This document shows positions 1 to 39,594 of a stretch of DNA of 39,594 nucleotides, one piece after another. The position numbers were made by a program, and so were the translations under genes. This DNA comes from Thermoleophilia bacterium. GTDB lineage: Bacteria > Actinomycetota > Thermoleophilia > Solirubrobacterales > 70-9. The stretch's first letter is position 1; each line of letters starts with the position of its first letter. The DNA is taken from positions 1 to 39,594 of the forward strand of contig JAENWT010000021.1 in the NCBI GenBank assembly GCA_016650125.1, given 5' to 3'. The notes below the pieces were generated by a model, which made no database searches, was not told the origin of the DNA, and saw nothing but the letters and a program-made list of their open reading frames with translations.

Positions 1-365
1 AGCACGCGAACGGCGACCGACTCGGCCGCCTCGCCCAGCAACTCGCGCAGCAACACGGGCGGCTCGTCGCGGACGAGCGCGAAGCCCGGCGTGATGGACC
101 ACCCCGCGATCAGCACGCTGCGCCGGGCACAGCGGATCGCCTGTTCGAGCGCCGGGAAGTAGGCCGCGCCCTCGATCAGCACGTCGAGCGCGTTGCCCGC
201 CCGCGGCGGCGGATCCCCCGCGGCCCACAGGCGCCCGTCGTCCGGCGGCGTGCGCTGCGCGGAGCGCCCGAGCTTGCCCAGTCGGCGGGCATGGTGATCG
301 TTCGTCAAGCGCTCGATCGCGTTTCCCGCGATGCGGTCGGCCACTCGAAGGGCATTCACCGGCAT
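1..365 (-). CDS. Phospholipase D-family protein, N-terminal part (runs off the window)
   Basis: The gene reads leftwards from an ATG at 363-365 and is open to the edge of the window, giving 121 residues. After a polar leader, residues about 60-120 contain the block VLIEGAAYFPALEQAI followed by RRSVLIAGWSI and a later ALVRDEP. This is the conserved opening of bacterial phospholipase D/cardiolipin synthase-like proteins, where two HKD phosphodiesterase motifs normally follow; those lie outside the window. A TATAGT box ends about 10 bases before the ATG, so the message may be leaderless. A remnant of the C-terminus of a similar gene lies directly upstream at 415-636. The family hydrolyses or transfers phosphatidyl groups at the membrane; the specific substrate cannot be told from this fragment. 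Confidence 0.7.
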   Translation of the reverse strand, partial: MPVNALRVADRIAGNAIERLTNDHHARRLGKLGRSAQRTPPDDGRLWAAGDPPPRAGNALDVLIEGAAYFPALEQAIRCARRSVLIAGWSITPGFALVRDEPPVLLRELLGEAAESVAVRV

Positions 366-414
366 CGCGCTCAGACTATACGCCGCCGAGGCGCCGCGGG
401 GGAAAGGCCGCCGC

Positions 415-636
415 TCAACCGTCTACTGGTTGCTCGTTCTCAAGCGGTAGTCGGACTGCTGGGCGCTGCCGCTCAAGGCCGCAGCATGGATGCTCAGCCC
501 ATAACTCAAGGCGAGTTTGGACCGCAAGGGCTGGGTCGCACGTGACGAGGCTCATCTCGGTGTCGTTGAACAACGAGCGCTCGTCGAGTTTGCCGAGCCA
601 ACGGTGAGCCAGAGATTTCTTCTCGCTGATGTGGCG
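415..636 (-). pseudogene. Remnant of phospholipase D-family C-terminus, frameshifted
   Basis: Reading leftwards, one frame gives LWLTVGSAN and then loses similarity. The next frame takes over with LDERSLFNDTEMSLVT, CDPALA and TRLELWAEH, ending at a TGA at 415-417. Together these match the end of phospholipase D/cardiolipin synthase-like proteins, which typically read GSANLNEHSLFNDTE and end near LWAEHL. The switch occurs at about 587-590, where one C appears to be missing from what would have been AAC CTC GAC. No intact upstream half is visible: the CsbD-like gene begins immediately beyond it. I read this as the decayed tail of a second copy related to the gene at 1-365. Confidence 0.6.
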
Positions 637-637
637 G

Positions 638-802
638 CTACTTGGCCCTTCTGTGCTTGCCCCTAAGCTTGTCGACAGCGCCCTTGACCGAGCCTTTTGC
701 CTGATCGGCGCGCCCCTTGTTCTTGAGGCTTCTGTCGCCGGTCAGTGCCCCGGCAGCTTCCTTCGCGCGGCCCTTCGCCTTATCTGCGTTCTTGCCAGTC
801 AT
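638..802 (-). CDS. CsbD family small stress protein
   Basis: This 54-residue gene is preceded by an excellent ribosome binding site, AAGGAGGT, ending about 8 bases before the ATG. The product is very rich in Lys, Ala and Gly and contains the repeated CsbD pattern: KAKGRAKEAAGALTGD near residues 8-23, then KNKGRADQAKGSVKGAVDKL at 27-46. CsbD proteins are small, soluble and often induced by general stress; their molecular function is not established. The 3' end touches the phospholipase D remnant. No close partner gene is apparent. Confidence 0.85.
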   Translation of the reverse strand: MTGKNADKAKGRAKEAAGALTGDRSLKNKGRADQAKGSVKGAVDKLRGKHRRAK

Positions 803-975
803 CTAGTGAGACCTCCTTACGCGGTAGCCGGCATCTGTCCCGGGGTATCCATGATGCGCCTTCCCGTCGGGACCCGTGCCTGACTGATCCTACGCGCACA
901 CCGCTGCCCGCCACGACCAGAGCCCCGGGTGCGGGATGCGGGTTCAAACGAGGCACGCGTGGTTGCCCACTTCAA

Positions 976-1064
976 CGGAGGGGGAGGGATTCGAACCCTC
1001 GAGACGCCTTTTGACGCCTGCTGGTTTTCAAGACCAGTGCATTCAACCGCTCTGCCACCCCTCC
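976..1064 (-). tRNA. tRNA-Ser (anticodon TGA)
   Basis: Reading leftwards, a GGAGGGG acceptor arm pairs with CCCCTCC and is followed by a G discriminator at 976. The anticodon arm ctggt-cttgaaa-accag carries TGA. The long variable arm (aggcgtcaaaaggcgtct) and the GGTTCGAATCC T arm identify a class II serine tRNA. The 3' CCA is not encoded. Confidence 0.95.
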
Positions 1065-1156
1065 GGGTGTCGGCTTCTTTTGAAACGTTAGCCAGAGCGG
1101 CTTAAGTCTTACACGGCGAACGTAGGCAGGCCCGGCCGTGGTGTCAGGATGGGTTC

Positions 1157-2329
1157 GTGCGTCGTCTGCTCTTCCTTGCCTGTGCGGTCGTCTTTCTTGA
1201 CGTCACGTTCTTTGCGGTCCTGACTCCGCTGCTGCCTTCCTACCAAAGCGACCTCGGGGTCGGCGACGGAGCGGCCGGGTTGCTTTCGGCCAGCTACGCG
1301 GCCGGAACCCTGGTCATGGCCCTGCCGGCGGGGTGGCTGGCCGCCCGGGTCGGACCCCGCCGCACCCTGATCGCCGGCCTCGTCGGAATCGGCGTCTTCA
1401 GCCCGCTGTTCGGCTTTGCGGAGCACCTGGTCCTGCTCGATGCCAGCCGATTCCTTCAGGGTGCCTCCGGCGCCCTCATGTGGGCAGGCGCTCTCAGCTG
1501 GGTCGTCTCGGCGGCACCCCGCGAACAGCGTGGGCAGGTACTCGGCACGGTGATCAGTGCCGCGGTCGTGGGTGAGCTGCTGGGCTCTCCGCTCGGGGCG
1601 ATCGCGCATGAGGTCGGTACCGAGATCGTCTTCAGTTCGGTCACCTTCTTCGCGATCGGATTGATGGCACTCGCCCTGACGATTCCGCAGGTGGCCGAGG
1701 TCGATGGCCAGCCGGTCCGCGAGGCGATCGCCGCCTTCCGCGGATCGAACGTGCTGCGCGGCATGGTCATGCTGGCCGGTCCTTCGGTGGCTTTTGGATT
1801 GATGGTCGTCGTGGCCCCCCTTCGCATGGACGACCTCGGCGCCTCTCCTTTCCTGATCGCCGCCGCCTTCGCCTCGGGATCGGTGATCGAAGCGATCGCG
1901 GGGCCGCTGATCGGCCGCTACAGCGACCGGGTCGGACGGACCGCTCCGTTCCTTTTCGGCATCGAGGTGATCATCGCCGGCGTAATTGCGATGGGAGTCT
2001 TCAACGTGCTCTGGGTCCAGGCGGCGGCCGTCGTCGCGGTCGCTTTCGGGGCGGGACTCTCGTTCACCCCCGCCAGCACCCTGGTCACCGACGCCGCGAC
2101 CTCGGCCGGCATCAACCAGGGTTACGCGTCGGGCGCTTCCGAGGTGGCCTGGGGCGGCGGCCATATGGTCGGCTCGGCCGGCGCCGGCCTGCTTGCCGGG
2201 CTCTCGGGGTACCTGTTGCCGTCGCTGCTGGTCGCGTTACTGCTTGTCGGCGTGACCGCGGTCGCCCGCCGGACCATCCAGACCCTGCCGACCGAATCGC
2301 TGGCGCCGGCGGCGGAGGAATTCAAATGA
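1157..2329 (+). CDS. MFS transporter
   Basis: This 390-residue protein is strongly hydrophobic, with about twelve membrane segments, typical of the major facilitator superfamily. The segment after helix 2 contains the loop motif LAARVGPRRT at about residues 62-71, close to the MFS signature G-x-x-x-D-R-x-G-R-R; a second version, GRYSDRVGRT, occurs near residue 253. The GTG at 1157 is chosen because AGGA lies just upstream and the hydrophobic N-terminus starts at once. The stop overlaps the start of the sugar-lactone oxidase gene by four bases (ATGA), so the two are probably translationally coupled. A role in moving a sugar acid or lactone is inferred from that partner only; an efflux role is equally possible. 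Confidence 0.85.
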   Translation: MRRLLFLACAVVFLDVTFFAVLTPLLPSYQSDLGVGDGAAGLLSASYAAGTLVMALPAGWLAARVGPRRTLIAGLVGIGVFSPLFGFAEHLVLLDASRFLQGASGALMWAGALSWVVSAAPREQRGQVLGTVISAAVVGELLGSPLGAIAHEVGTEIVFSSVTFFAIGLMALALTIPQVAEVDGQPVREAIAAFRGSNVLRGMVMLAGPSVAFGLMVVVAPLRMDDLGASPFLIAAAFASGSVIEAIAGPLIGRYSDRVGRTAPFLFGIEVIIAGVIAMGVFNVLWVQAAAVVAVAFGAGLSFTPASTLVTDAATSAGINQGYASGASEVAWGGGHMVGSAGAGLLAGLSGYLLPSLLVALLLVGVTAVARRTIQTLPTESLAPAAEEFK

Positions 2330-3636
2330 AACGGGCCGCCGGCAACACCTGGTCGAACTGGGCGGGCGAGCAGACCTGTCACCCGAACCTGATCCTCCGG
2401 CCCTCCGGCCTCGGCGAACTGACCGAGGTCGTGACCGAAGCGGCGGCACGGGGCGGCCAGGTCACAGTTGCGGCCTCGGGCCACTCCTTCACCGGCGCGG
2501 CCCTGACCGATGACGTGATGATCGACGTCGACAACTTCAGCGGCGTGATCGAGGCTGACCGCGCTTCCGGCCTGGTCAAGGTCGGGGGTGGCACGATCCT
2601 CGCCGACCTCAACCGCGAGCTCGACGGCCTCGGGCTGGCGATGCCGAACCTCGGTGACATCGACACGCAGACGATCAGCGGCGCGATCTCCACCGGCACC
2701 CACGGCACCGGGGCGGAACTGCCGAACATTTCGGCGCAGGTGGTCGCGATCGACCTGCTCACCGCCGATGGGCAGCTCCATCATCTGACCGAAGAGGACA
2801 CACCGAAGAAGCTGCGGGCGGCGCGGATCGCGATCGGCTCGCTCGGCGTGATCACCGCGGTCACGCTGAAGACGGTGCCCGCCTTCAACCTCCACCGGAT
2901 TGACAGCCCGATGCCCCTCGACGACCTGCTGTCGAACTTCCACGAGCTGGCCGCTGACAACACCCACTTCGAATTCTTCCTCTTTTCGTATACCCGGAAG
3001 GCCCTGACCATCCGCCGCAACCGGACCTCACGTCCGGCGGCGCCACGGAGCAGGTTCGAGAGCTACCTCAGCGACGTCGTGCTCGAGAACGGCATCGGCG
3101 ACATCGCCCTGCGCTGGAGCGGCCGGGTCCCGGCTTCGATCCCCAGGATCGCCCGGTTTTCGACCTTTGCCATGAACCAGGCCGAGCGCGTCGACGTCTC
3201 CCACCGCGTCTTCGCCAACTGCCGGACGATCCGCTTCAACGAGATGGAATACGCGCTGCCGCTGGAGGTCGCGCCGGAGGCCGTCAGTCGAGTACTCGAC
3301 CTGATCGAAACGCAGCGCTTCCCGATGGGCATGCCGATCGAATGCCGCGTGGTCGCCGGCGACGACGCGCTGCTCAGCCCGGCTTACGAACGGCCGAGCA
3401 CCTACATCGCCGTCCACCAGTACCGCGGCATGGAATGGCGGCCGTATTTCGAGGCGATCGAGGAGATCTTCGATTCCTACGGCGGACGCCCGCACTGGGG
3501 CAAGCGCAACACGCAGACGGCGGAGACGCTCGCCCCGCGTTATCCCGAGTGGGACCGGTTTCAGAAAGTGCGACAGAAGTTCGACCCCGATCACGTATTC
3601 AGCAACGAATACGTAAAAAAGGTCCTCGGCAGCTGA
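2326..3636 (+). CDS. FAD-linked D-arabinono-1,4-lactone oxidase-like protein
   Basis: This 436-residue protein belongs to the vanillyl-alcohol oxidase flavoprotein family. The N-terminal FAD-binding half contains VTVAASGHSFTG (residues about 45-56), whose His is the usual site of covalent FAD attachment. It continues with VKVGGGTILADLN and AISTGTHGTG, which line the FAD pocket. The C-terminal lactone oxidase domain ends with GRPHWGK and a FDPDHVFSNEY tail, as in L-gulono- and D-arabinono-lactone oxidases. These enzymes oxidise aldonolactones with oxygen or another acceptor. The gene overlaps the preceding MFS gene by four bases. Length and key residues look intact; the exact lactone or alditol substrate is unknown. 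Confidence 0.85.
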   Translation: MKRAAGNTWSNWAGEQTCHPNLILRPSGLGELTEVVTEAAARGGQVTVAASGHSFTGAALTDDVMIDVDNFSGVIEADRASGLVKVGGGTILADLNRELDGLGLAMPNLGDIDTQTISGAISTGTHGTGAELPNISAQVVAIDLLTADGQLHHLTEEDTPKKLRAARIAIGSLGVITAVTLKTVPAFNLHRIDSPMPLDDLLSNFHELAADNTHFEFFLFSYTRKALTIRRNRTSRPAAPRSRFESYLSDVVLENGIGDIALRWSGRVPASIPRIARFSTFAMNQAERVDVSHRVFANCRTIRFNEMEYALPLEVAPEAVSRVLDLIETQRFPMGMPIECRVVAGDDALLSPAYERPSTYIAVHQYRGMEWRPYFEAIEEIFDSYGGRPHWGKRNTQTAETLAPRYPEWDRFQKVRQKFDPDHVFSNEYVKKVLGS

Positions 3637-3674
3637 GGTCCTCGGCCCCCGAGGCCCTCGACACCCGACTATCT

Positions 3675-3863
3675 CTGGCCGCGGTTTCCGGGGCTATGGA
3701 TAGGAAACCGTTGCCAGAAGCTGAGGGGTCTGGCCTGGAGTCACTCTGGCCGCGGTTTCCGGGGCTATGGATAGGAAACCGTTGCCAGAAGCTGAGGGGG
3801 TCTGGCCTGGAGTCATTCTGGCCGCGGTTTCCGGGGCTATGGATAGGAAACCGTTGCCAGAAG
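3675..3863 (+). repeat. Three tandem hairpin-forming repeats (71-72 bp period)
   Basis: Units start at 3675, 3746 and 3818; the last is cut to 46 bases. Each begins with an imperfect palindrome: CTGGCCGCGGTTTCC, a 13-base loop, then GGAAACCGTTGCCAG. This is a 15-bp stem with two mismatches. The spacers between stems (about gctgaggggtctggcctggagtca) are also repeated. The block lies 38 bases after the lactone oxidase gene and reads as intergenic. It resembles clustered extragenic palindromes and could act in transcript ending or RNA stability. Confidence 0.85.
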
Positions 3864-3914
3864 GGTTTCTTCGGCGGAGTTTGGCGATCTCGGCCGGATA
3901 GCGGGGTCAATCAG

Positions 3915-3978
3915 GATCGCCAGCCTTGTGGATCGCCAGCCTTGTGGATTGCCAGCCTTGTGGATCGCCAGCCTTGGG
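3915..3978 (+). repeat. Four tandem 16-bp repeats
   Basis: The unit gatcgccagccttgtg occurs four times head to tail. Unit 3 has one change (gatt) and unit 4 ends in ggg. The array lies between the hairpin repeats and the efflux-operon operator. There are no spacers, so it is a minisatellite-like array and not a CRISPR. Confidence 0.9.
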
Positions 3979-4022
3979 GTTGGTGGCCGACGATCGGAAC
4001 TTGTGTGATGCGTCTCACGGTC

Positions 4023-4072
4023 AAACGGACCCATCAGTCCGTTTAATTGTTATTATCCGGACTCATGAGTCC
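4023..4072 (+). promoter_or_regulatory. Twin GGAC-N6-GTCC operators and promoter of the MFS/TetR operon
   Basis: Two perfect palindromes share the half-site GGAC-N6-GTCC. The first has 8-bp arms, AAACGGAC and GTCCGTTT (4023-4030 and 4037-4044). The second is GGACTCATGAGTCC (4059-4072) and contains the ATG at 4065. Their centres are 32 bp apart, about three helical turns. A TATTAT box (4051-4056) lies between them, nine bases before the ATG. The arrangement is what one expects for a TetR-family repressor blocking a leaderless transcript; the TetR gene is the second gene of this operon. Confidence 0.65.
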
Positions 4073-5525
4073 ACTTATTTCAGATCGCCCCAAACCGATG
4101 CGCACTCTCGCCATCCTCGGACTTGCCGCGCTTTCATTCGCCCTCGCCCAGACCACCCTGATCCCCGCCCTCGCCGAGCTGGCCGTCGAATTCGACACCA
4201 ACGCCAGCGGCATCGCCTGGATCCTCACCGGATACCTGATCTCCGCCGCCGTCTTCACCCCGATCTTCGGGCGACTCGGCGACATGTTCGGCAAACGTCG
4301 CATGCTCGTCCTCGCGCTCGCCATCTTTGCCGCCGGCTCCGTTGTCTCGGCCCTCGGAAGTTCCGTCCAGGCGATCGTTGCCGGCCGGATCCTCCAAGGC
4401 GTCGGCGGTGGAATCTTCCCCCTCTGCTTCGGCATCATCCGGGACGAGTTCCCGAAGGAGAGGGTCTCCGCTTCGATCGGCCTGATCTCGGCCACGGCCG
4501 GCATCGGCGGCGGGCTCGGGCTCGTCTTCGGAGGTTTGATCCTCGACAACACCTCCTACCACTGGATCTTCTGGATGGGCGCGGCCATGGCCGTGATCGC
4601 AGCCGTCGCCGCCCACTTCCTGGTGCCGGAATCGCCGAACCGCACCCCGGCCCGGATCGACTACCGCGGCGCCATAGTGCTGGCGGTCGGCCTGATCCTG
4701 CCGATGTACGCGATCTCGGAAGCCAACAACTGGGGCTGGGCCAGCGGCAGGACGATCGGCCTCTCGCTGGTCGGCGTCGCGATCCTCACCTTCTGGATCT
4801 GGCTCGAGCGCCGGACCAAGGACCCGCTGGCCGAGGTCAGCCTGATGAAGAGCCCTCCGGTGCTGATGACCAACATCGCGACGCTGTTCATCGGCTTCGG
4901 CATGTTCGGCTCGTTCGTCCTGATCCCCCAGCTGGTCGAATCTCCGACTTCCACCGGTTTCGGCTTCGGCTACTCGGCAACCCAGGCCGGCTTCGTCATG
5001 CTGCCCGCTGCCCTGATGATGCTGGTCGCCGGACCCCTGTCCGGAATCGTCGGCTCCCGGATCGGCAACAAGTACCCGTTGGCGATCGGCGGGATGCTCG
5101 CCGGGACGGGACTTGTCGGGATCGGCCTCATGCACGAGACCGTGCTCCCGATCGTCCTCTGGAACATGGTCTCGTCGATGGGCGTCGGACTCGCTTTCGC
5201 CGCGATGCCGAACCTGATCATGGAATCGGTGCCGATGAGCCGCACCGGAGAGGCGACCGGGTTCAACGCCCTGATCCGCTCGGTCGGCTCCTCGCTCGGT
5301 TCGCAGGTGGTCGCCTCGATCCTGACCGCGAGCATCGTGGTCGGGACCCAGTTGCCCACAGACGCCGCCTTCAAGACGGCCTTCATGGCCGCGGCCGGCG
5401 TGTCTATCCTTGCTGGAGTCATGGCGCTGCTGATCCCGAGCACGAGTCACGAGCACCAGTCGGTCGCCGACGAGATCGGCGCGGCTTCCCCGCTCGGCGA
5501 ACCCGCCTTCTCAGGTGAGCGATGA
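4065..5525 (+). CDS. MFS multidrug efflux transporter (DHA2/EmrB-QacA type)
   Basis: This membrane protein of about 486 residues is predicted to have 14 membrane segments, typical of the DHA2 drug:proton antiporters. It contains the loop motif GRLGDMFGKRRML near residues 69-81 and the helix-5 motif family pattern in ATAGIGGGLGLVFGG. I take the ATG at 4065 as the start because a TATTAT box is placed for a leaderless message there. A TTG at 4047 and an ATG at 4098 (MRTLAIL) are alternatives, and no candidate has a good ribosome binding site. The gene overlaps the downstream TetR gene by four bases. Export of a toxic compound sensed by that regulator is the likely role; the substrate is unknown. 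Confidence 0.85.
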   Translation: MSPLISDRPKPMRTLAILGLAALSFALAQTTLIPALAELAVEFDTNASGIAWILTGYLISAAVFTPIFGRLGDMFGKRRMLVLALAIFAAGSVVSALGSSVQAIVAGRILQGVGGGIFPLCFGIIRDEFPKERVSASIGLISATAGIGGGLGLVFGGLILDNTSYHWIFWMGAAMAVIAAVAAHFLVPESPNRTPARIDYRGAIVLAVGLILPMYAISEANNWGWASGRTIGLSLVGVAILTFWIWLERRTKDPLAEVSLMKSPPVLMTNIATLFIGFGMFGSFVLIPQLVESPTSTGFGFGYSATQAGFVMLPAALMMLVAGPLSGIVGSRIGNKYPLAIGGMLAGTGLVGIGLMHETVLPIVLWNMVSSMGVGLAFAAMPNLIMESVPMSRTGEATGFNALIRSVGSSLGSQVVASILTASIVVGTQLPTDAAFKTAFMAAAGVSILAGVMALLIPSTSHEHQSVADEIGAASPLGEPAFSGER

Positions 5526-6127
5526 CGCCGAAGACCGCCACATCCGAAACCGACGAGTCTGTCAGCGAGGCACCGCGCCGCGCCGATGCAGTCCGCAATC
5601 GGGAGCGCGTGATCAAGGCGGCCGAGGAAGTCTTCGGCGAGCACGGGATCGAAGCGGGCATTCCGGAGATTGCCGAGAAGGCCGGAGTCGGTAAAGGCAC
5701 CGTCTACCGGAACTTCGAGACCAAGGAAGACCTCGTCTCGGCGGTGCTCGCGACCCGGCTGGCCCGCTTCAATGACATGACCGTCGAGTCCATCGACAAG
5801 GACGATTCCTGGGAAGCGTTTCGCGATCTGTTGCGTGACGCCATCCGGGGGAAAATGCAGGACCGGAACTTCCTCATCGGCCTGAATCATCACGGCAAGA
5901 GCGAGCTGCTCGAATATGAACGGGAGCGCTCCAAGGTGCTGCTCGGTCAACTGATGGACAAGGCCATCGAGCAGGGCAAGATGAGAAAGGACGCGCAGGC
6001 GGAAGACGTGAGCGTGCTGTTCGGTGGAATCTGCCGGGTACTGAACGAGCAGGGGCAGGAAGATCCCAAGGTCTGGCTGCGTTACGCCGACCAGGTGATC
6101 GATGCCTTCCGCGTTCAGCCCGCCTGA
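5522..6127 (+). CDS. TetR family transcriptional regulator
   Basis: This 201-residue protein has the TetR DNA-binding domain at residues about 22-70. It starts RNRERVIKAAEEVFGEHG and continues with the helix-turn-helix IPEIAEKAGVGKGTVYRNF, then ETKEDLVSAVL. The C-terminal ligand domain is variable, as usual in the family. The ATG overlaps the end of the efflux gene (ATGA), so repressor and pump are made from one message. This fits autoregulated control through the two palindromes at 4023-4072. The ligand is not predictable. Confidence 0.9.
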   Translation: MTPKTATSETDESVSEAPRRADAVRNRERVIKAAEEVFGEHGIEAGIPEIAEKAGVGKGTVYRNFETKEDLVSAVLATRLARFNDMTVESIDKDDSWEAFRDLLRDAIRGKMQDRNFLIGLNHHGKSELLEYERERSKVLLGQLMDKAIEQGKMRKDAQAEDVSVLFGGICRVLNEQGQEDPKVWLRYADQVIDAFRVQPA

Positions 6128-6190
6128 TCGTTATTTTCCATCCTCCCGGGGGAGCGTTCCGGTGGATCGCCACCGCGCGAAAGGAGATTT

Positions 6191-6209
6191 TTCCCTTTCA
6201 CAAAGGGAA
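6191..6209 (+). terminator. Probable terminator after the TetR operon
   Basis: TTCCCTTT, loop CAC, AAAGGGAA forms an 8-bp perfect stem about 63 bases after the TetR stop. It is preceded by a T run and followed by ttgaaattt, so it is only weakly U-tailed. It also separates this operon from the next promoter. Confidence 0.45.
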
Positions 6210-6222
6210 TTGAAATTTATCC

Positions 6223-6272
6223 TTGCGTGACGTAGTCACATTCGCTAGCCTAATTGTGCCAAAGCGTTTTGG
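6223..6272 (+). promoter_or_regulatory. Promoter with LacI-type operator 1
   Basis: TTGCGT (6223-6228) and TAGCCT (6246-6251) are 17 bases apart, a good -35/-10 pair. The operator CCAAAGCGTTTTGG (6259-6272) starts at the expected transcription start, so a bound repressor would block initiation. It is 12 of 14 symmetric with a central CG, as in LacI/GalR-family sites. A second small palindrome, GTGAC-GTA-GTCAC (6227-6239), overlaps the spacer. The 14-mer tgccaaagcgtttt recurs exactly at 7147 and 16307. Confidence 0.7.
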
Positions 6273-6321
6273 TGAGCCTCAGCGTTAAACTTTTGGAAGT
6301 TCAAACTAGAGAATGTGAGCA

Positions 6322-7095
6322 ATGGCAGCCGAGTTTTGTGATCTAGCGCGCAGGGCGACCGAACTGGTCGAGGACGGCCAGGAACATGGGGTCGCGCTTC
6401 GCTCGGTCGGAGGCGTCGCCATCTGGGAACGCCTTCCGGAAGTACTCCGGACTCCGTACGAAGAGGTGCGTGCTCAGCCCAAGGATCTCGACCTGGTGAC
6501 GTTGAAGGGCACCACCTCGAACCAGATCAAGGCGATCTTCGTAGCGCGCGGTTATGTCCCGGACGAGAGGCTCATTGCCTGGCGCGGCGACGAGCGGCAC
6601 CAGTACTTCGAGCTCGATGAGAATGGTGAACCGATAGTCGACGTCGATGTCTTCCTCGGACTTCCGCCCGCCTGCCACACGTTCGACCTCCCGGACGAAG
6701 AGTTCACTGGAAGCGGCGTGGCCCTGTCGGCGACCGAACTGTTGCTCCAGAAGCTCCAGATCGTCGAAGCGACCGACAAGGACCTCACCGACATTGCCTT
6801 CCTCCTGCTGGCCAACCCGGCCAGCCTGAACGGTGCTGGAATCGATTCGTCGCGGATCACCGGCCTCCTCAGCCGCGACTGGGGATTCCACTACACGGCC
6901 ACGCGCAATCTCGAACGAGTTGACTCGATCCTCGACGAAAAGATGGAAGGAACTTCGCAGCAGGCAACGAGCGATCGTATTTCATCGCTGGCGGACGACA
7001 TCGAAATGACGCCGAAGTCGCGGAAATGGAAGATGCGATCCCGTCTGGGTACAAAAGTGTCCTGGTACGAAGAGGTTGAAGAACTGGACCGTTAG
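6322..7095 (+). CDS. Nucleotidyltransferase-fold protein (AbiEii-like), under LacI-type control
   Basis: This 257-residue soluble protein resembles the AbiEii/minor nucleotidyltransferase group. It has a GG motif in RSVGGVAIWERLP (residues about 27-39), a D-x-D pair in PKDLDLVTLKG (about 53-63) and a third acidic position in PIVDVDVFLG (about 103-112). A late segment, SATELLLQKLQIVEATDKDLTDIAFLL, matches the helix that follows the fold in these proteins. The ATG has only a weak GTGAGC upstream. The gene sits alone between two LacI-type operators, one before it and one after it, so it is probably co-controlled with the permease operon. No antitoxin-like partner is adjacent. Its target is unknown, and a toxin role is not supported by the context. 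Confidence 0.6.
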   Translation: MAAEFCDLARRATELVEDGQEHGVALRSVGGVAIWERLPEVLRTPYEEVRAQPKDLDLVTLKGTTSNQIKAIFVARGYVPDERLIAWRGDERHQYFELDENGEPIVDVDVFLGLPPACHTFDLPDEEFTGSGVALSATELLLQKLQIVEATDKDLTDIAFLLLANPASLNGAGIDSSRITGLLSRDWGFHYTATRNLERVDSILDEKMEGTSQQATSDRISSLADDIEMTPKSRKWKMRSRLGTKVSWYEEVEELDR

Positions 7096-7148
7096 TGGGA
7101 CGGGACCGATTCGGTTCCGGCGTGGTTGACGCTCTCGAAGGTCATCTG

Positions 7149-7162
7149 CCAAAGCGTTTTAA
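7149..7162 (+). promoter_or_regulatory. LacI-type operator 2, before the permease operon
   Basis: CCAAAGCGTTTTAA carries the same 12-base core as the sites at 6259 and 16309, but the right arm ends AA instead of GG. It lies 39 bases before the permease ATG. A TTGACG at 7126-7131 could be the -35, but no well-spaced -10 is obvious. The site is probably a somewhat weaker binding site. Confidence 0.65.
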
Positions 7163-7200
7163 CATAGGCCACACCTAGCGACATAATTGGAGGAGGAGAG

Positions 7201-8853
7201 ATGTCAGAAAAACCAGCATCTAAGGGGTCGGAGTCGGCTTCTCTGGATGTTTTTTCAAGGAAATCATCAGGACTGGTTCGGCAGCTTTCGATAGTCGACA
7301 TGACTTGGTACGGGATCCTCGCGGCCGGTGCACTCTTCGGCCTCGTCTACGTGTTCCCGGTGCCCCAGCTGTTCATGCCCGGTTTGAGTGTTCCGATCTC
7401 GGCACTGATCGCGATGGTCATCATGATCCCCGTCTTCGTTGTCTACGCCGGCTTCGGTTCGGCCATGCCGAGGATGGGAGGTGACTACCTCTATCAATCG
7501 CGCGCGCTTCACCCATCGATCGGCTTCACCTTCACCTTCGCATGGGAAGTCTTCATGTGGCTCACCTTCACCACCGTCGGCGGCATCGTTGTCAGTCAGC
7601 TCGGTCTTCAGCCACTGCTTTTCAACCTCGGACTTGCCTGGGATTCGACCTGGCTGATCGACAAGGCCAACTGGTTCGGCAGCCCTGACGGCCTGCTGGT
7701 GACCACGCTCGTACTGGTCGTCCTCTCATTCATCACGACGGTTCGCGGGCTCGGCGTCTACCGCAAGATCCAGCGGTGGTTCATCGTGCCGGCGATCATC
7801 ATCTCGAACGTGACCCTGCTGGTCCTTCTTATGAGGTCGCAGGACTCGTTTTTCGCCAAGTTCGATGCCTTCCACGAGAAGGCGCTGGGCATTACCGACG
7901 CCTCGACCAAGGTCCAGGACTTCGCCCTTTCGGGAGCAATCTCGGACCCGGGTTTCTCGCTCAAATATACGGTCCTGTTCCTCTCGGTCACCGGCCTGAT
8001 CTGGTACGTCGTATTCGGCGCTCAGGGCCTCCTCGGTGAGACCAAGCAGGCGAACAACTTCGGCAAGCTTTTCAAGGCGTTCACGATCGGCGGTCTCTTC
8101 GTCGGCCTCTTCGCATGGGTACTGCCGACGTTCCTTTTCCAGCAGATGGCCGGTGGCGACTTCATGTACGCCTACGCCAATGCGGCGGGTGCCGAGGGTG
8201 GCATTGAAGTGGCGGCTGGATCATCTATTCCCAGCCTGGCCATGATGATGACCACCAGCCCGATCGTTTCGTTTCTGCTTTCGATCGGGTTTATCGCAGT
8301 CGGTTTCTACTTCGCCAACTGCGTCTTCATGAACATGACCCGCGTCCTGAGCGCGATGGGCATGGACCGCACTCTTCCAGAGTGGTTCTCGAAAGTCTCG
8401 CAGCGCTTCCACGCACCGGTCAACGCGGCGATTTTCTACTTCATCGTTGCGGTCGGCATCAACATCCTCTTCCGGTATGACGAAGAGGCGCAGGCCACGA
8501 TCATCCTCGGCGGAGCCTTCACCAGCGTCGGCGTGATCGCGGTCACCGGTCTGGCGGGTGTGTTCTTCGCGTATCGCGCGAAACATGTCTACGACGTCTC
8601 TCCGGTGGCAAAGCACAGATTGTTCGGGCTGCCGTTGATAGCCGTCGCTGGCGCCGTTACGTTCCTCGCCGCCGGCGGAGTGACGGTTGCCAACCTGTTC
8701 GTACCCGAACTCGGGTTCACGACCGGCTGGTCACGGACGTTGCTGCTGGTCAGCCTCCTGATATCGGCGATCTGGTTCTTCGCCTACAGGGCCTGGCAGA
8801 AGAGTCGCGGAGTGGACATCGATCTCACCTTTAAAGAGATCCCACCGGAGTAG
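7201..8853 (+). CDS. APC-superfamily amino acid/polyamine permease
   Basis: This 550-residue protein has about twelve to fourteen hydrophobic segments. It contains the APC-superfamily motif PRMGGDYLYQSR near residues 90-101, which corresponds to the conserved P-x-x-G-G-x-Y segment before helix 3. A soluble N-terminus of about 30 residues precedes the first helix. The start is secure: GGAGGAGGAGAG ends directly before the ATG. This is the first gene of a tightly spaced run to 14011, so the transported compound is probably the substrate of the hydrolases that follow. Related permeases import amino acids, amines or polyamines with protons; the specificity here is unknown. Confidence 0.85.
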   Translation: MSEKPASKGSESASLDVFSRKSSGLVRQLSIVDMTWYGILAAGALFGLVYVFPVPQLFMPGLSVPISALIAMVIMIPVFVVYAGFGSAMPRMGGDYLYQSRALHPSIGFTFTFAWEVFMWLTFTTVGGIVVSQLGLQPLLFNLGLAWDSTWLIDKANWFGSPDGLLVTTLVLVVLSFITTVRGLGVYRKIQRWFIVPAIIISNVTLLVLLMRSQDSFFAKFDAFHEKALGITDASTKVQDFALSGAISDPGFSLKYTVLFLSVTGLIWYVVFGAQGLLGETKQANNFGKLFKAFTIGGLFVGLFAWVLPTFLFQQMAGGDFMYAYANAAGAEGGIEVAAGSSIPSLAMMMTTSPIVSFLLSIGFIAVGFYFANCVFMNMTRVLSAMGMDRTLPEWFSKVSQRFHAPVNAAIFYFIVAVGINILFRYDEEAQATIILGGAFTSVGVIAVTGLAGVFFAYRAKHVYDVSPVAKHRLFGLPLIAVAGAVTFLAAGGVTVANLFVPELGFTTGWSRTLLLVSLLISAIWFFAYRAWQKSRGVDIDLTFKEIPPE

Positions 8854-8856
8854 TCA

Positions 8857-9840
8857 TTGGGATTATTCGGAAAGAAGGCGAAGCCGGACAAGGCGAACAG
8901 GAAAAGGATCCTGTTCGCCACCGACTTCCACGGCAGCGAATACACGTTCGCGAAACTCATCAAGGTCCTCGACCTTTGGAGTCCGGATGTCCTGATCCTC
9001 GGCGGCGATGTCGCCGGTAAAGGCCTGCTCCCCGTCCTGGTGGACGGGGACCGGGCCCGGATGCGGTGGATGGGCGAGGAGCACGACGTGCCGCTCGCCG
9101 AGATCGAGCAGTACGAGGACCGGGCAAACCAGCTCGGCTTCTATCCGTACCGGGTAGACGCCGCTGGCCTCGCCCGCCTGAAGGAAGACGAAGAGTTCAA
9201 GGATCGGGTCTTCGAGGACCTGATGATGGAACGCTGGAGCGAGTGGCTCGAGCGATTGGAAGCAAGGTGCGCGGAACTCGAGATTCCGGCTTACGTGATC
9301 GCTGGCAATGACGATCCCTGGGCACTTGACGAGCTGAATGAGGTCGAGCGGCAGTGGGTCAAGGGAGCGGACGGCAAAGTACTGCCGTTGCTCGACCACT
9401 GGAGCCTGCTCTCGATCGGTCTTGCCAACGAGACGCCCTGGCAATGCCCGCGCGACGTTCCTGAGGAACGGCTTACCGAAGAGCTCGAAGCGCTCGCCGA
9501 ACAAGTCGATGACTTTCGCACTGTCATCGCCAACATTCACGTACCGCCGTATGGATCCTCACTCGACATCGCCCCCGAACTCGATACGAGCGTCGTCCCG
9601 CCCCGGCCGATCACCGGATCGACCGTTCCCGTCGGTTCGACCGCGTCAAGGGACTTTCTCGAGAAGCATCAGCCTCTGCTTTCCCTCCACGGTCACATCC
9701 ATGAATCACCGGGCAAGGTCGATATCGGACAGACCTATGCCCTGAATCCGGGGAGCGAATTTGCCGAAGGAATCCTGCGAGCGGTCCTGGTAACCGTCGA
9801 ACCCGGTCGGGTCGTCGGTCACCAGTTTGTGAGCGGATAA
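8857..9840 (+). CDS. Calcineurin-like metallophosphoesterase
   Basis: This 327-residue protein carries all metal-binding blocks of the family. They are ATDFHGS (D-x-H) near residues 22-28, LILGGD near 46-51, AGNDDPW (the GNHD/E block, with D in place of H) near 149-155, and a final LHGHIHES. The start is a TTG at 8857, with GGAG about six bases upstream and only three bases after the permease stop. Such enzymes cleave phosphomono- or diesters with a two-metal centre. Its place between a permease and peptidase-like hydrolases suggests a role in the same pathway, but the phosphorylated substrate is not evident. The GND version of the third block is found in several family members. Confidence 0.8.
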   Translation: MGLFGKKAKPDKANRKRILFATDFHGSEYTFAKLIKVLDLWSPDVLILGGDVAGKGLLPVLVDGDRARMRWMGEEHDVPLAEIEQYEDRANQLGFYPYRVDAAGLARLKEDEEFKDRVFEDLMMERWSEWLERLEARCAELEIPAYVIAGNDDPWALDELNEVERQWVKGADGKVLPLLDHWSLLSIGLANETPWQCPRDVPEERLTEELEALAEQVDDFRTVIANIHVPPYGSSLDIAPELDTSVVPPRPITGSTVPVGSTASRDFLEKHQPLLSLHGHIHESPGKVDIGQTYALNPGSEFAEGILRAVLVTVEPGRVVGHQFVSG

Positions 9841-9869
9841 CCACATGAACAATCAAGGAGCTACATCGC

Positions 9870-11090
9870 ATGACTGACACCGACTCGATTAACGGCATCC
9901 CTCGTGGTGAATTCGCCGATCGCCGCGCTGAACTTCGGCAGCGGCTCGCCGAACGCGGTCTCGACGGCGTACTCGTCGTCAGCCGCGGTGCCAACGGCGC
10001 CGACTGGGGTGCCGATGTGGTCTATCTGACCAACCACTACTCGCCCTTCCCGCAGATTCCCGACCGGCCGCCACTTTGGTCTGGCCGGGGTTCGGCTGCG
10101 GTTGTGATGCCGACCGCCGAAGATGCCTCTCTGGTCGTCGAGATTCCCGACTGGCGCCAGGACCTCGTGGTCTGTGACGACGTTCGCTTCTCTTCCGACC
10201 TCTGGGCCGGAACGGCGGCGACCCTGAAGGACCGCGGACTCGGCAGCGGCAAGATCGGACTGATCGGGCGCGAAAGCCTCCCCTACATCGCGATCGAACG
10301 GATTCAGTCGGAGCTGCCCGGACTCGAGTTCGAGTGGGCCGACGACATCATCGAGTCGATGCGTCTGATCAAATCGCCGGCCGAACTTGATCTGGTCCGT
10401 GAATCGGTGAGGGTCGGCTCGGAGATGGTAGCCGCCTTCCTTGAAGCCGCGGTGCCGGGTGCGACGGAATCCGACTGCGTGATTGCCGCCTTCAGCAAGG
10501 GCGTATCCCAGGGCGCGTTTCCGCTCGATATCCCGGTGACTTCGGGCGAGCACATCGACCACTTCCAGTGGGATCGCATGCCGTCCTGGGACCACAAGCG
10601 CAAGCTCGAAGTCGGCGACATGATCCACCCGGACATGTACGGCACCGTGGGTGGCTACTTCTACGACATGGTGCGGACGACGGTTGTCGGCCGCAAGGTG
10701 ACCGAGGCGCAGCGTGAGGTCCTCGAAGCGCCGATTGCTTTGGTCGAGCACGTGATCGAGGCGATCAAGCCCGGGGTGTCGGCCGGTGAGCTCTTCGACC
10801 GCGGTGCGGCCTGGCTTGCCGAACATGACTTCGAGGTCCCCGGCGGCGACGCCAAAGGCAACTTCGCCCAGAGCTTCCCGTCGTTCGGTCACAGTATGGG
10901 CCTGGCCTGGGAGCATCCATTCGTCTGTCCGAACGAGCCCACTCTGCTAGAGCCGGGGATGGTCTTCGCGATCGAAGTTGAGATCGGTCGTCCAGGTGCA
11001 GGCACCGGGGCCTTCGAGCACGATGTAATCGTCACCGAGAACGGTGTCGAGAACATGACCGACAACCTGCAGCGCGTTTGGTGGGAATAG
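9870..11090 (+). CDS. M24-family (creatinase/aminopeptidase P-like) metallohydrolase, complete metal site
   Basis: This 406-residue protein has a creatinase-like N-domain (about 1-170) and a C-terminal pita-bread domain. All five usual metal ligands are present: D255 (HPDMYG), D266 (FYDMVRT), H341 (FGHSMG), E369 (FAIEVEIG) and E383 (AFEHDVIVT). AAGGAG lies 8-10 bases before the ATG. M24 members include Xaa-Pro aminopeptidases, prolidases, creatinase-type amidinohydrolases and some lyases, so the family alone does not fix the reaction. It lies 29 bases after the phosphoesterase, in the same operon. A paralogue lacking one ligand lies at 15056-16252 under the same operator type. Confidence 0.85.
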   Translation: MTDTDSINGIPRGEFADRRAELRQRLAERGLDGVLVVSRGANGADWGADVVYLTNHYSPFPQIPDRPPLWSGRGSAAVVMPTAEDASLVVEIPDWRQDLVVCDDVRFSSDLWAGTAATLKDRGLGSGKIGLIGRESLPYIAIERIQSELPGLEFEWADDIIESMRLIKSPAELDLVRESVRVGSEMVAAFLEAAVPGATESDCVIAAFSKGVSQGAFPLDIPVTSGEHIDHFQWDRMPSWDHKRKLEVGDMIHPDMYGTVGGYFYDMVRTTVVGRKVTEAQREVLEAPIALVEHVIEAIKPGVSAGELFDRGAAWLAEHDFEVPGGDAKGNFAQSFPSFGHSMGLAWEHPFVCPNEPTLLEPGMVFAIEVEIGRPGAGTGAFEHDVIVTENGVENMTDNLQRVWWE

Positions 11091-11094
11091 TCGA

Positions 11095-11883
11095 ATGAAC
11101 GTGGCTGCTTCCCTCCTGGTCGCTCCGATCGGCCGGACCGGCCGTTCAACCACGGCTGCGGGTTCCGACCAGAACCTTCAGACCGTGGGCGATCAAGGCG
11201 GTCTCTTGTCCGAGATCCGTGCTGCGGCTGACGGTGGCGCCGATCTCATTGTGCTCCCCCAGCTCAGCTTCTCTCCCTACTTCCCGGCGAATCGGAACCG
11301 GGAAGCGCTCGAGCTGGGAGAGAGATTTCCTTCTAAACCGATGGCTGCGGCCCGGGAAGCTGCCCGCGACAGCTGGCTGGCGGCATCCGGCTACGAATGC
11401 AAAGGTGAGGGCGTTTTCTACGTGCGGGGTGAGCTGGGATCCGGCAGCGCGGGTTGCCACCTTGTCCAGCAACAGCACCGGATCGAGGCGGCAACCGGCA
11501 GGTACGAGCAGATGTTCTTCTCGCCCGGGCACACTGGTCGGGCCGTGGCCGAATCCCCCTGGGGTGCGGTCGGCATGCTGATCGGTGCCGACGTTCGTGA
11601 GATCGGCTCCTGGACGGAACTCTTGAATCTCGGTGCTTCCCTGGTGCTGGCGTCGGTCAGCGAGACCGCCGATAGCTGGCGAGGGACCTGCTCGATCGCC
11701 GCCGGTCTGGCGACCGTCTACGGAATCGCCCTGGTGCTCGTCAACCGGTCGCCGGCCGACGACGAACCGGATTTCGCTGGCGGGTCACTCGTGGTCGACC
11801 CCGATGGGCAGGAGATCGCCGCTGGCGCCGATGGCCTTTTTCCGCTGGAGAGTTTCGTGACAAGTGCTCGGAGAGAAGTTTGA
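11095..11883 (+). CDS. Nitrilase-superfamily protein with lost catalytic triad (pseudoenzyme)
   Basis: This 262-residue protein has the carbon-nitrogen hydrolase fold and is closest in pattern to N-carbamoylputrescine amidohydrolase-type enzymes. It has DLIVLPQLSFSPYF at residues 50-63, HRIEAATGRYEQMFFSPG at 128-145 and GMLIGADVRE at 160-169. In active members these blocks hold the Glu, Lys and Cys of the triad (PE-L, K-x-H, IC-x-D). Here the positions are Q56, Q126 and G164, so all three are replaced while the surrounding fold motifs persist. The gene is intact, starts four bases after the M24 stop and overlaps the next gene by four bases. It is therefore likely a maintained, non-catalytic or differently acting protein. 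Confidence 0.7.
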   Translation: MNVAASLLVAPIGRTGRSTTAAGSDQNLQTVGDQGGLLSEIRAAADGGADLIVLPQLSFSPYFPANRNREALELGERFPSKPMAAAREAARDSWLAASGYECKGEGVFYVRGELGSGSAGCHLVQQQHRIEAATGRYEQMFFSPGHTGRAVAESPWGAVGMLIGADVREIGSWTELLNLGASLVLASVSETADSWRGTCSIAAGLATVYGIALVLVNRSPADDEPDFAGGSLVVDPDGQEIAAGADGLFPLESFVTSARREV

Positions 11884-13013
11884 CTGAAGAAAGCGGAAAC
11901 CTGAAGGTGGAAGGCGTCGGCTCGGTCGAACACGCCTACTACCAGCGCGACGAACCGCTCACCGGAGTCGTCCTGCTCCCGAACCAGGAAGACCATGACA
12001 CCGGGGAGCATCCCGAAAACATTCGCCGACTGCCCCCATTGGTGAAAAGGTTGAGAGAGAGCGATGACTGGGATCGCCTCTTTGTAATGCACCCGCGGAG
12101 TGCCCGTTTCGAGGACATCGCCAGAGCGCATGAAGAGAGCTACGTCGATTCGATCCGACTGGCCGCCAATGACGGTCCGACCTGGCTCGACACCGACACC
12201 AAAGCCGGCCCTGGAAGCTACGAGCTCGCGTTGCGCTCATCCGGCGCCGGCCTGACTGCGGTCGACGCGGTGGCGATGGAGGCCTATTGGCAGCCGGACA
12301 GTCTGTTCGCGCTGATCAGGCCGCCGGGACACCACGCTACGGCGGACCGAGCGATGGGCTTCTGCCTCTTCAACCACGCCTCCGTGGCGGCTCGATACGC
12401 GCAGGCGAACTATCCGATCGACCGGGTTGCAATCCTTGACTGGGATGTTCACCACGGCAACGGCGTCCAGGACATCCATTGGCGTGATCCTTCGGTCCTC
12501 TACATCTCCCTCCACCAGTGGCCGCTCTACCCGGGAACGGGCTCGGTCGACGAGGTCGGGGAGGGAGAGGGTGAAGGTTTCAACGTCAACCTGCCGATGC
12601 CGCCGGGTAGCGGTGATCGTGAGTACGGTCAGGCCATCGAGGCGGTCGTCGAGCCGATCCTCGACGAGTTCGATCCGCAGCTCCTGATCGTTTCGGCCGG
12701 CCAGGACGGGCACGCGGCGGACACCCTCAGCAACCAGATGATCTCAGCCACCGGCTTTCGCGACATGGCTGGCGGCGCCGCGGCGTTTGCCAAAGCCAAG
12801 GGGATCGGGCTGGTGGTGCTTCACGAGGGCGGCTACAACGTTTCGACCCTGCCGCAACTGGACCACGCCATCCTCGGCGGGCTCGGCTCATTCCCGACCG
12901 ACCTCACCGACATCTTCGCCGAAGGCGCGCCGCCGGTTTCGGAGTGGCCGGACCGGCTGACCGAGATCCTGAAGATGCAGGGCCGATACTGGCCGGGGCT
13001 GGTGGACCGGTGA
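11880..13013 (+). CDS. Histone-deacetylase-like amidohydrolase (acetylpolyamine amidohydrolase type)
   Basis: This 377-residue protein has an intact arginase/deacetylase active site: the His pair H151-H152 in RPPGHHA, zinc ligands D189 and H191 in DWDVHHGNG, D276 in SAGQDGH, and the transition-state Tyr Y319 in HEGGYN. Bacterial members remove acetyl groups from acetylpolyamines, acetoin-linked proteins or other N-acetyl amines. The TTG at 11880 overlaps the preceding stop (TTGA) with GGAGAG just upstream; the stop overlaps the next gene as GTGA. Translational coupling on both sides places it firmly in this operon. Deacetylation of an imported N-acetylated amine is my preferred role, but the substrate is not proven. 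Confidence 0.85.
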   Translation: MTEESGNLKVEGVGSVEHAYYQRDEPLTGVVLLPNQEDHDTGEHPENIRRLPPLVKRLRESDDWDRLFVMHPRSARFEDIARAHEESYVDSIRLAANDGPTWLDTDTKAGPGSYELALRSSGAGLTAVDAVAMEAYWQPDSLFALIRPPGHHATADRAMGFCLFNHASVAARYAQANYPIDRVAILDWDVHHGNGVQDIHWRDPSVLYISLHQWPLYPGTGSVDEVGEGEGEGFNVNLPMPPGSGDREYGQAIEAVVEPILDEFDPQLLIVSAGQDGHAADTLSNQMISATGFRDMAGGAAAFAKAKGIGLVVLHEGGYNVSTLPQLDHAILGGLGSFPTDLTDIFAEGAPPVSEWPDRLTEILKMQGRYWPGLVDR

Positions 13014-14011
13014 CCGACCCGCTCAGGCTGATCGTGTGGCCGGGCATGCCGGACGGCGAAGGCCTGGTGCGGGCCAGCGACCGAATCGGCCGCGAGCTGG
13101 ATGTTTCGGTGGTCAGCTCAAATGAAGACCTCGAGCACCTGCTGGAAAGCGACGGGCCGTTCGACCTGATCTGTCCGTCGGACTATCTGGTCGAGAAGCT
13201 GGCCGCAGAGGGCCGACTCGCGGATATCTCGGATGGCTTCGAGTTCAATCGCGAGGTCCTGGTGGAGTGGTCACGCCACCCGTCGTACGACGCCGACGAG
13301 CGGTTCTCGGTGCCTTTGGCCTACGGCACGACCGGCTACCTCTACGATGCCGAGCGGGCGCCCGAGCACGAGTCGTGGGCCGACTTCTTCGAGCCGGCAG
13401 GGATCGATGTGGGCGTACTCGGCGAAGTGCGTGAGGTAATCGGCGCGGCTCTGATCCTGGCCGGACATTCTCCGAATGCGACCGATGAGGCCGCGCTCGC
13501 CGATGCCTCTGTGATCCTCGAGCGCCAACGGCCTTTCGTGAAATCGCTGACCAGCGATGACTTCACCGGGCCGGTCGAAAGCGGCGCGGTAGCCATTCAT
13601 CAGGCCTGGAGCGGACCGGCAGCGATGGCGATGAGGAACGCGACCGGTCTCGGCTACACGGTGCCCCGTGAAGGAGCACTGCTTTGGGTGACCACCGCGG
13701 CGGTCACCGCCGATGCCCCGGATCCGGATGCCGCGAGGCTCCTGCTGAAGGAGCTGATGGATCCGGAAATCGCGGCGCTGGCGGTAATTAACGGCGGTTA
13801 CTCAACACCCAACTGCGACGCTCGCGACCTACTGCCGGAGAATCTCCGGAACGACGAGGTCCTCTTCCCGAAGCCCGAGACGATCGGCCGTTGCCTGACT
13901 CTCACCAGCCTCACTCCGGCTGAAGAGAAGGCACTCCAGCTGGTCTGGGAACGCTTCCGTGACGCTCAGCCGACTGGGGACTCGGAGCGCGCGGTCGATT
14001 CGCGAACCTGA
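13010..14011 (+). CDS. PotD-like solute-binding-fold protein without signal peptide
   Basis: The 333-residue product looks like the binding component of spermidine/putrescine ABC transporters. It opens with LRLIVWPGM, continues with FDLICPSDYLVEKLAAEGRLADI and SVPLAYGTTGYLYD, and later has the AIHQAWSGPAAMAM and FPKPETIGRC blocks. The GTG at 13010 overlaps the deacetylase stop by four bases. The protein starts directly with the first beta strand: there is no signal peptide or lipobox, and no ABC permease or ATPase gene is nearby. It may be a cytoplasmic binding or sensing protein. Its last 46 bases overlap the end of the convergent LacI gene. Confidence 0.7.
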   Translation: MTDPLRLIVWPGMPDGEGLVRASDRIGRELDVSVVSSNEDLEHLLESDGPFDLICPSDYLVEKLAAEGRLADISDGFEFNREVLVEWSRHPSYDADERFSVPLAYGTTGYLYDAERAPEHESWADFFEPAGIDVGVLGEVREVIGAALILAGHSPNATDEAALADASVILERQRPFVKSLTSDDFTGPVESGAVAIHQAWSGPAAMAMRNATGLGYTVPREGALLWVTTAAVTADAPDPDAARLLLKELMDPEIAALAVINGGYSTPNCDARDLLPENLRNDEVLFPKPETIGRCLTLTSLTPAEEKALQLVWERFRDAQPTGDSERAVDSRT

Positions 14012-15000
14012 AGTTCGGCCGGGACGATCTCGGTAACCGGTGGTTCGATTGTGCCGTTGAGCAGGCCGATCAGCATCCGGATCGCCTTCGCGCCGAGTTC
14101 GCTCGGATGGTTCTCGATTGCGGTAAGGGTGGGAGTGGCACTGCGCAGGCCCTGGCTGTCGACCGTGGCGACGATGCCCAGGTCGTTCGGGACATCGAGG
14201 CCCATTGAATTCGCGACACGGAGGGCACCGAGGGCGAAGACGTCGAAGCTCGCGTAGATCGAGTCGGGCCTGGGCTCACGTTCGAGCAGCTGACGGGCGG
14301 TGCTGATGGCGACGTCCGCGGTCGGGTTGTCGCGCACTTCCACGACGTTCGTTGCCTTGCCCCGTTCGCCGACCCAGCGCTCGTAGGCACGAATCGTGTC
14401 CGCCGCGTAAGAGCGTTCCCTGGAGCCGGTAATCAGGGCCGGCTGCTCGTAGCCCATCGATTCCAGGTGGTCGAGTACCTCGATCGTCAGGGTCGGGAGA
14501 TCGTTGTCAACCCAGCCAGCGACGCTCGACCGGTTGAGCATCGGCCGGCCAGCGGTAACCACTATGCCGCCGGCTTCGTTGACCGTTTCCATCAGCGGTT
14601 CATCCCCCGTCGGGTCGAGGATCAGGGCACCATCGGCCGCGAGCTGGATTGATTTATTGGTTACGTCAGGCGGCGTGAGGATCGGCATGTACCCCAGCTC
14701 CAGGGCCGTCGCCGAGGCACTGTTCAGGAGGTCGATGTAATAGGCCGAATCGACGCCAACGATGTTCGGTCCGTAGCCCGAGACCTGCAGAGCGATCGTC
14801 TTGTGAATACCTGTCGCGAGCCGCTGGGCATGGACGTTGGCCGAGTAGCCCAGCGACTCGGCGATCGCCACCACGCGATCCCGGGTCTCGGGGAGGACCC
14901 GCCCCCGTCCGTTCAGGGAGTGGGAGACCGTGGTGATCGACACGCCCGCTTCCCGGGCCACGTCGTGAATGCCCGGACGTCGCTTGGGGGGCTCAGTCAT
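13966..15000 (-). CDS. LacI/GalR-family transcriptional regulator of the catabolic cluster
   Basis: This 344-residue regulator has the DNA-binding domain at residues about 8-60: IHDVAREAGVSITTVSHSLN, then RVLPETRDRVVAIAESLGY. The hinge helix ends in AQRLATG, whose Leu is the residue that wedges into the central CpG of LacI-family operators. The rest is a periplasmic-binding-protein-like effector domain. The ATG at 15000 lies 28 bases after a perfect 14-bp palindrome, so it is probably autoregulated. Three near-identical sites precede genes on both sides. Its 3' end overlaps the PotD-like gene tail to tail. The effector is likely the pathway substrate or a product. Confidence 0.9.
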   Translation of the reverse strand: MTEPPKRRPGIHDVAREAGVSITTVSHSLNGRGRVLPETRDRVVAIAESLGYSANVHAQRLATGIHKTIALQVSGYGPNIVGVDSAYYIDLLNSASATALELGYMPILTPPDVTNKSIQLAADGALILDPTGDEPLMETVNEAGGIVVTAGRPMLNRSSVAGWVDNDLPTLTIEVLDHLESMGYEQPALITGSRERSYAADTIRAYERWVGERGKATNVVEVRDNPTADVAISTARQLLEREPRPDSIYASFDVFALGALRVANSMGLDVPNDLGIVATVDSQGLRSATPTLTAIENHPSELGAKAIRMLIGLLNGTIEPPVTEIVPAELQVRESTARSESPVG

Positions 15001-15028
15001 AACCCTGTTGTACCAGCCACAACGGGTG

Positions 15029-15042
15029 CCAAACCGGTTTGG
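15029..15042 (-). promoter_or_regulatory. LacI-type operator 3, perfect palindrome before the regulator gene
   Basis: CCAAACCGGTTTGG is a perfect 14-bp palindrome with a central CG. It lies between the LacI gene and the upstream M24 gene, both read leftwards. It matches the other three sites in the outer CCAAA/TTTGG arms, which supports autoregulation by the encoded LacI protein. Confidence 0.75.
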
Positions 15043-15055
15043 GCAACTTCGTCCA

Positions 15056-16252
15056 TCACCAGAACATCATCGGTGTCCTGGTCAACAGCTCGGTGCCGTC
15101 GGCTGTGACGATCAGGTTCTGTTCGAAACCGGCACTTCCCACGCCGTCATGGGCCAGAAAGGCTTCGATTCCCAGCACAGAGTTTCCCTCGAACACCTCG
15201 TCGCCTTCAAGCAGGTCGGTGCCGATCCAGGGGAACTGCCAGAAGTGCCCGATCCCGTGTCCGTAGATCGGCCACATCTCGCCGGCTTGGTCCTTGGCGC
15301 CGCCGGCTTCCTCGGTCAGTCGGTCGCCGAGCCGGCAGGCCTCCATGATCGAGACGCCGGGCTTGATCATGTCGATGATCGCATTCACGATTCCGGCGGT
15401 CGCTTCGACCAGTTCCTTCTGCTCGGCGGTCGCCGAATGCGGTTCACAGACCGAGGTTCGACCGGGATCCAGCCAGTATCCCTGCCATATCGGGCCGTAT
15501 ACCCAGCCACGGACCATGTCTCCGGGGACGGGTGCATCAAGACTGTAACCGGTCAGCGGATTCCGGCAGAAGGTCTCGATCGAGTCGCCGTGAGAGATCG
15601 GAATCATGTGATAAGCGCCACCGCGCCGCACCACTTCGGAGGCTGCAGCCGCGGCTGCCTCGGCCTCGGTCTTGCCGACCAGGAGGTTCTCGAAGAGCGC
15701 GTTGAGCCCGACCGTTGCGATTTCACCGGCCTCGCGGTAGCAGTCCAGCTCAAGCGGGCTTTTCGTCCGTCGTACCCGCTCGACCAGTTGGTCGTCTTCG
15801 ACCCATTCAACACCAGGGGTGGCGGCTTCGAGTTTGCGCCAGTACTTGACCGGCAGGAAGTCAGTGCCACAGACGCCCACACGGCCGCTCAGCCCGAGCC
15901 GGTTTACTGCCTCGGCGACGCCTTCTGGCATGTGCCAGTGCCACTCGACCCGGTCGGTTGCCATCGATTCAGGTGGAGTTCCGGCTTCGTCGGTATGAAG
16001 TTCCGGCTGCTCTCCGTCGGTGAGGATCGCCGCAGCAAATCCCCGGCCGGTCCAGAGCCTGGTGTCCTGCTCGTGTCCGGAATGGGTCGAATAGAAGTTA
16101 GTCAGGTAGTGGATGTCGCCGTAGCGCTCGTAGGTCCCGGCGGAGCGGCCCCAAACCACGAGGGAGTCGAGATCCTGACGCGCCATCTCCTCGTAGACAC
16201 GGCTCCAGCGAGCCTCGTACTCTTCGATCGTAAAGTACATTTCACCAGCCAT
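15056..16252 (-). CDS. M24-family protein lacking one metal ligand
   Basis: This 398-residue protein starts at an ATG behind GAGGAGG (spacing about 5), which rules out a longer reading to 16327. It has the creatinase-like N-domain and the pita-bread C-domain. D262 (WLDPGRT), H332 (YGHGIG), E363 (LGIEAFL) and E377 (GFEQNLIVT) align with four of the five canonical ligands. The first Asp, expected eleven residues before D262, is V251. The paralogue at 9870-11090 keeps it. Creatinase itself shows that the fold can work without metals, so the protein may catalyse a different reaction. It has its own LacI-type operator and is followed by the LacI gene. Confidence 0.85.
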   Translation of the reverse strand: MAGEMYFTIEEYEARWSRVYEEMARQDLDSLVVWGRSAGTYERYGDIHYLTNFYSTHSGHEQDTRLWTGRGFAAAILTDGEQPELHTDEAGTPPESMATDRVEWHWHMPEGVAEAVNRLGLSGRVGVCGTDFLPVKYWRKLEAATPGVEWVEDDQLVERVRRTKSPLELDCYREAGEIATVGLNALFENLLVGKTEAEAAAAAASEVVRRGGAYHMIPISHGDSIETFCRNPLTGYSLDAPVPGDMVRGWVYGPIWQGYWLDPGRTSVCEPHSATAEQKELVEATAGIVNAIIDMIKPGVSIMEACRLGDRLTEEAGGAKDQAGEMWPIYGHGIGHFWQFPWIGTDLLEGDEVFEGNSVLGIEAFLAHDGVGSAGFEQNLIVTADGTELLTRTPMMFW

Positions 16253-16308
16253 GTAAACCTCCTCGTCGCCTACCCAATGGCACCTCGGTTCCAACCTATC
16301 AAAAGTTG

Positions 16309-16322
16309 CCAAAGCGTTTTGG
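16309..16322 (-). promoter_or_regulatory. LacI-type operator 4, before the second M24 gene
   Basis: CCAAAGCGTTTTGG, identical over 14 bases to the site at 6259, lies 57 bases before the M24 ATG at 16252. Reading leftwards it is followed by a TGATAG that could belong to a -10 element. This makes the M24 gene and probably the following LacI gene part of the same regulon. Confidence 0.7.
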
Positions 16323-16402
16323 TACATCGGCCGATTGCCGATGAAGAACCCCGGCTCGCCGACCGGATGATCGATGGCATCCGCCTGCAGCCGGCCTGAG
16401 AC

Positions 16403-16420
16403 TCTCAGCCAAATCTCAGC
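16403..16420 (+). promoter_or_regulatory. Tandem TCTCAGC direct repeat before the ApbE operon
   Basis: TCTCAGC occurs at 16403-16409 and again at 16414-16420, exactly 11 bp apart, so both copies lie on one face of the helix. Such 11-bp direct repeats are typical of OmpR/PhoB-type response-regulator sites. They lie 44 bases before the first ATG of the redox trio. No regulator gene is adjacent, so the binding protein is unknown. Confidence 0.4.
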
Positions 16421-16463
16421 AAACGTTTAGGCCTGGCTGACATCTCTGGACCACGATGGTCCC

Positions 16464-16760
16464 ATGAGCATCCAGCAAGATCCGAAGCGGTTGGCGGCAC
16501 TCAGGAAGGCGGCCCGGATTCGCCGCGTACGGGCGATCCGCAGGGGCGTGGCAGCGATCGGCGTCTCAATGGCGATCGCTTTCAGCACGATCGTCGCCCA
16601 GCGGCACGTCGGTGACTCGACCGCCGCCGCCTCGACGGCGCCCGCATCTTCATTGGCCACCACCGAAACCACCACCACCGACCCGACCGGAGGATTCACC
16701 TCGGACCCGACGGTCGTGGCAACCACCCAGCCCGAACCGCTGACCACGAGCCAGTCATGA
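16464..16760 (+). CDS. Small single-span membrane protein, Thr/Ser-rich
   Basis: This protein has 98 residues. A basic N-terminus (KRLAALRKAARIRRVRAIRR, to about residue 27) precedes one hydrophobic helix, VAAIGVSMAIAFSTIVA. An extracytoplasmic tail rich in Thr, Ser and Ala follows, including TTETTTTDPTGGFTSDPT. The stop overlaps the ApbE start by four bases. I do not recognise a domain. The position before ApbE suggests an accessory of a flavin electron-transfer system. The tail has no clear D-x-x-(S/T)-G-A-(S/T) flavinylation motif; DPTGGFT is only loosely similar. Confidence 0.65.
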   Translation: MSIQQDPKRLAALRKAARIRRVRAIRRGVAAIGVSMAIAFSTIVAQRHVGDSTAAASTAPASSLATTETTTTDPTGGFTSDPTVVATTQPEPLTTSQS

Positions 16761-17704
16761 CCCGGCAGCTCGAAGTCCGGGAATTCGCGGCGCTCGGCGG
16801 CCGGGTGCGGATCGCGATCGACGATCCGGCCGCGGCCTGGCTCCTGCCCGCCGCCGAAGAGATCGTCCGCCAGCTCCATTCGGACCTCTCCCGCTTCGAG
16901 CCGCTCTCCGAGCTCAGCCGTCTCAACGCGGACCCACGGACCGAGGTCGAGGTCAGCCCGCTGATGGCTCGTTTCATCGCCGACGTGATCGGCGCCGCCC
17001 GGCTCAGCGGTGGCCTGGTCGATGCGACCTGCCTCGATGCGGTCGAGGCCGCCGGCTACCGGGACTCGATCGACTTCAGCCATCAGGCGGCTCCGGCGGA
17101 TTCACCCTCGCCCCTGCCGCGCCATCCGGCCACACCGGACGGGCGTGCGTCCTGGGCGGCGGTCGAGATCGATCCCGATCGCGGGCTGGTGCGGCGGCCC
17201 GCCGGGCTGCGGTTCGACAGCGGCGGCCTCGGCAAGGGCCTCGCGGCCGACCTGGTCGCCGAGGCGCTGGACGACGTTCACTATTTCTCGATCGACTGCG
17301 GCGGCGACCTGCGCATGGGCGGCACCGGCGCAAACGACGCGATCGTGTCGGTGTCCGGACCCCGGCGCGGCGACGGGCCGGTCGCGGAACTGGTCCTGCC
17401 CTCCGGCTTTGCGGTCGCCACCAGCGGAATCAGCCGCCGGGCCTGGCTCAACCCGGACGGTCGACCCAGCCACCACCTGATCGATCCCGGTACCGGGCTG
17501 CCTGCCTTCACAGGGGTCGTCCAGGCGACCGCCGCCGCGCCGACCGCAGTTGAAGCAGAGGTCATGGCGAAGTCGGCGCTGCTCGTCGGGCCGGACCTTG
17601 CCGCCGGATGGCTCGAGTTCGGCGGCGTGGTCGTGCTCGACGACGGCGCGCTGATCGAAGTTCCCTCCCCGGCCGAAGCGAGCACGCCGATGGTGGCCCT
17701 GTGA
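16757..17704 (+). CDS. apbE: ApbE-family FAD:protein FMN transferase
   Basis: This 315-residue protein has the ApbE fold. Typical blocks are FDSGGLGKGLAADLVAEAL (about 153-171), YFSIDCGGDLRMGG (about 176-189) and HHLIDPGTGLPA (about 237-248), ending with a strand reading MAKSALLVG. ApbE enzymes attach FMN to a Thr or Ser of partner proteins, usually on the outer face of the membrane. This one has no obvious export signal at the called start. It is coupled by ATGA to the small membrane protein before it and by GTGA to the ferric-reductase-like protein after it. No FMN-binding-domain substrate is encoded next to it. Confidence 0.85.
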   Translation: MTRQLEVREFAALGGRVRIAIDDPAAAWLLPAAEEIVRQLHSDLSRFEPLSELSRLNADPRTEVEVSPLMARFIADVIGAARLSGGLVDATCLDAVEAAGYRDSIDFSHQAAPADSPSPLPRHPATPDGRASWAAVEIDPDRGLVRRPAGLRFDSGGLGKGLAADLVAEALDDVHYFSIDCGGDLRMGGTGANDAIVSVSGPRRGDGPVAELVLPSGFAVATSGISRRAWLNPDGRPSHHLIDPGTGLPAFTGVVQATAAAPTAVEAEVMAKSALLVGPDLAAGWLEFGGVVVLDDGALIEVPSPAEASTPMVAL

Positions 17705-18285
17705 TCGCAACCGACCAGATCTTCTGGACCCTGAGCCGCGGCACCGGCATCGCCGCGATCACGCTGGCAAGTGTCTCGGTCTGCTTCGGCCTACTCTCCG
17801 GCCGGGGCCTCAAGCTCGGCCCTGGCCGCTTCCGCGACGGCAAGACGATCCACGAAGCACTCTCGATCGCAACGATCGTCCTGATCCTCGCCCACGGCCT
17901 CCTCCTGCTCGGCGACGGCTGGCTCCGCCCCGGCCTGGCCGGTATCGCCGTCCCCTTCCAGATGTCCTACCGGCCGGTCTGGACCGGGCTCGGCATCTTC
18001 AGTGGATACGGCCTCGTGATCCTCGGGCTCTCGTATTACCTGCGGGCGCAGATCGGCCCGTCGCGGTGGCGCTACCTCCACCGGTTCACCGCCGTCTTCT
18101 GGGTTGCCGGATTCGTCCACGCGATCGGTGCCGGCGGCGACATCGGCGCCCTCTGGATGTGGCTGGTCCTGATGGTGCCGGCGGTGCCCGCCTTCGTCCT
18201 GCTCGGCATGCGCTTCGGCGCGCCGCGCGAGACGACGCGCCCGGCACCGAGCCGTCCCCGGCCGGCGAGGCCGCAGGGGACATAA
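17701..18285 (+). CDS. Ferric-reductase-like transmembrane protein (haem b type)
   Basis: The GTG at 17701 overlaps the ApbE stop by four bases and gives a 194-residue integral membrane protein with about five to six helices. Histidines suited to haem ligation lie in KTIHEALSI, LAHGLLLLG, YLHRFTAVFW and FVHAIGAGG, the paired pattern of ferric-reductase/YedZ-type domains. There is no NAD(P)H- or FAD-binding domain, so electrons must come from or go to another protein. Together with ApbE and the small membrane protein it probably forms a membrane electron-transfer unit using covalently bound FMN. The C-terminus is a Pro/Arg-rich cytoplasmic tail. Confidence 0.75.
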   Translation: MIATDQIFWTLSRGTGIAAITLASVSVCFGLLSGRGLKLGPGRFRDGKTIHEALSIATIVLILAHGLLLLGDGWLRPGLAGIAVPFQMSYRPVWTGLGIFSGYGLVILGLSYYLRAQIGPSRWRYLHRFTAVFWVAGFVHAIGAGGDIGALWMWLVLMVPAVPAFVLLGMRFGAPRETTRPAPSRPRPARPQGT

Positions 18286-18342
18286 GGATCGGGTCCTGAC
18301 GTCTGTCTCCACGCTGACGCGCGGAGCACAGGCGGCGAGACC

Positions 18343-19551
18343 CTAGAGGAAGGTCTGGCCGTCGCCGCGGTAGGTGGCGACTTCGTCGACGATCTCGCCG
18401 TCCTCGATCAGGAGGAGTGAGTCGAACCGCTCGCAGAGCTCGCCGGCCTTGCTGTGTCGCATGTAGACGTTGTCACCGAGGCTGAGGCCGTCGGCGGCGT
18501 CGCCGAGCAGCGGTGTCTGGACTTCGCCGGCGCCTTCCTCGTCGTCCAGGGTGAGTCCTTCCGGCAGCCACGGCACCGGCATCCGCGCGGGGCCCGGGGC
18601 TCCGGACGAGAGGTAGCCGCCACCGAGAGCGGTGACAACGCCGGGTCCGGGACGCCGAACGATCGGCAGGGCGAAAGCGGCGGCGGGGGCGAGGTTGAAC
18701 CACGAGTAATGGTCGAACTGGGACGGGGCGTAGAAGCCGGAGCCGGCCGCGACCTCGGTCACCGCCTCCTCTTCGGAAGTGAATTCGAGCGAGCCGGTGC
18801 CGCCGCCGTTGACGATCTTCAGGTCGGCGACCTTGCCGACCTGCTCGACGACGCCGGCGCGCCGCTCCTTGAGCTCGGCGATCGAACGCTTCTGCATCCA
18901 CTTGATCTTGCGGGCGCGGACCGGTTGTCTCGGCGGTTTGTCGCCGACCCCGGAGATCTGTCCTTCGTAAGCCAAGATCGCGACCAGCTCGACTTTGTCG
19001 CGCCGGCCGATCTCTTCAGCCAGGGCCACGGCCTGCTCCGGGGTGCGGATCGGTGAGCGCCGGGCGCCGGCGCGGATGCGGCCGCCCATCGCCTGGAAAC
19101 CGGCGTCGAGCTCGAGGCAGAGACGCACCGGCCCGGCCTCCTTGCCGAGCACCGACTCGATCAGGTCGAGGTGCTCGACGCAGTCGACCGTGAGGATCGG
19201 CGCGACATCCGGCAGGGCCGCGTTGTGGAGGGCGAGTTCGCTTAGCGCTTCGAGGTCGGTGGTCGGGTAAGCCAGCAGCAGGTCGGTGAATCCGCCTTCG
19301 GCCAGCCAGAGCGTCTCCGGCAGGGTGAAGGTCATGACGCCCCGGAAACGCTCGTCCCGCTCGAGAATCCGCTCGATCAGGTCCCGACTTCGAATCGACT
19401 TCGAGGCGACCCGGATCGGCTTGTCACCGGAGCGGGCCAGCATCGAGTCGGCGTTCGCCCACATCGCGTCGAGGTCGACAAAGGCGAAAGGTCCCTCGAC
19501 CTCGCTGAAGATCTCTTCGTAATAGGCGTGGCTGCGGGAGGAGAGGTCCAT
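18343..19551 (-). CDS. PLP-dependent amino acid deaminase/aldolase (alanine racemase N-domain type)
   Basis: This 402-residue protein belongs to the fold-type III PLP enzymes that include D-threonine aldolase and D-serine dehydratase. The N-terminal barrel holds the cofactor Lys in RVASKSIRS (residues about 47-55), with the opening strand FAFVDLDAM before it. The PLP-phosphate region is IVNGGGTGSLEF. The C-terminal domain includes LSLGDNVYMRHSKAGEL near residue 360, where the His matches a metal ligand of D-serine dehydratase-like proteins. Likely reactions are deamination or retro-aldol cleavage of a hydroxy-amino acid. It is a single gene between the redox trio (convergent) and a tRNA. Confidence 0.8.
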   Translation of the reverse strand: MDLSSRSHAYYEEIFSEVEGPFAFVDLDAMWANADSMLARSGDKPIRVASKSIRSRDLIERILERDERFRGVMTFTLPETLWLAEGGFTDLLLAYPTTDLEALSELALHNAALPDVAPILTVDCVEHLDLIESVLGKEAGPVRLCLELDAGFQAMGGRIRAGARRSPIRTPEQAVALAEEIGRRDKVELVAILAYEGQISGVGDKPPRQPVRARKIKWMQKRSIAELKERRAGVVEQVGKVADLKIVNGGGTGSLEFTSEEEAVTEVAAGSGFYAPSQFDHYSWFNLAPAAAFALPIVRRPGPGVVTALGGGYLSSGAPGPARMPVPWLPEGLTLDDEEGAGEVQTPLLGDAADGLSLGDNVYMRHSKAGELCERFDSLLLIEDGEIVDEVATYRGDGQTFL

Positions 19552-19587
19552 CTGACTCCGGAGACTAGACGCCCCGCAGGCTGAAAA

Positions 19588-19676
19588 CGGAGAGGGAGGG
19601 ATTCGAACCCTCGAGAGAGCTTGCGCCCCCTACTCGCTTAGCAGGCGAGTGCCTTCAGCCACTCGGCCACCTCTCC
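19588..19676 (-). tRNA. tRNA-Ser (anticodon GCT)
   Basis: Reading leftwards, GGAGAGG pairs with CCTCTCC and a G discriminator lies at 19588. The anticodon arm ctcgc-ctgctaa-gcgag carries GCT. The long variable arm and GGTTCGAATCC T arm are those of a class II serine tRNA. It is the second serine tRNA of the window. Confidence 0.95.
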
Positions 19677-19930
19677 GGGCCGGGTGATTGTATGGATTCG
19701 CCGTCCAAGCGGAGAACCGTCCCCGGACACCGAAGTGCCCCGGACTTTCGTCCGGGGCATTTGGTCGGCCTCCCATTGGGTCGCTACAGGCGGTCAGTCG
19801 TCGGAAATCCCGCCTGCCCTGCAACCCAGTCTTTGATACTGGGGGCTCGGAATTAGGGGCTTGGCTATTGGGGGGAATAGCTGCCCTGCCACAGAAACTA
19901 CCCACCCATTTTTGTGATGAAACACACTGT
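19677..19930. other. Intergenic stretch with a GC-rich hairpin
   Basis: No convincing gene was found here. A perfect 9-bp stem GCCCCGGAC-TTTC-GTCCGGGGC lies at 19737-19758, and a smaller CCCAGT/ACTGGG stem lies further right. Neither is followed by a T run on either strand, so I do not call a terminator. The stretch separates the end of the SGNH gene from the 5' end of tRNA-Ser. Confidence 0.4.
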
Positions 19931-20944
19931 TCATGTAATGGTAAGATTTTCTTTGTCAGTGCTCGAAACGCCCACGGCTGCGTCTAGTGTGGCCAGCGTC
20001 TGGAGCAGCAGAAGGTTGCGCAGATTGGCCCCGTAAAGCAGCGCCGGGGGCCGGAAATCGACCGAGCTCTGAAGAGCGTCCGGGTCGCGCCAGCCACCAG
20101 GGGTTTCGAGATGAAACCCATCGAATATTTCCCGGTCGTGATCGACCAGACCGTAGTTGACCAGGCGCTCGTCTGACAACACCGACCACTGGTCGAACAG
20201 AGCGACCTCGCTCCGTTTGGCGAACTCGGCGATCCAGTTGCTCGTTTCCTCCGCGAAACGCCACCGTCCAGGCAGGATTTCGTGGTCGAGCTGAGGCGGA
20301 AGTGTCATCAGGATCGGCACCGGCCCGAGGCGCCTGATGGCCGTGACCACCCGCAGAGCGTTTTTCGCGGTCTTCCTGCTCGACATTCCGAAGTTGGCGC
20401 CATTGGTGCCCAAGTTGACAAAGACGAAGCGTGGCTTCACGAGGCGGATCTCGAAACTCAGCGGTGATTCATCCGGAGGACAATCCTGGTCGGGCAGCCA
20501 GATCTTGAGATTCTTCGGGCCGACGCTCGATTTAGACGGTTTGAGGAGTTGTTTCGCGAGTATCCCGGAACGCGTTGCTGCCGATAAACGGCTGAACGAA
20601 TTCCAAGGCGCGCGTTCTTCGGCCGGCCTGGCCGTACCGAGCGCATCATTGCCGGGTGGCAGTGGAATTTCGCGATACCGGAGCATCGTCGGCTCGAGCC
20701 AGGAGTGGCAATCCCAGACCGGCATGCGGCAGCCGAGTCCATAGAGCGCGTTGTAACTGGCCAGGTTCGAATCGCCGACCTTGGCGAAGACGTTGGCGCG
20801 CATGCCCATGTCGTCGGCCCGCGCCACGTCGGCCCTGAGCCGGACCACTGATTCCGTGTTCCAGCGCCGGCCGACGGCGAGTTCAAACGGATCCAGATCG
20901 CGATCAAGCGATGCACGTGGCGGCTTTCGGGATCCCCGGAACAC
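19931..20944 (-). CDS. SGNH/GDSL-type hydrolase-like protein
   Basis: This 337-residue protein has the SGNH blocks in order. They are ANVFAKVGDSN with the nucleophile Ser at about S59, then FVFVNLGTNGANFG, which matches the GxND block, and a late FDGFHLETPGG, whose Asp and His match the D-x-x-H pair. The family contains esterases, lipases and O-acetyl hydrolases. The GTG at 20944 is the only start supported, because an in-frame stop lies shortly upstream; no signal peptide is visible, though many relatives are exported. It is divergent from the acylase gene across a 96-base gap. The substrate is unknown. Confidence 0.65.
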   Translation of the reverse strand: MFRGSRKPPRASLDRDLDPFELAVGRRWNTESVVRLRADVARADDMGMRANVFAKVGDSNLASYNALYGLGCRMPVWDCHSWLEPTMLRYREIPLPPGNDALGTARPAEERAPWNSFSRLSAATRSGILAKQLLKPSKSSVGPKNLKIWLPDQDCPPDESPLSFEIRLVKPRFVFVNLGTNGANFGMSSRKTAKNALRVVTAIRRLGPVPILMTLPPQLDHEILPGRWRFAEETSNWIAEFAKRSEVALFDQWSVLSDERLVNYGLVDHDREIFDGFHLETPGGWRDPDALQSSVDFRPPALLYGANLRNLLLLQTLATLDAAVGVSSTDKENLTIT

Positions 20945-20982
20945 TGCGCAGACCCTACGGGGCGAATCCCTTCATGTGCGAT

Positions 20983-20997
20983 GGTGTTATAGACACC
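20983..20997. promoter_or_regulatory. Palindrome over a possible divergent promoter
   Basis: GGTGT-TATAG-ACACC lies in the gap between the SGNH gene (leftward) and the acylase gene (rightward). The centre offers TATAGA rightward and TATAAC leftward as -10 elements. A single regulator could control both genes. No -35 is clear on either strand. Confidence 0.3.
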
Positions 20998-21040
20998 GAT
21001 GTACCAACCGTTGACTGCTTTTTGGACTTAGGAGAGATAC

Positions 21041-23554
21041 ATGCGTCGTTTGACCGCGCTCACCGCGCTCTTGATTTTCGCCATTTTCGGCCTGGCCCCG
21101 ACGGCCAACGCCGCAACCCGTGACTACTCGGCGACCGCGCTGAACATCATCCCCTCGGGTCAGTACGGAATCCCCGGGATTCCCGGCAACGACACGCAGG
21201 CGAAGATGTACGACGGCCTGACCCCGCTCTTCAACAAGGTCACCAACAACGACCTCAACACACTCTTCAAGTCCGAGCGACTCGGGATTTCCGACGCCGG
21301 TCCCGGTATCCCGGAGGTCGTGCCGCGCGCAGGGGTGACCATCACCCGCGACTCGTACCACGTGCCTCATGTCAAGGCGACCACCTATAACGGTGGCATC
21401 TGGGTGGCCGGCTGGATCGCGGCCGAAGATCGTGGCCTGCTGCTCCAGCAGGCCCGTTACAACGCCCGGGTGGCGGCGATCGACGCGCCGCACCTGAGCG
21501 CGATCGGCCTCGTCTCCAGCCTCGCGAGTTTCGAGCCGAGTGCCCAGACCGAAGCAGCGGTGGCGAAGCAGACCGACGCGCTGCTGGCCGAAGGCAAGGA
21601 AGGCAAGGGCGTCCTTCAGGACATCGACACCTACATCACCGGCATCAACGACTACCTCACGACGACCGGTTCCACGAACGATCCCTGGACGCGCAACGAC
21701 GTCTATGCGGTCAACGCGCTCAAGGACCAGTTCCTCGGCGAGGGTGGCGGCGACGAAGCCCGGCGCTCCCAATTCCTCGGCGGATTGAACAAGCGCCTCG
21801 GCGCCAAGAAAGGCTGGAAGGTCTTCAATGACCTTCGTCAGCACACCACGAACCGCAGTCCGATTTCGATCGACGGCAACTTCCCATATGAGCCGATCCC
21901 GAAGAAGAGCCGCAAGGGCAGCGTCGTGCTCGATCCCGACAGCTTTGTCGAGACTTCGGTCACGCCACAGCCGGTTGCCGAAGAGCTGAAGACACCCGAC
22001 GCCCGCGCGACCGCCAGCAACACGCTGATGATCACCAAGAAGCATTCGGCCACCGGTCGGCCGCTGATGGTCGGCGGTCCTCAGATCGGCTACTTCTACC
22101 CCGGCCTCACCTACGAGATCGACATGGATGCCCCGGGGCTCAAGTGGCGCGGTGCCACTTCGGCTCCGTTCCCCGGTTATCTGCTGATCGGACGCGGCCA
22201 GGACTTCGCGACCACTTTGACCTCGGCCAGCGGCGACGTGATCGACCAGTTCGCCGAAACCCTTTGCGGCGGCAGCGACACCAAGTACCTGTACAAGGGC
22301 AAGTGTCGCAGCATGGGCAACTTTGACGCCGGCACGCTCACGCGCGGCGGTGTGACCGAGCCGGTCTCGTTCAAGACCACGGTCCACGGACCGGTGGTCG
22401 GCTACGCGACGGTCAAGGGCAAGAAGATCGCCCTCGCCTCGAAGCGCTCGAGTTACGGCAAGGACGTGCTGGACCTGATGTTCAACCGCCGCCTGTCAAA
22501 CGGCACGGTCAAGAGTCCGAAGACGTTCTTCAAGGCCGCGGCCAGGACGCCGCAGACCTTCAACTCGTTCTACATCGACAACAACCACGTCGCCGAATAC
22601 ACCAGCGGCCGGCTGCCGATGAGGGACAAGCGGGTCGATCCCGGGCTGCCCACAAAGGGCACCGGCCAGTACGAGTGGAAGGGCTACCTTTCCGCCGATG
22701 GTCATCCTCACGGAACCGATCCGAAGTCGGGAACGATGGTCAACTGGAACAACAGCGTCGCTCACAAATTCGGCTCGGCCGATGACGAGTGGGGCCGGGC
22801 CGGAACCGTGGCCCGGGTCGACATGCTGAACAAGAACCTCAAGAAGAACAAGCGAAACGGCAAATGGACGATGGCCGCAGTTGCTTCGGCCATGAATGCC
22901 GGTGCAACCCAGGACGTGCGGTCCGTCGTGACCACCCCGCTTCTGGCCCAGTTGCTCAAGGGCTCAAAGGCCCCGAACGCGACTGCCGCCGGAATGCTGA
23001 AGCAGATGGTCGCCTGGAACAAGAAGGGCAGCAGCCGCCTGGACCGCGATCTCAACGGTGAGATCGACGCCCCCGGCGCGGCTTCGATGGACGCGGCCTG
23101 GGCTGGTGTCCATGACGGTGATCCGAGCGACGGTATCGATCCCCAAGTGGACGGCATCGCCGATGCGTTCATGCGACCGGTCCTTGGTCCGCAGCTGGAT
23201 GAGCTTGATTCGCTCTTCTCGCGATTCGACGCTCCGCCGTCGGGTCAGTACGCGGGCTGGTACCAGTACTTCGATCGCGACATCCGCGGCCTGCTCGGCA
23301 AGAAGACCGACAACTTCCGGGTCAGCTACTGCGGCCACGGAAAGAAGGCGAAGTGCCAGAAGGCCGTTTGGACCGCGATCGCCAAGGCCGGCGATCGCTT
23401 GACCGCCGCCCACGGCACCTCGAACCCGGCCGACTGGCACGCCAATGCGGTCGCGGAACGGATCAACTTCGGTCCGCTTCCGCTGATCCAGATGCGGTAC
23501 ACGAACCGCCCGAGCGGAATCCAGCAGGTCATCAGCTTCAAGGGCCACCGCTAG
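21041..23554 (+). CDS. Secreted penicillin acylase-family N-terminal nucleophile hydrolase
   Basis: This 837-residue precursor starts with a signal peptide (MRRLTALTALLIFAIFGLAP, cleavage near TANA-A). The A-chain has ITRDSYHVPHVKA and GWIAAEDRGLLLQQARYNAR (residues about 103-147), the usual opening of the family. Autocatalytic cleavage would occur before S326 in ARATASNTLMI, exposing the catalytic Ser of the B-chain; it is followed by GGPQIGYFYPGLTYEI. AGGAGAG lies 5 bases before the ATG. Relatives deacylate penicillins, homoserine-lactone signals and other acyl amides outside the cytoplasm. The natural substrate, possibly a quorum signal or an acylated peptide, cannot be told from sequence. 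Confidence 0.85.
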   Translation: MRRLTALTALLIFAIFGLAPTANAATRDYSATALNIIPSGQYGIPGIPGNDTQAKMYDGLTPLFNKVTNNDLNTLFKSERLGISDAGPGIPEVVPRAGVTITRDSYHVPHVKATTYNGGIWVAGWIAAEDRGLLLQQARYNARVAAIDAPHLSAIGLVSSLASFEPSAQTEAAVAKQTDALLAEGKEGKGVLQDIDTYITGINDYLTTTGSTNDPWTRNDVYAVNALKDQFLGEGGGDEARRSQFLGGLNKRLGAKKGWKVFNDLRQHTTNRSPISIDGNFPYEPIPKKSRKGSVVLDPDSFVETSVTPQPVAEELKTPDARATASNTLMITKKHSATGRPLMVGGPQIGYFYPGLTYEIDMDAPGLKWRGATSAPFPGYLLIGRGQDFATTLTSASGDVIDQFAETLCGGSDTKYLYKGKCRSMGNFDAGTLTRGGVTEPVSFKTTVHGPVVGYATVKGKKIALASKRSSYGKDVLDLMFNRRLSNGTVKSPKTFFKAAARTPQTFNSFYIDNNHVAEYTSGRLPMRDKRVDPGLPTKGTGQYEWKGYLSADGHPHGTDPKSGTMVNWNNSVAHKFGSADDEWGRAGTVARVDMLNKNLKKNKRNGKWTMAAVASAMNAGATQDVRSVVTTPLLAQLLKGSKAPNATAAGMLKQMVAWNKKGSSRLDRDLNGEIDAPGAASMDAAWAGVHDGDPSDGIDPQVDGIADAFMRPVLGPQLDELDSLFSRFDAPPSGQYAGWYQYFDRDIRGLLGKKTDNFRVSYCGHGKKAKCQKAVWTAIAKAGDRLTAAHGTSNPADWHANAVAERINFGPLPLIQMRYTNRPSGIQQVISFKGHR

Positions 23555-23563
23555 AAAAAACTC

Positions 23564-23612
23564 GTTCTGGAAAGCATTTCGAGGTAATAGAACGGGAAAT
23601 GCTTTCCAGAAC
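23564..23612 (+). terminator. Long perfect inverted repeat after the acylase gene
   Basis: GTTCTGGAAAGCATTT (23564-23579) and AAATGCTTTCCAGAAC (23597-23612) form a perfect 16-bp stem with a 17-base loop. It begins nine bases after the acylase stop and directly follows an AAAAAA run. No T run follows on the plus strand. On the minus strand the T run (TTTTTT) lies beyond the stem, but no leftward gene ends there. Transcript ending or 3'-end protection is likely. Confidence 0.55.
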
Positions 23613-23690
23613 AGTTGGTTCTGGTGAGGTTTTTGGTGCTCGTCACACTCCCGTGACGGGTTCGCGGTCGCGGCTCGTCAGAATAGACGT

Positions 23691-25121
23691 GTGATTCAGG
23701 ACACCGTCAGAAAAACGAAGATCGTCGCGACCGTCGGTCCGGCCAGCTGGGACCCGGACACCCTGGTCGAGATGATCGAGGCAGGGGTGGATGTCTTCCG
23801 CCTCAACTTTTCCCACGCCGACGTGGCCCGTCACACACGCACGGTCAACGACATCCGGGCGGCGAGCGAGAAGGCCGGCCGTGAGGTCGGCATCCTCGGT
23901 GACCTGCCCGGGCCCAAGCTGCGGGTCGGGCATTTCCCTGAAGGCGTGGTCGAACTGGTCGCCGGGTCCGAAGTGACCCTCGCTTCCGGCGACGACGACG
24001 GCTCAGCGACCTACATCCCGGTGCCCTGGGTCGAGATGACCGATGTCCTCGAGGTCGGCGCCACGATCTACCTGGCCGACGGCTCGATCCGGCTCCTGGT
24101 GACCGGCAAGAAAGGCAACGTCCTGACTGCGATCGTCGAGGTCGGCGGGCCGCTGTCCTCGCACAAGGGCATGAACCTTCCCGGGGTCGATTCCGGCCTC
24201 GCCGCGGTCTCCGAGGTCGACCTCGGCTGGGTCGACTTCGCGGTCAGCAACGAGCTCGACCTGCTGGCCGTTTCTTTCGTTCGCAGCGCCGCCGACCTGA
24301 AACCGGTCCATGAGAAGCTCGAGCAGCTCGGCTCCGACCTGCCGGTGATCGCCAAGATCGAGAAGCCGGAAGCCGCCGACGCAATCGAAGACATCGTCGA
24401 CGCCGCCAACGGCGGCATCATGGTCGCCCGTGGTGACCTCGGCATCGAGGTGCCGCTCTACAAGGTGCCGGTCATGCAGAAGCGCCTGATCCGGGCTGCC
24501 GGCCACGCTTCCAAGCCGACGATCACCGCGACCCAGATGCTGGCCTCGATGGTCACCTCGAAGCGCCCGACCCGGGCCGAGGTGACCGACGTCGCCACCG
24601 CGATCTTCGACGGCACCGACGCGGTGATGCTTTCCGAGGAGACCGCGGTCGGTGACCACCCGGTCGAGGCGATCAAGGTCATGGACCAGATCGCCCGTGC
24701 GACCGAGCCCGACCTGCCGTACTGGGACTGGCTGCTCAACCGGACCAGCCAGGACGAGATGGACGTCTCCGCATCGGTCACCCAGAGCGCGGTCGTCGCC
24801 GCCTACCGGCTGAACCTCAAGTCGATCGTCGTGCCGACCGCGACCGGCCGGACCGCGGTCGTCGTTGCGGCCCACCGGCCGCAGGTGCCGGTGCTCGCTG
24901 TCACCCACACAGTCACCGCGGTGCGCAGGCTGCGGCTCGTCTTCGGCATCGAACCGGTGCTCTACGACCAGGTGAACGAGATCCGCGACCTGCTCTACAC
25001 CTGCGCCGACGTCGCTGTCGCGGAAGGAGCCGCCAAGTCCGGCGACCTGATCGCGATCGTCGCCGGCCTCAGCGACATGAAGCTCGGTACGAACCTCTTT
25101 GAGGTGCATCGCGTTCCGTGA
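23691..25121 (+). CDS. pyk: Pyruvate kinase
   Basis: This 476-residue protein is a standard-length pyruvate kinase (phosphoenolpyruvate + ADP to pyruvate + ATP, last step of glycolysis). It has TKIVATVGPAS at residues 8-18 and FRLNFSHADV near 36-45. VIAKIEKPEA carries the catalytic Lys, MVARGDLGIEVP the metal-binding Asp, and KPTITATQML and AIFDGTDAVMLSEETAVG follow. The GTG at 23691 lies a few bases after AATAGAC, so the message may be leaderless. The stop overlaps the GTG of a lipoprotein gene (GTGA), an unusual partner for this enzyme. The C-terminal allosteric domain is complete. Confidence 0.95.
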   Translation: MIQDTVRKTKIVATVGPASWDPDTLVEMIEAGVDVFRLNFSHADVARHTRTVNDIRAASEKAGREVGILGDLPGPKLRVGHFPEGVVELVAGSEVTLASGDDDGSATYIPVPWVEMTDVLEVGATIYLADGSIRLLVTGKKGNVLTAIVEVGGPLSSHKGMNLPGVDSGLAAVSEVDLGWVDFAVSNELDLLAVSFVRSAADLKPVHEKLEQLGSDLPVIAKIEKPEAADAIEDIVDAANGGIMVARGDLGIEVPLYKVPVMQKRLIRAAGHASKPTITATQMLASMVTSKRPTRAEVTDVATAIFDGTDAVMLSEETAVGDHPVEAIKVMDQIARATEPDLPYWDWLLNRTSQDEMDVSASVTQSAVVAAYRLNLKSIVVPTATGRTAVVVAAHRPQVPVLAVTHTVTAVRRLRLVFGIEPVLYDQVNEIRDLLYTCADVAVAEGAAKSGDLIAIVAGLSDMKLGTNLFEVHRVP

Positions 25122-26113
25122 GGTTTCTTCGTTTCGCCCTCGTCGCAGGCCTCGCCGGCGCGATCACGCTGGGAGTCGCCGCCTGCGGCAGTGATTCGGA
25201 CGATGGGGGAGATTCGCTCCAGAAGGCGACGCTCGTCCTCGACTACCTGCCGAACGGTGTTCACGCCGGCATTTACGACGCGATCAGCAACGGTTATTAC
25301 GAAGACGAAAGCATCGACCTCAAGGTGGTCACACCGACTTCGACCGCCGACACGCTGCGCCTGATCGAGGCCGACAAGGCCGATTTCGGACTGGCCGACG
25401 GCATCGACATCGCGACCCAGATCGACGCCGGCCGGGACGCTCAGGCGATCATGGCGGTGACCCAGCGGCCTTCGGGCGGGCTGATCACCCTGGCCGACGA
25501 GGGCATCAAGTCGCCGGCCGAACTCGAAGGCAAGACGGTCGGTGTGACCGGCGTGCCGTCGGACGACGCGGTGTTCGAGGCCATCGTTGAAGACGACGGC
25601 GGCGATCCGGACTCCTCCAGGGTGGTGACGATCGGGTTCAACGGGATCCAGGCACTTCAGGCCGGCCGGATCTCGGCTTTCACCGGCTACATCCCGGCCG
25701 ACGCGACCGCGATCGAAGCTGCCGGCAAAGAGACCAGGTCCTTCGCCTTCGACGAATCCGGCGGCCCGTCCTACCCCGGCCTGGTCGCCTTTTCGACGAG
25801 GTCGCGCATCGACGAGGACCCGGAACTGATGGCCGGCTTCGTCGCGGCCACGACGAAGGGGTACGAAGATGCGCTCGCGGATCCGGTCGGCGCCATCGAC
25901 GACCTGGTCGCGGTCAGCCCTGAGGTCGAGCCCGGATTGGCCCGGGACACCTTCAAGGCCTACGAACCGCTGATCGGTGACCCCGCTTCGATCGGCTCCT
26001 TCGACAGACGGCACCTGGTCGATCTCTCGGACTTCCTGGTCAAAACGGACCTGATCAATGCCCGGGTCCCGCCAGACCGGTTCGCGACCGACGAGTTCGT
26101 CGCCACCGATTAG
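25118..26113 (+). CDS. NMT1/THI5-like ABC substrate-binding lipoprotein
   Basis: This 331-residue lipoprotein precursor has a basic start, a hydrophobic stretch and a lipobox GVAAC (Cys near residue 23), followed by an acidic linker. The mature part is a type II binding protein close to ThiY/THI5-like thiamine-precursor binders. It has LVLDYLPNGVHAGIYDAISNG at the start of domain 1 (TPN-H-G-Y replaces the usual WxPNxxHAG pattern), then DFGLADGIDIATQ and ELEGKTVGVTG. It overlaps the pyruvate kinase stop by four bases. No ABC permease or ATPase follows, so it must use a transporter encoded elsewhere. Ligand: possibly a pyrimidine or other small aromatic; uncertain. Confidence 0.8.
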   Translation: MRFLRFALVAGLAGAITLGVAACGSDSDDGGDSLQKATLVLDYLPNGVHAGIYDAISNGYYEDESIDLKVVTPTSTADTLRLIEADKADFGLADGIDIATQIDAGRDAQAIMAVTQRPSGGLITLADEGIKSPAELEGKTVGVTGVPSDDAVFEAIVEDDGGDPDSSRVVTIGFNGIQALQAGRISAFTGYIPADATAIEAAGKETRSFAFDESGGPSYPGLVAFSTRSRIDEDPELMAGFVAATTKGYEDALADPVGAIDDLVAVSPEVEPGLARDTFKAYEPLIGDPASIGSFDRRHLVDLSDFLVKTDLINARVPPDRFATDEFVATD

Positions 26114-26181
26114 CCGGAAGGCGCCGGTCCCGCCCGAGGAAGTTGTCACACTTCTGGTGTGAGTTCGATCGGATTCCAGCA

Positions 26182-27159
26182 GTGATCGTCGACTGCGCGT
26201 TTTACGAAGGCGGCAAGCGGCAGGCCGGCGACCTCACCTATGAGGAAGCGGCGGAGAAAACCCGCTTCGCTTCGAAGGAAGGCGCCTTCGTCTGGCTTGG
26301 GGTGGTCGAGCCGAAGCAGGCCGAGTTCATGGCAATCGCGGAAAAGTACGGGCTCCACGAGCTGGCGGTCGAAGACGCGATCGAGGCCCACCAACGGCCG
26401 AAGCTCGAGATGTACGGCGACACGCTGCTGGTCGTGGTCAAGACCGCGGCCTACGCCAGCGAGACGGACCTGATCGAAATCGGCGAGCTGATCATCTTCG
26501 TCAACAAGAAATTCATCATCACCGTCCGTCATGGCAAGGGTCCGCTGGACGATGTGCGCAAGCAGATCGAAGAGCGGCCGGACCTGGTCGAGTCGGGCAC
26601 CGGTGCGGTGCTCCACCAGATCCTCGACCGGGTGGTCGATGACTACGAAGACACGGCCTCGGCCTTCGATCTCGACCTCCAGGACGTCGAAAAGCAGGTG
26701 TTCTCGGAGGATCGCAACAATCCGGCCGAACGGATCTATCGCCTCGAGCGCGAGGCGATCGATTTCTACCGGGCGGTGCGGCCCCTGCTGGACGTGGTCG
26801 ACGGTCTGGCGCGAGGGCAGTTCCACGTCGTCGGCGATCCGCTCCACGAGTACTTTCGCGACGTCCACGATCACTTGCAGCGGGTGCACGGCGAGATCCT
26901 CGGCTTCCGCGACCTGCTCTCAAGCTCGCTCCAGGCCAACCTGACCCAGGTCGCGGTTCAGCAGAACGAAGACATGAGGAAGATCTCGGCCTACGCGGCG
27001 ATGCTGGCGGTGCCGACGGCGATCGCCGGGATCTACGGCATGAACTTCACCCACATGCCGGAGCTGAACTCCCCGTTCGGCTACCCGCTCGCGCTCGCGG
27101 TAATGCTGGTCGTCTGCCTCTACCTCTTCCGGCGGTTCAAGCAGTCCGGCTGGATCTGA
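26182..27159 (+). CDS. corA: CorA-family Mg2+/Co2+ transporter
   Basis: This protein has about 325 residues. A large cytoplasmic alpha/beta and coiled-coil domain is followed by two C-terminal membrane helices. The signature YGMNF (after AGIYGMNF), which forms the pore entrance, lies at the end of the first helix, and a short basic tail (RRFKQSGWI) ends the protein. CorA channels are pentamers for passive Mg2+ or Co2+ entry. I prefer the GTG at 26182, because VIVDCAFYEGG matches the usual N-terminus. A TTG at 26143 would add 13 residues, but it sits two bases from its Shine-Dalgarno and next to a TCACAC-TTCTG-GTGTGA hairpin (26146-26162). Confidence 0.85.
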   Translation: MIVDCAFYEGGKRQAGDLTYEEAAEKTRFASKEGAFVWLGVVEPKQAEFMAIAEKYGLHELAVEDAIEAHQRPKLEMYGDTLLVVVKTAAYASETDLIEIGELIIFVNKKFIITVRHGKGPLDDVRKQIEERPDLVESGTGAVLHQILDRVVDDYEDTASAFDLDLQDVEKQVFSEDRNNPAERIYRLEREAIDFYRAVRPLLDVVDGLARGQFHVVGDPLHEYFRDVHDHLQRVHGEILGFRDLLSSSLQANLTQVAVQQNEDMRKISAYAAMLAVPTAIAGIYGMNFTHMPELNSPFGYPLALAVMLVVCLYLFRRFKQSGWI

Positions 27160-27182
27160 AAAGCAGGAAGCCGTTAAACACC

Positions 27183-27208
27183 CCGGCCCGGGGCGAGCCC
27201 CGGGCCGG
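27183..27208. terminator. Bidirectional terminator between convergent genes
   Basis: CCGGCCCGGGG-CGAG-CCCCGGGCCGG forms a perfect 11-bp GC stem with a tetraloop. It lies 24 bases after the CorA stop and 40 bases after the end of the facing gene (leftward), as expected for a shared terminator. Neither side has a long T run. Confidence 0.7.
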
Positions 27209-27247
27209 TGAAACACGGGACCGGTACGCCGATCCGTGTGCGTTTTA

Positions 27248-28174
27248 CTAGGCCTGCTGTACGCGGAACACGTATCCACCAGGACCGGAGCGGAAGCGGG
27301 CCTTCGTGGCGTTCAGCTTCCACGGAGCCGGCAGCTTGCCATCCGGGTAATTCAGGAACTGACGGAAGTAGTTCGCGGCGGCCGAGCAGGACAGCGGCTT
27401 GCCGTTTCCGACGGTGATGTAGTACGGACCCTTCGGCAGAAGCAGTTTGCCGATGCGGTCGTTGTGCCTGACCTTAAAGGTTCCGGGACAACGGGAGTAG
27501 GTGCCACCCACGGTCGAGACGGGCTCACTGTAGGCCCTGTTGATGTTGAAGCCGAGCTTCGGGTTGGTGCTCTTGTAGAACGTGGCGCTCGACTTCTTCA
27601 GCTTCCACGGGAAAGGCAGCTTGCCGTCGTAGTCCTGGAGGAACTCGGAGAAATTCAGCGCGGCCTTCTTGCAGGTCAGGCGCTGAGCCGAATCGACCAG
27701 GGTCAGGCGGTATTTGCCGGCAGGTATTTTGAAGCTGCCGATGCTGTCGTTGTGGACGACCGTGAAATAACCGGGGCAGGAGGCCGGGGTGGAGGCTCCC
27801 ACTGCGCCGCCGGACCCGGTCTTACTCACCTTGAAGCCGACGGTTGAACCTGCGCCCTGGCTGAAGGTGGCCGAGGCCGCGTCGAGGACCCACGGCTTCC
27901 GCAGCTTGCCGTCATAGTCCTGCAGGAACTCGGCAAAGAGCTTCGAGGCCGAGGCGCAGGACAGCTTGGCCGGATCGAGCAGAGTGATTTTGTAGTAGCC
28001 CGCCGGCAGGCTGAGGGCACCGATCTTGTCGTTGTGAAGGACGTGGAAGCTCGGACACTTGGCCTTGGCGGCGTCCGCCTGTCTGATGCCGCCTCCCATG
28101 AGCAGCATCAGGGCGACGGCCGCGGCCGCCACGAGGGCGAATGAAAGTTTGAGGTACTTCGCTGAAATGGTCAT
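27248..28174 (-). CDS. Secreted protein of three internal repeats, function unknown
   Basis: This 308-residue protein starts with a long signal peptide (hydrophobic to about residue 29, cleavage near RQADA). The rest is three consecutive copies of a unit of about 85 residues. Each copy has a Cys-Pro start and the pattern F-V-HND-IG-L-P-G-Y-I-T, then a second Cys, then F-FLQDYDGKL-PW-L, and ends in a Phe-rich strand. Two Cys per copy suggest one disulphide each. I do not recognise the family. GGAGA lies a few bases before the ATG. The repeats look like small extracellular binding or wall-associated domains; nothing in the neighbourhood fixes the role. Confidence 0.75.
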   Translation of the reverse strand: MTISAKYLKLSFALVAAAAVALMLLMGGGIRQADAAKAKCPSFHVLHNDKIGALSLPAGYYKITLLDPAKLSCASASKLFAEFLQDYDGKLRKPWVLDAASATFSQGAGSTVGFKVSKTGSGGAVGASTPASCPGYFTVVHNDSIGSFKIPAGKYRLTLVDSAQRLTCKKAALNFSEFLQDYDGKLPFPWKLKKSSATFYKSTNPKLGFNINRAYSEPVSTVGGTYSRCPGTFKVRHNDRIGKLLLPKGPYYITVGNGKPLSCSAAANYFRQFLNYPDGKLPAPWKLNATKARFRSGPGGYVFRVQQA

Positions 28175-28352
28175 TGGTCTCCTAAACCCTTGAAATGCCG
28201 ACTAGTACCGCTCACCGTATACAAACTTCTGCCAAGGAAACCGATGTTTCTAATAACCCCGACCGGGCGCGGCGGGGATTCGGGTCACCGCGACGCTTCC
28301 CCGGTCCGATCCATACAATTGCCCGCTCAGGAGCTTCAGCTCCCAATCACCC

Positions 28353-28428
<76 letters not shown>

Positions 28429-28443
28429 CGCTAACACCGATGA

Positions 28444-28551
28444 ATTCCGCTCAACGCCGCGGAGTTCTCCCATGGCGTAGGAATTTGCTCCAATCGGCCG
28501 GAATCCGCCCTCGGCTCCTCAAGTCGAATAGGACTATCGCTCAAAGAAGCC
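28444..28551 (+). repeat. Island left-end repeat, copy 1
   Basis: About 108 bases beginning attccgctcaacgccg and ending gactatcgctcaaagaagcc. The copy at 32316-32422 is aligned with about 16 differences and one single-base gap by eye. Both copies lie just inside an att core, so they look like shared ends of related elements. Confidence 0.75.
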
Positions 28552-28673
28552 TCGGCCAGATTTTCCAACGCTCCTTCAACATGTATAGCTAGCGATTCAG
28601 CCCGCGGCGGCAGGCTCAAAATCTGACCGTCGCAATAACGAATCGGGTCGGGTATCTGTTCTCGGTAGCGCCA

Positions 28674-28702
28674 TTGCAATCCTGGCTTCGACGGGCTAGT
28701 GT
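28674..28702 (+). promoter_or_regulatory. Promoter of the multicopper oxidase gene
   Basis: TTGCAA (28674-28679) and TAGTGT (28697-28702) are separated by 17 bases, about 60 bases before the ATG. No operator-like palindrome overlaps it. Confidence 0.45.
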
Positions 28703-28761
28703 GAAACTCACGATCCGAGTGGCTGAAATCAGTCGCGAGCGACTAACGGCTGGGGGCCCAA

Positions 28762-31728
28762 ATGGGGAAAAGATTCACACTTGCGGGACTGCTGCTCATC
28801 GCGATGGCAGTACTGGTGGCCACCGTACGTATCGGCGAGGACCGCGCCGTAGCGGCGCCCGGCGACCCGATCTACGTGCCTTCCGAGTCCGGAGGGCCGC
28901 TGCGCGAGCCACCCGTGATCACGAGCCAGAACGGCGTGCTCAAGGCTGACGTGGAAATGATCCGTGCGGGGACACCCGCGTCCGGCCGACCGACGCTGTA
29001 CGGCGGCCAGCCGGTCTTTTCCAACCCCCAAGCCCTGCTGCCCTCGCCGCAGCCCGCTGCGCCCACCTATCCGCTGATTCCTCCCCACTTCCCCTACAAC
29101 TTCGCCGCCGGATACCAGTTCACGACCGCCGACGGCACGACATATCCCGCCCAGTTTCCGGCACCCACGCTCCGGGTCGAGCCCGGAGACACCGTGGATT
29201 TGAGTATGCACAACAAGCTCCGGGACGAACCGACTGGACCCGCCGACGGGCCGGCCGGACCGATTCCGGAGGAGGCCTATCTCACGAACCTCCACTTCCA
29301 TGGGATGGACGTGAGTCCCCTCGGCGACGGCGACAACGTGCTCCGGGTGATGGAGCCGGATTCGACCGATCGCACGCGGATCGAGATTCCCGAGGACCAC
29401 AACACGGGCATGGACTGGTACCACCCTCACCATCACGGCTACTCGGCCGACCAGGTCTATGCGGGCCTTGCCGGCGCCATCGAGGTGGGTAGCCCACTCG
29501 ATCCGTGGCCGCAGTACAAGGGCAAGTTCCGCGAGCGGTTGCTCGGATTGACGGCCGGCATGATCAGCCCCGACCCGGACACGGATCTCCCGGTGATCTC
29601 CGATCCCTCGCCCTCCGTGAACCCCGACGGGTCCGGGGGCACGTCCCCATACGGGAAAGTCAACACCTGGCGCAAGTACGTCAACGGCCAGTTCAACCCC
29701 ACGATGACGGTGCGGCCGGGAGAGACCGAGGTCTGGAACCTTGCCTCGATGGGCCGCAATGTCAACTACAACCTCGGCGTCACCGACGCCAACGGTGAGA
29801 ACCCCTGGTCGGCAACCATCCTCGGCTATGACGGCAACAGCAAGACCCTGCAGCCCCAGGCCACGACCCTGAAACTACCGATGCCCTACAGCTATAACGG
29901 CCCTACAGTGCTTGACGAGGGCGCGCGCATCAGCATGGCGGTCACCGCCCCCACGGCACCCGGGACCTACTACCTCGTCGACAACATGACGTTCAAGCGG
30001 AGGACCCAGTCGAAGTTCTTCGCGCTCGCCACGATCAAGGTCGAAGGAGATCCCGTCACCGAACCGCCGCCGGTCTTCACCCCGACGGGTTCGCCCACCG
30101 ACCTCACGACGGCCACCCCCGACCACAAGCGCACCTTCGTGTTCGAGAACGACCCGTCCGGCCCCAGGGTCACGTTCCCGATCAACGGGGCGCTCTTCCC
30201 CGAAAACGCCAACGTCCAGCTCCAGGATGGACAGGTCGAGGAATGGCAGCTGGTCAACACCTCTCCGGTGGACCACGTCTTCCACATCCACCAGAACGAC
30301 TTCGCCGTGATGTCGGTGAACAAGACGCCGGCCGACTTCTTCAACCCCACCGCCAACGTCGCGGAACCGAACGAGTACACGTCACTCCGCGACAGCGTCA
30401 ACATCCCGCCCGGGGGGAACGTCGTCATCCGCTTCCGGGTCAACCCGGAGATGGGTAAATTCGTCTTCCACTGCCACATCCTTCCGCACGAAGATGCCGG
30501 CATGATGGTGTCCGTCCTTTCCATACCGAACAGGAGCCAGCGCCGGATTGCGCTCACGTCCGGGCGTGGCCAGCGAAGCGCGGTCTTCGTCAGGAACGGC
30601 GCCGGTCGCCCGTATGGACGGATCCGTCTCGGTTCCGGAAGACGCACGCCCGCCGGGCTCGAGACGGCCACCGGCCGCCTGAACGACGATCTCACGGAGG
30701 ACGTCGTGGTCGCACGCCGGGGAGTGCGCCGCGGCGCGCGCCGGGTCCTTCCCGCGACCATCTCCAGCTACGACGGCAAGAGCCTCAAGCGCATCGGCCG
30801 ATTCCGGCCGTTTCCGAAATCTCCCCGGTCGGGCGTCAGCGTCACGACCGGCGACGTCGACGGGGACGGCCAGGCCGAAATCATCGCCGGACGGGTCGGC
30901 CGTGGCCCGAGCCAGGTGCGGATCTTCAGTCGGGGCGGCAAACTTCTTCGCGGCGTCGCCGGCGCTCTCCCAGGTCGATTCCCCCACGGCGTCTCCGTGG
31001 CGAGCGCCGACTTCAACGGAGACAACTTCGACGATCTCGCGATCGGCGCCGGACGCGGACGCGCGCCGCGCGTGGTCGGTCTCGATGGCTTCGGGCTCGG
31101 AAGCGCTTCCCAGCCAGCGAAGACGCTCTTCTCCTTCCGGGCGCCGGGAGGCAAGACGGCCGGTGTGAAGCTCGCCGGCGGCTACTTCGACCCTCGAACC
31201 CGTCCGGGCATATTGGCGAACCTGATCACGACACCGCAGACGGGTCCCAAAGCGGGGCTGGCCTGGGTCTGGACCCCGACGGAGACGCAAGGTCATGGAT
31301 CATCAGCGCAATCCGGCCACGCCCACTCGGCCGCCACGCAGGCCGCCTCTTCGGGATCACCAGAGCTCATGGCCAGACTGCGGTTGACGCAGAAGCGCAG
31401 GCCCGTTCGCGGACTGGCCGTCACCTTCCTCGGCAAACAGGCCGTTAACGCGATCGTCGCCTGGCGCAATCCCCGCTCCCCGCGTTTCGTATCGATCAAC
31501 GACGAGGGAGTGGTTTCCGACCTTCGCCCCCAGTATCGACCGCCTTCGGACCGACAAGGCGCGGCTCTCGAAACCGGGTCCGCAGATTTGGCCACCTTTG
31601 TCCGGCACCCCGGTCATCATCTCCAGGATGCTGCAGGCAATCGCGCCGCGTCTCGGGACCGGGTGAGCGAACGCCGTTTCGGTCTCCTCTGCCGCTTTCT
31701 CCTCCATCAAAGAACGCGGAAGCCATAG
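28762..31728 (+). CDS. Secreted multicopper oxidase with C-terminal FG-GAP-like repeats
   Basis: This 988-residue protein starts with a signal peptide (MGKRFTLAGLLLIAMAVLVA). The first half is a multicopper oxidase: HFHGMD near residue 178 and WYHPHHHG near 220, then HVFHIHQND near 506 and FHCHILPHEDAGMM near 570, which holds the type 1 copper ligands including an axial Met. Residues about 600-820 contain FG-GAP/VCBS-type units with calcium loops DVDGDGQAE and DFNGDNFDD. A His-rich stretch (GHGSSAQSGHAHSA) follows. The last 70 or so residues are low-complexity and basic, and could reflect a late frameshift. Possible roles are oxidation of phenols, Cu(I) or Mn(II) at the cell surface. Confidence 0.8.
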   Translation: MGKRFTLAGLLLIAMAVLVATVRIGEDRAVAAPGDPIYVPSESGGPLREPPVITSQNGVLKADVEMIRAGTPASGRPTLYGGQPVFSNPQALLPSPQPAAPTYPLIPPHFPYNFAAGYQFTTADGTTYPAQFPAPTLRVEPGDTVDLSMHNKLRDEPTGPADGPAGPIPEEAYLTNLHFHGMDVSPLGDGDNVLRVMEPDSTDRTRIEIPEDHNTGMDWYHPHHHGYSADQVYAGLAGAIEVGSPLDPWPQYKGKFRERLLGLTAGMISPDPDTDLPVISDPSPSVNPDGSGGTSPYGKVNTWRKYVNGQFNPTMTVRPGETEVWNLASMGRNVNYNLGVTDANGENPWSATILGYDGNSKTLQPQATTLKLPMPYSYNGPTVLDEGARISMAVTAPTAPGTYYLVDNMTFKRRTQSKFFALATIKVEGDPVTEPPPVFTPTGSPTDLTTATPDHKRTFVFENDPSGPRVTFPINGALFPENANVQLQDGQVEEWQLVNTSPVDHVFHIHQNDFAVMSVNKTPADFFNPTANVAEPNEYTSLRDSVNIPPGGNVVIRFRVNPEMGKFVFHCHILPHEDAGMMVSVLSIPNRSQRRIALTSGRGQRSAVFVRNGAGRPYGRIRLGSGRRTPAGLETATGRLNDDLTEDVVVARRGVRRGARRVLPATISSYDGKSLKRIGRFRPFPKSPRSGVSVTTGDVDGDGQAEIIAGRVGRGPSQVRIFSRGGKLLRGVAGALPGRFPHGVSVASADFNGDNFDDLAIGAGRGRAPRVVGLDGFGLGSASQPAKTLFSFRAPGGKTAGVKLAGGYFDPRTRPGILANLITTPQTGPKAGLAWVWTPTETQGHGSSAQSGHAHSAATQAASSGSPELMARLRLTQKRRPVRGLAVTFLGKQAVNAIVAWRNPRSPRFVSINDEGVVSDLRPQYRPPSDRQGAALETGSADLATFVRHPGHHLQDAAGNRAASRDRVSERRFGLLCRFLLHQRTRKP

Positions 31729-31816
31729 GTCTCAGGCCGTCAGTTTTCTGACAAATCTCTAGGTTTCTAGACGTGATGTTGATGAGGTCAATCTTTCCAC
31801 CGGAGAATCCAGACCT

Positions 31817-32185
31817 TCAGGACGCCGAACGGTCCGAAGACTCTGGCCTCGCACAGCCCTTTGATAGTTCCTCCTGGGCCAGCCACAGAGATTGTTCCGT
31901 TCCCAGTTCCTCGGAGCAGAGGTCGAAGTAGGCGGCAAAGTCTTCGACTTCGGAGTTCGGTTCGTCCTCGGTACCCCACTCGGGGAAACCCGGCTTGAGT
32001 CGACCATCAGCCCAGATGCCGGCGAGGATCGCACCCGCGGTAACCGGGCAGACCCCTCCGCGGGGTCGGCCGTCGTAGTGACCGGGCTCGATGTGAAACC
32101 ACCCGCTGCGAAGTGCTCTCGAAATCCAGACCTTTGGCCCGGGCGGCAAGTTGTGGGTGGCTTGGACTAGGTGTTGGTCAAACAT
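31817..32185 (-). CDS. Hypothetical protein, 122 residues
   Basis: This is a soluble acidic protein with no recognised domain. The middle reads smoothly (WFHIEPGHYDGRPRGGVC, VTAGAILAGIWADGRLKPGF) and then becomes acidic (DEPNSEVEDFAAYFDLCSEEL), which supports a real gene more than chance. The ATG at 32185 has no clear ribosome binding site. It lies inside island 1, tail to tail with the oxidase gene. Function unknown. Confidence 0.5.
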   Translation of the reverse strand: MFDQHLVQATHNLPPGPKVWISRALRSGWFHIEPGHYDGRPRGGVCPVTAGAILAGIWADGRLKPGFPEWGTEDEPNSEVEDFAAYFDLCSEELGTEQSLWLAQEELSKGCARPESSDRSAS

Positions 32186-32256
32186 TGGTCTTGGCGATGA
32201 GTCGGGCGATTCAATGCGAATCTGGCTATCGCACTAATAAGTCAGACGACTTGCCG

Positions 32257-32301
32257 TCTACGAAACCGAAGGTCACTGGTTCGAATCCAGTCGGGCGCAC
32301 T
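32257..32301 (+). repeat. att copy B: 3' part of tRNA-Arg
   Basis: Exact 45-base copy of 28384-28428. The 5' half of the tRNA is absent (cgacttgccg precedes it), so this is not a working tRNA. It forms the junction between islands 1 and 2. Confidence 0.85.
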
Positions 32302-32315
32302 CAGCAGGGGGACGG

Positions 32316-32422
32316 ATTCCGCTCAACGCCGAGGAGTTATCGCATTTCGTAGGAATCCGCTTCGACCGACCGAATCCGCGCTCGGTTCCTCATGCCGAAT
32401 AGGACTATCGCTCAAAGAAGCC
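32316..32422 (+). repeat. Island left-end repeat, copy 2
   Basis: Homologue of 28444-28551 at the same offset from its att core. It also contains the inverted pair GGATTCC and GGAATCC. No credible gene is encoded; reading frames through both copies share a peptide (LSDSPIR-EEP-ADS) only because the DNA is repeated. Confidence 0.75.
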
Positions 32423-32468
32423 CACGGGCTCCGCCGAGACATTCCGCCGGTTTGTCCTGGGCGAGCAG

Positions 32469-33416
32469 TTACCCACTCTGACAACCGATCTTTCCGCGTT
32501 TCAGGATTGGGCCATTGGTCGAAATAAACTTCCAACGGGCTGACCGGGTTCGAGATCCGCGCGTCAAGGCCAGCCGGAGAGCTCCTTGCGCCGCACTAGA
32601 GACAGGCTGACCCGGTTTAGGATTAGACCAACGAAGCTTGCCTTGGCTCTTATTGTTGGTTGGATAGCCGCCGCGTCCGGCAGCTCCGGAGACGAACTGA
32701 GTGATGCCCCGCTCCGGGTAAAAGACCTGCATGTCGTGATCATGTCCGGACAAGAAGATCTTCGCCTTACCTGAAAGAAGTTGATAAAGCGGCTCAAGAG
32801 CTGTTCCATCGCCATGGTCTCCGGTCGAGTACCTCGGCCTATGGCTGATCGCGATCCGGCAATTACCCCGCCCGGGGCTACTGGCGAGGACAGACTGCAG
32901 CCAGCTGTATTGATCCGAACCTGACCGCGTGGATTCTTCAGAGTCCAGGACTATTATTTGCCATCCAGAAGCATAAAAATTGGAGAACCTCGGAGGAGCC
33001 TTGCCCCGCTTTGATTTCCAATAAGGATCAAAGCCAGTTGCTCTGTTATTGAACTCGTGGTTGCCGAGGGTCGGAACTGTTCTACTGGAGAACCGACCGA
33101 AATTGCGATCGTAATTGTCAACAAACTCTCGAGCGGTGCCGTTTTCATAGACGTCACCCAGATAAAGCAAGTAGCTGAATTGTTTTGATCCGATCAGCTT
33201 ACTTACGGGTTTAGAGGCAGCCCCTTTGCCGGCGTCTCCGAAAGCCCATAAGTTAGTCACTGGTGATCGATCTCTTGATTTCGTCCACGGAGCAGAGCGC
33301 GTGGCAGCTGTCGAGGAACCTGGACGATCAGAAGATGCGCAGGCAACCACCGCTAACAAGAGACCTACAAAAACAGAGCCTATTAGCATCCGCTGTCTCG
33401 GCTGATCCAATTGCAC
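32469..33416 (-). CDS. Metallophosphatase-like lipoprotein (purple acid phosphatase type)
   Basis: This protein has 315 residues. An N-terminal hydrophobic stretch ends in the lipobox VVAC (Cys near residue 27). The metal blocks are FGDAGKG, YLGDVYENG, TLGNHEFN, ISHRPRYS and LSGHDHDMQVF, in the order of purple acid phosphatase/metallophosphoesterase domains. The Tyr in GDVYENG matches the iron-binding Tyr of that subgroup. The GTG at 33416 follows a TAAGAT box by a few bases; an ATG at 33389 is an alternative. Likely a cell-surface phosphatase or phosphodiesterase, part of island 2 cargo. A separate cytoplasmic phosphoesterase occurs at 8857. Confidence 0.8.
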   Translation of the reverse strand: MQLDQPRQRMLIGSVFVGLLLAVVACASSDRPGSSTAATRSAPWTKSRDRSPVTNLWAFGDAGKGAASKPVSKLIGSKQFSYLLYLGDVYENGTAREFVDNYDRNFGRFSSRTVPTLGNHEFNNRATGFDPYWKSKRGKAPPRFSNFYASGWQIIVLDSEESTRSGSDQYSWLQSVLASSPGRGNCRIAISHRPRYSTGDHGDGTALEPLYQLLSGKAKIFLSGHDHDMQVFYPERGITQFVSGAAGRGGYPTNNKSQGKLRWSNPKPGQPVSSAAQGALRLALTRGSRTRSARWKFISTNGPILKRGKIGCQSG

Positions 33417-33610
33417 TGAGCGATCTTATCCGCCCTGAACACGATCCAAACAAATTTACGGAAGGTCGCCACCGGACATGATGAGGAGGCGACCGTCGCG
33501 CAGCGCCACAAACGACTCCCTTCGATTCGAAAGAAGCTCGTTCGCTTTGAATGCGGATGACGCAGCTTCACGACATTCTGGCGGCTGTCGAGCGGGCCCC
33601 GCTGTGTCCC

Positions 33611-34423
33611 TCAGGTATCCGAGTCGATGACCGCGACGATAGCGCTCACGATTGCTGAATCGTCTCGCTTGGACAGCTCTTCGTTGAACCATTCCTTGAT
33701 GACATCACGGCGTATCTCGAGCATCACCGCCTGAACCCGGTCATCGGTCATGCGAAAGCGCTCGGGGACGTAGCAGCCGGAAAAGGGCTGGTTCAGCTCA
33801 GTTGAACCGGACCAAGCTGACGTTGCAACTCTCACAAGAGCAGGAGGCGTGTGGTATCTGTCGGTGCCGACACAAAGCGACGGTCGGGCTTGATCGGCGT
33901 GCAGTTCGTATGGCAGTGGATCACGTGGATAGGAGTGAACGTCGATGATCAGTACCTGGCCGACTTCGTTCAGCCGCTCCTCGACCAGGCGTTCAAACGC
34001 CCTTGCGTAGGGCCAGTAGTAGCTGTTCATCAGCCGCTCGTCATCGGTCGGGTCCGTGGAACGCAGCTCTCGCTGATCGGTTGTACGCAAGTACACGGCC
34101 CCCATCCCTACCGAAAGCATCTCCTCCCGAGCGTCCGGGAAACGCTTGGGATCGACCAGAAGACGGGAGTTCTGATTTAGAAACATCCAGGGCTGCCGAC
34201 GTGCACGCCGGCGAGCGGCACGTGCGAGTCGGTCGGTATCTGCATCCGTGATGGCGTCGAGTTCGGCTTCCAAGCTCGAACTGTCGATCAGAAACCGCTT
34301 ATGTTCGGCGGCGGGGATATGTCGGGAAGCGTGTGGCACATGCTTGATCACCCCGCTCGTGGGATCTCCCGGCTCGACGTTCCACACCTCTTGATTTCCC
34401 ATCACGGCTTCCGGCATAGACAT
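33611..34423 (-). CDS. N-formylglutamate amidohydrolase-like protein
   Basis: This 270-residue protein matches the family that hydrolyses N-formylglutamate or related acyl amino acids. It has IKHVPHASRHIP near residues 26-37, RFLID, then DADTDRLA near 60-67, FLNQNSRLLVDPKRFPD in the middle and IIDVHSYP near 158-165, which hold the metal-binding and catalytic residues. The ATG at 34423 has a second ATG two codons on; no strong ribosome binding site is seen. No other histidine-degradation gene is nearby, so a role in the Hut pathway is unlikely here. It is island 2 cargo, read in the same direction as the genes on either side. Confidence 0.8.
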   Translation of the reverse strand: MSMPEAVMGNQEVWNVEPGDPTSGVIKHVPHASRHIPAAEHKRFLIDSSSLEAELDAITDADTDRLARAARRRARRQPWMFLNQNSRLLVDPKRFPDAREEMLSVGMGAVYLRTTDQRELRSTDPTDDERLMNSYYWPYARAFERLVEERLNEVGQVLIIDVHSYPRDPLPYELHADQARPSLCVGTDRYHTPPALVRVATSAWSGSTELNQPFSGCYVPERFRMTDDRVQAVMLEIRRDVIKEWFNEELSKRDDSAIVSAIVAVIDSDT

Positions 34424-34503
34424 GAACCAGAATCACTGACCTGAACACTTGTTGATCGCCCCTCCCCGCGTCGTTCCCAACTCAACGGAAAGGCGATCGG
34501 GGT

Positions 34504-34779
34504 TCAGGCGTTGCGCGCCGCTTCCCCTTCGGCCTCCATCACTGCAAGCCGCGTGTAGTAGTCGGCGAACTCGTTCAGGTGAGCCAGTGCGATCTTCGCC
34601 GTAATGATCGGATCGTCTCCGGTTACGTCGGTCGCCGGGTCCTGGGAGCCGTGCTCCAGCTCGACATTCATTCCCATTCGGAACTGCTCCAAGTCGAATA
34701 GCGAGGTTTCCCAGTCGATGCCGATCTGCTCGCCGGCAGTCCTGGCTTCTTCCGAGGAGACATGCGATTGCGCGCTCAT
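34504..34779 (-). CDS. DUF5661 family small protein
   Basis: The ATG at 34779 gives 91 residues; a longer start at 34818 would add 13 residues that do not look conserved. The body carries the DUF5661 pattern: IGIDWETSLFDLEQFRMGMNVELEHG, then DDPIITAKIALAHLNEFADYYTRLAVME. The conserved E-H and A-H-L-E-YY positions are often seen in small helical proteins of soil bacteria and phages. Function unknown. It is the last gene before att copy C. Confidence 0.7.
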   Translation of the reverse strand: MSAQSHVSSEEARTAGEQIGIDWETSLFDLEQFRMGMNVELEHGSQDPATDVTGDDPIITAKIALAHLNEFADYYTRLAVMEAEGEAARNA

Positions 34780-34848
34780 CCAGTTGAAGGTAGCAGAACG
34801 GATAGTGGCTATTGGCACCTACTTTGGCGGCGGCTGTCTGACCGGCAA

Positions 34849-34893
34849 TCTACGAAACCGAAGGTCACTGGTTCGAATCCAGTCGGGCGCACT
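34849..34893 (+). repeat. att copy C: 3' part of tRNA-Arg
   Basis: Third exact copy of the 45-base core. The left neighbour is ctgaccggcaa and the right neighbour is ttggatctgg, unlike the right flanks of copies A and B. It is either the chromosomal end of the tandem islands or the start of a third, unrelated element extending beyond the window. Confidence 0.85.
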
Positions 34894-35031
34894 TTGGATC
34901 TGGCTTGACCGCTGGCGAAGGTTCGAGCTCGCTCCTGGAATGCCAGCGAAAAATGCAGTCAAGCGGACAGGCAAGCACCTAATTCACGATTGCTGAGTTC
35001 GATCGCGAGACCACATTTCGCTAGGTCACGG

Positions 35032-35910
35032 TTATAGATCGGTGTTAGGGAAGAGTGACTTGGTGTCACCCCAGGTATGCGGACCGAACTTGAACAGCCC
35101 GTATATCCGGTTTAGCTCAGTACCTAGCTCTGCCGGTTCTGCCCCAACGAATCGCGCGATCGACTTCCTCTGCGGAGATATCCGCAAACGAGCGAGGATC
35201 CGATCTTCCACGATGCGGTCGTCTCGATCCGCTCCAGCGCAGTAGAAACCGGATCTCTGTCCTCCCTGAGCTTGACGAGCCGCAACGAGAACATCGAACT
35301 CTGCGAGCGCTGTGGACAGATACTCATCGAGCTGAAGATGCGGATATCTCTGCTCGAACAGGTCAAGCTCAGATATCCACTCAGAATGACTATTGAAGGA
35401 AGCTAGTGGACTGCTTTCGAAGGCCTGAAGCACTCGCGCGGACTTTGCATCAAGCATCGACTCATTGCCCCAGCCAACGCTGGGCTTGATTGAAATGAAG
35501 GGCAGGCAGACCAGAAAGTCAATCCTGCCTAACGCCACAGCGAAAGCTCCGACTGTCCAAGTCAACCGAACCGCGATAGCCGTGATGGTCTGCCACCATC
35601 CCGGAGCAGTCGTTTCCTGTCTAGCCACCGACACAATGCGATCAAGGCAAGCGACGACTATTTGATGGGATCTGTCATTCCCATATTCAATTAAGGGAAA
35701 TGCGCAAGCCAGAAACTGTTGGACCTCGGCATCTATCTGAGCGATCACCTGCTCGACAGCCATCCCGGGTGAAGAAACGGCATTTCTCTTCTGCCCGTCG
35801 ATCGCTTGATGAAGAAGCACCGTGGCATTCTTGAGTTCATCTTCTGCGCCAACCACGTTTCCCTGGCCAAGAAGTTCACTGACCCGAACATTTGCCTCAG
35901 GAGCACCCAT
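35032..35910 (-). CDS. Unknown protein coupled to the DUF4062 protein
   Basis: This 292-residue protein starts at an ATG overlapping the previous stop by one base (TGATG), so the two are translated as a pair. Near residues 105-140 is a hydrophobic region (ITAIAVRLTWTVGAFAVALG, then FLVCLPFISI) that could cross or bind the membrane. The rest is helical and polar, ending with an Arg-rich stretch (RILARLRISPQRKSIARFVG). I recognise no domain. As the second gene of a DUF4062 operon in a mobile region, an effector or membrane-damaging role is possible, but this is inference. Confidence 0.6.
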   Translation of the reverse strand: MGAPEANVRVSELLGQGNVVGAEDELKNATVLLHQAIDGQKRNAVSSPGMAVEQVIAQIDAEVQQFLACAFPLIEYGNDRSHQIVVACLDRIVSVARQETTAPGWWQTITAIAVRLTWTVGAFAVALGRIDFLVCLPFISIKPSVGWGNESMLDAKSARVLQAFESSPLASFNSHSEWISELDLFEQRYPHLQLDEYLSTALAEFDVLVAARQAQGGQRSGFYCAGADRDDRIVEDRILARLRISPQRKSIARFVGAEPAELGTELNRIYGLFKFGPHTWGDTKSLFPNTDL

Positions 35911-37040
35911 CAGGAATGAACTGCGTTGGCGTCGGCGAACTTGCGCTTCGTTTCCGCGAGTAAAGATCGCGTCAGCGCTTCCGATCCGAGATCCTCTCGA
36001 CGAACTTGCCTAGGAGGGTTCGGTGCGAGGACTACTGCTGGAAGACCCATTGGCACAGACATGGAGTTGCCGGGTTCGGTTTCAGCAAAGAGCTTGTGCT
36101 GAGCATCTGGCACGGCGACTATGGCCATGGCATAGCGGATGTCATGGCCTTTGTCGATTTCGTGCCAGACGGCGAGAGCAAAGGTCTGAGTTTTCTCGAT
36201 CAAGCTCTTGAGTCCGTTGGCCATGACTACGCCCGAACCGAAATGGGCCGCTTCCCCGCCCACGGCCCCTTCACTCACGATTGAGCCGTCAGCTCCCACC
36301 CGAAATTGAAGCTCTTCCCACGCACCCTCGGCCTTGGCGACAAACTCGACTCCTTCAGAAGAAACGCTTTGCGTAATGGCCATCGCATTCGATGTCAATC
36401 CACTGGTTCTGGTCATTCCCAGAATCCTGTCGATCAAGCCATCGTCGTCGAGATCCTCTGCGTCGAGAACAGTTGCTTGCCTAGATGGAGCAATGACGAC
36501 TCGTGCTTTGGACCCAGAAGCGACGTATCCCCTGGTGCCGGACCCAGCAGCCAGATCCACAACCTTTTCAAAGGCAGCGCCGAGTTCTTCCTGAGTGAGA
36601 GGGCGCCTTCCACCTTCCAGAGTTTTCAGGGCACGAATCACAGCCAGTCCTATGTCAGCCGCCGATTCGAATCGTCCCGTCAGACGTCCCTCCTCCCAGC
36701 CACCTCGCACCCGGGCTCGAAACTCATCCTGAGCTGACTCAAAATCTATGCTCTGCTCCAAGACGAGTACCGGTCTTCCGAGTCTGACAGCCTCGTTGTA
36801 TTCGTCTTCTGTAGGGCTGAAGCCCGAGGCTCCACGCTCGCCATAGACCGGCCCGAGAATCAGAAGAAAGATCTCAGCATCTCGGACCTCGTCCAAAAGC
36901 GCTCGTTGCGGACTGTCGGGAGACGCTCCCGTCGTTTCAGCGGTCACAGGATGTAGTCCGTACGAGTCGATGGCATCGGCAGCAGCGCTCCGGACATCTT
37001 CAAAGTTCCTTTGAATCGAGCTCACGAACACAGAATCCAT
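35910..37040 (-). CDS. DUF4062-domain protein
   Basis: The N-terminus matches DUF4062, a TIR/nucleoside-deoxyribosyltransferase-like fold. It has VFVSSIQRNFEDVRSAAADA, then a long strand-helix part and EVRDAEIFLLILGPVYGE, followed by TEDEYNEAVRLGRPVLVLE. I take the ATG at 37040 (MDSVFVSS), about 376 residues, because DUF4062 proteins normally start just before V-F-V-S-S. A TTG at 37094 would add 18 residues of poor quality. The C-terminal 230 or so residues are unrecognised. DUF4062 is frequent in defence-associated and STAND-type proteins, where it acts as sensor or effector. The stop overlaps the next gene by one base. Confidence 0.75.
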   Translation of the reverse strand: MDSVFVSSIQRNFEDVRSAAADAIDSYGLHPVTAETTGASPDSPQRALLDEVRDAEIFLLILGPVYGERGASGFSPTEDEYNEAVRLGRPVLVLEQSIDFESAQDEFRARVRGGWEEGRLTGRFESAADIGLAVIRALKTLEGGRRPLTQEELGAAFEKVVDLAAGSGTRGYVASGSKARVVIAPSRQATVLDAEDLDDDGLIDRILGMTRTSGLTSNAMAITQSVSSEGVEFVAKAEGAWEELQFRVGADGSIVSEGAVGGEAAHFGSGVVMANGLKSLIEKTQTFALAVWHEIDKGHDIRYAMAIVAVPDAQHKLFAETEPGNSMSVPMGLPAVVLAPNPPRQVRREDLGSEALTRSLLAETKRKFADANAVHS

Positions 37041-37156
37041 GGCGCCCACACTAGTCATGGGCAAAGACGTTTCGATGGCTTCCGTTTTGGCCAATCGAAT
37101 GGTTTTTTCGTAGGGTCATATCTGTGGGAAGGATTCCCGAGGGAGAGCTTCATGAC

Positions 37157-37182
37157 AAAAGGCAGCCGGCTCGACTGCTGCC
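37157..37182 (-). terminator. Terminator of the 37244-37753 gene
   Basis: Reading leftwards, GGCAGC (37182-37177), a 10-base loop and GCTGCC (37166-37161) are followed directly by TTTT. This is a small rho-independent-type terminator about 60 bases after the stop. Confidence 0.55.
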
Positions 37183-37243
37183 TACGGTTGGGCTGAGAAA
37201 CCAGGAGGAGAAAGAGCAGCGCGCGACTTCCTAGCTCTAGTCG

Positions 37244-37753
37244 TCAATTCTGGCTGCGTCGACGAAGCTCGTTTCCGTCGAGTGAGCTTCCCAGACGGTT
37301 GGCAGTCGCAGAATCGGGCAGCGGCACGCTGTTGTCGACGCCAGCTTCAATCGAGGTGATTCGTTCAAGAGCGGCGATCTCGGCATCCTCAATGGTGGGA
37401 AAAATGACAAGACCAGAGTCGAAAGTCTGATTGTTAATTTCAATGATGTACCCGTACGAAACACCAGGAGTGGCAGTATCAAAGGCTTTGCTCAAGTCGC
37501 TGTCCTGTTGAAAAAACTGAACCTGATAGTCACCGTAGTCGGCAACCTCGGCACGAAGAGCCGTCAGATCAAGATGCTCGCGCAAGCCGGAGAATTGCTC
37601 CAGCGTTGAGAACGCAGCCTTGATTACATCCGTGCGATTTTTCCAATCAGGCGACGATCGCGATTCGCTCTGCATCGGACCCTTGATTGTGTAAGCCGGG
37701 TTACCGTTATTGGGAAATAGAATTTCGATGTCATAGCCGTCGTCGTGAGGCAT
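37244..37753 (-). CDS. Hypothetical protein, 169 residues
   Basis: An acidic, soluble protein with no recognised domain. It begins YDIEILFPNNGNPAYTIKGP and has an even mix of strands and helices (GDYQVQFFQQDSDLSKAFDT, SYGYIIEINNQTF). The ATG at 37753 has an AGAAAG about 5 bases upstream. Codon use is less GC-rich than in the left half of the window, as for its neighbours. It has its own terminator and lies between two probable defence genes; it may belong to either or neither. Confidence 0.55.
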   Translation of the reverse strand: MPHDDGYDIEILFPNNGNPAYTIKGPMQSESRSSPDWKNRTDVIKAAFSTLEQFSGLREHLDLTALRAEVADYGDYQVQFFQQDSDLSKAFDTATPGVSYGYIIEINNQTFDSGLVIFPTIEDAEIAALERITSIEAGVDNSVPLPDSATANRLGSSLDGNELRRRSQN

Positions 37754-37894
37754 AGAAGCTTTCTTTAGTTGTAGTCGAGGCTGGGAAAGAAGTCCTCGAG
37801 ATTTAAGCTATTACATGGGACTCAATCCATTATGAGGAGCTATCTCTATCGCTTTGACTTGTTCTAACCCTCGCGAGCCAAAGTCCACCGCTTA

Positions 37895-39340
37895 CTACGC
37901 TTTCACTGGTGAGGTGGCCGAGCCAGCGATCGTCAAGCTCTGGCGATACTCAAGCGCCTCCGGTGTTTCTTCGTACTCAAGAATGTCTCCGGCAACTTCA
38001 AGTAGCTGTTCTTTCACCTCGGCCGGAGTGGCATAGAAGAATTCCCGGCGCAGATTTACCCTGTTCACTCGACGATCCTTGAATCGTTCGTGGAGTTCTC
38101 TCTCGATACCGACGGCGTCGTCGGAGAAGAAGAGGGCGTGCGTGTCAAACCTGAATGGAACTGACGCATCACCTAGTTCCCGCACGCGGTCCATCGGCTC
38201 CAGCCGCCGGGTAAGTCCGATCTTGATGACGCTTTCGCCGAAGGTGCCGATATTGGAGATCACATAGACGTAACCGGCTCTGATGTTGGCCGCTCGGTAG
38301 TCCACGTCTTCGATTGCCTTTTGAATCTCGGCCATCTCTTCACGAAGCCGTGCCGCGGCTTCCTCATCACCGTTATCTTCGAGCTTCGCTAGGGCATTCT
38401 CGTAGTGGGTTCGTTCCTTCTCAAGGCGCTTGCGTTCGCGCTCCATTTCCTGCTGCACTTTTTGTTCTTCTCGCAGCCTCGCCCGCTCCTCTTTCTCCCG
38501 TTCTTTCTCCTCCGCCTTCATGTTGATGAAATCCGCGGTGAGTTCCAGCTCACGCCTTCTGAGTCCGTGGTAATGGCTCGAGATACGAATCTGCATCGTG
38601 ACTCCAAGCTTCGCGATTGTCGCTGCAACCTTTTCGAGTCGATCGAGTGACGTATCGAGCTTGTAGGGCTTCATTCCTCTGACAAGGTTGTCTGCCTCCG
38701 CGTTATAAGCGCGCAAGAGGAGCTTGGAGAAGTCGCGCACCATCTTCTTGCCCTGAGCCTTTGAATCATTGACGGTCCACTCCGTAACGGCTTCTACCGC
38801 GCCGCCGTCCTTACGGGTCATAGCGCGCATCTGATCTTTGAGGGCCTTCAGCTCTGCCTGGTAGGCAACCGAGTCATCAAGTGGATGCCGATACTCGTAC
38901 AGGCCTACCTCTTGCAGAATCTCTGTTTCCTGGGTGGTAACGATGCCTTGCTTCAAGAGTTCCAGCTCTTGTTTGCCGGCCGTTACGTTCGAATTCAAGG
39001 AGGCAATCTCTGCCCTTAACTTGTCTCGGTGCTCTTCAAGTTCGATCGCGGACTTGATGCCCAACTGTTCGATCTGCGATTCGAGTCGGGCTACTTGGGC
39101 GGCCAGCTCCTTTGCTTTCTTTCGGGCCCCGAAAACCGGGATGCTGTCACCTTGACTCTGTGATGTGTTCGCCTGTAGTACCTGGACTGGGGGAACGAGC
39201 GAATCGATGGGTGGCTCTCCGTGGATGTGCTCAGTCCACTTGACACCATCCCAGAACCTCAGTTGCGCAAGGCCAAGTGGATCTAGCTTCCATTCGGCAG
39301 TCGCATCTTCAGGCGCAGGACATTCGTCCAATGCAGTCAT
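37895..39340 (-). CDS. DUF2510-DUF4041-GIY-YIG nuclease, SNIPE-like
   Basis: This 481-residue protein has three parts. Residues about 16-40 match DUF2510 (LRFWDGVKWTEHIHG), a domain common in actinomycetes. Residues about 72-135 form a coiled coil. Residues about 140-275 match DUF4041 (FSKLLLRAYNAEADNLV, then the helix LRRRELELTADF), and a charged coiled coil continues to about 345. Residues 355-450 are a GIY-YIG domain of the T5orf172/MUG113 type: GYVYVI, KIGLTRR, R385, the catalytic Glu E413 in IERELHERF, and N429. GGGAGAGA lies just before the ATG. The DUF4041 plus GIY-YIG order is that of SNIPE, which cuts phage DNA at entry. Here DUF2510 replaces its membrane helix. Confidence 0.8.
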   Translation of the reverse strand: MTALDECPAPEDATAEWKLDPLGLAQLRFWDGVKWTEHIHGEPPIDSLVPPVQVLQANTSQSQGDSIPVFGARKKAKELAAQVARLESQIEQLGIKSAIELEEHRDKLRAEIASLNSNVTAGKQELELLKQGIVTTQETEILQEVGLYEYRHPLDDSVAYQAELKALKDQMRAMTRKDGGAVEAVTEWTVNDSKAQGKKMVRDFSKLLLRAYNAEADNLVRGMKPYKLDTSLDRLEKVAATIAKLGVTMQIRISSHYHGLRRRELELTADFINMKAEEKEREKEERARLREEQKVQQEMERERKRLEKERTHYENALAKLEDNGDEEAAARLREEMAEIQKAIEDVDYRAANIRAGYVYVISNIGTFGESVIKIGLTRRLEPMDRVRELGDASVPFRFDTHALFFSDDAVGIERELHERFKDRRVNRVNLRREFFYATPAEVKEQLLEVAGDILEYEETPEALEYRQSLTIAGSATSPVKA

Positions 39341-39472
39341 TGCTCTCTCCCATTCTGTAGGCCCGTTGGTGAAGCCCGTCGGTAGTCCATCCTATGGGCA
39401 CCAAGTTCGACGGATAAGTTGGGTCACGATTCAAGGGTCGTGAGAAGTCCCTATGAGGTGCACCCCCGAGAC

Positions 39473-39594
39473 TGAGCCACCCCTTGTGAGAGTCCAGAAT
39501 GTCCATCAGAATGGACAGACAAGGAACCCCGCAAGTGAAGAAGAGACGCCACACCCCAGAACAGATCACCAGGAAGCTCCGCGAAGCCGACCGC
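39473..39594 (+). mobile_element. IS3-like insertion sequence, left end (continues beyond window)
   Basis: A transposase orfA-like reading frame starts near 39511. The probable left end begins about 39473 (tgagccaccccttgtgag), inferred from distance to the gene because the right end is not visible. The palindrome TGTCCAT-CAGA-ATGGACA (39500-39517) covers the ATG; such stems in IS elements can block translation from outside transcripts. Confidence 0.5.
39511..39594 (+). CDS. IS3-family transposase OrfA, partial
   Basis: The frame reads to the end of the window without a stop. KKRRHTPEQITRKLREADR, at the end of the translated part, matches the start of the IS3/IS911-type OrfA helix-turn-helix proteins (K-RRHTPEQI-KLREAD). 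The start may be ATG 39511, ATG 39499 or, most like relatives, GTG 39535. OrfA is usually joined to OrfB by frameshift to make the active transposase. Confidence 0.65.
   Translation, partial: MDRQGTPQVKKRRHTPEQITRKLREADR

What the first reader, a model, noticed from the sequence alone, without database searches (positions are those of the whole stretch)
37895..39340. Actinobacterial SNIPE-like anti-phage nuclease with a DUF2510 front end
DUF4041 followed by a GIY-YIG/MUG113 domain with intact catalytic residues is the layout of SNIPE, which sits at the membrane and cuts incoming phage DNA. Here a DUF2510-like segment and a coiled coil take the place of the membrane helix. It lies in an accessory region next to tRNA islands and an IS element.
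Basis: partly seen in the sequence, partly recalled or inferred. Interest (0 to 1): 0.7.

Follow-up and report, generated by a model that had tools for sequence, protein, structure and literature searches.

The report
Anti-phage nuclease SNIPE, DUF2510 front end
The gene encodes an intact actinobacterial member of SNIPE, a known bacterial nuclease family that cuts phage DNA as it enters the cell, but its usual membrane-spanning helix is replaced by a small domain (DUF2510) and a short charged amphipathic segment, which raises a testable question about how it is held at the membrane.

Summary
Window 37895-39340 (minus strand) is an intact 481-residue ORF: DUF2510, coiled coil, DUF4041, long helix, GIY-YIG/T5orf172 nuclease. 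Its best defence-library match is PD-Lambda-1 (SNIPE), E = 7e-117. E413 aligns with SNIPE's essential E414. The gene is accessory: 1 of 50 genomes of its family has DUF4041, and it lies in a GC-poor stretch 113 nt from an IS3-like end.

Family membership is solid; defence and membrane tethering are inferred. DUF2510 is one of several exchangeable front ends: of 88 homologues (mostly actinobacterial), 22 have DUF2510, 46 a Pro/Trp-rich module, 2 a transmembrane helix. The window's DUF2510 resembles a membrane protein of its own genus more than any other SNIPE sampled. Similar leaders begin 37 of 53 helix-less viral-contig homologues against 1 of 11 with a helix; that pattern was defined after looking, and a held-out set was too small to settle it.

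Verdict: a SNIPE with a lineage-swapped front end that the main text of the SNIPE paper does not name. Moderate interest.

The parts
37895..39340 (-). SNIPE-family gene, 481 aa
   Evidence: ORF; PADLOC PD-Lambda-1 E 7.2e-117; PHROG 1847 E 2e-120
39345..39351 (-). Shine-Dalgarno-like GGGAGAG just upstream of the ATG
   Evidence: sequence read directly
39209..39292 (-). DUF2510 module (about residues 17-44)
   Evidence: Pfam PF10708
39137..39208 (-). Disordered linker (about residues 45-68)
   Evidence: AlphaFold2 pLDDT under 50 for residues 40-66
39071..39136 (-). Amphipathic basic leader VFGARKKAKEL and start of the coil helix (residues 69-90); candidate membrane anchor (inferred)
   Evidence: highest hydrophobic moment of the stretch scanned and net charge +3; motif shared across front-end types
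38909..39127 (-). Coiled-coil helices, residues 72-144
   Evidence: AlphaFold2 model
38558..38725 (-). DUF4041 (residues 206-261)
   Evidence: Pfam PF13250
38279..38557 (-). Long helical linker between DUF4041 and the nuclease (residues 262-354)
   Evidence: AlphaFold2 model
38006..38278 (-). GIY-YIG / T5orf172 / MUG113 nuclease domain (residues 355-445)
   Evidence: Pfam; Slx1 GIY-YIG chains among the PDB fold matches, weak E-values; T5orf172 proteins among viral fold matches
38102..38104 (-). Codon of catalytic E413, equivalent to SNIPE E414
   Evidence: alignments
39454..39594 (+). Left end of an IS3-type element, 113 nt upstream of the SNIPE start; the contig breaks inside it (context, not part of the gene)
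   Evidence: second copy at G000:C16:64880-65019; family judged from the OrfA-like reading frame

Best explanation
It is a single-gene SNIPE (PD-Lambda-1) anti-phage nuclease. Shown by sequence: DUF4041, a long helix and an intact GIY-YIG nuclease, with no transmembrane helix. Inferred by homology with the tested E. coli protein: DUF4041 contacts DNA and the phage's injection machinery, and the nuclease cuts the phage genome as it enters. Inferred from comparison: the protein is kept near the membrane, away from host DNA, by the amphipathic basic leader at the head of the coil (residues 69-79), possibly helped by DUF2510 docking on an envelope protein of this lineage. The DUF2510 front end is an exchangeable adaptor, probably taken from the lineage's own membrane proteins.
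For: Full-length PD-Lambda-1 match. Published tests show E414 and DUF4041 are needed for defence and that SNIPE without its membrane helix is toxic (PMC13190303), so a natural helix-less homologue needs another restraint. E413 and the other nuclease residues are intact. Patchy distribution: 1 of 50 family genomes, 13 of 396 phylum genomes including 3 below the family cut-off; relatives on Rhodococcus and Kocuria plasmids and on temperate phages Mask and Poushou. Front ends swap on the body tree: DUF2510 needs 7 changes, PGW 6, and the two Kocuria membrane-helix proteins group with a DUF2510 protein (support 92). The window's N-terminus scores 125 with DUF2510-membrane protein L217 of the same genus against 87 with the best other SNIPE. 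DUF2510-headed proteins carry a strong hydrophobic segment in 13 of 17 cases against 22 of 134 neighbour ORFs (p = 9e-7). Leader: 58 of 89 homologues against 5.5 expected in shuffles; 37 of 53 helix-less viral homologues against 1 of 11 with a helix and 40 of 623 control ORFs.
Against: No localisation, nuclease or phage data for this protein or any DUF2510 homologue were found. The leader could simply cap the coiled-coil helix. The leader pattern was written after seeing the sequences, related sequences are not independent, and the held-out set had only 8 helix-less members (2 with the leader against 0 of 39 with a helix, p = 0.026, and not different from control ORFs, p = 0.16). One 15-member clade lacks the leader. 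Residues around the mapped tape-measure contact differ from E. coli SNIPE, so the target cannot be carried over.
Confidence: 0.62

Rival explanations
1. A soluble SNIPE. It is not membrane-tethered; self-damage is avoided by autoinhibition or low expression, and DUF2510 recognises a phage or host factor directly.
For: No membrane helix; DUF2510 and leader have no known anchoring activity; the SNIPE paper infers an auto-inhibited state for the membrane-bound protein.
Against: E. coli SNIPE lacking its helix is toxic through its nuclease. DUF2510 and the Pro/Trp module head membrane proteins elsewhere, and helices and DUF2510 replace each other on the tree.
Confidence: 0.22
2. Same biochemistry, different beneficiary: a mobile-element weapon (superinfection exclusion or inter-element competition) rather than host immunity.
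For: Homologues sit beside integrase and repressor genes in phages Mask and Poushou, on plasmids, and beside a tyrosine integrase in a same-order genome; the window copy is beside an IS end in GC-poor DNA.
Against: No phage structural or integrase gene was seen in the window's accessory stretch, though the contig ends 254 nt upstream. Carriage by mobile elements is common for defence genes in general.
Confidence: 0.12
3. A non-defence or decayed gene, such as a phage BRO/T5orf172-like remnant.
For: The T5orf172 fold is common in phage proteins; accessory genes often decay.
Against: The frame is intact, every catalytic residue is kept, and the whole length matches PD-Lambda-1; no BRO-N or KilA domain.
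Confidence: 0.04

Closest known systems
SNIPE / PD-Lambda-1 (E. coli; Saxton et al. 2026, PMC13190303; Vassallo et al. 2022, PMC9519451)
   Same: Coil, DUF4041, long helix, GIY-YIG nuclease; essential glutamate; about 33% identity over 437 aligned residues; full-length family match.
   Different: No transmembrane helix; DUF2510, linker and amphipathic leader instead; residues aligned with the Bas14 tape-measure contact differ (E223 to L232, N250 to G259, W257 to E266).
SNIPE homologues without a membrane helix in the same paper (34% of its set; DivIVA-like, type III secretion ATPase-like, PH, DUF4428 front ends)
   Same: Helix-less SNIPE with an alternative front end.
   Different: DUF2510 and an amphipathic leader are not named in the main text; its Supplementary Table 3 could not be read here.
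Mycobacterium phage Mask gp44 and Rhodococcus plasmid DUF4041 proteins
   Same: Same DUF2510-leader-coil-DUF4041-GIY-YIG order; 46-47% identity over at least 94% of the protein.
   Different: Different branch of the body tree; carried by a temperate phage or plasmids.
DUF2510 (PF10708) proteins of the same genus, e.g. L217
   Same: N-terminal 43 residues (20 identical of 43).
   Different: They continue into a membrane helix and an unrelated C-terminus, not a nuclease.

Membership tests
SNIPE (PD-Lambda-1) | DUF4041 domain | tested here: met
   PF13250 E 2.9e-18, 65.9 bits against cut-off 27
SNIPE (PD-Lambda-1) | C-terminal GIY-YIG nuclease with the essential glutamate (E414 in E. coli) | tested here: met
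   T5orf172/MUG113 matches; E413 aligned and conserved in 88 of 89
SNIPE (PD-Lambda-1) | Full-length similarity to the family model | tested here: met
   PDLC03976 residues 72-474 of 481
SNIPE (PD-Lambda-1) | N-terminal device that holds the protein at the membrane (a transmembrane helix in 66% of published homologues, so a helix itself is not defining) | tested here: inconclusive
   No helix; DUF2510 and amphipathic leader present, function untested
SNIPE (PD-Lambda-1) | Anti-phage activity through cutting incoming DNA | not testable with these tools
   needs phage assays
SNIPE (PD-Lambda-1) | Accessory distribution | tested here: met
   1 of 50 family genomes; 13 of 396 phylum genomes, 10 over the family cut-off
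DUF2510 (PF10708) | Score over Pfam's cut-off and the W..DP..R(Y/F)WDG..WT signature | tested here: met
   24.3 bits against 24; whole-genome search 28.6 bits; signature WKLDPLGLAQLRFWDGVKWTEH
BRO/KilA-type T5orf172 phage proteins | BRO-N or KilA N-terminal domain | tested here: not met
   no such Pfam match
Two-gene SNIPE variant described in this report | Overlapping upstream partner gene | tested here: not met
   Partner homologues lie only in one clade of the fetched loci, not the window's; upstream of the window gene is the IS end

The most novel reading that the evidence does not exclude
Helix-less SNIPE proteins across phyla are peripheral membrane proteins: a short amphipathic, basic leader at the head of the coil replaces the transmembrane helix, and in Actinomycetota small Trp-rich modules (DUF2510 or the Pro/Trp repeat) are swapped in front of it, borrowed from the host lineage's own membrane proteins to set where in the envelope the nuclease waits.
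Probability: 0.3. Interest if true: 0.6.

Novelty: new variant of a known kind. Interest (0 to 1): 0.42.

Why it matters
SNIPE tells self from non-self by location rather than sequence. How the one-third of homologues without a membrane helix avoid cutting their own chromosome is open. This gene and its relatives turn that into a concrete test: delete the leader or DUF2510 from a natural helix-less SNIPE and look at toxicity, localisation and phage protection. Lineage-matched front ends would also show that the defence adapts its address label when it moves between hosts.

Tried and rejected
Single-protein scan of genome contigs found nothing because its patterns fell in variable regions; repeating with an alignment gave 80 loci. 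PDB sequence search gave no relative. PDB fold search gave no match at E 0.001 or better; the Slx1 matches (best rmsd 3.3 over 73 columns, E about 1) agree with a GIY-YIG fold but prove little. No paper in the library names DUF2510. The window's neighbours (ORF 37244-37753, DUF4062 protein, 292-aa protein) do not recur beside other SNIPE loci, so a multi-gene system is not supported here. The idea that DUF2510 alone is the anchor was dropped: its usual hosts have their own helices. The leader pattern was tried on a held-out set; mutual exclusion with a helix held (0 of 39), but only 8 helix-less sequences remained, several with doubtful starts, and they did not differ significantly from controls. 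The best-80 genome sample is biased towards the query; in the less biased phylum draw 2 of 9 full-length homologues had DUF2510 and 1 the Pro/Trp module.

Full report
What is there. The ORF at 37895-39340 (minus strand) is intact, 481 residues, starts at ATG with GGGAGAG upstream and reads, from the N-terminus: DUF2510 (about 17-44), a disordered linker, an amphipathic basic leader (69-79), coiled coil (72-144), DUF4041 (206-261), a long helix, and a GIY-YIG/T5orf172/MUG113 nuclease (355-445). AlphaFold2 with 72 homologues gives mean pLDDT 83, with residues 1-13 and 40-66 unreliable. The window is a whole contig, G000:C21, and the gene begins 254 nt from its end.

What family. PADLOC PD-Lambda-1, the library's name for SNIPE, matches at 7.2e-117. 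The E. coli reference used here is the protein annotated PD-lambda-1 in phage PhiR26_1; all nine residues numbered in the SNIPE paper (E223, N250, L253, W257, E264, K305, I308, T319, E414) fall on the stated letters. The window's E413 aligns with E414. In 89 homologues Y359, G375, R378, R385 and H417 are invariant and E413 is present in 88. All 72 members of the genome alignment match DUF4041 and PD-Lambda-1.

Is it housekeeping? No. DUF4041 occurs in 1 of 50 genomes of the family, with none of the other 17 genus members, and in 13 of 396 drawn across the phylum, three of them below the family cut-off. Relatives are on Rhodococcus, Kocuria and Curtobacterium plasmids and in temperate phages Mask and Poushou. 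GC falls from about 0.64 to 0.52-0.59 beyond 32 kb, and an IS3-like end lies 113 nt upstream. Around 15 DUF2510-type SNIPE loci the neighbours include integrases, AbiEi, IetA/IetS and Tmn-like genes, each in one or a few loci. No enrichment test was made.

The front end. Of 89 sequences classified (88 plus E. coli SNIPE), 22 have DUF2510, 46 a Pro/Trp-rich repeat (PPxGWPxPPxGWxPPxGWxPDPxW, here PGW), 17 neither, 1 a PH-like stretch, and 3 a membrane helix, one of them E. coli SNIPE. A few come from records labelled as other phyla. The sample is biased towards the query; the phylum draw gave 2 DUF2510 and 1 PGW among 9. On a tree of the bodies without the front ends, DUF2510 needs 7 changes and PGW 6, both far below shuffles but well above one, and the two Kocuria helix proteins group with a Curtobacterium DUF2510 protein (support 92). 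The nearest bodies to the window are PGW or leader-only proteins, not DUF2510 ones. The window's first 43 residues instead resemble DUF2510-membrane protein L217 of its own genus (score 125, 20 of 43 identical), ahead of all others (101 or less) and of any other SNIPE (87 or less). L217 was itself found by searching with the query, so the comparison favours such hits, but the SNIPE set was found the same way. I infer that the front end was exchanged for a local one.

What DUF2510 does is unknown. No paper in the library names it. Among N-terminal DUF2510 proteins in the phylum, 13 of 17 have a strong hydrophobic segment against 22 of 134 neighbour ORFs (Fisher p = 9e-7). A non-SNIPE PGW protein (L231) also runs into a polybasic stretch and a helix. 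Since those proteins carry their own helix, DUF2510 is more plausibly an adaptor beside the membrane than an anchor.

The leader. In E. coli SNIPE the membrane helix ends in KRIKK and runs into the coil. In the window protein the coil starts with VFGARKKAKEL. This [LVM]FG-x-(K/R) motif is found by a strict pattern in 58 of 89 homologues against 5.5 expected in shuffled N-termini, across all front-end types, and the helix at 73-90 has the highest hydrophobic moment scanned with net charge +3. In viral-contig homologues without a helix the protein usually begins with such a leader (MGLFDFLKVQEFK, MSLFGRKEKQEIE, MGFLDTFKGNQYK): 37 of 53, against 1 of 11 with a helix and 40 of 623 control ORFs. 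The pattern was written after seeing those sequences. On a held-out set it was in 0 of 39 helix proteins and 2 of 8 helix-less ones (p = 0.026), which is not different from controls (p = 0.16). So mutual exclusion with a helix held, but the general claim needs a larger test. A likeness to the membrane-binding helix alpha-0 of PspA/Vipp1 (PMC12358876, seen as an abstract) is a lead only. The word amphipathic does not occur in the SNIPE paper's main text.

Mechanism. Shown: architecture, intact active site, no helix, accessory distribution. From published work on E. coli SNIPE (PMC13190303): constitutive membrane localisation, cutting of phage DNA during injection, DUF4041 contact with DNA and tape measure protein, toxicity when the helix is removed. 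Inferred here: the same action, with the leader and perhaps DUF2510 doing the helix's job. The target phages cannot be predicted.

Known or new. It is a SNIPE by every sequence criterion tested. The paper already says that N-terminal regions are diverse and that 34% lack a helix. DUF2510 is not in its main text, and its supplement could not be read, so the novelty of the front end is provisional. PD-Lambda-1 has been annotated in Actinobacteria before, for example in 95 of 114 Clavibacter genomes (PMC11856565).

Noticed in passing
L003, L022, L073, L078, L080, L086, L089, L092, L095, L096, L099, L100, L101, L102, L228: Two-gene SNIPE variant: in one supported clade (SH-aLRT 99) the SNIPE lacks the leader, and a co-directional upstream gene of about 425 aa ends at or overlaps its start, usually by 4 nt. 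The partner has no Pfam or NCBIfam match but matches the N-terminal 380 of 544 positions of PADLOC's type IV restriction enzyme model (E 1e-32 to 8e-36), so the enzyme's C-terminal part is absent.
   Followed up: partly
window 35032-37094: DUF4062 protein (35910-37094) adjoining a 292-aa protein with a weak PDC-S65 match, same strand as SNIPE: a possible second defence pair.
   Followed up: no
window 37244-37753: 169-aa ORF just downstream of SNIPE with no family match and no homologue in the fetched SNIPE loci.
   Followed up: partly
window 32231-32299 (+): Sub-threshold tRNA-like match (25.8 bits against 29) at the point where GC drops; could be an attachment-site remnant or chance.
   Followed up: no
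L018:4443-6143: Curtobacterium plasmid SNIPE is split by one in-frame stop between the DUF2510-coil part and the DUF4041-nuclease part; annotated as two genes.
   Followed up: no
L231: A non-SNIPE protein in which the Pro/Trp-rich PGW module precedes a polybasic stretch and a membrane helix, like the DUF2510 proteins.
   Followed up: partly
L183 and L217: Apparent orthologues in two genomes of one genus share the membrane helix and C-terminus but differ in the N-terminal DUF2510 region, suggesting that this module is swapped in other proteins too.
   Followed up: no
L010-L013: Weak DUF4041 matches in short frames (139-163 aa) of four genomes of one phylum family (f11); probably a different protein.
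   Followed up: no
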